NCBI RefSeq assembly: GCF_051622035.1
Contig: NC_135356.1
Span: 12,944,079 to 13,008,078 of the forward strand
Direction of reading: 5' to 3'
Source of the DNA: Arctopsyche grandis
Lineage: Eukaryota > Arthropoda > Insecta > Trichoptera > Hydropsychidae
DNA length: 64,000 nt
Of this stretch, positions 1 to 64,000 are shown piece by piece. The notes under the pieces were generated by a model. It had not been told where the DNA came from, made no database searches, and worked only from the letters and a program-made list of their open reading frames with translations. Positions within the stretch are counted from its first letter, which is position 1; the number at the start of each line of letters is the position of its first letter. Both the position numbers and the translations under genes were made by a program.

Positions 1-131
1 TACCATTCAACCGGTTGCGATGAAACTTACATGAGTTATTGTGTGCATGCCCACGATGTTTTCTGTAAAAAAATCCCACCCTAAAACGGGAATTGCATGC
101 GTTATTGTGGCATTGCAACGCATGCCGGGTT
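1..131 (+). mobile_element. Helitron-like element, 3' end (truncated by window start)
   Basis: The stretch ends in a short hairpin (GGCAT...ATGCC) followed by GGGTTAGT, matching the 3' ends near 26,946 (+) and 35,921 (-), where the tail is GGGTTCAGCTAGT. A 3' hairpin followed by CTAG(T) is the usual end of insect Helitrons. No Rep/helicase coding is seen, so this would be non-autonomous. The CTAG itself is degraded in this copy. Confidence 0.4.
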
Positions 132-135
132 AGTA

Positions 136-1034
136 ATAAATATAATAAAATAAAAAAGTATGAGCTATCAAAGGCCTTGCAGTTAGCTTCAGAACACTGT
201 ATATTGCGATCTATTTTTTTTAATACTCTCGGATCTGCGGAACGATTTTTCGTACCATATACGGAGTTTCGGAAAGACACAATAATATTTTCTGTTTTCG
301 GAGTTTCAAATATATTTACTAATTTTTAATACTAAGCAGCCACTGCAAAGCTACGTTTTTTTCAAAAATATTTTTAATCTTTTCAAAATTTGTCCTTTTT
401 TATTCAAAATTTACAAGCTCGCCCAGGGGAACCAATCTTGTGCTGTTTCCATTAAATCCACCTCTATCAAGATACCAAGACGAACTTCGAATGAAAATGC
501 TGGATATGAGGAAAAACAAAATATATTTTTTCATTGAGCCGATTATGTTTATGAAATGATTGTTTGTATAAAAATACTCTGTGTTGTATTTGAAGTACAA
601 TCGAAAATCACAAGTAATTATATGCATGTACAGTTGAAATGATTGTATAATAATTACTTGTGTTGTACCTTAAGGTTTCCACCGCATCCTAGGTTTATAC
701 AACTCTATGAAGAAATATAAGTAAGTATAAATTTTATATATTTTGCACATGTTTTCTAAAAATTTTTCACCATTTATATGCACCTATGTATGAATGTATG
801 TATTGTTTAACAAAAGCTTTGCGAACATTTGATAAATTGTTTGTGGAATTTTAGATGATCGCATTAACTGTTGATTGCTTGTCTAACGACCGACTTTCAT
901 ATATACTATACTATCATTTATTATTTTCTGCTTATATCACGCGACTTGTTGACGTGTAACATACCACTGAATCCATTGCTTCTTCATTTATAACCGAATG
1001 ACTTCACATTGATATATATTTTTTTCACTTAAAA
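136..1034. other. No gene recognised
   Basis: AT-rich sequence. Short open frames exist on both strands but none shows a recognisable domain or splice context. Possible 5' exon material of the gene at 1419-1794 could lie here; nothing supports a specific call. Confidence 0.3.
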
Positions 1035-1099
1035 TTGAATGATGAAAAGTCTAGACATGAAATGCTCGCATTTAATGTACGGTCAACTATTATTATAAT

Positions 1100-1211
1100 C
1101 AAGGCTGTGGAGTCGAACGAAAACGCTTCCATATTTGATTTCAATGCATTGCTGAATGATTTGAAGAACATTCAGAGTGAGATTTTTTCACGACTCGACT
1201 CGGCACCGTTG
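1100..1211. repeat. Short repeat with GGCTGTGGAGTCG end
   Basis: Begins CAAGGCTGTGGAGTCGAACG and ends CGACTCGGCACCGTTG, roughly inverted. The same terminal motif flanks the element at 39,329-41,731 and occurs near 25,040. A 60-residue open frame (1035-1217) covers it, so a coding exon cannot be excluded, but no splice donor follows it and the repeat explanation is simpler. Confidence 0.4.
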
Positions 1212-1418
1212 ATTTAGCAACTTTATATGTAAATTTATATATTATATAATGTATACCTGTGTTATATATAATGCTTTATGATTCGTGTTTTGATTTATAT
1301 ATATATATATACATACTGTATGTATGTATATATACACACACGCACACACAGAATAGCGCTATTATATTATATGTACGATATACATATCTTTTTCATACGA
1401 TTTTTTACTTACTCACAG

Positions 1419-1794
1419 TTCTAAATTCGAGGAAGCCTACCGGTATGCTTTAATAATAATGACAGCATTTAAGGAGGACATCAGGTTGTTTAGACGGCTG
1501 GTCAGTGAGATTAAAACTGATATATGCTCATCGTGCTTGATGCTAGTGTACAAATACAAAAAATATCCCCCCGGAACAACAGTGGACTGGAATCACGTCA
1601 GTTGATATATAATATTCATTTGAAAACGTCTTTAGATTTATTATTTGAATTTTGAGTTCGACCAAACATTACAGATAATCGACTCGAGAATTCCTGGCGA
1701 AGAAAAGGCAGAGGCAACAATGGTTAATGTAGACCCTCTGGTACCACCAGCTAGAGAAGTTGAAAATCCACCAGACCAGCTCGATGACGATTGA
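1419..1794 (+). CDS. Unidentified protein, two 3'-terminal exons
   Basis: Two exons splice cleanly: 1419-1596 (acceptor ..CTCACAG, donor CAC|GTCAGT) and 1675-1794 (acceptor ..ATTACAG, stop TGA). Joined they give 98 codons in one frame. Exon A starts SKFEEAYRYAL and continues with a helical, charged stretch (FKEDIRLFRRLVSEIK) and a CSSC pair. Exon B is acidic and proline-rich (VDPLVPPAREVENPPDQ) and ends in DDD. Composition and splice sites look like a real gene, and the 78-bp intron is typical of insects. I do not recognise the family and find no catalytic motif. Upstream exons are not identified; 1035-1217 is a weak candidate. It may be the end of a gene lying mostly to the left of the window. 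Confidence 0.45.
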
Positions 1795-2038
1795 AACACT
1801 GGATTTAAAAACGCATGTAATTATGTCAATATTGTATAAAGAATAGATATTTTTGTAAACGTGTACTCGATACACGGAAGACTGAGAAGGATAGTCATTT
1901 ATATATAGTAGTATTTAAAATGTGATAATTAATATGATCAGTTTACATACATGTGATTGCTGATTTTTTTTTTTGTTTTTGTGAACTGATCGAATGAGAT
2001 GTGTGAGCATGATGTTAAAATACATCAAATATTTGGCT

Positions 2039-2164
2039 GTGATTTAAGACGACCTTTGTTTTGTTTATTAGCTTGAAATATATATAAAAGTATATCATAA
2101 TATTAGATGTATTTTGAAATTAAATTATACGTACAGAATTATAAAAAAATCCCAACAGTATTTA

Positions 2165-2240
<76 letters not shown>

Positions 2241-3486
2241 TAAATAGTAGAGAGTAAGACTGCAATTTATGGACTAATTTATTTGTTTATGTTAATTGTT
2301 ATTAAACATGTTTACGTTTTGCTATACATATTTACAATGCATATATGTATGAATGTATGTATATATTTTATAGTTTATATGTTATATTTGTTAAACTACT
2401 GATTTTTAGTTACATATATGTATGTATGCTACCAGAAGATAGCATAGATGTTTATTTATTTGTCATGTAAATTTTTTTTAAAAATATACGCTGTACTTTG
2501 TTTTGTTCTAAAAACGAATAATGAGCTCTGACCGAAAAAGTCTTTGAATCTTGTGATTTAAGACGATCTTTGTTTTGTTTATTAGCTTGAAATATATATA
2601 AAAGTATATCATAATATTAGATGTATTTTGAAATTAAATTATACGTACAGAATTATAAAAAAATCCCAACAGTATTTAATGTATATATATATATAAATTA
2701 AATAGTAGAGAGTAAGACTGCAATTTATGGACTAATTTCTTTGTTTATGTTAATTGTTATTAAACATGTTTACGTTTTGCTATACATATTTACAATGCAT
2801 ATATGTATGAATGTATGTATGTACATATGTATATATTTTATAGTTTATATGTTATATTTGTTAAACTACTGATTTTTAGTTACATATATGTATGTATGCT
2901 ACCAGAAGAGAGCATAGATGTTTATTTATTTGTCATGTAATTTTTTTTTAAATATACGCTGTACTTTGTTTTGTTCTAAAAACGAATAATGAGCTCTGAC
3001 CGAAAAAGTCTTTAAATCTTGTGATTTAAGACGATTTTTGTTATGTTTATTAGCTTGAAATATATATAAAAGTATATCATAATATTAGATGTATTTTAAA
3101 ATTAAATTATACGTACAGAATTATAAAAAAATCCCAACAGTATTTAATGTATATATATATAAATTAAATAGTAGAGAGTAAGACTGCAATTTATGGACTA
3201 ATTTCTTTGTTTATGTTAATTGTTATTAAACATGTTTACGTTTTGCTATACATATTTACAATGCATATATGTATGAATGTATGTATGTACATATGTATAT
3301 ATTTTATAGTTTATATGTTATATTTGTTAAACTACTGATTTTTAGTTACATATATGTATGTATGCTACCAGAAGAGAGCATAGATGTTTATTTATTTGTC
3401 ATGTAAATTTTTTTAAAAATATACGCTATACTTTGTTTTGTTCTAAAAATGAATAAAGAGCTCTGACCGAAAAAGTCTTTTGAATT
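2039..3486. repeat. Three tandem copies of a ~468-bp unit
   Basis: Units start at GTGATTTAAGACGA: about 2039-2552, 2553-3020 and 3021-3486. Each holds the same series of landmarks: ATCCCAACAGTATTTAATG, a (TA) run, AATAGTAGAGAGTAAGACTG, CTACCAGAAGA, and the closing GAGCTCTGACCGAAAAAGTC. Copies differ by a few substitutions. Copy 1 is longer because its (TA)n has expanded. No coding is apparent. This looks like a recent local triplication or a short satellite array. Confidence 0.9.
2168..2236. repeat. (TA)n microsatellite
   Basis: About 69 bp of uninterrupted TA inside unit 1 of the tandem array. The same position carries only a short run (under 20 bp) in units 2 and 3, so it expanded after the unit was duplicated. 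Confidence 0.95.
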
Positions 3487-4287
3487 TTAGTGTTTTTGGC
3501 AATATGTGTGCATAGAGAAATTAGCTGTTTGAAAGACAAAAATTTCGAAAGTTGTTCAAAAAATATTTTAGAAAATCAATGTGTATACTTGAAGATTTCA
3601 TCAAAATATATATATTTTTATTTCATTATTCTTTTTCTTTGTAAACAAGCTTTCATCAATTTCCATGGTTAATCTATTTTTGTCTGCTATATTCTGTTTT
3701 CGTCGTTAAGATTCTTGGCGCAGATTTCTCATGTAATTATTGCAATCGACAGTTGTGTTCTTGGTTATGTCTATCACCTTCTTGGAAAATTTGATTGAAA
3801 TCAATTCTTTAGCTCAATAATGTAAGAAACAAATATCTGTCACAAATGGTAGTCGGCAGTTTGTTTCGATTAGAGGATTAAGCACAATTCAAGATTCAAA
3901 AAAGGCAAAAGATTTTTCTCTTTTGTAAGAATACCACCATCTTCTTCAGTAGATGATAGAGCGAATGAGTCAAATAAAAAAAAATGACTAAGGATAATAA
4001 AATTTAAATTTATTAAACGTTAGCTATTTCCACATACGAGTAAAAGTAATAAAGGTATTATAAAACGTGTGATGTGGTCCAAATTTAAAGCAATTGAATT
4101 CTGCAATGGCAAAATCCAAATTATTTGTTAGTCTTCTAGCTTTAAAATGTCTTTAAAATTTACACAATTCGTCAGCTCTGCACGAATTTTTTCAATAATT
4201 GATTGCAATGAACTGTTTAATCATAACAAGGAAGTGGAAGAAATCATAAAAAAAATGTATACAGCTGTCTCATTTACAAGCGATGAC
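3487..4287. other. No gene recognised
   Basis: AT-rich sequence without a convincing open frame. It lies between the tandem array and a hAT insertion and may contain the decayed 5' part of the hAT relic recognisable from 5590 on. Confidence 0.3.
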
Positions 4288-5385
4288 TAGAGACACGTAT
4301 TTTGGGCATTTTGCTATTAATGCTTAATTGATGCTAAAATTCGGAATATATGCTAATAGATTCTAAAAGCGTAAAATATGCGAATAGATGCTAAAATAAT
4401 AAACAAAAGTGAAATTTGCATTAAATTTATAAAATTAATAGACAATTTAGAAGGTTCTTCCTATCCCTTTGCCCATTTATTATGTGAAGAATTCGAGGGG
4501 ATAAAACAGAGCTTGCAGTTTACCATAAATGGTGTTTTTCCTGTCGAAACCAAGCAACTGCTTTTGTCTACTACTGTAAACAAAAGAAGACAGTTGGAGC
4601 TGTGTATCCAAAAGGCTGCTCAAAAAAGCGTCTTAAAACTAGACTCGCACTCAAGACTAAATGAGACAAATCTATTCCTCCAAACATTGAGTAAACTATC
4701 CAATCCATCTATGGCAGGCACAAAATCTAATATGAATGTTAAGGAAACAGTTTTGTTTTTTTAGAAACCTGCCATTGTTTAATGTATTAAGAGGCTCAAT
4801 GTTTGGAAGGATATCAGCACTTTTTTTAATAGAGAATATAAAAAGTGAATCCACGCCGGATATATTGCTACTATTGATGGCAACAAAAATTAAATACGAA
4901 GAGTTTGGTTGTGCAGCTCTAAAATATAGTTGATGTCCCGTCAATAGTGTGGATGCTGAAAGGTATTTTAGTAAATACAATATACCTATAATAGTTACCG
5001 ATCGTCGCACGAATCGGTAAAAAAGAATCTGTAGAAATATGCTCTATCTATGTTGAGTTTTAATAAATTTTAATTGGTATTATATTTTTATATTCATATT
5101 TTTTGTCTTTGTATTTTTATATTCATGTTTTTTTCATTGTAATTTTAATTCCAAAACATTTTAGAATTTTTCTATTATTTTTTAATTGTTGTGTTGTCTT
5201 TAAATTGTATATATGTATGTATATACATTTTATTAAAATTCATTGAAATTTTTTATTATTTAAAATTAAACTCTTTATAAAAATAGATACTAAAATTGAA
5301 CATTTTTAATGCCCTAAAACGCTAAAATGCAAAACTGAAAATGCTAAAATTGACAAAAATAGATGAACAAAAATACGTATCTCTA
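4288..5385 (+). mobile_element. hAT element with 8-bp target duplication GCGATGAC
   Basis: The left end TAGAGACACGTATTTT and the right end AAATACGTATCTCTA are imperfect inverted repeats. They are flanked on both sides by GCGATGAC (4280-4287 and 5386-5393), the 8-bp duplication length of hAT transposons. The interior carries a decayed hAT transposase, and both subterminal regions repeat the word ATGCTAAAA. At 1098 bp it is internally deleted compared with a full hAT of roughly 3 kb. Confidence 0.85.
4378..5060 (+). pseudogene. hAT transposase C-terminal remnant
   Basis: Frame 4378-4764 (128 codons) resembles the region before the hAT dimerisation domain. After a frame break, codons from about 4855 read KYEEFGCAALKYS, then a stop, then SVDAERYFSKYN...VTDRR. 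The motif S-[VA]-[DE]-A-E-R-x-F-S followed by LTDRR is the conserved C-terminal hAT dimerisation signature. At least one frameshift and two stops make it non-functional. The N-terminal zinc finger and most of the RNase-H-like core are missing. Confidence 0.8.
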
Positions 5386-5589
5386 GCGATGACATAGATG
5401 AACCTAAGTACAAAAATAAATTGAATAGTTATCCTTACAAATTGTGATAAAAAGAAAATTAACATAAGAACTAACAAATAACATTACATTTTACTGATAA
5501 CGGATAACTCATATTGTATTATGTAAATATCCAACTCATGGCTGCGACTCTACGACTGTTTCTTCACCATTTATTGATTAAACGGGTAT

Positions 5590-5741
5590 ACCACTTTTCA
5601 ACCATGAAATTGCTGAAGATACCAGAAAATAAATTTGAAGAATATGCTGAAATTATCAACGATTTAAGTGGTGAGTTTCCATGAAGATTTGGCGACTTCC
5701 GAAAAATTGAGATAGACTTGGCAATTATACGAGATCAATTG

Positions 5742-5817
<76 letters not shown>

Positions 5818-6299
5818 ATAGCGTATCGACGGAGTTATAAATTAAGATTATATATTTACAGTGGGATGCTGATTTAAGGGAATTACACCGTCATGAAGAA
5901 ATTTGCAAATTTTACAACGCCCTTAATACGGAAAAATTCGACAAACTTAGAGATTTTGCTCAAAAATTGTTGGTGGTTTTTTTAAACAAACATTTTCAAT
6001 CATGAATATCAATAAAAATTCTTTACAATCAAGCATCACAGATGAAAATTTACAAGCATTTTTAAGAATTTCAACTACAGAATTTTCTCCTGAAATTAAA
6101 AAACTGTAAAAATGTAAAACAGTTTCATTCGTCAAATTAAATTGTTGTTTAGTATGAAATTTAAAAAAAAATTATGTTTTAATTTCTTTCACGATAATAA
6201 ATAATCTACATGTATCTAAAAATAGCATTTTACTTGCGGCCCGCCGCTCATTTTTAATTTATAATTTGGCCCTTCATCCAAAAAGTTTGGCCAGGCCTG
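5590..6299 (+). pseudogene. Decayed hAT transposase (GTF2IRD2/EPM2AIP1-like group)
   Basis: Readable pieces include EEYAEIINDL, then RFGDFRKIEIDLA near 5680, and after a 70-bp (AT)n insertion WDADLRELHRHEEICKFYN and SITDENLQAFLRISTTEFSPEI near 6030. This order and wording fit the C-terminal half of domesticated-type hAT proteins. Stops, frame changes and the microsatellite break it. The right end of the element reads GGCCAGGCCTG and abuts CTCTAGAG at 6300-6307, so this is the first of three hAT elements in a row. Its left end was not found. Confidence 0.7.
5744..5814. repeat. (AT)n microsatellite
   Basis: About 70 bp of uninterrupted AT splitting the decayed hAT transposase. Confidence 0.95.
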
Positions 6300-6307
6300 C
6301 TCTAGAG

Positions 6308-7013
6308 CAGTGTTCCTCGACCGGCGGTTCGTGGTTTTGTCTCAGGAGTCCGCGGGTTACCTCGCCTTATCGAAATATACAAACAGAGATGAAACAAGAA
6401 ATTTTAAAAAGAGAAGTAATCCACTTAAGCAGATTTCTTTTGAGAATGCTGCTGGTATATTTTCCATTTTGAATCATCTCAATCTTTCTCTACAAGGTCG
6501 ACGAAGTATCGTATTTGTAATCAATGACAAAATTACTGCTTTTAAGAATAAAAGCAGTGCAAAGGGGTTGCGACTTTTAAAATTCAGTTCTCGTTCTCGT
6601 TTAGTTCTCGGTATTTCTGTGATGGCAATAATCAAAACAAACAAAAAAATCGACTTCAGAATGGTTTCGAAGCATATTGTATGTATGGATGCGCTTGGCC
6701 CTTTTGTATTCACTAAAACTAAGGATAGATTTTTTAACGAAAAATATTCTAGAACCAAAATAATACTAACTTTATCATATTGATAAAATATTTCAATTGT
6801 TTTTTGTTTTATTTCTTAAATTTAATTAAAATATATAGTAACATTCTTTAATGTTTTTAATATGTTAACATCGCAATAAATTTATATAAAATTTGAGTAA
6901 AAATGTAACATTTTGAAATATTGTTTTAATAACACATTTTTTATCACAGTGGTCCACGAAACTTCAGAGACATTTTTAGGGGTCCGAGATACCAAAAAGG
7001 TTACGGAACACTG
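6308..7013 (+). mobile_element. hAT element 1 of the CTCTAGAG chain
   Basis: Ends CAGTGTTCC...GGAACACTG are perfect 9-bp inverted repeats. It is flanked by CTCTAGAG (6300-6307) and CTCTAAAG (7014-7021), an 8-bp duplication with one difference. Inside, codons from about 6430 read ENAAGIFSILNHLNLSLQG and VINDKITAFKNK. That pattern is found in ZBED5/SCAND3-like hAT transposases. At 706 bp it is an internally deleted copy. An AT-rich tail of about 200 bp precedes the right end. Confidence 0.85.
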
Positions 7014-7230
7014 CTCTAAAGCAGTGCTTCCCAATTACTTTGATGTCACGACCTCCTAAATCTGAAAGAATTAATTCCCGGCCTCAAAAAAAAATTTTTT
7101 CTAGTTAAAAGGTTTTTTTGGCAGTAATTATTACAATTATAATACACATATTTATATTTATAGCACAAAATTATAGGAACTTGCTTACAAACATTTTTTT
7201 TAAATAAAAACTATACACACATGAAACAAT

Positions 7231-7536
7231 TTAATGCGATAGATGAGGTTGCATGTTTTTACATAACAAATCGATATCGGGTTCAATGTCAGAAATGCTA
7301 ACTTGCAAAGCATCTTCCAAAGTCTCCGTGGAAAAGTATGACCTTTGCTTATTTTTTAATATAAATAATGACGAAAATACTGTTTCGCATAGGTACGTAG
7401 TCGCGAAAGAAATAAGAGTTATCAGGGCTTCTTTTCCAATAGCAGGATATTCTTGCTGTCGCCTTAACCAAAATTCTGAAATACTTTTTTCATTAAATTC
7501 CACTTCAAGCAAATTATCTGATCTGATATCGATCAA
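7231..7536 (-). pseudogene. hAT transposase C-terminus (ZBED5/SCAND3-like)
   Basis: A 101-codon open frame. It reads QQEYPAIGKEALITLISFAT, TYLCETVFSSLFILKNKQR, then LEDALQVSISDIEPDIDLLC and finally a His/Ser-rich end. The block YP-x(2)-x-KAL...FATTYLCE-x-xFS is the hAT dimerisation domain as it appears in the ZBED5/SCAND3 lineage, ending close to the usual C-terminus. The rest of the protein is missing because of the element's internal deletion, so it cannot transpose on its own. Confidence 0.8.
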
Positions 7537-7570
7537 CTCTTCTTGGGCTGTCCACGTAATATGATCATAT

Positions 7571-8105
7571 TGTTGCGTACGGGGTGGGTGGAGGATCCAA
7601 GTAAAAGGCCAACAGTCGTTTCACAGCATTTATTGATGATTAAGGAGATACACGTATTGCCACTGTTCAGTCCAGAATGACCTGATATCGCTTACGTACC
7701 GCCTTATAAGGGGTAGATCTCTCAGTACGTCTAATCTGTTTACCTACTGTATAGTCACGTATTCGGATATGTATTCCCACGGTATGAGAAGTGCAATCAT
7801 TGTTCAGCTTTCATGCACTTAGCTTGTCGCTAATCCCTAAAACCACTTACACCGGTCTCACGGTCTCTCAGGACGTCTAATCTGTTTACCTACTGTATAG
7901 TCACGTATTCGGATATGTATTCCCACGGTATGAGAAGTGCAATCATTGTTTCATGCACTTAGCTTGTCGCTAATCCTTAATACCCACTTATACCAGTCGC
8001 ACGGTATGCATTTAGTTAATCCGTTAACAGATATCCGTTACAGATAATCTTTGAACGGTCACAGTCTCTGGGATTCTATTCGCTTAATCCGCGGCGTACG
8101 TTACA
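7571..8105. mobile_element. Solo LTR with internal duplication
   Basis: Begins TGTTGCGTACG and ends GCGTACGTTACA. It is flanked by ATAT on both sides (7567-7570, 8106-8109). TG...CA ends and a 4-bp duplication fit a solo LTR of a Gypsy or BEL-type retrotransposon. A roughly 140-bp segment starting CTCTCAGTACGTCTAATCTG near 7720 recurs from about 7865. No internal gag/pol is present. Confidence 0.65.
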
Positions 8106-8464
8106 ATATTTTAAGGACTTGGCAAATGGTGTTCTTATCCAATTGTTCCTTTCATCCTCATTCGAGTTGGGAAATATTCCCTTAAATATATACATTCCCT
8201 AAATATGTAATGTGGAAAAATATTCATAAATGATTATTTGTACATTCTATTGAATATTTTCGCGGCCCCCGCGAGAAATCCTAAATTGGGGGTCGTGACC
8301 CCCAATTTAGGAAGCACTGCTCTAGAGCAGACCCAAAATCTAGGAAGGCGAATGCTCCCCTCTGAGCCCCCAAATGATGTCCCGACAGTCCCGCACAATC
8401 TGGGACGTCTGGCCACTTAACCATGCGCAAGGATGTTTCATTTAAAAAGTAGCCATTCTAGAAC

Positions 8465-8777
8465 GCGACCGGTTTGGTTCATCGTTTTTTTATTTATGGG
8501 TTGCTCCGCTCGCTTTGCCCAAAAGTCGGGCCTGGCTGTGGGAAGACGGTTGGGTCGGTGCAGTAGCGTACGCTTGCACAACCCGCCCCCGTGCGTTGCG
8601 TGACTTGTCCGCTAGGGGGTGGCGACGGGCAACAAACGGCGCTGGCGTAGCGCTCGGCCGTGGAGTAGAGGAGTAGGAGTAGGAGTAGTGGACGTTGAAT
8701 AGCGGTAGACGCGCACTCGCGCATGTTGAACGCCGCTCGGGGCGGGGGATATATGCTTTAGTGTGTCGCGCGCCGCG
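8465..8777 (+). promoter_or_regulatory. GC-rich promoter-proximal region and 5' UTR of the DDAH gene
   Basis: The base composition switches abruptly from AT-rich to GC- and CpG-rich from about 8470 and stays so until the end of exon 1 near 9032. Such a block around a first exon marks promoter and 5' UTR. No clear TATA box is seen. The transcription start cannot be placed from sequence alone. Confidence 0.5.
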
Positions 8778-9032
8778 ATGCCGCTCGGGTGTACCCACGC
8801 GCTTGTTGCGCGCGTGCCTCTATCTTTGCGCACGCGCGCGCAACTCGAGCTCGACGAGGCTCGTCGTCAGCACGATTGCTATGTGAGGCTGTTGCGCGAG
8901 CTCGGCCTCGACGTGCTCGAGCTGCCTCCGGACGAGGATAGGCCTACGGCCACCTTCGTCGAGGAGGCTGCCATCGTCTGCAACGGCACCGCGCTCATCA
9001 CCAGGCCGGCCAACCCTCGCGACCCCGCACAG
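8778..9032 (+). CDS. DDAH: DDAH exon 1 (85 codons)
   Basis: Starts [17 protein letters not shown] and ends [10 protein letters not shown] with donor CAG|GTCTCT, phase 0. It is strongly GC-rich (many CGC/GCG/CTC codons) in contrast with exons 2-5, which are AT-leaning. A GTG at 8763 lies in frame upstream, but an ATG start at 8778 fits the family's N-terminal length. Confidence 0.88.
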
Positions 9033-12000
9033 GTCTCTCAACCACTACACTTTCTTCATATCACATTTCTTCACAGGGCTGCCATCCCCTATCAACTTTT
9101 TGTCTACCCTACGCTGTTCGTTTCCTTCTTTAGACCGTACATATCCTCTTTTTACTTATTAAGGGCGTCAATTCACCGTTAATAATTAGCAATTGTATGC
9201 AGTTACTACGTCCCTTGGGCAAGGTTCAAAATTCCCCTTTAAAAATATAATAAGATCGATTATTTTTATAAGTGGCGTAATCTCCCTGGTGCAGGGTTGC
9301 GCAACTGCAGCAGGGCCCCTAAGCCTTGAGGTGAAGAAGTCGGTAAATGATTTCTAAAAACGCAATTGTATTACAAATTTCAGAAATGCCTCCCGAACTT
9401 TAATCACTTTCATACGATATGGGATTTTAAAGAATGATTCTCTAAACATTGTAGACGAGAATTATAAATACGTAATTACAATATTGTCCTCACAAAATAA
9501 CCTTAGACTCGAAAAATGTCTTTCAAACAAAAAACTAGAGATTCCTTCTTTTCAAATAGAGTGGTTCAAATTCGGAATTTATTACCTAATGAATTAATAA
9601 CTTAAAAAATAACTTCACTTCCTAAATACGTATTATTTTTTAGTTTTGATTTGTTTTATCTTATTTTTTGTTTAAATTCTTGTTTTTATCTTATTTTTTA
9701 TTTCAATTCTTGTTTGTATCTTATTTCTTTTTTTTGTTATTATAATTGATAAACCTTTGAAACCTCATCTATGCCGCCTCTTCGAATTGTTTTTAAATAA
9801 AGTCTCACTATTTCACAATTTGCACATAGTGGTTAAATTGGAGTATTTGACCGTGCGTAGTTCTATAATTGTTTAAGTAATATAAATATATGATCAATTT
9901 AAATGTTGAGTATGGTAATATAAGATAATTTGCAAAAACTAAATCAAGAAAAGTTAAAACCCCATTCAATAAGGCGATGTCACGTTGTTTCTACACTTAT
10001 TTCCGAACCATTAGCCGCTATAAACTCTGATTTAATATCCACGGCAGTTTTGAAGCGTTCTGACGACAGGAACACTTCAAAAGTAGATCTTCAGGAATTG
10101 ACGTCTTTTTCGTTCTTCCTGGACCTTTTTTTTCGTTCTGGGGGTGTAGGATTTAATTTCATCTTGATATATTTGAGCACTGATGTCTTGCTGCATCCAA
10201 CTTGACTAGTCATAGATCGGGAGCTGACGTGTTTCAAAGCCAAAGTTGAAATTTTGACTTTTTGCGCCGCGGTCAGTTTAGGATAATTTGGCATAATTTT
10301 AGTAAACAGCACGGGGACGATGTAAATGAGCCGAAAATCACGGCTAAAATGACTTAAATAAAAGCAAAGGATCATATTCATAAAATAAAAGGGCTTTGAA
10401 CAAATCCCAAGCCCCCGAAAAAAAGTATATCTGCATTTAACGTAATTTAAAAGTGGACACTTTTTTATTGACCGCTACGGTATAGTATACAGTTTTTTTC
10501 GTCCAAGGCACTATTACATGAAAGTTCATTAAATTTTCAAGATAAGTATTATTTTTGACAAAAATTATATAAATTTTTAGATTAAAAAACGGGTTTCCGG
10601 AAACTTTTGATTTTTAACAACTGGTTTCCGGAAACCCATGGAAACCATTAGGGGACACCACTGGGGGAATCCACCCTGTTGATGATACGTCACTGCACAA
10701 CCTTCTACCACTTTAATTCTGTCTTGAATAGTTCCTAAATCGAGATTTAACATCAACTTTCAAGAACATTTTTAAAAATTAGCGTACGAGAACTGAATCA
10801 TCCAATTATGGACGAATTGGATGATTCAGTTCTCTCTTCGTAGAATTGAGAATTCATACAGTATTTTATCCATAACGTTCACTGCATAGATTTAAGGAAA
10901 CAAATAGTAAGGTTTTTATAGAATAGCGCATCTTGTGCAGAATCAATGAAAATTTTTTTTGCAAACATTAAAAAAAATATTAATGAAACTACCCAGTAAT
11001 CTCTTATTTTATATGTTCTTACTAACTTCTCAGTTAAAATTAAAAAAAAAGATATTGAATAGTTTTTTTTTAATTAAATAATTACTAGGACTTAAGGCTC
11101 TTGGAATTCTTAACCCTAGGAAATACTAGGGGATTTATCCAGTATCGTCCTAATAAAAATGTATTCTTAAATAAACAAAAACAAAAATTATTTGGATTTG
11201 TTTAAAAAATGTTTTTATTATTTCTAAAATCTCAATAAAAGTTTTATAATATACGAATCGAAAATCATTCATATTTTGCATTGTGAGAATTTAACAGTAA
11301 TATGCACTTACTATTGAAATCAATTTCAATTTACAACACATTTCAATATACATAATGCATACCCGGCTTTTCTGGTTTGGACTCGAAAAGTTTGGACATT
11401 TCGATTTTAGACATGTGTCTCACGTGTCAGAGCTCGATATATTATGTAGGTAATTTTCAAATTGCCTTTTTGGTTTTGTTTTGCCCAAATTGCAAAAATT
11501 CAGTGGTTAGGGTTCAAACCGGTTTGCACTTCTGAAATTATCATAACAATTAAGTCGAAAAGTTCCTGCACATGTCTTAAATACCTTTTGGGAATCGTAA
11601 CGAATCAATGCATCGATGTTATACCGTTTTCACCTCATGGAGATGTATTTAAAACATTTTATTGATTAGATTTTAAATATGCATATTCGAAATGAATACA
11701 AGTACATTGTTACTTTACATACTTAGGTGAATTAATAAAAGATTCACGAACTCCGTGACAAAACAATGGAGTTTGAGAAAGACTTCTCAAGGACATCTAA
11801 ATGGGGAGTACATACATATTTAATAAGTTCAAACAAACATACAAAAGATTTTTCCGGCGAAAATCTGAATATGAATATTTACAAATGCTACATCTCCATG
11901 TTTGTACATATGTATTAATGTATGTATGTACAAAAGTAGCAGCCGTATGCAATGTTTTTATATCATAACGGCAAATTTAAATCAAGATTCAAATTAGAAA

Positions 12001-15000
12001 ATTAGGTGTGAACCTAGTGTACAGAATTTTTTTTATAATTATTGGCTACTGATCATCATTGTCACTGCAATTCGCCATCCATTGCTGGATGAAGGCCTCT
12101 CCAACACGCTTCCGTTCGTCTCTGTAGCAGCTCTCACATTTTTACAAAGTTTTTTTCATTTTAAATTAACTACCACACAAGTCGGAATATCATATAATAT
12201 ATAACATAACAAAAACGTTAATCGGAAAATTTTGCAAATTGTTGACTAATTTTACAAAAATAAAAAGACGCATTCGTCATAAGTCGCATGGGACTCCTAA
12301 ATTCTAGGGTTTGCCGTCATAATGACAGTTTTACAACTTTAACGTTCGTGTTGAGCAAAAGTTACATTTCAATGAGCGACAACATGCATTATTGTACATT
12401 TTTATTAAATTATGACACAATCAATGGATATATGTATTATAATATACTAGTAACCGGGTTCACGCAATCGTGCATTTGATAAAAAGTGAGCTTCATTTAA
12501 AAACCTACGCTTCACGTCTGTACGAATAATCAGTGTGATGTCAATTGACAAGCTGCGCATGCGCATGGTCGCTGTAACGTCTGTATGAACAATAAGTGTG
12601 ACAAAATAAGCGTTTAATATATGTACATATGTACAAGATAAGAATGTTAACTTGATTGAGTGCAACTCTCGAGAAAACATTTAAGATATATCTACATATC
12701 TAAATAATTGGGAGTACGTCGTTTGAAACAGGATGAACTTGATAACCCTCTCCTACACGCAGCTGACGGTTTTCGTTATTGCTTATAAGATTATTATTTC
12801 ATGTGTCGAAATGAAACTATGATAAATCGTAGGTACTTTTGGGTATCAATGTTCAATAGTTCATTCATTACCCCCGAAACAATTTGTGCCATTTCTGTTT
12901 ATTAATATTGGCCCTTATTATCACAGATAAATCTATGAAAGAGAGCAACATCGCTAAAAATAATCAGGTTGCCCATGATTTAGATATTGTCCTATATTTT
13001 AAACGGGCTAATCTTATTCTATATGTATCTTCTTATATGTATATAAAACTGAAATCGCGTCTGTAATTCGTTTCTGTTTGGCTGTTGACAAATTCGTTTC
13101 TAATTGGCTGGATTGGTCAAAAACGTTTGTGATTGGTCGGTCGTTAAATAATATTAATTTTTTCGATTCAAATAAATTTAATAAAAAACAAATGAAGATT
13201 TTTGTTCATGGTTGGACGGTATTCTCACTACATACTACCTTGCTAAAATAGAAGAGATTTTTGGTTTAAAAATTCCAATGAAACTTTAGGAAAACTCATT
13301 TAGGGGGTGAAATTACACAATTCAACATCTGCATACATACATAGTACGTATGTACATACATATATAATATATACCAGCCTACCGTTGCCTAGGCAACCAA
13401 CAAAATACTAATCCAAATACATATTGTGAGAATTTTTTGTTGGAAACCTTTGTCTAGAAAAAGATGACAACACGACACATAAAAACAGCACATATGTATG
13501 TACATATACATATGTACGTACATATAATCAATATTAGTTAGCCCGTGAACAGCTGGATACTTTCGCACGTTAATTTTAGCACTTTGCTTGCGGATCAATC
13601 GAAATTGCCCCTTGCCGTGTAGCGGGAAAATCAGATAAATTTTCAAAAAGACTGAAAAGATTATGGAAAATTGCAAAAACATTGTGAAAACTTTTATATA
13701 TGTATGTTTGTAAATTGAACAAAACTTTTAAACCTATTAACTGACAAATAAAATTGAAATGGAAGTTCTTATGGTTGTTCAGAGCCTTCTAATGAATCGT
13801 TCTATTATATTAAAACAGGGGTTACCAACCTTTTTTTATACAACAAAATTTTTGAAGTGACAAAAAATTCCAAAAATATTCTCATCATATTTATGATATA
13901 AATGATTGAAAAATTTAAAATAAACTTATTTTTTGACGGGTAACTAGCGCTTTTTTATACAAAATTTTTTTTCAAGCGAGAAAAAAATGGTGAAATATAA
14001 AATATTTCCATCATCATAGTGCTATAAATTATTGCAAATTTTAAAATATAATTATTTTTTGGACTGGGGTAACCAGCCTTTTCATACGACAAATTTTTAA
14101 AGTCTTAAAATGTATTCGGAGGTGGCCGACCCATGGTTTGGATTCAATCAGGTAATTTATAGAATTATAGCCATTCACCATCCACTGCTGGACGAAGATC
14201 TCTTCAACACGCTTCCATTCATCTTTGTCTTCCATCTTTTTTGTGGTGCACATTCTCTCGGGCACTTCTTTCGTCCATTCTTTTAGCTACTTACTCGCCC
14301 ATTGCCATTTCAGTCTCATTGAATATTTTGTAATAATAACACCTGAATGAAATTCGAAATTTTATTGCAATACCGAATTTTTGATGGATATTATTTTCTT
14401 GTAATTAATAACGCTAAAGTTCACCCTATAAATTTATCGTTCCTGGACATTTTTTTTTCATTATAAACCAGAGCTATTTATTTATGTACATACATATGTA
14501 TGTCTCCATAAATCTTGAAATTTATTTTTACTTGAATGTTTTTTTTGTGTGTATGTATATCTAGACAGCACCGCCGAGAAGGGGGGTAAGCTGGGGTTAA
14601 AGTTCCAGGGCACAGACTACTTGAGGGGCCCCCGTGTTGGGACTTTCGACTGTTAATATTTAATATTATTTTGCATAAAAATTCATATATTTATTTAATG
14701 CTAAATGTTTATTATTTTTCAATCAAGTGTCAATGTGAAATTGTACCTATTATATCATACTTTCTTATTCGATTATTTCAAAAAATAGCATTTAACATAT
14801 TCATAGGTAGTTTTATAGTAGTTCTGATTTTTCAGAGTTTTCGCATATTAAAAATATATCTATAAGATTTTTTTTTAGTTTGTCATAGGGTTTGGCATTA
14901 TTTTTCCAGGGTCCGGGCTTCTTCAAGGCGGCCTTGTATATACATACATAGGTATAGATTTCATAATATATAGATTTAATTATGTATTGTATGTACGTGT

Positions 15001-15166
15001 GGCAGTGGCGTAGGTAGAAATTTTGGCCTTTGCGAAATTAATCCAATAATTAATCCAAAAAAAATTGGGAAATTAATCCAAGACCCACCCCCATTAACGT
15101 GAGTTTTAAATTATGAAATAAAATAATTCAAATTTTTTGTCAATACATATTGTATAATAATTCTAC

Positions 15167-15237
<71 letters not shown>

Positions 15238-17782
15238 GTGCCATCTTATCGATTCCCGATAAATCATCACCAGCGATATTGTTGCTCTTCAGATCATGTA
15301 CGGGCACTACGGAATCATCACTCCGTCCCCAAAATTGTGAATTGGGCTTCTGAATCTCTCACATTCAGAATACCAATTCGTGAGGCTTTTTTCGCTTTAA
15401 ACGCCTCTGCTGGTGAGTTGTGTCCAATAGCTGCAGCGCTTCTATGTTAGGGTGACGGTGCAGTCTCAACTCGTGCCTCCCGGCGCATTCTCGGATGACT
15501 TCTTTTACTTTTTTGATTTTAAGGTCCTTGTGGATCTCTTCATTTGTGACGAAGCGATATGCATCGGTGATAATCCTCAAAAACTGGTTTTGACATCTTT
15601 GCATTTTTTCGATATTGGATGGCTTACTGCATCCCCACAGTTGTATGCCATATGTCCATATTGGCTTCACGATTGCCTGGTATATCAGTTTTTTGCATTG
15701 TAGGTCTAATTTGGAGTGTCTTCCTATTAGCCAATGCATTTCTCTTTGTTTAATTCGAATCTGTTCTATTTTTTTTTTAATGTGATGCCTCCACGTAAGC
15801 CTTGAGTCAAGATGCAGTCCTAAATATTAAGCTGACAAAGCTTGTGGAACTTGGATTCCGTTTATGAAAGTCTGAGTGCTGACACTATTTCGTCGCAGTG
15901 CAAATGTGACCTGCATTGATTTTAGCTCGTTGAGTTTCATTTTCCAGTCCTTGGTCCATTTGCTGATCTTGTCCAGTGCACGCTGCAGGCGTTCAAATGC
16001 TTCCTCCTGTGACTCGCTCGATGACATAATGACTGTGTCATCTGCAAATGTTCCAATGAATGTCTCTTCGCTTGTCGGGATGTCAGCAGTGTATATCAGG
16101 TACAGTATAGGCCCTATTACGCTTCCCTGTGGTACTCCTGCAGAGGCTGTGAAAAAGTTAGAGAATGCCTCCTCATGAGCAACTCTGAATTTGCGTCCGG
16201 ATAAGTATGATTCCAGTAATTTGACATAATTTCCAGGTAATGACTTGCTGATTTTGTGGATAAGTCCTTCGTGCCATACCCTGTCGAAGGCCTGTGAGAC
16301 ATCAAGAAATACAGCCGGACAATACTTTTTTTCCTCTAGCGATTGCTCTATTTTTGAAATAACACGGTGCACTTGATCGATGGTAGAATGTTTCGACCTA
16401 AATCCAAATTGGAAGTCGGGAACATCGATTAAGGGCTTGAGTCTTTTTAATAATAGCTTTTCGAATAGCTTAGAGATCGCAGGCAACAAGGATATTGGTC
16501 TGTATGATGTTACTTGTTCGGGTGACTTTTCTGGTTTCTTCAACATTATGATTTGAGCAGTTTTGAAGCACTCTGGCACATGCCTGAGCCGGAAACATGC
16601 ATTGTATAAGTATGTTAGCATTATAATAGCCTTTTTCGAAAGTTCCTTGAATAGTCCCGGTGAGATTTCGTCAATTCCAGGTGCCTTTTTAGGATTTATG
16701 TTGTCATCTATTTCTTTAGCTACTTCCATAGGGGTGACAGTTTTGATTAGTTGCTGTGGTTGATACATTGGTGTATAATCAGCATCAGATTGAATATTGT
16801 GTGGTTGGAATACTGTCTCTAAGTGTTGTGCAAACAGCTCAGCTTTTTCTTTGTTGCTTCTTATCCACTCTCCTTGCGCATTTTTCAGAGGTGGTATTTG
16901 TAGAATTGGTCGTTTGAATTTCCTAGTTGCTTTCCATAGTGAGTGATTTTTATCAGCTGCAGGGCCCAAACCTTCCAAATATTTTTCAAAACAATTTTGT
17001 TTATGCTCTTTAATAAGTCGGTTAACTTTGTTACTTATGTGGTTAAATTCTCTTTTGTCTGCAATATTTCTGGTTCTATGCCATATTCGTCTTGTTCTAC
17101 GTCTTTCTTTAATCAATTGTCTAATTTCCATGGGGTAATTAATGATTTGGTCTGGTTTTTCTTTTGGTACAGGTGTAGCTTCTTTCGCAGCCTCTCGTAC
17201 ATAGTCAATAAAATTTTGAGTGTGTAGTTCGAGATCTTCTATAGTTTTAAGTTTCACTATTAAATTTATTGATTGGTCTAGTTTTTTCCTGAACATATCC
17301 CAGTTAGTGCGTTTATTTGTCAGGTTCTGTCTCCTTATTCTTTTAATTACCAGTGTGCTCAGTGTCATTAGCACTGGTGTGTGATCAGAAGTAAGGTCCT
17401 CTATTCCTTCGACCTCAATGTGGTTTGGGGCTATTCCTTTGGATATAAAAAAGTCAATTAAATCTGGTACCTTTTTACTGTCGGTCGGCCAGAAGGTTGG
17501 TTTTTGTGAGGAAATTCTACTATTAGTATAATAATTCTACAAAAAAAATAATTTAACTTGGCCCACCGATTGTAAAAATTATTTTTTCCATATATAGTTT
17601 TCAAAATTTTGTGATGAGTCTTATGGATATATTCCCAATTAAGTATTTTTTTTAATAAGGACGTTACGTGATTAATTGTCTCACTTTAACTCATATGGGT
17701 GATTCTAATATCGCGGATTTCAAATATTTCGATATTTTGATATTTTCTACAATGTTAAATTATATTGAGTGTACTGATGTAC

Positions 17783-17874
<92 letters not shown>

Positions 17875-20800
17875 TTGGACTCCCTGTTAAGCTGGGCTCT
17901 CATGATTTTCTCATACAAAGCATGAGAGCCCAGCTATGAGGTAGCTTCGTATGTGGTTTCTGCTATGAGGTAGCTACCCCACTGACGTGTGGCTAATCGG
18001 GTTGAGTGTTGCCGTCTACGTAGTTAATTAAGCTAAATGTTCGAACCCCATTGGGATTCCATTTAATGGAATGTTCCGTAAATGGATCAAATCAATTCTT
18101 GGATATTTTAGTCAGATTCTTGGATAAATAATTGGTAGCAAACAGTATACATATATAGAAGTTTTTTTCTTTTGTTATTATACCCTTTTACGTTTTGTTG
18201 GCAGTGACGCACATATGTACGTCGAATAGAAACGACTATTATAGTACGGCGAGCGTTATCTCAGACAGACAAATAGACAGACAGAATGGCGATATTATAT
18301 ATGTATATGATTATTTTTACTAGACATTTTGTCACCCGATGTAAAAGGAAAAATTTGCGCCCCTATGTAATAATTTCTTAAATAGTATTTTTTTGGTTGC
18401 CTAGACCAGCGTTTCCCAACTTTCCCGTTTTTTGACTCGCGTACCACTTGGTAGTACATAACGCTAAATTGTACCACCATATAAAAATGATTGTATTTCA
18501 TGAAATTTGTTTTTGCAAGAGTAATTATTATATATAGTATTTGCATGGTAAAGAATGTGAAGACAGGATACACGCAATATGTAGATCTGTTTTGGCAAGA
18601 AATTTTACGGAAAAAAAATTTCACAATTATAATATGCTCAAAGTTTAAATATACTATCTTGTCATACTTCTATTATTGATGGTTTTAATAAAAACACAAA
18701 ATTACAAAGTACATAATATAATATGCTTTCTTATCATTAAATCTCATTACAAAATAAATTTAATGAGATCCTTGTACTTAGTTTTTTTTAATTTGGTTCA
18801 AATGATGCGATATTTACCTTTAAGTTTGGAGCTGGATTCAATCAATTTCTATATTTGTCTTATTAAAATATATGAAAAGAAAGCTCTCTCAACCAGTTTA
18901 GTGCTAGTTAACGGCGACAGAAATTTAAGCGCTATGTCATAAAGCTGTTCATATTCTTCACTAATACTTAGCCAAAAATTAATAACCTTATTTATTTCGA
19001 ATTCAGTTTTTAAATGCTATAATTTGAAAGTTTAATCAAGTTCTCCTTTTCCTTGTTAGCTGTCCGAAAATATTCATTATCAAAGGGGTTTGAAATCAAA
19101 TTGTTTGCTTCTTAAGGTTTGGGAAAGCACTGCGTAAAAGACGATTTCATCCCAATTAAATATTCAATTATTTTTTCACGTATGTATATCCCGAGACATA
19201 CGACTCTTGTTTTCAGATAAGAATTTATGTCAAGTTTCAAATACTCAGTTTGATCATTTTCGATACATAAATTCCAAAAATCTAATTTTTTATTCATATG
19301 TACTTTCAATTTTATCTGCAACATTAAAGATTATTATCGAACTGCTCTCAAGTTTCAAATTCAAGTTATTTATTTATTGGAGCGTGAACGCGGTAAGTTT
19401 TAAAATCCATGCGGGATCTGAGGAAAACGTATCGATTGCCAGATTTTTGATCATCGACTGTACATATTGACGTCGATGATGACTAATTAAGATAATGTTT
19501 ATTAACTACTAGTTGTTTTACCCGGCTTCGCTCAGTATTTGTGATATAAACAGCTTAAACATGGCGAATCTAATAGTAAATATTCATTTGTTTTTTTATT
19601 AAATTAATTTAATCGAAAAAAATATAATATTCAACCATTTGAATTGTCGTCATGGAAATTTTAATTTGGTTTTGGAAGTTTTCAAACAAAGATACAAGCT
19701 TACAAAGTCTCTTTCGAAACTATATATTAGATATAAAAAATATTTCTATTTTTATGATTGTAAATCATTCATTCCTGCGTGTCCGCCATTACTGATTTTT
19801 TTTCGCGTACCACCAAGTGGTACGCGTACCACAGGTTGAGAAACGCTGGCCTAGACAATGTTGTACTAGTTAATTTCGGACAATTTTATTTCTTAAATGA
19901 GTTCCTAAAATCGAGACACATTTCATTTGAATTTTTGGGATTGAAATGGGAAAATAAAAAGTTTCATTAAAATTATTATTAAAACCTTTCTAAATAAAAA
20001 GTCAAATGTATATACATATATACACATTTATACTATGTACAATGGCTTGTTAAATAATATAGGATGTATTTCTTAAACGTAAAAATGACGTTCGATAGTT
20101 GTTTGGTTGGTGTTCTTTAGCATCGTCAAAAGTCCAAGGCCTCGTGTTGAATTTTTAAAAATTCATTAGAAATGGAAACGAATAAATTATCCAGCATTTT
20201 CTCGAAAAAAAATAGTCATTTCTGTATTAAAGTGTACGGTTTGCATAGTCCGTTGCAACGGACCAATTAGTGTGACCACGCGTTTAATTTTCATGGCCCG
20301 CATTGCGCCAACATCAACGGGTTATTTGTCGACCCCTAGACGTTCAATTTAACATCAAATCTCTCCACGAAATCGTCGCAACCATTTAAAAAGAAGAATT
20401 TTTACACCGTGAGTCATGTGTTATCATAAATATGTATGTAGGTTATGTACATATGTACATACTTTGCGAATGATGAAATTGATGATTGACCGCAAACGTT
20501 TCATCATATTTAACCACACGCACAAATCATTCACCGACTCTATATTATGGAAAAATAATATAAGATTTATCGGTTTGACATAATACACAATATCATTAGT
20601 CAATTTTTCTTAGCAGAATGTAATGGATCACGTTGACAAAATAAACGAATCTTCGTCGTTAAATATATTCATAAATTTTTTTTGTTATTTTAATTTTAAA
20701 TCTATTATTTGATGTGAGTTCTTGAAAAAAAGTGACGATCACAAATCACAATATTAGAATCATTCGATTGTGTTTTACTGCGAAAAAGTCGTTTCTGTGG

Positions 20801-23800
20801 ACGCACCAGACTTTTCTTCGAGAAACCGCTACAACAGATAAATTACTACATCAATTACGTGAATGAGTAAGGTTGAAATCACTCAGCGGCGAATGTGGCA
20901 CGTGGTTTTTTTTAGATACTTTTAAACATGCGAAAAAAATGACCCTCTGGACCTTTTTCGGTCAAATTGTATGCTTGTATTTGTCCTTGCTTGACAGTGA
21001 TCGATAACGGTGTATCCCATATTTGAAGAAATGTAGGAGACCACCCACGGCGAGGAGCCATGCACACGATGTGCCGTTCATCGCTGTGTTTTTTCGCCCT
21101 TAAGGTATGCTGCAGGGAAATTTTTTTAACTAAATAGTAAAATATAGAGCCCTCCTATTTTTACAAGCTTTTTATTATGAGCATTTTGTCATACCAAATA
21201 TGCCAAGATACCAAAAATATACTACTGTTAATTATTATTATTATTAAATTATATTATTATTATTATTAAATTATATTATTATTATTATTAAATTATATTA
21301 TTATTAAATTATATTATTATTATTATTAATTAATTATTATTATTAAAATATTATTATTATATAATTATCAATATTATTGAATTATTTTTTTTATTATCAT
21401 TATTCCTTTTTATTATTTTAATAATAGAGATTTTTATACTACAAATATATATATTTTTTATATGGTATTAGCTTTATATTTCATAAATTGTGTTACAAAG
21501 TATTGAAACCTTGTCATTTGCTAAATAAAGAGGCTGGTATTGAACATTTTTTTCGGTAACTTTTGAACATTTGAAATGGAACATTGAAAAAAAATAGATT
21601 ATAAAAATTATATAAATTTTCACTTTTTTTCTTAATACCTCACAGAATCATTTTTAGGAAGGAGAGAATGTGCCAAAAAATTTCAAAAGAAATCGTCATT
21701 CGATATTACAATTGATTTAACACCTTAACACAAAAACACTCTCGATAGGTACCCAAGTATTTCGCCAGCTTCATGAATAAAATAACGAGTTCGTCCTTTT
21801 CATGAATTATGCATTTTTTGCCCATTTCAGGTAATAATCGATTTCACGAGTTCGGTGCAGCATTTTTTATACTCCATCTATGCATGCTTGTATATTTGGC
21901 ACTGCATTTACATATGTATGTAAATATTTGTCAGTATGCGCTAGGTTTTGCAACAGTACAAATACATACATATATAACCATAGTTATAGTAAAGGTCTTC
22001 GCACTTTTTGCCAGCGCTTCTCATTCTTTCACCTACGCCAATTTAGCGCCAAATTCACCTTGCAAATTGGCCTAATTTAGCGCGCTGGGTGGATTCATCT
22101 ACGTCATTTCTTCGTTAGGTAACTCTTTCGACGCTATATTGTTTTTTATGCTCGAATTTCATCTGACCCGTCTAATCTCGTTTGAATTTTAGTATAAAAA
22201 ATTGAGAACATTTTCATTGAGGGCGTGACCATTTAGTACGTCGACTACCAGTTATGGAGTACATACATACATACATATACATTTGTATATACATATAATA
22301 GTTAGTATTGATATAATCAGTTATGTCTAAACATGGGAGGTTATAGACCTGTGCACATCAAAGATTTGTGTGCGCAAGTTTTCGTAGTGCAGGGACTGAC
22401 CGGGAAACGAGGACTCGTTCCTGCATCGATAATTGGTCAGTAATCTAAGCGTCGCGTAATCTTTTGATCCATTATATCAGATGGATGAATACAAATGAAT
22501 TGATATTTTTGTTTCGTACTTAAATAAAGTCGGTGGACCCGCGCGCCATCTACATACGTGTACGCAACAAGTAATTTTTTATTTTTTTTTTATTTTTATT
22601 TTATTTCATACCAGGAAGGCATTACAGGTAAACCCCAATGCGCCTTCCTGGCCAAATTACAAACAATACAGCATTTTTTTATTATATAAGTCGCTAAATT
22701 ACGAGACACTGACTTAAACTCGACAATTAACGAGACATCTATGAATTGTACATACATTTTTATTGTAATATTTACATTAATCATACTCAAATAGTGGTGA
22801 CATAGTGGGTAGGAAGGATTTTTAGCCAATTTTTAATCGGGAATCGTTTCAACAATGAAATCAGAGAAAATTGGCAAACTCTGATAGGAAACGATCAACC
22901 AGGAGTCACAAATCCTGGTCTGACCAGCAGCATTACAGATATACTCAGAAAAATCAATCGAGGTCAGCTCAAGGGATCGAACTCGGCGCCTCTCAGTGTT
23001 AAGCAGAAGCTTAACGACCGAGCCACGCTGCTGGCTAATGGTAATGATACGTGTAAGTGATTTCAGTGTGGTTTTATGAGCATCTACCAAGAACTATTGA
23101 ATTGTAAGCGATTTGGCGTCGAAAAAATGTCAAGCAGGCCATTCGCAGGGCAATTTATTCGCCGATAAATTGTTCTCTGTGGATTTTTTTTTCGTATGAA
23201 ATTAAAGCTAAAACGTTAGTTTATAATATGTTTAGTGTGCGAATGGCAGTACATTTACACAATAACCAGCAACATAGATCAATTGTTTATTCACGGGTTC
23301 TATCCCTGGCCTTGTTGCTGGCCAGACCTTGGATATTTTATTTTATTTTATTTTTAAGACATTAGCCACAGTTATATTTACAGAGTACTCTATCGCGTCA
23401 CTGTGGTCAGTCAAACAATCATAACACAAATAAAGGTATATAAGACATCCGAGCTTAATCGGTAAAATCAACTAAGCTCCAAGTATGTGACTCCAAGGTC
23501 GATCGTTTCCTTTCAGAGTTTGCCAATTTATCTAATTTCATTAAAAACGGTTCCAACAAATTGGCGATCCTGTTCAATCTCTCACAGAATTTGAGTTAAC
23601 AGCGTCTCAAACATTTTTGATATTTAAAACGCTACAAAAATTTGTCTTTAAATGTTTCTATGATTGTTAATCGATGTTTGCAATTGGCCTTGAATCATAC
23701 TTACAATGTTTTACCCTAGATGTCAAAATAAAAATGGGTGTATACCTGTATAAATAAATAAATAAATGTACATATTATTTTGTGAACAAAAGCCTTATCA

Positions 23801-26800
23801 GTTGGCAGACAACGGGTGCATACCAAAATAAAAATGGGGGTATATTCGAATTATTATTTTTTTCACTGACACAAATAAACGCTAAACTTTCTACAATTTG
23901 ATGTTTTGAATTCGAATAGTTGATGTTTTACATATTTCATATTATATTTTACATATTTCATATTATATTTTACATATTTCATAGTACATATATATTTTAT
24001 TTCAGATTCTACATATGTATGTAGATTATGATTCAATTCGTTAAAGTACACGCGGTATCGGTGGTAATTGAGGCTCTTTCGGCGCTTTAAATTATGTTTA
24101 TTTATCAATACACTCAAATGAACTGTCGTTTGGTCGCAGGTTTGTTACACTGCATACCAACTCAAAGAAATACACTCGGCCCAGCATGCCAACATTATCG
24201 TTTGCAAATGTACTCTTCTGGGTTTGAAAATTACATAAATACCACATACATAATAGAATCGGTTGATACTGAACGCACGTTCAAATTACTAACGAAGAAA
24301 AAAGCCTTGTGAAAGTGAACGGTCTTGTTTTGAATCTTTAACACGTTCCAGTTAAAATAAACACTGAAAATGCGTTTTGTGTGCATTGTTTTAAAACACG
24401 TTTTGAGAGCGAGCGTTGTATTTACGGAACGTTTGCACTTTCAAATGACGTATTTATTATAATAGAATATGTATGTATGTATGTTTTTGCGCAGATCGTG
24501 TTGCATACTATAAAAGGACTCGATCAACACGAGGTATAATATGTTGACGTTTTGCACGAAAAATGCGCCCTCAGAAGAAACCGCACATTGATGAATGCAC
24601 AAATTATCATTGCGCAATTTTCGGTGAACGATATTTACGCGATTAAATATCTTATTTTATAGAAAAATATTTTACGATTTTAGAACGTCGACTTTTCTTG
24701 CCAGCAAATAATAATAGTGATTTTAAAAATATAAAAAATTAAAGGATTGAAAATAAATCACTAAAAATTGACATGTTACCTAATTTATTGAATTTCATAC
24801 ACAATAAAAAAACAATTTAATAAAAAAGTATGAGATGGAGGAAACTATCGGTTTTGGCCACAACATATCAAAATAGTGCAATTCAATGATTTTGTTTATA
24901 ATATGATTTTAATTCGAGATTGAAATTATTAAATTTCAATTTATAATATAAGTGCACTCTAAGTTGACGCATACCGAAATAATATTAATTAAAGAAAATA
25001 GTAAAAATAAGTCGTAGTTGGTTGATTTTTTACGACTCCGACTCCGCTCGAAATGTTGACTCCGTATTTTGAAATATCTACATACATTAACAAAATTTGA
25101 TATAAAATACGTAAGTTGTTGATATTGTTAATTTATTTATGGAATACGTATATATTTTATTTGAATGGAAATTAATATTTTTTAGACGATGTAATTTTCA
25201 ACGTCATGTTATGGACAGCATAACTTACAGTAGTATTGTAAAAATTAATATATATGAAATAGAAATTAATATAAAAAAAATATTTTAAATTACGTAAGTC
25301 TCACGCTAAATCGGATCGACTGTAGTTATATGTACATATATATTTTATTTTAAATTAAAATATATGGACATTAAAATATACTTGTATATGTGAAAGCATT
25401 AATATTATATAAAGCAAACATGTTTATGCTTGCTGTTATTAAACTTTATGATTTTATCTGCACATACATACATTATACGAAAAAGATTTATGAAGTTGCA
25501 CATGTCAGAAGATTATTTGAGCGTTTGTAGGCTTTTTAAATTGCATTATAAAGTGGGGGTACCATGTTTGAAAATGTGCCGCTAAGGTGTATAAATGCAC
25601 GGAGTTGGGACTAATATGTACGTAATGGAGAAGAATGAAAATTCCTGCCAAAGGGTCATAAAAGGCATACACCCTTTGACCCCCCCCCACACATGGTTTT
25701 GAACTCGAGCTAGAGCAATTAAAAGCTTGCTTGCAATTAGTGTCGCATGAGGGCAATTGACCGCGTGGTGACCCTAATGGGCGTCATTTGGTCACCCGAC
25801 TCGGTCACCCAGTGGGCAGGTGTGTGTGTGTGTGTGTGTCTTCGCGTACATTTTGGGTCAAAAAGAACTGGTTTTGGATTATGGCCGTGACGCAATTTTG
25901 TTAAGCGAATTACCCACTTATAAATTATGTCACTTTTTACATGGACCGCGCCCAACGATGTTAAACTCAACTGTTATCAATACTGAAAATTTTATAACCG
26001 AATCATTTTAAAGGACATTTATTTTGTATTTTTATTTATGAATAGTCGAATATATACATATTTAAATTTTTTTTTACTATAAATATTATTAAAAAGAATA
26101 GCCTTCAAATTGCCGCCATTTTCAACTTCAACTTCAGGCTCATTCGAATACATTAAGTTTGTCTACCTGTCTGTCTGTCTCGTATGGGCTCCTAAACTAC
26201 TCAATCGATTACAATGAAACTTTCAGGATTTGTGGTATGCATGTCCGGGAAGCTTACTGTGAAAAAGAAAACTTCTTAATAATAATATTCGTAATTACGA
26301 TTTTACGTAGTCAAGGAAATGTGTTCGTTAGTAACCACGTTACCAGTTGGTTTATTACGACACGGCGTTGAAGAAACGTTAGTTCACTTGAACCATCACT
26401 TGAAACGGGAACGGGGATTGCATGCCTTAAACCAGCAGCGTGGTCTAGTGGTGAGTGTTTATATTCTCTCGTGCTAGGTGTCATGGGTTCGATTCCTACT
26501 GGAGTCTCGTTGCTGGCCAGACCTTGGTTTGTCGAGGTCGGTCGTTTCTTATCAGAATTTGTTATTTTTTCTGATTTGAAACGATTCCTGTAAAATTAGC
26601 TTTTCCTATACAATTTTCTATTGCGAAAACCTTGAGTTATTCTTATTTCTCAGGTTTCGCCAGATTTTCTCTCCATAGATGTCTCTCTATGGATGATTAT
26701 TGTATGTAAAAATTTCGTATTGTTACATAATAAATGCTACTATTCATATTGTTTACGTTGTCTGACCATAGGTGTCAGGTATTGTTTCGATATGTATGTA

Positions 26801-26818
26801 TGTTATAATTATGTATTT

Positions 26819-26854
<36 letters not shown>

Positions 26855-29800
26855 TATAATGTTGGAGCAATCTGTTAGGCGAGTGTGCATGATTAATTGA
26901 AAAAAAAAATATTCTGGCATTGCAACGCATGCCGGGTTCAGCTAGTATACATATATTATTCAATAAATATATAAATGAGAGTGAAAAAAGTAACTGTCAT
27001 AACTGTTTAGTCTGTGAGTTGTGAAGGGGCGGTATAAAGACGTGTTTGGATAGCTAGCTGTCATCGCTTCACCTCCCCATTACCGTACAAAGCAAGAATC
27101 TAGTGTACAATAGTGAACCATTTTTTGTGCATATATTATCGTCCAAACCCCGCCATTTAGTCATGACCAGACTTCGGTGGCTGAGATGTCGCCATAAAAT
27201 AACAATAGATCTCTCCATTGTCCGAGAAAGCAGGAGAGCAAAAAAACTGGTTAATAATAGTAATGTATAGAGGTAGGACCGGAAGCGTGCCGTTCTTTGT
27301 TTATTGTTCGTTGTGCATTGTTCATTTTTATGATGAACCTTTGTTAAAGGTTCGCCGAACCTTTTTTTATTGCACTCTAGCTTTGTTAATAGACCCAAAA
27401 CGCCGTGTTTCCTGGAAAAAGCACGCTCTCTATCCGCCCTTTAGTAATGTATAACAGTGAACCTTTTTTTTTGGCCGTCAAGCATCGTCGCCGTCGATCT
27501 CTGGTCTTGACTAAAGTTTCCATTTCCCAGGAGAGATAGTTGACTATTTTCAATTACTAGTGTCCTACTAACTTAGAGAGCAAAAAAAAAGGTTGACATA
27601 GAAATTAACAATAGTGAACCCATTTTTTGTCCAAATAGAAACCGGCCACCGTCCCTTAGTCATGATTAAAGGCCGGATCCACAGCGCGCCGTTTATTGTT
27701 CAATTGTTGTAAATGCTATTGTTCAATTGTTGTAAAAGGTTCCCCCAACCTTTTTTTTGTACTCTAGCTTTGTAAATATCGCCAAACCGCCCCGATCTAT
27801 TCGCAGTCTAGTCATGACTAGAGGTAGGACCGGAAGCTTGCTGTTTATTGTTCAATTGTTGTAAATCCTTTGTAAAAAAGGTTCGGCAAACCTTAAACAA
27901 TGCATTTACAACATTTGAACAATATACAGCCCCCTCAGGGTCCGGGCTTTAGTCATGACACTTGAATTTGTTACGGAGATTTGTAGGAGTTGGTAAAATA
28001 GTACTCACACTGGTTTTCTCAGATGCTTAAATCCCAATATTTATTTATTTACAGGTAAGACCCATTTTAATACATAGAAAAATAAAATTACATAAAAATA
28101 ATAACAAGAGAAAAAAAAATTAATAGATAAAAGTAATAACACATGTTATTTAATCATATAAATATGACAAAAACATGGTAATATGGAAATGTAAAAATAG
28201 TAAAAAACAGAATAGATAAAAGATAAAAGAAGAGGACAATAATAAAATTCACAATAAAAAAAAATTGTGCTGTATAGAAGTAATAAATTGACCATATAAA
28301 TATGTAGATATTAAATAGTGACGTGTTATTAGGAATGCAACCAGAGTAATAATTTTAACTAATAACTGAATTTGAAACGCACTAAGTAATTAAGATACGT
28401 GTAAGACAGTTTTAACACGAGATTTATGTATAGCCCTCAAGTGCTATTGTTGATAAAGACATACATACATACATAGCTTATTGTGGAACTATTTGAGAGT
28501 TGCATGGGTCATGAGTTATGACTCATGAGACATATGCAGCTATGTTCATGAAAATAAAGCTCGTGCGACCACTTTGTCTTAAAATAATTAATCAACGTAT
28601 TGAAAACCCTAATAAATGATGGATATTTTTTTCGAGTTAAACAGGACGTAGTCTTGAAATAGTAAAGTTATTGAAAAATCTAATAAATGCTGACAAATAA
28701 TTTTAAGAGTAAACATCAATAGTATTTCAAAAAGAAATTGTATTCAACTAGTATGTATGTATTTACGTATCAGTGGGGTGCCGTGGAAATCTCCCTGTTT
28801 TTGTGGCACAGCTTCACAGGCGAAAACACACAGCAATGTACGTGGCACGTGGTTTTTTTTTGATACTTTAAAACATGCGAAAAAAATGTACCGTACCTTG
28901 CACATATTCATGGAACGCCCAGCACGCCCCGTCCCAAAATAACTCACTGGAGTGTTTTCGGTAAAATTGTATCCTTGTATTTCTCCTTGCTTGACACTGA
29001 TCGATAATGGTGTATCCCTTATTTGAAGAAATGTAGCAGACCACACACCGCGGGGTGCCATGCACACGATGTGCCGTTCTTCCTTGTGTGATTTCGCCTT
29101 TACATGTATGCGAGCAGGACAGAAGGTGATTCGGTATGACTTCACCATGTCTGAAGAGTGAATACAATATCTACTACTTTATTACAACTTAAAAGTTCTT
29201 ATCTATCTTTTCTCTTTTTCTCGTTTTCTTTTTTCTTTTTTCTTTTTTCTTTTTTTCATTTTCTTTTTCTCTTTCACTTCTCGTTTCTGTTTGTATTTTC
29301 CGATGTGTCGTTACAGAAAAATGTTGAGAGTTCCTATCCCAAATTTGCTATTGCAATTTTTTTTTCAACTTTTATTTTCGGTTACGCTCCCGACGGTAAT
29401 GTTCATTCACTTCCTCTATCTGAGAAATTTGACTTTTAAATAAGAAATTAGAAATTAACTGCTGAATGTCTTAAAAAAGAAAAGCGGTCGTTGCACAATA
29501 AAGGAATTCAATGACTGTGTAAAACGTGCCTGAAATACAAATTAGGCAAAAAGAATAACGGAACCTTCCATAATAGTATTTCTACATAGGTACGTGCGAA
29601 AAAAAAAATGTTCCGAAAAGCCAGAGCTGGCTCAACTGCGAGTTCAATTTGTTATAGTATGACACTAAATTAGACACAAGATTGGTTTCGGAAGGGCGCG
29701 GAGCTCGGAATCGATGAGCTCTCATACAAAAACACCCGGTCTACGCCATGCGTGTGTTGTCAGCTATGCAAATTTACACCTCTCATGTTAGCAAGGTTTG

Positions 29801-32800
29801 ATTTGTTATCATATGACTTTAAATTAGACCCAAGATTGGTTTTGGATGGGCTTGGAGCCCGAGATCAAAGTTCTCCAAATGTGTATTTTTTCGCTATGAA
29901 AATCCACAGCTTTCGCTTTGGAACTAAAAATTAGATCATATATGGTTTTCAGAAGGCGTCGGAGCCAGAAATTTAGGGGCACCCATACAATATTATACAT
30001 TTAGAAAGTCGCGTAGACAAGATTCTCTTCAAAGAAGAAATCCATCAAGCAGTTAGGTAAACAATCGACAGTTGGTAACAACGAGGTCATGTTGATACAT
30101 TGTGTCAACTGTAAAGTAATAAATACTCTTCTGTTTCAAGGTTATTGATTTGAAATCGATCTTTTAATGCGATGAGTCGTTTATTTAACCATTTGCTAAA
30201 AAAAATCGCTTTATCACAAGTGATATCTGAGAATATATGTACATACGTATGTAGTTATTCAAAGTTATGATCGTGCGAATTGACTGTCGCGAGTCATTGC
30301 TGACTTTGATTGAGGTGTGACCAGAAATTTTCGTTCATAGCTTTATGATACGATCCATTGTTCGACGAAGAATGCGTCTAAGTTCTCCAATGCCAAAATT
30401 TGACTTTGAATGCTGATTGGTGTGTAATATAAACTGGCACATCCGTTCCTGCAACACGTCTGAAGTTTGATTGTATGCGAAGTATGTATACAGGGTGGGA
30501 AGAAAAACTTACACAAATCAAGCTGAGCTCAGTGCTTTCACTAGTAATTAGTAGAGGTAGGATAGCCAAGGGGCCGCTCATTGTTCCATTGTTGTAAATC
30601 CTTTGTAAAAATGGTTCGGCACACCTTTAACAATGCATTTAAAACATTTGAACAATACGCGGCACCTTCTGGGTCCGGGCTTTAGTAATTAGAATCCAGA
30701 ATCATAGGACTTACACATATCCGGGCAACGCCGGCCAACTCCATAGTTTTCAATAAATTGGCAACCGAAAGTGACCAAGAATCCGTTGGCTCCTTAAGAG
30801 TTGTCAATGTATGATTATACAGTCACACGTGAACATATGTAGCTTTTACTTTATCTATGTACGTAGTAACAATATATGAAGTTTTGTGATCATGCGTGAA
30901 TTCAATATTTTTACCTGAACCGGAAGTAATAATTTTACTCTAGAGAATATAGTTTTTTTTTTTTGTTTTTCTTATAAAACCTTTTGGTTAATTGAACTGA
31001 AATTTCATATCTAGAAGTTTAAGCTTAATACCAAGTTATGTATAAAATTTGGTAAGCATCCGTCAACCAGAAATGGCAGTTTACTCTTTTCCGATTTTTC
31101 TTTCACTATTTTTTTCGACCCCTTAAACATGTGTGCTCTTCGCGAAAAAAATCAAGTACAATTCTTGTATCAATGTGATAAAAATCATTAAATTTAATAA
31201 ACCGGAAGTGGAATTTTTTCCACTACTCATTATTACTCATTATTTCCACACCCTGAACGTATCAAGCTGAAAATTTATATTTGTATTCTTTATGTACTAA
31301 CTTAGAGCTGATAAGGTTTTGGTCCGAATTAGTGGTGGTTACTCCAGCAATAAAATCACCGTGACCAGACTAAACGTCGGTAACCGATCAGCCGACTATA
31401 TTGATTGGGAAACCAGTGAGTTGCCTAAGCAATTGCATACATTTGATCTGGTCGCGCAACTAAGTCCCGGCCAAATTGCTCGCAAGTCTCCAGGTGTGGC
31501 CCGGCGCTTACGATGGGTCGACGGGTGAAGCGTTTTTCACAGCATGTTTTTTCGTGAATATTGGATACAAGCGGTATCAATACTGTGATACAAGTCTAGT
31601 TTTCTGATGTGCTTTTTTTTTGCATGTAATTCGATCTTATTGTGTATTGACAGTTTCTAAAAGTTCCCATGTAATTGTGTCGCGTCAATTTGGTCTGTCG
31701 CTTTGGCTCGAATCGAATTTGGGTCAATTTGCGGCATGTCGCGTAAACACATTACGTACAAAGCCAAATGACCGACAGGAAATTGCCGGAGTTGACACGA
31801 GCGACACCTCAAAGCAACCAGGATATGCGAGTTCGTTTTTTACAGGAAATCTGAAATTTCGATTGAGTATCACTGGTATGTATAGTAAAAATTTGCAACC
31901 GTGCAATTGACGACCGTCGCGCTCTACATGTTGTAGCCTCGTGCTCTACATTGTATGTATGTACGTATCGCTTGTATCTTTTCCAACTCTAATATCATAA
32001 GGAATGTGGAATCGGAATTGTCGATTCAAGAAAATTTGAAAAAAATTTCGACAGCGGCGCATGTCTTTATTGCTATATTATTTATTATTATTATTTTTTT
32101 TTTACATATATACCAGGAAGGCCTTATAGGTAGAGTACGGATAGCCAAGGGGCCGCTTATTGTTCAATTGTTCTAAAATTCTTTTCAATCGAGGTCAGCT
32201 CATGGGATCGAACCCGGCGCCTCTCGACGCTAAACAGAAGCTTAACGACCGAGCTATGCTGCTGGCATATATATGCCAGCAGCATATATGTGTACATATA
32301 TTGAATACTAGTGGTTTTACCCGGATTCGATCGGTATTTGTAATATAAACCGCATAAACATGGCTAATTTAATAAATAGTAAACATTCATTTGTTTTTTT
32401 ATTAAATTTATTTGAATCGAAAAAAAATAATATTCAACGATATCGATATCGTCGTCATAAAAACTTTGATTTGTTTTCGATGCTCCCAACCAAACCTTAC
32501 ATACATATGTAGTTACAAAGTTTCTTTCGAAATTTTATATTAGATGGTGAATATTTTTAAAATTTGTCTATACATTTCTCTATATGTAATATTTTATTAA
32601 AAAGTACTCGGGTGACCCCGCCACACTGATAAAAGTTGCAATACACATTACGTAAGTAAAAATTCCACGTGAAAAATCTAGGCTAGGAGGGGAAGAAAGG
32701 GATGAGATGGTACGCATCTTTATGTTTGCGTTATGTGTACAAGCGCAGCACACATAATCATACGGTACGGCATGCCTAGGTAGACTCTAGCTGTGAATGG

Positions 32801-35800
32801 GCGTGTCTTATGTCACTGTCAATTCGTACGATCTTATTATTTTTCCAACATTTCTTCAAATATGGGGTCACCATTATCGATCACTGTCAAATCTACGTAA
32901 TTACAATGATAATATATCACTGAAAACATTCCTGGGAGTGAGTTTTGGTCTAGTATAGATCAGGTATACTAGCGGTTTTATTCTGCGTGTCTGCGCCCTA
33001 TTAGTTCAGTGTTTGAAAAGCTTTGTAATGCTGACGTCACCATCAAAGTGATTCTCCCCCGCCCTTAAAGAAGTTGAGGGTTTTTTTAACACTTGCCGCA
33101 CGCAAGTAACAGGGACTTATATTATATTTTATTTCTCCAAATGTACTGAATGCAGGGTTTTCATATTTTATGTATTGCTCATCAAAACCTCTATGATTCT
33201 AATTATGTCATTACGAAATTAAAACGTTGATCAATATCAACGGAAATAATTATTTTCGCGGGAAGTCCTTTCTAGACGTGCCCCACAGATGCGAGGGGGG
33301 GGGGGATTCAGTACGCGCCGCGCTCAACGTTCACTTTGAGAATGAAATCCGCCTTCAAATGACGGCTCTGCTTTAGCCGTTATTTTTTTTTCCATTTCTT
33401 GCACTTATTTTATATTAGTCGACGTTTAATAACAATAATTAACCTCGCAGATTTTGTATTATTTCAACTTAAAACACACATTTTCAACTGGACGCTTGGT
33501 GTTAGTGTATTCTTTTAGCACAGTAAGGCAAGTGTTGAACATAAAAATTAAAAGAAATTAAATTAAAATAACGTATAGATTGAAAATATATCATACGGTG
33601 TGACAACCTTCTAAACCCCTAAAATTAGTGTTTGATTTTAGTCACTGCATTACGAAATATTGCAGTTTGTGCAACGACGTTGACACCCATCCCGATGAAA
33701 GCTTGTTTAGATTTGACTTTCAGAATGATTTCTGCGGATATAAGAAATTGAAGTTGACGGTCTCCACTGCGAATGACGGTGCAGCCCTTTGGCGAATACC
33801 TGATAAAACAAGTCTCAAAAAGATTCTACTCGCATAGATTAATTTTTATATCTTAAAGATGATATTACATACATATGTACATATGCATGAAAAATGGTAC
33901 CCGACAAACAAGTGCACGCAGCCCAACATTTGGAAATCGACAAAGTCAAAATTCAATAACAGCATTGAAATGTCTGATATGACTACATATGTATATAAAC
34001 ATAATGTTTGAAATGTTATTCTGCCTGTCCGTTAGCGTTTCATAATTTTCAACTTTGAACCAATCGGTTTCTATCATAGATACGAGCAGTGGTGTCGTTT
34101 AATTTTCGTAAAAAATCCAATTCATACTGTATGCATGTTTTTTGAATCAAATAATATTTAAATATCCTGAACTTGTTTATTTTAAACGAATGATGCTTGA
34201 TCTATGGTAATTAACAGACATCGCATAGGGACTATCAGTACTGAAAAGTTATTACAAATAATGGGTACAATAACCGAACTCAATCAATGTATTATTAAGT
34301 AATGCTACACCTTTTTTTATGGAGAGTTCGTAATTACAACGAAAATCCCTTTCCAAAACCAATCGCTGATTACAATTGGCACAACAATAGTTTTATAATA
34401 ACTTCACAAGCCATTTAAAAAAAGCTTTTTAAATGGCTTGTGAATATATGTTAAAGTCGAAGTGTATTTTCAGTTGTAATATGTACATATGTATATTCCA
34501 ACTGCCGTTTTAGGTCATTCATATTCGAATACAATTCAACTAGTAAATTTTATGTCTATAACCGCAAATACACTTTTAACAGTGTGCGCTAGTTGTAACA
34601 GTTGAGTTATGACAGCTCTGATGTTTTTAAGAATTCAATAATGCGTTAATACTTGCTAGGTATTACGAATAAAGGTAAATGAGTACCGTATTACGATAGC
34701 TCTAAGGGCCGGGCCGCACCGCTCAACTCGCGAACAACTTGGTTGAGGGCGACCAGACCAATGCATGCAGATAGATGGGACATGCCGCACCCGTCAACTT
34801 GTTTGTCGCACACATTTCCATACATTTTTTCATGTCGCGCGACTAGTCAGCCGACAAAGTTGCACGGTGCGGCCCGGCCCTAAGGATGTGTTTAAAACAA
34901 AAGTGTGACTTTTACTAGTGGAGTGGGGTTTTCACGAAAGCCTACCCTCTCTATTTAACCTGGTATCATCTCATAGTTGAACTGTATTTTCAACTGGAAG
35001 ATACATTTCAGATGTAACACATATGTATATGACCGAAGTTTGGAAAAAAATAATATCGATGTCAGTTTTATGTAGGTTCGATTGGGATGAATTTCAGTGC
35101 TCCACTTCGCACGCGATGATCCGATTAATTTCGCTTTGATGTTGATTGCCGGTCCATTCTATTATGGGTCAGTCGGCCAGTCGGGCATCGGGCGAGTGAT
35201 TTGGCAATCAAATTCTCTTCAATGGCGAACCGCATCCTGCAAATTGTCGTTTTGTATATACTCGTATTCATACATTACTTTTACAACTCTTTTTCACGTG
35301 AAATTAATGTGTATACCGCAGTTTTGTTTGAGAGTTGATTTAGTTCATTCGAATTAATCCTTACGGTGCGTTTCTGTAGTTTGCGACCATAAAGATGCCG
35401 ACCTAACCCCAGGCCTAAAATCCTTGTATTGAAATATGTAGGTTTGACAGTGATTTCCATATTTGGAGAAATATTGGAATTGATTTTTCACCACAGAGGC
35501 CAAGTATGTTCAATTCGGTGTGTTTGCGCCTTAAAGATGCAGACACACATGAGGGCGAAATCACACAGGGAAGAACGGCGCGTCGTGTGCTTGGCTCCCC
35601 GCTGTGGGTCTCCTCCATTTCTTCAAATATGGGATACACCGTTATTGTTCACTGTCAAGCAAGGATAAAATTTTAGCGAAAACACTTCAGGGGGTGATTT
35701 TGGGACGGTGTGTGCTGGGCGTGCAATGAATATGTGCAAGGCATGCCACATTTTTTCGCATGTTTAAAAGTATAAAAAAAAACCATGCGTTTCTTCCTGT

Positions 35801-38800
35801 GTGATTTCGCCCTAATAGTTTTGCACACGCAAAAAAACCGCTAGCATGCTTAGTCTGTGCCGTCTCGATTTTTCCAAAACTCGCCCCCCTGAAGTGTTTT
35901 CGGTGGTATTTTATTCTTGTACAAGCTGAACCCGGCATGCGTTGCAATGCCACAATAACGCATGCAATTCCCGTTCCTGTTCTCGTTCCCGTTCCCATTT
36001 GTCGGAAAAACGCAGGTAGCGAAAACATTTGAAATTATTCAATTATTTGTTTATTTTACCCTAAAAAACACTTGAAATTATTGCGTTGCAATGCCATTCA
36101 TTCCCGTTTTTCCCGTTTCCGTTCCTGTTTTTGGCCGATTTTTTTTTACAGTAATCTTTCATGCATACAACAAGTTCTGAAAGTTCCATCGTAATCAATA
36201 ATAATCAATTCTTTGGTTTAGGAGCCTATTCGAGACAGACAGACAGACAGACATTGATTTATATATATATAGATATAGAAGATGACATAAGTTTGACACT
36301 GATCGATAGCGATGTTTCCCATATTTGAAGAAATGTGCGAGAAAATTGTCAAAATAATAAAATCGTACGAATTAACAATTACCTGAGGATACGGATATAA
36401 TTACCTGAGGATACGCTCAGTCCAAAAATCACCCCATAGAGTGTTTTCGATGATATTTTATTATTGTATCGACATAGGTTTGACAGTGATCGATAGCGGT
36501 GATTCCCACATTTGAAGAAATGTTTGAGAAACTTAATAAGATCGTACGAATTGACAATGCCATGAGGATACGCCCATTCACAGCTGTAGTCTACCTGGGC
36601 GTTCCGTGCCTTACTATTCTGTGTGTGCGCCTTTCTTAGTTTGTACTTTTTACCTTCTATCACACTACGATTATTCGATTTCGCGGTGTCGAATATGGCA
36701 TTGGTTTTTTATATGGAAATTATTTTCATTAGGCACCACTGCTTACTGATATTTTTATTCCTACAATAACGAACCAGATTACTTGTATATCACTAATAGT
36801 CCGGTGCACTTATTCGTGTACTTGATAAATATCGTCTAACGGAATTTAAGCTCAATTAAACTTAGCCCTTTATATAATAAGATATTGTCATTTTTAAATT
36901 ACATAACAAGGCTTACTACATGTTACATATGCCGGCTTATTTTAAACATACGTTTCGTTTCCTGATTTCAGGCTGATATCATTCGAGCAATACTGAAAAA
37001 AGAGTTGGATCTTTCAATAGTGGAAGTGACCGACGAGAATGCCAAACTCGAAGGCGGAGATGTTCTTTTCACAGGTATTAAAAATTTCATAATGATTTAT
37101 TTGTATGTATAATAGATACCCTGTCATATTTGCATTATGAGTGATGTATTTTTTTTTTGTGATGATGCTCATCGTTGTATATATTATAATATATTTATTC
37201 ATACATATATTGTATACCTTGATAGAATATTTATTCAAAGCGAAACTTCAACGAGAGAAAGCCGTCTTCGATGATAGATTCATCCGAAACCATAATAAAA
37301 CTGAGCGACTCTTAACCGAGTGTCGACAAGTCATCTATGGCTAGTACAAACTAGTTTATGACAAATTTTATTTCTTAATCGCTCCACTTGAAATTTTTCT
37401 GCACTTTTGATCTTTCAACTCTAATTTAATTCGAATTCAATTGGCCCAGTTCAAAGTGTATAATAATATAAAAAGTAATCATGTCATAAATAATTTTCAA
37501 TTTTGATTCTTTGTTACAATTATTAATTTCTGTGGCGAAATAGAAAAGCTAGTTTTTATTTTAGTAATTTTGCTTGATTTGGTCAGTAAATATATTGGCA
37601 ATATTTCATGTGTTTGGCTGTATTAGTCACCGATTGATTGACTATTTTATATTTGTCAAAGAATTACTTAAAATCGGAAGCAGTTTGTTGTTCATTTTGT
37701 TTTGTATGGTACTCTACGAATTTTTGCTCAAGTTACTGTCCACTTAATTTTTGTCGAATTAGAAAAAAATAGTATGTACATACATATATGTAAATGATAG
37801 TAAACGGATTATTCCGCAAAAAGCGATCTCGCGCACGTCACTAAAATCTCGACCACGGAATATCTGGCACTCGAGTTCTCGTTAGTACAATATTTCGCAT
37901 GGGTAGCTTTCGATTTATGGAGTTTTTGGTTGCCAGATGTTCCGTGATCGAGATTTTAGTGACGTGCGCGAGAACGATTTTTGCGGAATAATCACCGAAC
38001 CGTAATTGATATACCAAAATCGATATTGTTCAGTGATCATAGAACTATTTCAAATTAACCATACATATACATATGTTCATATATATCATCATCGTTCACA
38101 GTCATTCACCATCCGCTGCTGGATGAAAGCCTCCAACACGCTTCTATTCGCCTCTGTTTTGAGCAACTCTCGTCCATCTCATTCCACACATGTTTCTAAT
38201 TTCATCCACCCATCTCCCCTGTGGCTTTCCTTATACCCTTTTACATTCTCTCGTGTACCATTCGAGCACGGGTCTACGTGACGAGCCAGAATGTTTAATT
38301 ACAGAAAACACAAATATCGGAAGGCAAAGCTCGAAAATCGAAAGATCTTAAGTCGAAAGATCAAAAAAAAGGGTACATGGTAAACGGTACATACTCACGT
38401 ACATAATCACTTAATTTGCGCGAGCAGGATACAACAGGAACAAGAGGAACAGGCTTTTCGTCCCGTATTCTGCGCGCGCACATTAATACGGGAGGAAAAG
38501 CCTGTTCCTGTTGTAATCCTGCTCGCGCAAATTAAGTGATTATGTACCGTTTACCATGTACCCTTTTTTTTGATCTTTCGACTTAAGATCTTTCGATTTT
38601 CGATCTTTGCCTTCCGATATTTGCGTTTTCTGTAATTGAACATTCTGGCTCGTCACGGAGACCGTTCGAGCACTTTCATCCATCTATAGTCGTTCTTCTA
38701 GCTACGTCATCTGTCATCTGCAGAGAAAATTTCTGCGCTATCTCTATATGAGAGAGTTTGGGCGCTATCCCTATTTTTTCACACTAAGTTTGTCATGGGC

Positions 38801-41800
38801 TCTTTGGGCTGTGACTCCTAAGAAACGCTCAACTCGGTAAACTTTTTCTAAAAATCCTATTGGGCGAATGTCACCTTCCTGAATTTCTGTTTAGCCTCAA
38901 ACTTCGGGTACTTGGGAAGCTGAGAGAATCTCGCTCCAGAACTCTGTTTCTGCCAATTCGGGCCAGAACTAATGTGTTTTATGACTCGCCCCTTTCAAGA
39001 GCCATTCAACTGCTTAACCTGCTGTCTGAGGATCTTGATGTTTTTACTGCATCATACAGTTCTGTCGGGCAACATATTTTGAATGGTTCCTAGCTGCATA
39101 TTTACAATTCCACTTTATTTTAAGTGTGTGTGTGCATATGTGTTTGTGTGTATGTACATATGTTTTTTTTCTGATTTATTCAATGATTATTACTTTTTTT
39201 TTGTAATTTGCCAGGAAGGCGCATTGAGTTTACCAGTTAGGCCTTCCTGTTAAAAACATATAAATAAAATAAAATTTCAATTTCTTTATTTTAACCATTA
39301 CATCAACTACCTTTGTCATACTTATAATCAGGGCTGTGGAGTCACTTCAAAATACATTGACTTTAATGGTGACTTTTACCTTATGCTTCGACTCTTGACT
39401 CCGACTTTGATTTGAACGATTTTAGTTAGATCGACACTTCTTGCCAACATACATACAGCAGCAGTCACATAAAACGGAACGCTTAAGCGAAACATGTTTT
39501 TGCGTGAAATTTCGGTAATCTTATATAAAACCAAAACCGAAAGTCATTTAAATGATAGGTTGTATCATAGTGCATTCGTGTAATACCAAACGTGAAAATA
39601 AAAGGTGATAAAGATGAGTTGGGGAGAAATTTAATGGAGGGCAGATTTTACGACCGTGCGTTGACTTCACGGTTAAATGAAATTTGAAATGAAAATAGCA
39701 CTATACATATACATTTTTAATTTTATTACAGTCACATATTATTATTTACAACTTATAAAAAAGAAATTAATATTTTGTAGCGGCTCCTTTCGATTTTATA
39801 ACTTATTTTATTCGGTTTGGCATAGAATCTACTAAAGTTTTTAAATTTTCGATTGGGTGGTCTTTGTACCATATCTTTTCTATTATTTCTTTCAACGATT
39901 TAAGAGTAGAAACATTGTTTTTCCTTATCCTGTACTTGATACACATCCATAAATTTTCGATTGGATTTAAATCGGGACTATTGCCAGGTCATGGTAGTGT
40001 CTTTATACCCATTTCTTGTAAATAGTCCCGAACTTAAAAAAAAGTAAAAAAAAAATTTCAGTTTTTTTATTGAAATTTTATAATTTATATTCAATGCTAT
40101 CAAATAAAATGAATACTCACCAATTTAGCTCGATGACAAGGGGCAGAGTCATCTTGAAAAATTATATCATCGGAATATGAAAGGTGGTTTTCCATCGATG
40201 GGACAAAGCTTTCTTCTAAAATTTTTTTATATTTTTTTCCATCGATGGCACCTTGTAGAAACTCCAATTGTCCAATGTTATGGTACGAAAAGCATCCCCA
40301 GACCATTTGACTTGGAAGATCCTTAACAGTTTTAAGGGTACAATTTTCATTATACCTTTCGCCAACTTTCCTTCGGACATACGGAAAACCATCAGGACTA
40401 TAGAGGTTAAACTTTGATTCGTCGGAAAGTATCACTCGTTGCCAATCTGATGGACTCCAATTTTCATGTGCTTTCGCCCATTCCAATCGATTGTTTTTCA
40501 TTCTCTTGGTTAGTAATGGGTTTTTTTGCAGCTTTCCGACCGTACAGTCCAGCTTCTCTGAGTTGCCTTCTTACTGTTGAGTCGCTGATTTCCATGGAAA
40601 ATTGTGAAGATACATCTGTTCTTAATTCTACAGCAGTTTTGAATCGCTGCTGTAAAGATAATCTGGTTATTACACGGTCTTGCCTCTCCGATGTGCATCT
40701 TTTCAGTCCGGTCCCCTTCTTACGATCAAAACTTCCAGATTCTCTTTTTTTTTCCAGTAATCTCGAAACAGTCGATATAGAACATCCCATTTTCTTGGAA
40801 ATTGACCGAAAGGAAAATCCTGAACTCGCCAATGTCGCGATTTTTACACTCTTCTGCAATGATAACTGAGCTCGTTTTTTCATGTTGACGTGTTAAAATT
40901 CGAATTTGATGCTTTCTCCTCGAAAACCCACACTAAACTGAACTCAAATCTTAGAAAACAATCATATTTAGAATATTTGGTCGTTAAAAACCCTACACAT
41001 AAAGGGATAATCCTTTAATGGCTTCGAAGTCGTAAAATTCACAAGCGTTCCGTTTTATGTGACTGCCGGTGTATATAAAATAAGACCGATTTTCAATATA
41101 TAAAAAATTAAATGAATTAAAAAAATCAACAAATTGGGTTACAATTGACATTTAACCCAATTTATTGAATTATGTATTGTTAATAAAATAGGTATAAATA
41201 AAAGTAAGTACATTCATAGTGTATGTGTATTAATTTCGTACACAAAAAAAATCGATTTAATAAAAAAAATGAGAGTAAAAACGACAATAAAAAAGTATGA
41301 TATATATTGAAAACAATCGGTTTTCACCACAACACATCAAAATACATATGTATGTACAATTCAACGATTTTATTTATAATGATGATTTTTATAAATAAAT
41401 TATTAAATTTCAATTTATTAGTGGATTTACTTCAATAAAATTGGAGACTCTAGTTGACACATACCCTAATATAGGAGTTCTTAACCTTTTTGCATTTCTG
41501 GGCGCATTTGAGATTTAGTAGAATAGTGAAGGGCGCAGGTCAGATTTTTAAAAAACAAGATATAAGTAGATATTTATTTTTTTATTATTGCTCCCTGGAA
41601 AGCTTTGCATATATGCCTTATACAATTAATTAAGGAAAATAATGAAAAAAGGAGTCGTAGTGGGTTGATTTTTTACGACTACCACTCCACTTGAAATTCT
41701 ACGACTTCGTGACTCCGACTCCAAAGCCTTGCTTCTGCGGCATGTGTTCCGTTTTCTATTTTTCCTCGTTAAGCAACCATACAGCGTTCCATATTTTGAA

Positions 41801-44800
41801 TGCAATGGACTTATTGTTCATTAATATATTATAATTCAGATTTCATTGTGTAATTTTTATTAGAATTTTATTTTATTATATTAGGTCTTTATATCAAAAC
41901 TTTAACTTTAGTTTCGACGAAGTACATAAAACGTGGCATAAAAATGAGTCGATTCAATATAAATATGTATGTGTATTTTAGTTAGTATTATTTTAAGATT
42001 TTCAGTATCTGTTTGTGATTTTTTTAAATGAAATAATCGGCCACACTTTTTTCTCTGTATATAAGATTCGTTGATATAGTTTTTGTGATGTTTAGCCGAC
42101 GAAATCGTTTGAACACATTGCCTATGGTTTCCCCATGAACAAATATTTATCCAACAAGAGCATAAGATCAGAAAATCCCGTCCAGTTTCGTCCAACAGTT
42201 TTAACCCCAAGTACGGCCATCTGGATTGTTTCCACAGTCGACTTATTAATATACTGTTATTGGTGGTTTAGATTGGTTGGATCTGAATATTTCATTTTTA
42301 TTTCTCTACTTCTTGGTTTTTTCCCAAAAAATGTACATACATATATGATTTTAAATTCGAAACAATTTAAATTTTGGACTTTTAACTAATCTTTTTTTTA
42401 TTATATGTTTCAGGAAAAGAATTTTTCATTGGTTTATCACAAGGAAGTAATGAAGCAGGTGCACGAGCTGTTGCAGCCGCCTTCCCGGAGTATCCCTGCA
42501 CGCCCATCAAGGTAATGGAAGTTCCGACAGAAAGCGATGCGCCTAGACCCCTATTGAGATCTCAACTAATCCAGCAGGATCAGGTGGAAAGATTTAGCTA
42601 TGGGAATGATCAGTAATGGAAAACATGTTACCTGAGCTGCTTCGATACACGCCAATACCACATCCACACCATTAAGCCACGGAAGAAATTTGAACCAACG
42701 AGTTTGAATCAGCATAGTTTATAAAAGATCCAACTCATACAAGCAATATTGAGTGACGATCGACAATTCGATTTCTTTCTTTTTGTACAATGTGAAGTTT
42801 GGTTTGTGATTCCGTTTTGGTTTGATTGTATGTACCACGAAATCAAATTATTTCCTATATAGACTTACATAGTGATGTATGTATATTATTCTGCTGAAAG
42901 CCAGTCTGAAGAGGATGTAGTTATTTAATATATGTAGTATAATTTCAGCAAGTAAAATCTCTTCACCGTTCTTTCATCCAATTGTGTAGCACGCTAACTT
43001 TTGCTCGCAGATCTCAACTGTGCTGAAACGAATCCCAAACTCGCTGGTCAAATTTATGTCCAATTTACATTTTGGCCGTTTTATATTATAGTTTTTTATG
43101 ACACCGAGAGCTGAGCCCAAAAGCGCATTTCAACGCTTTGTTGCACCGTGATTACCGTCGATTGTGCTATTACGATTCGAGCCCATGTTCATTATGCTTA
43201 TTGCATATTGGTTTATTTTTAGAAAAGTAATGCTGTCGTTCAAAACCGAAATTTAAAACTATGTCAGTATGTGAAGAAAAATATCTACAATACTACTAAT
43301 TTTTTTTGATATTTTGTATTAAAATTTTATAAAGGTTTAATTAAGTTTGTATATTTAATTTATTTTTTGATGTTTAATTTATTTGTGAACGACATGCACT
43401 CTTTATTACGTAAGCATGTGATGTAAGCGGTGAGTATGGATTTTTAGATAGCTTTCCACTGATTTATACCGGCTAGTTTGATTTACATACTTTTTCAATG
43501 CATTTTTATTTTTTTTAGATTAAAATTTTGTTACTTTTTTGCATAATGACATTGAAATAATGTAGTGTTCTATTATATAAATGCAAATGTGTTATGCACG
43601 GCAATATGTAAGTGCACTTTAATTAATAGTTATTTTTGTTTCCTCTTAAAGTTGGAGCTTAAGTGAATGAGGTCAATATATTATGAATTACAATTTTTAT
43701 ACATTTTGCTTTATTTTTCATACAAATCGATAGGAATCTTTCAGTGCAATTGTTGTTTATTGATTGTGCATTATTTTTGCTTGTTTTATTCACACCGACC
43801 GAGTTTGATGTTGCCTATATATTTAGTTTAAATGTAATAACTAGAGGCCAGACGTTTCATTGTAAACATTCCCAAAATTATATGTTTCGTACTCCATCAA
43901 CTTAAAATACATTTTTGTATATGCAATAATCAAGAAGGAGAAGGGCTTGGAAAATGTGACATTACAAAAGCAATAAAATATATAATATTCTTTTTAAATA
44001 TAATATTTGTATTATATCATAATTTTCGGTAGTTCTTCAGCTTTCCCTTCAATGAAGGAAGGAGGGGGATATAAAAAATACCTAAAATTGTTTGATTTCA
44101 TTCATGGGCTATTTACTGTTTTTATAAATATTTTAAATTCTTAAGCATGTCATATAGACAATTTTTTTATTTCATGAAACTTACATTTTTAGAAGAGCAT
44201 ATTTTTATTCATTTTTAAAAAAATTAAATTAAAGCAAATAATCATTACAATTTAAAATGAGAAAATAAAATTTCATTTTCATATACATATGTAAACATTT
44301 GATTCACATTGAGAAATTGATAAAATTCTAAAAAATTAGCCAGCAGCAAAGCTTGGTGGTTGCGTTAATTCTATCGGCTGCCTGGTTGAGTGGTTGGGTT
44401 CGATCATGTGGTTTGACCTGGATTGAAAATAATTTATTCCGGGTATTATCTGCAGTGTTGTTGATCAGACTTGGATATTTGTGACTCCAAGTCGATCGTT
44501 TCTTACCAGAGTTTTCCAATTTATCTGATTTAATTGTTGAAATGGTTCTTCAACAAATTGGCAAACGCCATTCTACCCACTATATCACCATTCTGTTTGA
44601 ATATGAATTCAAAATTTTAATTTAATACCGTTTAAGTACAAGTTTAATACCATATATGTCGCTCAAGAGCAACCCGATAATGGTATCTTGGGAAAATATA
44701 AAATTGGTTCTATCAGCCATGCCGCCCTACCCAAGTAAACATATCATTTTGGGTCCAACGTTTAAGTCCGGACTCTAAATACGACTATGCAAGTATGTCA

Positions 44801-46572
44801 CTTGCAATTTGAAGTCTGCATCACTCGTCGGTATTGTATCAAGCGTGGAAAGCATATGCACACATCGTAATTGCAATAATATAAAATAATTACTCGCCCA
44901 ATTTTTTATAATTGAATTTGTTTCAATCCGATACCAATTTGATGGCGATTTTTTTATCAGGTTTCCAGTATGAAGCGTTTGAAAGCGTTCGTGACGATGG
45001 CTGGCCCGGATGTCCTGTGCGTTGGTGCCAGTCAGGAAGCCCAGGAAGTCTTGAAGAGGATTGAACGGGAAGCTATATATTCTTATCAGACCTTAACCGT
45101 CCCCGAAGACGCCGCTGCTAATTGTCTCTATGTCAACGGAACACTCATACATAGAGCGATAGAAGAGATACCCGAATCATTCAAGGTATATTCACTGATG
45201 GAATTTGGCAGAGTTATTTGCAAGCGTAGTGTATTTACAAATGATAACTGATCATCTACTATATATATTGTATACATATATACATACAATATGGTAAACG
45301 ATCAATTTTCGTGTAATTTTTGACTAAAATTTCCAATTTCAGTTACAGCATAGCTCACTGATTTAAGTTGTTGTTTAACAGTTGAGGGGTTTGGGTTCAG
45401 ACGGAAATCAAAAATATTATTCGATTTTACGTAAAACCTTGATATAACGGAAAATTTAAAGCAATTCGTTAAAAATATCGTGTTATAGATTTAGTATTTT
45501 TTCACAATCGAAATTTTGTCGAGTATGTTGGGCTCAAAAGGTTTTTTTTTAATGCTAAGATTGAATTATTCAAATATTCGGATACAATCGTGTAAACAGC
45601 AAGTCTCTTATGCATAGTTAGAATCAAATATTTGGTTATCGAATTGGTTGGTTATCAAATATTCGAAATTGAATATCGAATAGTACATAGCTTTAAAGAT
45701 TTAAAAAATATTTTGGTTAAGTTTTAGATAGGCTAAGATATGATTAAAATTTTAAGAGAAGTTTAATCTGGTACATCGAATAGAATCAAATGTGCTGAAG
45801 ATTGAAATTAAAAAAATAAGTTCGTATAAAAAGTATTCGAATATACAGATTTGAGATCCCCAGTCCAGAACCCAGCTCATTTGAAGTCTACTATTTGCGC
45901 TTAATCTTATCTAAATCTTAACTTTATTTAAATGTCAGAAGCTGCCGCTCTTTTAATGCATGTTGGCCGATTGTATAACATACTTTATTGTATAATATAC
46001 ATCCCTTTTCCCTCCCTAGTCTCTTATATCGAGGTATTACTGTATGTCTATCTTTTTTCGATTTTCTTCTGTCAGTGTTTGCCGGTTTTATCTGATAATA
46101 ATTGTTGATACAAAAATTGGCACCGTCAAAAATCCTACCTATCCACTTTCCATTCTTTCCACTCCAGATGACAAATTAGAAACCACTGGGGATAAAAACA
46201 TTTTCCAAGACAACTTCACTACTTGGCAAATAGTACAAATATTCGACACGAAAAAGTCAGCTATGTTGGGAATCGAGTGTTTAAAAGTAAAGTAAAAAAA
46301 ATTGCTGGCGTATGTATGAATGTATTGCTTTGGCGTTGCTATTTTGAATGCGATTTAATCAATATGCATCTTTTAGCCGAACGTTTTTGCGCGAAAATAT
46401 TGTTGTGTTGATAATCGTGTGAAATGTTTTATATTTCTGTTTGCAGGTATTCTGCGAAAAGGTGGACTTTGCCCGACGGTCGATTTGTTTCTCGGAACTA
46501 TCCAAAATTTCAAACGGTCTCACGTCTTGCTGCTTACTTATCAAGCGTCCAAAATATTTCAAAAGTCTTTAA
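8778..46572 (+). CDS. DDAH: N(G),N(G)-dimethylarginine dimethylaminohydrolase homologue, five exons
   Basis: Exons 8778-9032, 36972-37074, 42414-42511, 44961-45185 and 46447-46572 splice in frame with GT-AG sites to 268 aa, close to the family's about 285. Family landmarks appear in order: [80 protein letters not shown] and the C-terminal [12 protein letters not shown] with the nucleophile-region Cys pair. DDAH is a cytosolic amidinotransferase-fold hydrolase that converts methylated arginines to citrulline and methylamines. Oddities: where characterised DDAHs have the catalytic His in an HLKS-type motif, this protein has RLKA; VED reads VEE; and the substrate-binding Arg after GLS is replaced (GLSQGSN). 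The enzyme may be altered or inactive towards dimethylarginine. Start: ATG at 8778, the only in-frame ATG near the conserved THALVARVP segment. Confidence 0.9.
9033..9930. other. Start of DDAH intron 1, no feature recognised
   Basis: Intron 1 runs 9033-36971 (about 27.9 kb). This first part is AT-rich unique-looking sequence. A GC-rich scrap near 9290-9340 (GGGTTGCGCAACTGCAGCAGGGCCCC) resembles a hAT-type fragment also seen near 14,570, but cannot be bounded. Confidence 0.4.
9960..10360 (-). pseudogene. Tc1-like transposase N-terminal fragment
   Basis: Minus-strand codons read [38 protein letters not shown], then, past a stop, [15 protein letters not shown]. This is a paired-like helix-turn-helix DNA-binding region of a Tc1-type transposase (recognition helix [12 protein letters not shown]). 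It resembles the N-terminus of the element at 39.5-41.1 kb, which has [13 protein letters not shown] at the equivalent place. No DDE catalytic domain and no terminal repeats were found, so only a fragment survives. Confidence 0.65.
10788..10834. repeat. Perfect 20-bp hairpin with 7-nt loop
   Basis: Left arm GAGAACTGAATCATCCAATT (10788-10807), loop ATGGACG, right arm its exact complement (10815-10834). No target duplication is evident. It could be a transposon relic or a foldable transcript segment in intron 1. Confidence 0.85.
10840..12050. other. DDAH intron 1, nothing recognised
   Basis: AT-rich sequence with short CATA-type runs. No open frame or terminal repeats worth calling. Confidence 0.4.
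12055..12140 (-). repeat. LINE-derived 3' fragment (copy 1)
   Basis: Carries CCATTGCTGGATGAAGGCCT and CCAACACGCTTCCGTTCGTC, shared with 14,160-14,285 and 38,090-38,277. Read on the minus strand the better copy gives [21 protein letters not shown], the kind of short C-terminal tail followed by ATG/GAT repeats seen at ends of insect LINE open frames. Confidence 0.5.
12446..12560 (-). mobile_element. Helitron-like 3' end (minus strand), second type
   Basis: On the minus strand the sequence runs through a small hairpin (GCACG...CGTG) to AACCCGGTTACTAGT. A hairpin just inside CTAG(T) is the Helitron 3' signature. The 5' end was not identified and no coding is seen. Confidence 0.35.
12570..13800. 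other. DDAH intron 1, simple repeats only
   Basis: CATA/TATG-type microsatellite runs near 13,340-13,370 and 13,490-13,525. No gene or bounded element recognised. Confidence 0.4.
13815..14100. repeat. Three diverged ~120-bp repeats
   Basis: The phrase GGGGTTACCAACCTTTTTTT, then tacaacaaa, recurs in weakened form near 13,818, 13,940 and 14,063 (GGGTAACTAGCGCTTTTTTA; GGGGTAACCAGCCTTTTCAT), each followed by an AT-rich stretch. This looks like an old tandem or a transposon with repeated subterminal parts. Confidence 0.6.
14160..14285 (-). pseudogene. LINE C-terminal tail fragment (copy 2)
   Basis: Minus-strand codons read [20 protein letters not shown], the best-preserved of three related fragments in this window. 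Only the last few dozen codons of a LINE second open frame are present, consistent with extreme 5' truncation. Confidence 0.5.
14565..14935. repeat. Possible MITE-like repeat with GGGCCCC ends
   Basis: GC-rich edges (CAGCACCGCCGAGAAGGGGG on the left; CCAGGGTCCGGGCTTCTTCA on the right) enclose an AT-rich centre. No target duplication could be confirmed, so the boundaries are rough. Confidence 0.3.
15167..17525 (-). mobile_element. Jockey-clade LINE, 5'-truncated, with 15-bp target duplication
   Basis: Flanked by GTATAATAATTCTAC on both sides (15152-15166 and 17526-17540). The poly(A) tail is a run of about 65 T on the plus strand (15171-15236). The element holds the end of the endonuclease, the reverse transcriptase and the C-terminal region, read on the minus strand. 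It is 2.36 kb and lacks the 5' end (no ORF1). An exact duplication and a long pure A tail point to a recent insertion. Confidence 0.95.
15365..17515 (-). pseudogene. Jockey LINE endonuclease/reverse transcriptase, one in-frame stop
   Basis: Translation opens in the last part of the APE-type endonuclease ([13 protein letters not shown]; the SDH motif is catalytic), continues through a linker ([20 protein letters not shown]), then the reverse transcriptase: [70 protein letters not shown], and FADDT with the catalytic Asp pair. The C-terminal part has [19 protein letters not shown], typical of the Jockey clade. The frame is uninterrupted except for a TAA near 15,827, in the position where a Lys of a KYLGL-type motif is expected. 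It encodes reverse transcription and target cleavage for self-copying but is dead because of truncation and the stop. Confidence 0.93.
17541..17786. other. DDAH intron 1, nothing recognised
   Basis: AT-rich sequence between the LINE and a long microsatellite. Confidence 0.4.
17787..17871. repeat. (TA)n microsatellite
   Basis: About 85 bp of uninterrupted AT dinucleotides. Confidence 0.95.
17890..17935. repeat. Perfect 15-bp hairpin with 16-nt loop
   Basis: Arms AGCTGGGCTCTCATG (17890-17904) and CATGAGAGCCCAGCT (17921-17935). Directly downstream the words GCTATGAGGTAGCT repeat twice. Likely the inner part of a foldback repeat. Confidence 0.8.
18407..19848. mobile_element. Non-autonomous hAT element with target duplication GCCTAGAC
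   Basis: Left end CAGCGTTTCCCAACTTTCC and right end GGTTGAGAAACGCTG are inverted. Both are flanked by GCCTAGAC (18399-18406 and 19849-19856), an exact 8-bp duplication. Subterminal stretches are also inverted (GCGTACCACTTGGTAGTAC versus GTACCACCAAGTGGTACGC). The 1442-bp interior has no convincing transposase; a Helitron-like end (19,507 onward) appears nested in it. Confidence 0.85.
19507..19790 (-). mobile_element. Helitron-like element, minus strand
   Basis: On the minus strand it ends GAGCGAAGCCGGGTAAAACA, then ACTAGT. A related copy at 32,307 shares the CCGGGTAAAAC(C/A)ACTAGT end and about 60 bp inside it. The short inverted GC-rich stem before CTAG is the Helitron 3' signature. No coding. 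Confidence 0.4.
19857..20887. other. DDAH intron 1, nothing recognised
   Basis: AT-rich sequence with CATA-type runs; no bounded element or open frame. Confidence 0.4.
20888..21099. repeat. GGGCGAAATCACAC-type MITE, copy 1
   Basis: Shares with 28,819-29,099 the words GTGGCACGTGGTTTTTTTT, AAACATGCGAAAAAAATG, CTTGCTTGACAGTGATCGAT, CATATTTGAAGAAATGTAG and CATGCACACGATGTGCCGTT. The left end (GGCGAATGTG) is degraded; the right end is TTTTTTCGCCC. Confidence 0.75.
21100..22560. repeat. AT-rich intron sequence including a (TTA)n tract at 21,225-21,345
   Basis: The tract is built from TTATTATTATTAAATTATA units. The rest is AT-rich intron with no recognisable gene; a 66-88 codon open frame near 21,809-22,080 lacks any domain and spans CATA repeats. 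Confidence 0.5.
22566..22665 (-). repeat. LINE 3' tail, GGCCAGGAAGGCGCATTGGG type
   Basis: On the minus strand: GGCCAGGAAGGCGCATTGGG, then a short inverted copy (CCTTCCTGG), then (A/T)-rich poly(A). The same tail ends the LINE fragment at 38,860-39,275 and the LINE inside the lipase pseudogene (50,215-51,107), so one LINE family supplied all three. The inverted CCAGGAAGGC/GCCTTCCTGG words can form a hairpin just before the A tail. Confidence 0.75.
22740..23037 (-). repeat. tRNA-derived SINE, copy a
   Basis: On the minus strand it starts GCCAGCAGCGTGGCTCGG and carries a polymerase III B-box-like GAGTTCGATCCC. The body contains GATCGTTTCCTATCAGAGTT and TGCCAATTTTCTCTGATT, then CCTACCCACTATGTCACC. 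It lies next to the LINE tail at 22,566, which suggests the SINE may use that LINE's 3' end. Confidence 0.75.
23285..23625 (+). repeat. tRNA-derived SINE, copy b, interrupted
   Basis: GGTTCTATCCCTGGCCTTGT, then TGCTGGCCAGACCTTGGATA, matches the other SINE copies up to about 23,336. A foreign A/T-tailed piece of about 150 bp follows, and the SINE resumes at GTGACTCCAAGGTCGATCGT near 23,488. The neighbouring tail at 23,750-23,770 ends in (TAAA)n, another retroposon end. Confidence 0.65.
23630..24770. other. DDAH intron 1, simple repeats only
   Basis: Three tandem copies of a 23-bp unit (ATATTTTACATATTTCATATT...) lie at about 23,930-23,985. A 72-codon open frame at 24,094-24,312 shows no domain. 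Nothing else recognised. Confidence 0.5.
24770..25085. repeat. Repeat related to the GGCTGTGGAGTC element
   Basis: Shares long stretches with 41,130-41,700: CCTAATTTATTGAATT, AAATTATTAAATTTCAATTT, AGTTGACGCATACC and GGTTGATTTTTTACGACTCC. The element is 5'-incomplete here, as only the right half is present. Confidence 0.7.
25090..26120. other. DDAH intron 1, nothing recognised
   Basis: AT-rich with one (GT)n run at about 25,820-25,838 and a C-run at 25,681. No domain in the short open frames. Confidence 0.4.
26140..26946 (+). mobile_element. Helitron-like element, interrupted by a SINE
   Basis: The left part has CTGTCTGTCTGTCTCGTATG, GGCTCCTAAACTACTCAATC and CAATGAAACTTTCAGGATTT, also found inverted at 35,921-36,285. 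It ends GGCATTGCAACGCATGCC (a hairpin) then GGGTTCAGCTAGT. No Rep/helicase coding, so non-autonomous. Confidence 0.55.
26432..26620 (+). repeat. tRNA-derived SINE, copy c
   Basis: Starts CCAGCAGCGTGGTCTAGTGG (A-box-like), followed by B-box-like GGGTTCGATTCC and the shared body TCGTTTCTTATCAGAATTTG. It sits inside the Helitron-like element. It is not a functional tRNA: no anticodon stem can be closed. Confidence 0.75.
27090..27159. repeat. hAT-like MITE relative, end fragment
   Basis: CAATAGTGAACCATTTTTTG to CCCCGCCATTTA closely matches 27,608-27,658 (CAATAGTGAACCCATTTTTTG to GTCCCTTA). Both are followed by the 8-mer GTCATGA(C/T). So this is the right end of another member of the chain; its left end was not found. 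Confidence 0.5.
27168..27658. mobile_element. hAT-like MITE, member 1 of the GTCATGAC chain
   Basis: Bounded by GTCATGAC (27,160-27,167) and GTCATGAT (27,659-27,666). The edges carry weakly inverted GGTGGC words. A second MITE (27,268-27,443) is nested inside with its own target duplication. No coding. Confidence 0.5.
27268..27443 (+). mobile_element. hAT-like MITE, nested copy, target duplication GTAATGTA
   Basis: Starts TAGAGGTAGGACCGGAAGCG and ends CCGCCCTTTA. It is flanked by GTAATGTA at 27,260-27,267 and 27,444-27,451. It is a longer, diverged relative of the 133-bp copies and shares the GGTTCG(C/G) centre. Confidence 0.8.
27667..27810. mobile_element. hAT-like MITE, member 2 of the GTCATGAC chain
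   Basis: Starts TAAAGGCCGGATCCACAGCG and ends TTCGCAGTCTA, between GTCATGAT (27,659-27,666) and GTCATGAC (27,811-27,818). It contains a direct duplication of TATTGTTCAATTGTTGTAAA. Confidence 0.55.
27819..27951 (+). mobile_element. 133-bp hAT-like MITE, target duplication GTCATGAC
   Basis: Starts TAGAGGTAGGACCGGAAGCT and ends GGTCCGGGCTTTA. It is flanked by GTCATGAC on both sides (27,811-27,818; 27,952-27,959). The interior is close to a palindrome around AAAGGTTCGGCAAACCTT. It is exactly the same length as the copies at 30,552 and 52,858. Confidence 0.9.
27965..28815. other. DDAH intron 1, A/T-rich
   Basis: A retroposon-like end (ATTTATTTATTTACAGGTAA near 28,040) suggests an old minus-strand LINE/SINE tail extending to about 28,300. 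Nothing else recognised. Confidence 0.35.
28819..29099. repeat. GGGCGAAATCACAC-type MITE, copy 2
   Basis: Left end GGCGAAAACACACAGCAATG, right end CCTTGTGTGATTTCGCC, roughly inverted. It shares the internal core with 20,888-21,099 and, in inverse orientation, with 35,553-35,812. Confidence 0.8.
29100..29640. other. DDAH intron 1, pyrimidine-rich stretch
   Basis: A TTTTCTTTTTTCT-type tract lies at about 29,205-29,290. No gene recognised. Confidence 0.4.
29640..29995. repeat. Three diverged copies of an old repeat
   Basis: The frame ATTAGAC(A/C)CAAGATTGGTTT, then GGAGC(T/C)CG, then CTCATACAA recurs near 29,669, 29,823 and 29,929 at uneven spacing. It resembles decayed tandem units; no coding. 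Confidence 0.55.
30552..30684 (+). mobile_element. 133-bp hAT-like MITE, target duplication GTAATTAG
   Basis: Starts TAGAGGTAGGATAGCCAAGG and ends GGGTCCGGGCTTTA. It is flanked by GTAATTAG (30,544-30,551; 30,685-30,692). Nearly identical to the copy at 52,858-52,990. Confidence 0.93.
30700..32080. other. DDAH intron 1, nothing firmly recognised
   Basis: Contains repeat-like scraps (CCGGGCAACGCCGGCC near 30,720; CCGGAAGTGG near 31,202). A 69-96 codon open-frame region at 31,319-31,910 has no domain I recognise. An imperfect inverted repeat around GACCGACAGG / GTCTGTCGC lies at 31,680-31,790. Confidence 0.35.
32083..32178. repeat. LINE 3' tail followed by a truncated 133-bp-type MITE
   Basis: CCAGGAAGGCCTTATAGG (LINE tail, minus orientation) is joined at 32,131 to TAGAGTACGGATAGCCAAGG, the left end of the MITE family, which breaks off after about 48 bp. 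Confidence 0.55.
32187..32278 (-). repeat. tRNA-derived SINE, copy d (head only)
   Basis: On the minus strand GCCAGCAGCATAGCTCGG then GGGTTCGATCCCATGAGC matches the tRNA-like head of copy a. The body is missing. Confidence 0.7.
32307..32620 (-). mobile_element. Helitron-like element, minus strand (related to 19,507)
   Basis: Shares the CCGGGTAAAACCACTAGT end and the adjacent AATATAAACCGCATAAACAT/ATGG words with 19,507-19,620. Left boundary on the coding-free side is uncertain. Confidence 0.4.
32680..34700. other. DDAH intron 1, relics and an unassigned open frame
   Basis: 32,840-32,965 is a relic of the GGGCGAAATCACAC family (CATTTCTTCAAATATGGGGT). 33,628-33,837 is a 69-codon open frame ([20 protein letters not shown]) without a recognised family. 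A 12-G run lies at 33,297. An inverted repeat lies at 34,403-34,444 (listed separately). Confidence 0.35.
34403..34444. repeat. Perfect 19-bp hairpin with 4-nt loop
   Basis: TTCACAAGCCATTTAAAAA, loop AAGC, and the exact complement ending CTTGTGAA. Likely the core of a small palindromic repeat. Confidence 0.8.
34706..34880. mobile_element. 175-bp PIF/Harbinger-like MITE with TAA target duplication
   Basis: Inverted ends GGGCCGGGCCGCACCG...CGGTGCGGCCCGGCCC are perfect over 16 bp. TAA lies on both sides (34,703-34,705; 34,881-34,883). Three-base TWA duplications and G-rich ends are features of PIF/Harbinger. The interior also pairs loosely (GCGCGACTAGTCAGCC against the left subterminal part). 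Confidence 0.8.
35553..35812. mobile_element. 260-bp MITE with GGGCGAAATCACACAG ends, copy 3
   Basis: Left end GGGCGAAATCACACAGGGAA and right end TTCCTGTGTGATTTCGCCC are inverted. The flanks are TGA and TAA, compatible with a degraded 3-bp duplication (Harbinger-like). It holds, inverted, the same core as 20,888 and 28,819. Relics lie at 35,440-35,540 and 36,285-36,640. Confidence 0.8.
35921..36285 (-). mobile_element. Helitron-like element, minus strand (related to 26,140-26,946)
   Basis: On the minus strand it runs from a CTGTCTGTCTGTCTCGAATAGG region to GGCATTGCAACGCATGCC, then GGGTTCAGCTTGT. The hairpin plus C-T-x-G-T tail matches the plus-strand copy; GCATTGCAACGCAATAA is duplicated internally. 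Confidence 0.55.
36285..36660. repeat. Relics of the GGGCGAAATCACAC family, twice in tandem
   Basis: TTTGACA(C/G)TGATCGATAGCG, then CATATTTGAAGAAATGT (or CACATTTGAAGAAATGTTT) occurs twice (36,290-36,345 and 36,478-36,530), each followed by AATCGTACGAATT/GATCGTACGAATTGACAATG. Confidence 0.55.
36972..37074 (+). CDS. DDAH: DDAH exon 2
   Basis: Acceptor TTTCAG|GCTGAT, donor ACAG|GTATTA, phase 0 to 1. Encodes [18 protein letters not shown] and [14 protein letters not shown]. The GGD motif with its substrate-contacting Asp is intact. Confidence 0.9.
37807..37993. mobile_element. 187-bp MITE with ~70-bp inverted ends
   Basis: Left GATTATTCCGCAAAAAGCGA and, inverted, right GATTATTCCGCAAAAATCGT. The similarity continues through TCGCGCACGTCACTAAAATC to the word CCACGGAA/TCACGGAA. 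A clear target duplication was not found; the insertion is in DDAH intron 2. Confidence 0.75.
38090..38277 (-). repeat. LINE C-terminal fragment (copy 3)
   Basis: CCATCCGCTGCTGGATGAAA and CCAACACGCTTCTATTCGCC match 12,055 and 14,160. The repeat appears to resume beyond the palindrome (TTCGAGCACTTTCATCCATC near 38,665), so the palindrome at 38,278 inserted into it. Confidence 0.5.
38278..38656. mobile_element. 379-bp near-complete palindrome (foldback MITE)
   Basis: From GTGACGAGCCAGAATGTT to AACATTCTGGCTCGTCAC the two halves are inverted almost throughout: GCAGGATTACAACAGGAACAGG-type words, AAGTGATTATGTACCG and AAAGATCTTAAGTCGAAAGA each occur in both halves. The unpaired centre is about 40 bp around TATTCTGCGCGCGCAC. 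The left arm has an extra short insert (ACTCACGTACATAATC). Confidence 0.9.
38700..39275 (+). pseudogene. LINE C-terminal coding end and 3' tail
   Basis: A 77-codon frame (38,860-39,093) reads [20 protein letters not shown], then [14 protein letters not shown] and stops. This resembles the last part of the C-terminal domain of CR1/Jockey-like LINE second frames, where a line of the type 'R(T/C)..(F/Y)Y..PL.R.I.L.N' precedes the stop. A (TG)n stretch and the GCCAGGAAGGCGCATTGAG tail follow, ending in an A-rich run. 5'-truncated and degraded upstream. Confidence 0.65.
39456..41071 (-). mobile_element. Tc1-like element, 1616 bp, TA target site
   Basis: Ends CAGCAGCAGTCACATAAAAC and (inverted) CACCGGCAGTCACATAAAAC share GCAGTCACATAAAACGGAAC plus GCTT. 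TA flanks both sides (39,454-39,455; 41,072-41,073). Size, target and coding content fit the Tc1/mariner superfamily. Confidence 0.92.
39767..40883 (-). pseudogene. Tc1-like transposase with a putative 84-bp intron, inactivated
   Basis: Minus-strand product. N-terminal helix-turn-helix pair ([35 protein letters not shown]), then the DDE domain: the first Asp in [13 protein letters not shown], the second in [15 protein letters not shown], and the third acidic residue in [11 protein letters not shown]. The two upstream parts are joined by a frameshift in an A run near 40,510. Between HRAKL and the [13 protein letters not shown] continuation lies GT...AG sequence (40,033-40,116) that splices in frame. 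After that, a TGA replaces the expected Trp before PGNSPDLNP, and a TAA lies near the C-terminus. Catalyses cut-and-paste transposition in relatives; dead here. Confidence 0.88.
41732..42413. other. End of DDAH intron 2, nothing recognised
   Basis: AT-rich sequence; open frames near 41,908-42,389 overlap on both strands without recognisable domains. Confidence 0.4.
42414..42511 (+). CDS. DDAH: DDAH exon 3
   Basis: Acceptor TTTCAG|GAAAAG, donor ATCAAG|GTAATG, phase 1 to 0. Encodes [20 protein letters not shown] and [13 protein letters not shown]. The position after GLS where vertebrate DDAH has Lys-Arg reads Gln-Gly. Confidence 0.92.
42512..44336. other. DDAH intron 3, nothing recognised
   Basis: AT-rich intron sequence without bounded repeats or open frames of note. 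Confidence 0.4.
44338..44625 (+). repeat. tRNA-derived SINE, copy e
   Basis: Starts GCCAGCAGCAAAGCTTGGTG and has B-box-like GGGTTCGATCATG. The body includes GACTTGGATATTTGTGACTC, CAAGTCGATCGTTTCTTACC and TACCCACTATATCACC. The most complete plus-strand copy. Confidence 0.75.
44658..44738 (+). repeat. Coding-like repeat [18 protein letters not shown], copy 1
   Basis: Reads [20 protein letters not shown] and five more codons to a TAA. A second copy at 47,646-47,729 keeps the same frame and nearly the same stop. Source family unknown. Confidence 0.5.
44961..45185 (+). CDS. DDAH: DDAH exon 4
   Basis: Acceptor TATCAG|GTTTCC, donor TTCAAG|GTATAT, phase 0 on both sides, 75 codons. Encodes [20 protein letters not shown], then [20 protein letters not shown] and [14 protein letters not shown]. 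The His of the family's HLKS motif aligns with Arg in KRLKA. Confidence 0.93.
45186..46446. other. DDAH intron 4, nothing recognised
   Basis: AT-rich intron; an open frame at 46,044-46,295 has no domain I recognise. Confidence 0.4.
46447..46572 (+). CDS. DDAH: DDAH exon 5 (C-terminal, stop TAA)
   Basis: Acceptor TTGCAG|GTATTC. Encodes [40 protein letters not shown] and a final Leu before TAA. The SCC pair matches the CC that contains the nucleophilic Cys in characterised DDAHs. The tail after LIKR is longer than in the vertebrate enzymes by a few residues. Confidence 0.92.
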   Translation, partial: VFCEKVDFARRSICFSELSKISNGLTSCCLLIKRPKYFKSL

Positions 46573-48960
46573 AGACGACAAGACAGTCTGAGATTCGAAA
46601 TCGCCAACACAAACTAGTTGTAAAACGACAATCTCACACAATGCACAATAAAAACGCTCACGCGCAAAAAAAAAAAAAATATTCAAATCAAACAACTCAA
46701 TCAATCTATAATTGTAATGATAATCTAAGCAAAAAGCATAGATGCACGCAATCAAGAGCGAATGCATATTTTAAATATTTATAAATGTTTGCATGTTCGA
46801 TTGTACTATACATATTGTTTTCCTTTTGTCGATGTTACTAATTTTAAGTTATAACTATTATAATAATATGCGGATTATGTTTTCCGCGACTGTGTTTCTT
46901 TAATTTTATTTTTCTTTTCGCACGAATGTGCATGAAGGTATACATATACATCATGTAAATGTAATATAGCGCAAAATAAAAAAAATTTTTGGATTCGATC
47001 AGATTTGAATCATTCGAATTCGAAGTCGGATGTTTCGATTCGTGAGATATTGTGATTTATATATATTTTTTTAAAAATTAACCATATCTGGATATCATTT
47101 AGAACGGTGTTTACCGAACTCTTTTTTCTTACGGAACACTTAATCGCTGTATTGGCGTATTTGATTCTGCAAAATTTTCTGTATGCACAAAATACCTACA
47201 TACATATATATGTACATATTGCAATAACATGTTGACTCACATACCTTTGAAAATAAATTTTGCTTTTATGATAAACGTATGTACATACATTGTAAAATAG
47301 GATATAAATACTGGTTCATGTTATATTTTAGTATGTACATCGTTTAAGTGTGTTAAAATATTGATTATAATATACGGGAAGGTTTTGGCGTTTTAGTATA
47401 GGCTCTTCTCACGGAACGAATGGTCAAAATTAACTCAACTTGGATTTGAGGGCCGTAGGTTAATCGGTAAGTACAAACTCTGTTCATCAGAAGTGTTAAG
47501 ATTTCTAACGCTTGACCCAATCACTGGTTTTTTTTTTTGGATAAGGTATGAACATAGGTTTGAAAAAATAGTCTGACCTAATGGAATAGGCTAAATCTGG
47601 TCTGAACAGATTGAAGTTACGGTGATCCCAATATATTTTCATTTAGTCGCTCAGGAGCAATCTGATGACGGTATCTTAGGAAAATATAAAATTGGGTCCA
47701 TCGGCTATACCACCTTTCTCAAGTATTAAATGAAATAAAATATTGATGATTTCACAAATTTAAAAAGCTATTTCGTTAAAATATATAATTAAAAATCATC
47801 AAATGATGCATACAGCGGATTTTACAGAATTAATCATATCTTTCTTTTTTTAAAACACTTCATAATCTTATTTAAAGTTTTAATTATAAAAAAATGCGCC
47901 ACAAGAGAAATATATCACGCTTTCAATTTGTCTAATGAAGAAATCCGATCTTGAATTGTATCGATGACATTGTAGGATTGTGAAGATTACAAATTTTGTA
48001 ATCCTTGTGGAAATGTTGATTTAAATGTAGATTCGCAAAACTTTGGTGAAATTTACAATTCACGATGATTATTCTGTGCTTACTTTCGTCGGATATAATT
48101 CGAGATTGTTACATTTTGATTCCTTATCGTTGTCGGTGTTCCGCAGAACATTTGTAGTTTTGGCAAACACTGTCTTAATCGTTTTAAATGTTTAGCAATA
48201 CGTGTTTTAGACAATCATTATATATGTCAGTAGTGCATGTTATCGTCAATAATTCCCATTATCCATTAAAGCCCTAAGTGTTGAATACTATTGTAGTGTT
48301 GTACGAATGCGTTTTCATGTATCAATGTTATATTTTTATTAAAATTTGATTCCAATGATTAGTGTAATGATTAATAGTACACTTTTATTTTATATTTTAT
48401 TTCAAAACTATTTTTTGCAGCTTGCCTTTTATTTGTTATAAGGTAATTAAATTTCACATTGCATTACATTGTTATTATTACTGTTTTACGAGTATAAAGT
48501 TGCATTTAAGTATGTTGTTTTGCAATCCCATAATCAATTTTGACGCTACCATATTAATGTTAGCAAAAGTAATAGTTCGTAGTTATTTTTTTCTATCACA
48601 TAAAATGCTGATTGTACAACCAATATAATATAATATATAATATATAATAATATACATGTGTGTCTGTGGAAAATTGTGAAGATTGAGATATTTAAAGTAA
48701 AAAGTAAGCAATGTGCGTTTATACATACATAGATATTATTATAATTCTAATCAATGAATTGTTATTACGGTGATGTTTTATTAAAAAAGTAAAAAGAAAA
48801 AACGTTTAAAAGGAAGTTGTTGAATTACCAAAGGATATAATGTTAAAATTTTATTTAGAAGTTGTTGGATTTCGTGAGAAACCATTAAGTCGGCATGTCA
48901 TTCGCATTTCCAGCATGATTCACATTTGTATACTGTCTTCTTCACAAACGTTCAGCTTGT
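46573..48960. other. DDAH 3' UTR and intergenic sequence
   Basis: Several AATAAA hexamers follow (for example near 46,976), so the polyadenylation site is ambiguous. The rest is AT-rich with no gene recognised apart from the short repeat at 47,646-47,729. Confidence 0.45.
47646..47729 (+). repeat. Coding-like repeat [18 protein letters not shown], copy 2
   Basis: Same frame as copy 1 at 44,658 with conservative differences (PDN versus SDD), ending FLKY then TAA. Confidence 0.5.
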
Positions 48961-50214
48961 TTATTTTTAATTAATTATATTATATCTTACTACATTCTAA
49001 TAAGCAATGCTCAAAGCTTGCAGTTTCCATATTTATATTGTTTTCATAAATGATTAAAAAATAAAAATAAATCAATTACAAAAAACAATGAGGTTCTTTT
49101 ATTCATTATCTTCTAATTCGATCAACTCTCCATCCTTACCTGGTTTCTATTATTTTTAAGGAATGCGATAATATCATTGTTCACTATTTCCTTCACATCT
49201 TTCGCATAGACGAAGTCACTATGAGTGGCGTTTTTTTTCGGAACTAGTCATTTTGATCAAGTTTGAAATCTCATTGGATAGCTTCAAAACGTCTTCCTTT
49301 GTTGCGAGGATATCATATTCCGAGTAGAATATTCTGACAGGGGCGTCCACGTTCGTCATATTGTACGGAGGTGGTTGTAGCTCATCATATAAATCGATGT
49401 TTCTCATCATGCCGTGATTGAATTGTCTGAAATTTTTGGCGTTATGGTTCTCTAGGTGATGGTAAAACTCCCAGATAGACCCACCGCCTGGTTCGTGTCC
49501 CATAAAAGTCGAGACCATGTCCTGCAAAATGATGTAATTTTCGGGTAAAACTTCACATTAGGTTTGTTTTATAATATTGGATTAAAGTACACACCGATTT
49601 AAATTCTTTGGGATCGATTCCACCCAGTTGGAAGTTGAAATTTGAACATAGTGGGAAATATTTTCAATTCACTTCACAAAATTGTGAGGTCATTATTTTT
49701 ATAAACTTTGTGCTAGGTATGAATTCTGCATTGCCGACCATATCTTGAAACACCTGCAAATTTAGTAAGATTGTAATGGATGGTAAAACACGATTCGAGA
49801 TGTATTTTTGCACATTAGGGGATTTGGGGCAATACCAATAAACCTGTTTATCGATAAATGGCCCGAAAAATAGCTTGATAAATTATTATTATTACCGGTG
49901 AATCAACAAAACATATTCGCTGCGTTTTATCCTATTCCTTTAATAGCAATAATGAAAATAATAGAATATATAGAACGGTCTAGAACAAGGAAGATGCAAA
50001 TCTATCAGTTTTATATTTTAGATGATGATATTATAGTAGTTCCATATATGGCTAAATGTGTGTTATCAGTAAAATAAAGGCTTCAGTTAGCTATTAGAAA
50101 TAAAACTGAAGTCATGACATTTTACACGCAGGCAATTATATAGTTTGAGATGAAAAATACTTACATCCATATTATTAGAAATATTTGCCATCGCCATGAA
50201 TATGGGAGTTTCGA

Positions 50215-51107
50215 TATTTTATTTATTTTTTATTTTTTTATTTAATTTACACCAAGAAGGCCTAACAGGTAAACCCAATGCGCCTTCCTGGCCAAAGACA
50301 ATTATATAAACATATATGTACACCATCCATATATACACAAATACTTCCACGTATACACAAATACACATACATACATACATAAATATAAAAATACACATAT
50401 ATACATATACATACATACACACCTACACATATATATATATATATTCACATATACATACACATACATATATATATATACATATACACATACACATACAATA
50501 CATACATCCATATACATACAAACATTATACATGCATATACACATAAACACATAAATCATTACAATTAGTTATTGAGTTCAATTGACTCATATTAAATAGT
50601 TCTGACATAAAAATTAATTCATTAGGAACAAAATTCAAACTCCTAGGATTAAAATCACCCAAGATCATGACTTTCCTGCCAGCCAAAACATTAAAATTAT
50701 TTTGCAAATTTGAAAAAAAATGAATTTATAATTCGGAGGAAAATACAGTACACATATTAAAATAGAAAAATTCTTTAAGCGAAGTTCAACCCAAATATGT
50801 TCACCGATTGTATTGAGCTGATCAAAAAGGCGAACAGATTGAAAACTAGCAGCTCGTACAGCGAGAAGTACTCCCCCGCCTCTGCTGCAACGATCCCTCC
50901 GAAAAACTAAATAGCGGTCATCGAAAAGTTCGTCATTTAAGACAGAATCGCAAATCCAAGTTTCAGAAAAAGCAATTATGTCATGATCTTGAGCAAGAAC
51001 AGCAGATAAACAAATGTCGGTCTTTGAATTAAGTCCCCTTACATTTTGGTAGTAAACATTTAAGGACTCACAAAGGCGCGCCCGTTTCTTTCGGGTCTTA
51101 TTAAATT
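50215..51107 (-). mobile_element. LINE fragment inserted in the lipase pseudogene exon
   Basis: Same orientation as the lipase. It encodes part of an APE-type endonuclease: SLNVYYQNVRGLNSKTDI, HDIIAFSETWICDSVLND, RDRCSRGGGVLLAVR, then after a frame change VLAGRKVMILGDFN. The reverse transcriptase is absent; the endonuclease part runs into a CATA-type microsatellite and then the GGCCAGGAAGGCGCATTGGG tail with an A-rich end. So it is internally deleted. The ALAPVAFTT part of the lipase ends directly at its border. Confidence 0.85.
50310..50560. repeat. Degenerate CATA/TATACA microsatellite
   Basis: About 250 bp of ACATACATAT/ACACATAC variants inside the LINE fragment. Overlapping open frames on both strands are low-complexity artefacts. 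Confidence 0.9.
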
Positions 51108-52117
51108 GCGGCCTTTGAGTTATGAAAGTTATATGAGTTGTAAAAGCCACTGGCGCCAGTGCCACCATGGTTATAATTTTCCTATTGTATTGTGGTCGTG
51201 TAGACGCCATCGCAAAGAATACAGTATTTCCTTGAGAATGGGCGACGTAGTGCAAATTTTGCCTTTTGGTCTTCATCTAAACGAAGTCGATCATTGCTGG
51301 TACGTCGTAATATCCTATCTCGTGGAAGCTAAATTTCCAAAAGTCTTCGTCTTTGGTGTCCATTGGATTTACAGAGTAATAAGAGCCACGAGAGTTGCCC
51401 AGCCACACGTCGAAACACTCATCCACCAATAGATAAGCTGCAGTATAAAACGATTATATTGTTATTATCCCCCGACTTAAGATATTAAAATAAGTTCTAT
51501 ATTTATTATCATTCCTAATTGGCAACTCTTGATTTGTATTTAGATTTGCGCCGATTTGAATTGATTAATATTACAATAAAATTCGCAGCCAAGTCGAGTC
51601 AGTTTTCTTAAGGATGGCATATGAAATAATATTGAATCAAAATGATTTGTGATATTTGCATGAGATTGGATAATTACCTAAGGATGTTTCAGGTCCTAGA
51701 AGAATCCACTCGCCCGCTGAGCTGTACAACCCATGCATCATAAATACTGGAATCCGTTGTAGGCAATTTGTATCCGTCTTCGGTCCTCACACTGTATTCT
51801 TCGATTGTGTAGTTATTTTTTCTAACGATAGCAGTCTGAAAATGCAATCTTTCCATGACAGTATTCAAATTGGTGCTATTTTTACGTTTATAAGTATAAT
51901 TTTATACAATGTCAAGAATAGCATCTTCAGTTATATTTGTGGAGGAAAGAGACCTAGATGCCAAACCTGATAATAATTGTCTTCCATGAGGAGACAGTCT
52001 AGCGCTCACAGTTGTCTATATTGCTAATAAGACAAGTAACACGGACTGCATTTTGAATCGAACAAACGCTTTGCATTTGTAATTCAGTTTTTTATACAAT
52101 TTATGTAATTTACCGTG

Positions 52118-52330
52118 AAGTATGTATAATTAGAATTTTTTTATGTGATCATCGATAAAATATTAACATGAATATAAGGTAATTACAAAAACACTGTTAA
52201 AAATATATTTTGAATTATTTTTAAATGCAAAATTATCATTTAAATACATATCATTAAGGGCGGAACTGAACAAAATATAATATTATATTGTAATAAAAAT
52301 TTAAATAATAGACATGTGCAAATATATAGT
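52118..52330. repeat. Lipase 5' flank, duplicated at 60,243-60,430
   Basis: Words in the same order at both places: ATGAATATAAGG, ATTACAAAA, ATATTTTG, AATTATCATTTA, TACATATCATTA, GGGCGGAACTGAACAAAATA versus GGCCGAACACGAACAAAATA. This is the sequence just upstream of the lipase pseudogene's first exon. Confidence 0.75.
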
Positions 52331-52639
52331 GTTGTGCCCGTTGATTTCAACGGGTGGTCTCAAAAAGGAAGTGATACATGAATTCAAATAAAGTTATATG
52401 TTATATATAAATATAGTTTAAGGTAATTTATAGGTAAAAAGTCGTAGTTATAAAGTAAAAAGTCAAGTGCACATTAAACGCTCTCCGTTCGCCCGCCACG
52501 AAATGATGAATGAATGTGTGTCTTTTTGGTTTTTTAACCTGGGCTTGGGTTTTTTCTCAGAATTCTGTATCGATTGTTTTAATTTTTTGTTTTTGGGTAT
52601 GGCGCACTTCAGGTACTCGATATTTGATACAATGCAAGT

Positions 52640-53402
52640 GTTTAAGGTTCGACAGTTTTTTGTTGGGCGTCATCGCGCAAAACATCTCGATTGTTTTAAA
52701 ATCAAAAATTATTACGTTATTCGAAGCAAATCTTTCTATACGTGAAATATCTCAATGAGTGAGATTTGGAGAGCGCTCAGTTCGTCGATTTTTGAAAAAA
52801 TATCGAGACACTTACTCTGGGGAGGAAACCTGGGATCGGAAGTTGACGTGTGATCAGTAGAGGTAGGATAGCCAAGGTGCCGCTCATTGTTCCATTGTTG
52901 TAAATCCTTTGTAAAAAAGGTTCGGCAAACCTTTAACAATGCATTTACAACATTTGAACAATACGCGGCACCCTCTGGGTCCGGGCTTTAGTGATCAGTG
53001 TTCACGAAGATCGTCGTATCGAGCACATAATGCTAGAAAATCCATTCAAAACAGTGGTAGAAATTCCAGCAGAGCTTCAACCATCAGATCAAGTGACATT
53101 TTCAGAAAAAAACATCGAGGAAGTGACTTTCGGAGCATGAATATCGGTCACACCACCCTGCCAAAAAGCCGTTTCTTACACTTAAAATGCGAAAAAATCA
53201 TCTAAATTGGGCTAAGAACCATAGGCATTGGACTGTCGATGATCGGAAAAGGGTTGTAGTTTCTGAAAAATTGAAGTTCAATTTCTTTGGGCAGGATGGG
53301 ATGTGTATGGTTCGTCGGAAAGTTGGCGAAAGATTCCGCGCGGAATGCATTTCTCCGGTCGTTGCGCATTCACCCCAATTAATGGTTTAAGGGTGTATGA
53401 CC
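52640..53402 (+). pseudogene. Degenerate Tc1-like transposase, left part
   Basis: Helix-turn-helix pieces (ANLSIREISQ, stop, VRFGERSVRRFLKKYRDTYS) run into a 133-bp MITE (52,858-52,990). Codons then resume as RIEHIMLENPFKTVVEIPAE and, after frame changes, MRKNHLNWAKNHRHWTVDDR and KLKFNFFGQDGMCMVRRKVG. The catalytic Asp of the usual SDESKF motif is lost (VVSEKLKF). The frame reaches GCMT (after a stop) exactly where the foldback element inserted, and continues on the far side at 59,720. Confidence 0.8.
52858..52990 (+). mobile_element. 133-bp hAT-like MITE, target duplication GTGATCAG
   Basis: Starts TAGAGGTAGGATAGCCAAGG and ends GGGTCCGGGCTTTA. It is flanked by GTGATCAG (52,850-52,857; 52,991-52,998). 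It is inserted in the dead Tc1-like transposase. Confidence 0.95.
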
Positions 53403-55433
53403 CGGTACGTGACGATTGGGCGCCCAGGACGATTGGGCGATCAGTGTTACTCGCCACTGCGACAATTGGACGACGAGACTGGCGGACACTGCGTCAATTG
53501 GGCCCTGCGTCAATTGGGCGCCCATCGCACTGGGCGATCATCGACTGGCCGACGGCGACCGGGCGACCAGGGCGCGTGGGCGACCACCGACACGGCCCGC
53601 TGGTGAAGTGGTCGCCAAGCTTACGTAAACTCTGCGTTTTGCAAGGAACGACCGCGAACGGAGCGTTATAGGAATTTCCGATGCACTGACAAATATTCTA
53701 CCTACATACATATGCTTTATACCGCTTTATTTTTCGTTTCAGTTTTACCAATTTTTCGTAACAACACGAATCATACTATTAATTTTTTTCGCTATATTAT
53801 ATTACATTTGCTGGAATTTTATATTAAACGTACTTTTATAAATACATGTGTAGCACCTTTTCACAAAAAATAATTGTAAGATGACAAATCATATGTACCT
53901 AAATATTCTCCAAAATAATATAAAAGAAAAATGATCGATTGAATCTTTCGCGCAGTGCTTTTAGTTTTTTTTCAAATGGACACACTTTTTTTTCTTTTAA
54001 ATGTTATATTTCAGTTTTATCAATTGGATAAATTCACACTCTATTCTCAATTTTCTCAACACTGTATTAGTTATACATAATAACAAAATATTTTCTAATA
54101 GCGATTCTCAAAGTTTTCAAGATTATATTTTTTTTCAATGATGAAATACGTTTACGAAAAAAAAGCGCATACTTAAATTCGTTCGCGGAGCTCGAATAAT
54201 TTTTTTCGGCTTTTCCCATAATTAAATTATTACATCGTTTACGATTCGCAGAGGCAATTCTCGAAAAAAATAGCTTTTTAAAGTAATTTTAAACATCTCC
54301 CGTTCTATGGTTATTGTTGAAAATTACATTGAGCCACAAAAAATCACGTTTTTTAGTTACCAGAGCGGAGACTAACCAATCTTTACTAACTTTGACCCAC
54401 TGAATTCGAATATGATATTGATTTTTGCTGGTTGGTGATTGTTTACGAGATATGAGCGTTTAAAAAAATGCGCGATTTTTATAGTTTTTTGGCTTTTGCG
54501 GTCTTTAACTCAAAACCTAGTATTGCTGTGCTCAAAGTGAGTATTGGAATCAATAGTCAGATGTTTTTCCTATTTATTTGTGATATTGCATTGCTTTAAA
54601 ATACTTATAATTAATTGTCTAGCGAATTTTAAAAGTCAAAAAAATATTTTTTTTACGGATTTTTTCTCCGTGCTATTTTGCATTTATTTGGCAATTTTTT
54701 TATTTCACCTCGTTTATAAGGATTGGTTTTCTATTTCAATATTTTTTATTTTTATCTAAACGTACTAACTCGAGCGGTAATTGCAATTTAAATGCTTTCG
54801 TTTTTGTTGCTCAGTGTTATTATAGTCACATTAAAATCTATATGATAGTTTATAGTAATTAAGGCTCATTTCGTTTATCAATAATTTAATAAGGTATATT
54901 TTTACTAATTAATATCTTTCGCTTTTGTAAATTCGAAACATACATACATATGTATAACGAATTATGTTTACATCTATAACTGTCAGCCAGCGCTCATCTG
55001 TTCATCTAATGTATAATTTCTTTAATAATATTTTATGCGTATAAAATATTACAAAGACCTTACAAGAAATTATATATTTTCAAATATTTGGACCGAATGA
55101 ACGAACTCATTCAAAACGTTTTTTTTTTACTATGAGTGGCAGTTTTATTGCCTAAAGATAAATAATACCGCGTCTCATAGGCTAGGCTAGAGATGCTCTG
55201 CAAGTCATTTTGATAAAAGAGTTCTCAAAACGACTTTTGACAACTGTTTCTCGAACTACTTTTTTTCTTGATTGTTTTACATGACATGTTATACATACAT
55301 ACATATGTAAGGTTTTTCAACGGGTTTTTGCGGTATCATAAATTCATGGCCCTCAAATTTGGTTTAAAATAATGCAATGACGTAAATGATTTTATACCCT
55401 TTATCCTTTTATTAAATTCAAATTATTCTGAAA
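53403..55433 (+). repeat. Foldback element, left arm
   Basis: GC-rich subterminal block to about 53,680 (GACGATTGGGCGCC, GACGATTGGGCGATCAG, GACAATTGGACGACG, GTCAATTGGGCCC, GTCAATTGGGCGCCC), then AT-rich. A 71-codon hydrophobic open frame (54,544-54,759) is mirrored in the right arm, but looks like a by-product of AT-rich sequence. Confidence 0.92.
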
Positions 55434-57687
55434 TGGTTTTCATCGTTTTTTCAAAACCTCTCCGATAAAATAAACGTTTTTTATTCCAAAAAAAATGGCA
55501 AAGTTTCAAAGCGATCGGAAAAGTTTTAGGAGGTTTGTCCAAAACTAAGATAAACCTTGTAATTTTCAAATGTTATAATTAGCATGGAAATAATTTTTTC
55601 AATGTATGTATGTGTGTGTTGTATGAATGTACATACATATGTACATATGTTATTTTGAAAATTTTCAATTTAATATTTATTTTCATTATTCATCAATGAA
55701 AAGTAAATCAAAAAACTTTATTAATACTATGATTTGATGAATATACTAAATACTGGCGATTCTAGAATTGATCTAATGTTGAGAGTTACAAATTTTACAC
55801 GTTTTGGATTTTCGTAAGATTAAAAATAAGCACCAATCACACGGTTGATCCCATATTTTTTAAGATCATCGAAAGCCGATGCAATTCGCGCTATTATATA
55901 AGTATTTATATTTTTATTTTTGAACATTTAATTTGTACGAATTATTTTTACGTAAATTTGTACGAATATCGATTTTTATATTTTCGGGGCAATGAGAGAA
56001 TTTGTTCGCAGAAGGGCCAAAGAGGCATTGTATTGCATTAAGACGATTGTATCGTAAAAATATCAAATATTATGTTCTTCCCCTTTTTTTTGTCGAAGGG
56101 ATCGGTACCTGAAGGGATCGGTCCAAAATATCATCTAATGTTGAATGAATCACTGTTAGAAAATATTTTGTAATTATGTATAACTATTACAGTGTAGTAC
56201 AAAATTGAGAATAGGGTGTGAATTTATCCAATTGATAAAACTGAAATATAACATTTAAAAGAGAAAAAAGTGTGTCCATTTGAAAAATGTTTGCAATTTT
56301 GGGACCGACCATTTATTTCATTGTTTTGGTAGGTAATCGTAAAACCTGCTTCGAGAAGAAAAAAAAATACTGAATGAAAATCGACGGATTGATTGCAAAA
56401 TTATTTAAGGCTCATTTCGTATTTACTTACCTATTATACAGTTCACATGGTTTTTAATATCTATTGCTTTTGTAAAGTAGCAACATACATACATACATAT
56501 GTACATATGTACGTGTATAACGAATCATGTTTACATCTACATATGTACATATGTATAACGGTCATCCAGCACTCATCTGTTTATCTAATACAGCGGTTCA
56601 GATTTCAAATTTCCAGCAAGAAATTGTAAAAGTAAATCACTTGATCAGTGATATATTAATAATATTAATAATAATTTGAATACGATATTGAAAAAATAAT
56701 ATTGGAATAAATTAAAAAAGGTCGAATAAAACGGGTCGATTTATGAGTTTCTAGAATTGACTACATACCAGCAATTCTAAAATTAATTTAATGTAAATAA
56801 ATAAATGTCTTTGAATACAAATTTTACATATTTTGGAATTTCGTAAGATTAGGAATAAGCATTTATTACGGTTGATCCACATTTTTTAACAAACAAACCG
56901 ATGATAGTCGCTCTATTGATCGACTAAATAATAATTAAAAAACACAAATCGCAGCCGAATTGATTACAGTTATACAGGAAAAAAAATAATTACGTAGGTT
57001 AATTCTCGCTCGAATGTTTGGTGTTAGTTGGGTATGTTTTTGAGAACAATAAACTGACCATTTAAGACTCAAATTCATTGAAGTATCTACTCCAATGCTC
57101 AAATGTGATACGAAAATATCTCCCTACAATAGAAAGTTATAAAAAAAAACTCTCGAATGTTAGACAATACTTTAAACACGTTTTGTATATATTTTCCTTT
57201 TTTAATGTTAACTGTATAATTTATTTAAGTTCAGTTATTTTTTTAGTCAAATGAATGGTAAAAAAAGGAAGCAGATGATTATAATGAAAAAATTAAGGTG
57301 AAGAAATAGAGAATATTAAATTGATCACCAAAAATACAATGTCGAAAGTCAGTTTTTACGAGCCCAGCTCAAATATGCAAATTCGAAAATATGGCTGCCA
57401 TATCTACGATAGAAGCTCACATGAATATGATCAATATGCTAATAAGTTACGAAATGTGTTTGATAGATTTAAAGATTTTTCAAAAATAGAGGATATAATA
57501 TTATTCATGTCATTCCCATTCAATGATGAAATACAAATAGAAGAAATATCAATCAAATTAAAATAATTTTTGGATGTAGACCAAATACTAGTTGAGGATG
57601 AAATACTTAAATTAAAATGCGAAATATTTTTGAAATCAAGACCTTCCCTCAAAATAGTTATTGGAATTTACTCTGTGATGAAAAATA
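55434..57687. repeat. Foldback element, centre with diverged arm copies
   Basis: 56,140-56,290 resembles the right-arm segment near 59,030-59,160 (same orientation). 56,400-56,600 resembles the left-arm segment near 54,860-55,020 (same orientation). 55,740-55,870 and 56,757-56,890 are direct diverged repeats (TTTTGGA(A/T)TTTCGTAAGATTA, CGGTTGATCC). So older duplications lie between the fresh arms. Confidence 0.75.
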
Positions 57688-57690
57688 TTT
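57290..57690 (+). pseudogene. hAT-like transposase relic inside the foldback element
   Basis: An 81-codon frame (57,321-57,566) reads HEYDQYANKLRNVFDRFKDF, then SKIEDIILFMSFPFNDEIQI, stop, then VDQILVEDEILKLKCEIFLK and, in another frame, YWNLLCDEKYF. The RF-x-DF-x-KIE word also occurs in the hAT relic at 5,680, and the order (RF.DF..IE, FPF, EI..L...I.LK, FW.L..DEKY) fits the middle of GTF2IRD2/EPM2AIP1-like hAT proteins. This is an inference from pattern only. Confidence 0.45.
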
Positions 57691-59719
57691 TCAGAATAAT
57701 TTGAATTTAATAAAAGGATAAAGGGTATAAAATCATTTACGTCATTGCATTATTTTAAACCAAATTTGAGGGCCATGAATTTATGATACCGCAAAAACCC
57801 GTTGAAAAACCTTACATATGTATGTATGTATAACATGTCATGTAAAACAATCAAGAAAAAAAGTAGTTCGAGAAACAGTTGTCAAAAGTCGTTTTGAGAA
57901 CTCTTTTATCAAAATGACTTGCAGAGCATCTCTAGCCTAGCCTATGAGACGCGGTATTATTTATCTTTAGGCAATAAAACTGCCACTCATAGTAAAAAAA
58001 AAACGTTTTGAATGAGTTCGTTCATTCGGTCCAAATATTTGAAAATATATAATTTCTTGTAAGGTCTTTGTAATATTTTATACGCATAAAATATTATTAA
58101 AGAAATTATACATTAGATGAACAGGTGAGCGCTGGATGACAGTTATAGATGTAAACATAATTCGTTATACATATGTATGTATGTTTCGAATTTACAAAAG
58201 CGAAAGATATTAATTAGTAAAAATATACCTTATTAAATTATTGATAAACGAAATGAGCCTTAATTACTATAAACTATCATATAGATTTTAATGTGACTAT
58301 AATAACACTGAGCAACAAAAACGAAAGCATTTAAATTGCAATTACCGCTCGAGTTAGTACGTTTAGATAAAAATAAAAAATATTGAAATAGAAAACCAAT
58401 CCTTATAAACGAGGTGAAATAAAAAAATTGCCAAATAAATGCAAAATAGCACGGAGAAAAAATCCGTAAAAAAAATATTTTTTTGACTTTTAAAATTCGC
58501 TAGACAATTAATTATAAGTATTTTAAAGCAATGCAATATCACAAATAAATAGGAAAAACATCTGACTATTGATTCCAATACTCACTTTGAGCACAGCAAT
58601 ACTAGGTTTTGAGTTAAAGACCGCAAAAGCCAAAAAACTATAAAAATCGCGCATTTTTTTAAACGCTCATATCTCGTAAACAATCACCAACCAGCAAAAA
58701 TCAATATCATATTCGAATTCAGTGGGTCAAAGTTAGTAAAGATTGGTTAGTCTCCGCTCTGGTAACTAAAAAACGTGATTTTTTGTGGCTCAATGTAATT
58801 TTCAACAATAACCATAGAACGGGAGATGTTTAAAATTACTTTAAAAAGCTATTTTTTTCGAGAATTGCCTCTGCGAATCGTAAACGATGTAATAATTTAA
58901 TTATGGGAAAAGCCGAAAAAAATTATTCGAGCTCCGCGAACGAATTTAAGTATGCGCTTTTTTTTCGTAAACGTATTTCATCATTGAAAAAAAATATAAT
59001 CTTGAAAACTTTGAGAATCGCTATTAGAAAATATTTTGTTATTATGTATAACTAATACAGTGTTGAGAAAATTGAGAATAGAGTGTGAATTTATCCAATT
59101 GATAAAACTGAAATATAACATTTAAAAGAAAAAAAAGTGTGTCCATTTGAAAAAAAACTAAAAGCACTGCGCGAAAGATTCAATCGATCATTTTTCTTTT
59201 ATATTATTTTGGAGAATATGTAGGTACATATGATTTGTCATCTTACAATTATTTTTTGTGAAAAGGTGCTACACATGTATTTATAAAAGTACGTTTAATA
59301 TAAAATTCCAGCAAATGTAATATAATATAGCGAAAAAAATTAATAGTATGATTCGTGTTGTTACGAAAAATTGGTAAAACTGAAACGAAAAATAAAGCGG
59401 TATAAAGCATATGTATGTAGGTAGAATATTTGTCAGTGCATCGGAAATTCCTATAACGCTCCGTTCGCGGTCGTTCCTTGCAAAACGCAGAGTTTACGTA
59501 AGCTTGGCGACCACTTCACCAGCGGGCCGTGTCGGTGGTCGCCCACGCGCCCTGGTCGCCCGGTCGCCGTCGGCCAGTCGATGATCGCCCAGTGCGATGG
59601 GCGCCCAATTGACGCAGGGCCCAATTGACGCAGTGTCCGCCAGTCTCGTCGTCCAATTGTCGCAGTGGCGAGTAACACTGATCGCCCAATCGTCCTGGGC
59701 GCCCAATCGACCGTGTCCC
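57688..59719 (-). repeat. Foldback element, right arm
   Basis: Inverted copy of the left arm, from TTTCAGAATAATTTGAATTT inward to the GC-rich end GGGACACGGTCGATTGGGCG (read on the minus strand). The outermost 12 bases differ between the arms, while the following GATTGGGCGCCCAGGACGAT is identical. Confidence 0.92.
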
Positions 59720-59790
59720 GTATGACCGCATATGGTTTAGGATCCCTGACCAGTATTGAGAGAATAATGAATGCAGAAAAGTACAAAAAT
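59720..59790 (+). pseudogene. Degenerate Tc1-like transposase, right part
   Basis: Continues the interrupted frame after the foldback element: MTAYGLGSLTSIERIMNAEK, then YKNV. This matches the family's pattern G-V-G-x-L-x-F-I-E-G-x-M-N-A-x-K-Y. A truncated MITE follows directly, and no further transposase is seen. Confidence 0.75.
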
Positions 59791-59906
59791 GTGCGCTGTT
59801 CATTGTTCACATGTTGTAAATGCATTGTTAAAAGTTTGCCGAACCTTTTTTACTAAGCATTTACAATAATGGAACAATAGACGGCGCGCTTCCGGTCCTA
59901 CCTCTA
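59791..59906 (-). mobile_element. hAT-like MITE (133-bp family), truncated, minus orientation
   Basis: Ends CTTCCGGTCCTACCTCTA, the inverse of the family's TAGAGGTAGGACCGGAAG start. It shares the GTTTGCCGAACC centre. About 19 bp of the other end are missing, so no target duplication remains. Confidence 0.8.
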
Positions 59907-60242
59907 ATAATAAGTATAACATTATCCAAAAGTAGTTTTATTCACAAAATATCTTTTCAATACCTCACAAGGAATATGGTGTAAGGATAGTCTGACCCTC
60001 ATAAAGTCATAAATTACTTGGGCTCAACTTCGGCGCAAGTACCGTTAATGACCGCTTTCTATTTATGCATCCTTTCCAAGAATATCCTGTTAACTATTTC
60101 TATTTTTTTTTTCTCAAGTTGAAGTTTACTGATTAACCTTCAAACCCCAAGAATTCAAGAATTCTTTAAAAATTACAAAACCGAACATAAAAAAAAAAAA
60201 AATGTAAAAATAGTCGAGTGCGGCATTTTCTGTCTACGACTG

Positions 60243-60430
60243 TATGTATAATGTGAAATTTTTTATTGTGAACATCTATAAAATCTTAATATGAATATAA
60301 GGCCATTACAAAACCACGCTTTTAAAAGATATTTTGCATTACTTTGAAATGATAATTATCATTTACATACATATCATTACGGCCGAACACGAACAAAATA
60401 ATAAAAAATATTAATTAGAATTGCGATATT
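60243..60430. repeat. Orphan copy of the lipase 5' flank
   Basis: Matches 52,118-52,330 (see there) but no lipase exon lies to its left, where dead Tc1/MITE sequence is found instead. Confidence 0.7.
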
Positions 60431-60439
60431 TTACCGAGT

Positions 60440-61975
60440 GCACAATAAAAAAGTGAATATATTAAAAATATTCACATAATAATCCGTAAGAATCACAGTT
60501 ATTGAAATATGTATATTGATGATTTTCTCTCTTCCATTTGGGCCTCGCAGGGATGTTTTGTACTTGCAGCTGGTTCTTATATCATATACATATATCGTAT
60601 ATATCAATTCAGTGGTGTATTTTTTGCTAAATTTTGAGGTGCCGATGCGTTCGATTTTGCACAATTTTTTTCAATTCAATTCTATAATTTTTTCGCATAC
60701 ACGTGATTTCATATTTGACCAACATAATCAATTATATTCGTTGCACTATAACGCGAATGCAAACTATGGCTAATTTCCAATCCATTTAATTCTTGTAAAA
60801 GTAATATATAGATCAAAGCAATCAGTATACGGTCTATCATGTTTTGCTATAAAATACGCAGTTCTAAAAACTTAACTGGTCGATACAATTTCCGAGTCTT
60901 AAATCTTTTCAAAAGGCTGCTCTTTCGAACTTACTATAATTTTTTTGGCGTTAATATGCGCTTGTGATTTCATATGATGCTATTGTTTCCGTACGTAGAA
61001 ATTGAAATCGAGCTCCATTCTTCAGAAATGCTAACTCCTTTAGATTTAAAAGTTGAAAGACTTTATACATTACAACAAATATCACATCCAATATTATTAG
61101 ATTTACATATTAACCAGGGATGTTTGCGTTTTTTTTCTTCCCAAATCTCCGTACTCCAAATATTTGGCGAGGAAGACACACATATCACAACACTACCACT
61201 ACTAGATTCTAAATTTATGTTATTTTCTTCATTTGATTTTACAGACGCAATACTGTTTTCATTGTGTCGAACATTGCTTTCGTTTTATTTAAGAAAACCT
61301 ATTTTTATAATTTTAAATCAAAATTAAATACGTATGTTGTAAATGTATAATGCAGTAAAACATCACTATTCAACATATGTTTAAACTACTTAATGGCTAA
61401 ACATGATCAACATCTACTGAATGCTTTTTTTTATACACACCTATTACTGCTTAATTTATTGCGTAACTTCTCGGAACCATACAAAAATAATCAGACCCTT
61501 TTTTTGCATTGTGCAAGAAATGCATCAATGTATCCTCAAAGCAATCTTCTAGCGATGAATGTATCCTTCAGTTCATGACACAAAGCCGTTTGTTTCGACG
61601 CCGCCCTAGACAATGGTTTGACCTGTCATAAGCGAAAAAAATTCCTGGGCCCATTTATTTCGTTAATGAGTCCATGAATGGGGACCAATATTTAAATGTG
61701 TTAAAGACACATCTGGTGCCTCACATAAAACCTGGTGGTATCATTTTATCCTGGTAGCATTTTTATGTCATCGAGCTTGGGTGAAAAATATTGCTAAAGT
61801 GGTAAAAATTTTATAGTATTTTGATTTTTGAAATTTATAAGCCGGGTCGCGACCCAGTGCCGATAAAAGGTGGCGAAAAAAATAATGATATGAAGCACTG
61901 CATTTAACGTTCTGCTTAGGAATATTGATCAACTTCTTAATTTTTTTTCAAAATTGAGACTATCCTAGTATTTTA
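60440..61975. other. Intergenic; one unassigned 117-codon open frame
   Basis: 60,974-61,327 (+) encodes LHSSEMLTPLDLKVERLYTL, LDLHINQGCLRFFSSQIS and a Phe/Leu-rich end. No domain, no splice context, and composition is AT-driven, so I do not call it a gene. A fragment GAAGCACTG near 61,895 resembles a hAT end. Confidence 0.3.
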
Positions 61976-62087
61976 AATTAATTAAGTCATACTACATTCT
62001 AATAAGCAATGCTTAAAGCTTGATTAAAAAATAAAAATAAATCAATTACAAAAAACAACGACCTTCTTTTATTCATCATCTTCTAAT

Positions 62088-62402
62088 GGTGCATACGCAC
62101 CAAGCCTACGAAGGGCACCACAGGCCAACTTTGCTGAAACCAGTAAGTAGCGTATCAAAATTAAAACTATTATTATTATTTATTTATTTATTTATATATT
62201 ATCTTAGCTATCAAGATAATTTAAAAATACATCTTAATTACATTAATTAATAAAATAAATTATATTAAAATAAAAATTAAATAATGAAAGTTTAAAACAA
62301 AACATACACAATTTAAATAAATTTGGGCTAAAATTAGATTATCAACAATGATATACAGGTAGTTCGAACATTATTTTTTTTAAATCGCTCTTTAAATTTG
62401 AT
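62088..62402. mobile_element. 315-bp insertion between lipase stop and its poly(A) signal
   Basis: Flanked by TTCTAAT (62,081-62,087; 62,403-62,409); the paralogous pseudogene has only one TTCTAAT and no insert at this place (49,111 region). It includes a (TTA)n/(TTTA)n tract, fitting a minus-strand retroposon with an A-rich tail. Confidence 0.7.
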
Positions 62403-62419
62403 TTCTAATTGATTGGACT

Positions 62420-64000
62420 TTAATTTACCCGGTATCTATTATTTTTAAGGAATGCAATAACATCATTGTAGACTATTTCCTTCACATCTTTCGCATAGAC
62501 GAAGTCATTATGAGTGAAGTTTTTTCTCGGAACTGCAGTCACTGCAATCAATTTTGAAATCTCTTTGGATAGCTTCAAAACGTCTTCCTTTGTTGCGAAC
62601 TCATCATTTTCCGAGAAGAACATCCTGACAGGGGCAACCACGTTCCTCAGATTGTATGGAGGTGGTTGTAGCTCACCGTATAAATGGATATTTCTCATCA
62701 TGCCGTAATCGAATTGTCGGAAATTTTCGGCTTTATGGTCCTCTAGGTGGTGGTACAGCTCCCAGACAGACCCACCACCCGGTTCGTGTCCCATAAAAGT
62801 CGAGACCATGTCCTGCAAAATGATGCAATTTTCGGGTAAAACTTCACACTAGGTTTATTTTATAATATCGGATTAAAGTACAAACCGGTTTTAATTCTTT
62901 GGGATCGATTCCACCCAGTTGGAAGTTGAAATTTGAACATAGTGGGAAATATTTCCAATTCACGTCGCAAAATTTTGTGGCCATCATGTCCAAAAAGTCT
63001 GTACTCGGGATGAATTCTGCATTGCCGACCATACCTTGAAACACCTGCAAATTTGTTAAGATAGTAATGGAAGGTAAAACACGATTAAAAAAAATGTATT
63101 TTTGGACATTTAGGACATTACCGGTAAACCTGTTTATCGGTAAATGGCCCGAAAAAAAGATCGGTAAATTATTACTTTTACCGGCAAATCAATGAAACGG
63201 TTTATCGTATTCCTTTCCTTTATTTTGTCTTCTAGCAACACTGGTATATAAATATACAATTATGAAAATAATAGTAGAAGTTATAGAACGGACTAGAACA
63301 AGGAAGATGTAGTAAATCTATCTTGATATTGCAGTAGTTCCATATACAGCTAAATGTGTGTTATCAGTAAAAGAAAGGCTTCAGTTAGCTATTGGAAATA
63401 AAACTGAAATCAGTTTGGGTATGGGACCCACCCATAAAACAAATAAAGAAATTTTACGAAATGTTGACATTTTTGTTAAAATTAAAAATTACTTGTAAAA
63501 TTAGATCAAAATTATCGGACGATAGCTGTGGATACATCGAGTTTTCTTCCCTGTTCTTTTCTTAAACAACGAATAAAAAAATAAATATTTTTTAAATTCC
63601 TATATAAAATATTAATTTATAATGAATTCACTTTTGGGCAGTATATTTTGGTATATAATAAATAATGTTAATTAGGGTTTGGTTAAACATATTGAGTACA
63701 AAACAAGTAGTTTTTTAATATTTATGTACATAATTGACAAATCCGGTAAACTGGTAATTGAGAAAAAAATAATGGAAATGGTAAAAAAAATAATGGATAT
63801 GGATTTTAAAAGATAAAAAATGAATGTGCTATTTATCTGAAATAAAACTCGAGGATAAAAATTAATAAAACAGGTGACGTTTTTCATGCGAGCAATTTTA
63901 TAATTTGAAAAGTTTGCTTTGAGATGAAAAATACTTACATCCATATTATCAGAAATATTTGCCAACGCCGTGAATATGGGAGTTGCGACATGAGTCGTAA
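62420..64000 (-). CDS. Acid lipase (gastric/lysosomal lipase family), 3' exons, partial
   Basis: Three exons on the minus strand, running off the window end. The first visible one (64,000-63,939) gives ATPIFTALANISDNMD with donor GAT|GTAAGT. The second (63,044-62,886) gives VFQGMVGNAEFIPSTDFLDM, then KYFPLCSNFNFQLGG. The last (62,812-62,420) gives DMVSTFMGHEPGGGSVWELY, LQPPPYNLRNVVAPVRMFFS, the acid-loop SENDEFATKEDV and the catalytic-His region NFTHNDFVYAKDV, ending at TAA. All junctions are in phase and no lesion is seen, in contrast to the paralogue at 49-52 kb. The nucleophile Ser (GHSQG) and signal peptide must lie beyond 64,000. Family members are secreted or lysosomal triacylglycerol/cholesteryl ester hydrolases. 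An AATAAA (minus strand, 62,068-62,073) lies beyond a retroposon insertion in the 3' UTR. Confidence 0.92.

What the first reader, a model, noticed from the sequence alone, without database searches (positions are those of the whole stretch)
53403..59719. 6.3-kb foldback transposon with 2.03-kb near-identical arms and 8-bp target duplication
The element is bounded by GTATGACC on both sides and interrupts a Tc1-like transposase whose reading resumes in frame across the gap, so its borders are fixed independently of any library. The arms are inverted copies over about 2,030 bp with only a few differences seen by eye, which implies recent movement, gene conversion, or an assembly inversion. No intact transposase is inside. 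A structure this size with such arms does not fit a standard MITE.
Basis: partly seen in the sequence, partly recalled or inferred. Interest (0 to 1): 0.75.

Follow-up and report, generated by a model that had tools for sequence, protein, structure and literature searches.

The report
Foldback Mutator transposon with copied arms
A young family of jumping DNA whose two halves are mirror images, in which one copy shows how a half can be rebuilt by copying the other half; it belongs to a known kind of transposon.

Summary
Window 53403-59719 is a 6,317-bp element with 2.03-kb inverted arms (99.7% identical) and an 8-bp target duplication. Of 43 non-window matches to the joined flanks, 38 run across the empty site (recount). 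It is not an assembly artefact: 35 pairs of exact tips occur genome-wide, and at 29 sites checked the duplication is 8 bp (18) or 9 bp (8).

It is a non-autonomous foldback related to a Mutator-like (MULE) transposon of FLYWCH/Phantom type. A diverged relative on C8 has the same 10-bp left tip, a broken FLYWCH+MULE transposase and downstream DNA 91% identical to the family's spacer. The outermost 10 bp are not inverted: 35 of 35 exact-tip pairs are one L plus one R. Nematode Tm1 foldback MULEs also have asymmetric tips.

The added point is mechanism. One 13.2-kb copy has 4.6-kb arms that both contain part of one nested LTR element, joined at a 4-bp microhomology. Arms can therefore grow by copying one half onto the other. 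Flipped spacers and substitutions shared by both arms agree. No intact close transposase was found. New member of a known kind.

The parts
53395..53402 (+). left target-site duplication GTATGACC
   Evidence: sequence; the window copy overlaps itself by these 8 bp in the joined-flank search
59720..59727 (+). right target-site duplication GTATGACC
   Evidence: sequence
53403..53412 (+). L tip CGGTACGTGA, not part of the inverted repeat
   Evidence: 42 exact copies of the 20-base L tip in the genome
59710..59719 (-). R tip GGGACACGGT (read inward), not part of the inverted repeat
   Evidence: 37 exact copies of the 20-base R tip in the genome
53411..53652 (+). GC-rich end with a repeated 12-bp motif (GACGATTGGGCG and variants at 53411, 53428, 53461, 53493, 53509); probable transposase binding sites
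   Evidence: motif scan; function inferred by analogy with Muta1 and Tm1
59470..59711 (-). same GC-rich end, inverted
53413..55444 (+). left arm
   Evidence: blastn 99.7% to the other arm
57677..59709 (-). right arm
55445..57676 (.). spacer, no open frame of 100 aa or more
56895..57688 (-). stretch 91% identical to DNA just downstream of the MULE frame in the diverged relative on C8; flipped relative to the L tip compared with that relative
57339..57566 (+). 75-codon frame that resembles the C-terminal part of hAT-type transposases (resemblance recalled only)
   Evidence: no Pfam match
53194..53402 (+). left part of the interrupted Tc1-like repeat (host sequence), as far as tested
59728..59794 (+). 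right part of the interrupted Tc1-like repeat (host sequence); most paralogues stop matching here

Best explanation
The element is a non-autonomous foldback member of a Mutator-like (FLYWCH + MULE, Phantom-type) family that has amplified recently. Inferred movement: a MULE transposase supplied in trans binds the 12-bp repeats in the GC-rich ends, cuts at one L tip and one R tip, and reinserts the element with an 8- or 9-bp duplication. The arms are built and kept alike by copying within one element. When a break or a stalled fork occurs inside one arm, the broken strand uses the opposite arm as template, runs into the spacer or beyond, and is rejoined at a short microhomology. This can lengthen and homogenise the arms and duplicate nested elements; recombination between the arms can flip the spacer. 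The 10-bp tips lie outside the homology and stay different. Shown: anatomy, duplications, kinship with a MULE-bearing locus, tip asymmetry, one copied junction, spacer flips, substitutions on both arms. Inferred: the binding sites, the trans supply of transposase, and the exact repair route.
For: Movement: 31 elements with both borders read (29 sites; two are duplicate contigs of one site) have the same tips, with 8-bp duplications at 18 sites, 9-bp at 8, 8-bp with one mismatch at 1, one in an AT run, one with none. Kinship: C8 locus with the same L tip, FLYWCH (E 7.6e-5, 23.2 bits, cut-off 23.6), MULE domain (E 1.2e-14), and 1.1 kb at 91% to the spacer of family member L017 (0.8 kb to the window element). 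Tips: 35 of 35 pairs with both tips exact are one L plus one R. Copying: J1 (C1:39103421-39116578) has one nested LTR element with a single 5-bp duplication AATAC, yet 629 bp of its LTR are in both 4.6-kb arms (99.85%), and the junction shares ATCC with the old arm. L020 has the spacer core in both orientations. 6 of 18 private substitutions are on both arms (17 of 18 elements aligned, L020 dropped).
Against: The C8 relative is old and broken, has no detected R end and no arms, so kinship rests on one end and the downstream region. 22 MULE-locus reading frames found no MULE-domain coding sequence in any of the 18 elements. Only 1 of 59 tip pairs encloses a MULE-domain match, and that one looks like a nested element of another MULE type. 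The spacer also holds a hAT-like scrap. Copying with a visible junction was analysed in one element only. Near-identical arms are partly explained by youth. 12 of 18 private substitutions are on one arm only, and J4a, L028 and L029 keep differences between their arms. Tip asymmetry may persist simply because recombination cannot cross non-homologous ends.
Confidence: 0.83

Rival explanations
1. It is a foldback hAT element: the 8-bp duplications and the hAT-like scrap in the spacer reveal the parent, and the MULE kinship is an accident of nesting.
For: 8-bp duplications at 18 of 29 sites; a 75-codon frame recalled as hAT-like.
Against: 9-bp duplications at 8 of 29 sites; tips do not look like hAT ends (recalled: CAGGG type); no Pfam match for the scrap; the L tip and GC-rich end lie in front of a FLYWCH+MULE reading on C8; the hAT-like gene in J4a has its own ends in a TA run (by eye).
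Confidence: 0.07
2. The arms are alike only because the family is very young; the foldback formed once and no arm-to-arm copying goes on.
For: Between-element arm differences (2.1-3.0 per 1,000 bp) are close to within-element differences (mean 1.5); 12 of 18 private substitutions are on one arm.
Against: Arm lengths differ widely (1.04 to 4.62 kb; L020 is interrupted after 790 bp by a deletion), spacer cores occur in both orientations, a nested LTR is in both arms of J1, and 6 private substitutions are on both arms.
Confidence: 0.12
3. Assembly artefact: one arm mirrored by an assembly or scaffolding error.
For: Long inverted repeats are error-prone; two small contigs (C15, C182) duplicate one insertion site.
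Against: 35 exact-tip pairs on 13 contigs (33 sites); the 31 whose borders were read lie in their own flanks, nearly all with target duplications.
Confidence: 0.02

Closest known systems
Tm1, Mutator/Foldback family of root-knot nematodes (PMC3169594; abstract, outline and search passages seen)
   Same: Foldback ends; asymmetric 7-bp tips outside the inverted repeat (A1 CGGTTAA, A2 CCTACCC; here CGGTACG... and ...GTGTCCC); 8-10 bp duplications; short tandem repeats under the tips; a FLYWCH+MULE transposase in the family.
   Different: Tm1 inverted repeats consist largely of about 14-bp tandem repeats and average 93% identity within an element; here arms are 1-4.6 kb, mostly not tandem, 95.5-100% identical. 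Tm1 is judged inactive by its authors; this family is young.
Muta1 of Aedes aegypti (PMC5225508; search passages seen)
   Same: 8- or 9-bp duplications, 12-bp subterminal repeats with 3-4 bp spacers, classed as a type 2 Foldback, over 300 non-autonomous derivatives.
   Different: Muta1 has 145-bp ends, a complete transposase and an imperfect palindrome as terminal motif.
FB4 of Drosophila (passages on Ssk-FB4 in PMC8277862)
   Same: Non-autonomous foldback, about 700-bp inverted repeats, 9-10 bp duplications, template switching invoked.
   Different: No sequence kinship tested; the arms here are longer.
Galileo of Drosophila (PMC4168063, PMC3688188; search passages seen)
   Same: Long foldback-like inverted repeats (0.5-1.2 kb); structural variety ascribed to gap repair and recombination.
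   Different: P-superfamily transposase; the duplication is 7 bp (recalled), here 8-9 bp; kinship here is with a MULE.
Tetris of Drosophila virilis (PMC4079207; search passages seen)
   Same: Foldback without transposase, 8-10 bp duplications, assigned to Mutator by its authors.
   Different: Tandem TIR-220 repeats; no complete copy encoding a transposase is known there.

Membership tests
Foldback (FB-like) transposons | long inverted arms around a spacer, with target duplications | tested here: met
Foldback (FB-like) transposons | variable arm structure between copies | tested here: met
   arms 1.04-4.62 kb (plus L020, interrupted at 790 bp) in the 18 elements read in full
Mutator-like elements (MULE) | MULE (PF10551) transposase encoded by the family | tested here: inconclusive
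   absent from the 18 elements; present, broken, at a locus that shares the L tip and spacer DNA
Mutator-like elements (MULE) | 8-11 bp target duplication (PMC6446971, passages) | tested here: met
   8 bp at 18 and 9 bp at 8 of 29 sites
Phantom subclass of MULE | FLYWCH finger with MULE domain (PMC3169594, passages) | tested here: inconclusive
   FLYWCH match just below the Pfam cut-off in the C8 relative
Phantom subclass of MULE | transposase groups with Phantom in a tree | not tested
   no reference Phantom proteins on hand
hAT superfamily | 8-bp duplication throughout (recalled) | tested here: not met
   8 of 29 sites have 9 bp
Galileo / P superfamily | 7-bp duplication and P transposase (recalled) | tested here: not met
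   duplications are 8-9 bp; a P transposase was not searched for
MITE | short element, usually under about 600 bp (recalled) | tested here: not met
   6,317 bp; exact-tip pairs span 775 to 15,603 bp

The most novel reading that the evidence does not exclude
The 10-bp tip asymmetry is enforced by the transposase, which accepts only one L with one R tip. A foldback can then exchange, convert and lengthen its arms without limit, copying whatever lies in the spacer including other transposons, while keeping a fixed polarity: a self-elongating palindrome driven by repair rather than by selection on the arms.
Probability: 0.3. Interest if true: 0.65.

Novelty: new member of a known kind. Interest (0 to 1): 0.45.

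Why it matters
How foldback arms arise and lengthen has mostly been inferred from end products. A young, multi-copy family with a nested insertion copied into both arms, a readable junction and a polarity marker at the tips makes the question directly testable. Long identical inverted repeats are also known sources of chromosome rearrangement.

Tried and rejected
The hAT-like gene in J4a (Pfam DUF4371) was first taken as a possible transposase of the family. By eye it has its own ends (CAGTGGCG... / ...CGCCACTG) in a TA run. The 9.3-kb insert in J4b is a nested LTR retroelement with gag, pol and a third ORF; the 4.2-kb insert in J1 is a gag-protease LTR element (BEL/Pao-like, recalled). Neither is the family's own gene.

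R-R pairs (6 of 59) looked like symmetric elements. In the one pair read at both borders (L095/L096) the flanks outside the tips are inverted copies too, so a larger inverted duplication explains it; the other 5 lie in the same array or on C73 and were not read. L-L pairs (3 of 59): one (C5:9941456) has an R tip 18 bp outside it, one spans 167 bp, one (C6:5347858-5352772) stays unexplained. 31 of 149 tips were left unpaired.

An exact L tip in two IMG/VR contigs is a match without the rest of the end. Pfam did not recognise the Tc1-like host or the hAT-like scrap. A guessed DOI opened an unrelated paper. The 2010 Phantom paper is not held.

Full report
Observation. Its arms, 53413-55444 and 57677-59709, align over 2,033 columns with 5 mismatches and 1 gap opening. 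Pairing starts only at base 11; the outermost 10 bp are CGGTACGTGA on the left and, read inward, GGGACACGGT on the right. A 327-base query made of the two flanks joined without the insert gave 45 matches (40 of 724 first-look candidates scored). The window copy appears as two pieces, query 1-209 and 202-327, overlapping by the 8-bp duplication. Of the other 43 matches, 38 span the junction (best 97%, query 2-276; one of the 38 is a second piece of a place already counted), 1 stops before it and 4 are short pieces elsewhere in the query. I did not read the letters of those paralogues. So the borders are fixed by sequence outside the element.

The family. The genome (G000, unnamed, 475.7 Mb in 189 contigs) holds 79 R tips and 70 L tips within 2 mismatches over 20 bases, 37 and 42 of them exact, against 0 each for the reversed pattern. 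Pairing inward-facing neighbours within 25 kb gives 59 pairs and leaves 31 of 149 tips unpaired: 50 L+R, 6 R+R and 3 L+L. Of the pairs with both tips exact, 35 of 35 are L+R. These 35 include two small contigs (C15, C182) that duplicate the site at C2:2571293, so 33 sites. I read 18 elements in full and both ends of 13 more; the remaining 4 pairs rest on tip positions and single ends. At the 29 sites of those 31 elements the duplication is 8 bp at 18, 9 bp at 8, 8 bp with one mismatch at 1, hidden in an AT run at 1, and absent at 1 (L019). By eye, a further site (C9:25957780) has none and another (C1:12567620) lies in an AT run. Exact-tip pairs span 775 to 15,603 bp.

What kind of transposon. 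No MULE-domain coding sequence was found in the 18 elements with 22 reading frames from MULE loci (matches were to the GC-rich end and, in L017 and L025, to a frame from the downstream region). Open frames of 100 aa or more were listed for all 18 (11, 7): beyond nested elements there are only short frames in arms and spacers (up to 179 aa in L017). A genome search with the MULE domain gave 60 matches (25 were fetched and compared). One, at C8:25725654, lies beside DNA 91% identical over 1.1 kb to the spacer of family member L017 and over 0.8 kb to that of the window element. The same locus has, about 1.5 kb upstream of the MULE frame and in the same orientation, the L tip CGGTACGTGACGATTGGACG and two pieces of the GC-rich end, 92 bp at 81.5% and 61 bp at 95%. 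A FLYWCH-like stretch lies at the start of the frame (E 7.6e-5, just under the Pfam cut-off); the MULE domain scores E 1.2e-14. No R end and no inverted arms were found there. The nearest relatives of that transposase piece elsewhere are broken: 73% at C9:4107814 (2 stops), 72% at C6:4513059 (1 stop), plus short C9 and C6 fragments at 63-79%; the rest of the 61 matches are at most 41% (80 of 80 candidates scored). So the family is related to a FLYWCH+MULE transposon, and no intact close transposase is visible in this assembly. Only 1 of 59 tip pairs encloses a MULE-domain match (C13:5280393-5291792, older tips); its R end contains the R tip of another MULE type about 90 bp in, which suggests nesting.

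A second MULE family. The L076 type has open frames of 487-494 aa at 8 places; Pfam finds FLYWCH and MULE in the one tested. The two copies inspected have foldback-like ends of about 197-bp tandem repeats; by eye, L089 has asymmetric tips (GGGTTACA / GGGGACG) and a 9-bp duplication. It is a possible helper, which is inference: it is only about 31% identical to the C8 transposase.

Subterminal repeats. The first 120 bp carry GACGATTGGGCG and variants at element positions 9, 26, 59, 91 and 107, roughly on a 16-17 bp lattice. Muta1 has 12-bp repeats with 3-4 bp spacers and 8- or 9-bp duplications (PMC5225508, passages). Tm1 has asymmetric tips CGGTTAA and CCTACCC and 8-10 bp duplications (PMC3169594, abstract and passages). 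The likeness of tips and ends is by inspection.

How the arms are made. Arm lengths in the 18 elements run from 1.04 to 4.62 kb, apart from L020, whose first block ends at 790 bp at a deletion in one arm; identity of the arm blocks is 95.5 to 100%. The single-copy core of the spacer (element 2901-4200) has the window's orientation relative to the L tip in 8 elements, the opposite in 2 (in L019 only 267 bp of it), both in 2, and is absent in 6. The C8 relative has the orientation of L017, one of the two 'opposite' elements, so the window's spacer is flipped. The clearest case of copying is J1 (C1:39103421-39116578). A gag-protease LTR element sits in the spacer with one 5-bp duplication, AATAC, so it inserted once. 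Yet the left arm, from base 11 to 4,629, is a 99.85% copy of the right half including 629 bp of the second LTR, and then continues into the old left arm at window-element position 2001, with ATCC shared at the join. The simplest reading is that the left arm was re-synthesised from the right half and rejoined by microhomology. Among 17 elements aligned over the first kilobase (L020 dropped because of a deletion), 6 private substitutions are on both arms, 12 on one arm, and 4 variants are shared by several elements; of these last, two still distinguish the arms of J4a, L028 and L029, while L030 has the right-arm state on both arms. Gap repair and template switching at transposons are established ideas (passages in PMC4168063 and PMC8277862).

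Age. Arms of different elements differ by a mean of 2.1 (L-L), 3.0 (R-R) or 2.3 (L-R) per 1,000 bp, and arms of one element by 1.5 (all 18, L020 included). The family is young, so near-identity alone would not prove conversion; the double-arm substitutions and J1 carry that point.

Limits. Genome sequence was rationed, so 17 of 35 exact-tip pairs were not read in full, and older subfamilies (tips with 1-2 changes) were seen only at a few ends. Searches for printed precedents covered openly licensed papers only. Their listings and the passages I opened show foldback MULEs and general statements on template switching; I saw no report of a nested element copied into both arms, which does not show that none exists.

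Noticed in passing
G000:C2:30336719, C11:15635054 and others (L074-L079, L083, L084, L088, L089): A MULE family with open frames of 487-494 aa at 8 places (FLYWCH+MULE in the one tested), arms of about 197-bp tandem repeats in inverted orientation, and asymmetric tips GGGTTACA / GGGGACG with 9-bp duplication CATCGATTT in L089.
   Followed up: partly
G000:C13:27463656-27539932 and C73: Array with units about 21-23 kb apart in which R ends of an older subfamily face each other; in the unit checked (L095, L096) the flanks are also inverted copies, suggesting a larger palindrome.
   Followed up: partly
L090 (C13:5291600-5291900): R end of this family followed after about 90 bp by the R tip of the L076-type MULE: two MULE ends nested in one another.
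   Followed up: partly
L100 (C5:9941380-9941640): Composite end: an R tip directly followed, 18 bp further in, by an L tip variant.
   Followed up: no
window 57339-57566: 75-codon frame recalled as similar to the C-terminal region of hAT-type transposases; similar DNA follows the MULE frame in the C8 relative, so it was probably picked up before the two diverged.
   Followed up: partly
window 52850-52998, 59795-59906, 27811-27956, 30544-30692: Related repeats, inverted around the element, perhaps belonging to another repeat beside the interrupted Tc1-like one.
   Followed up: no
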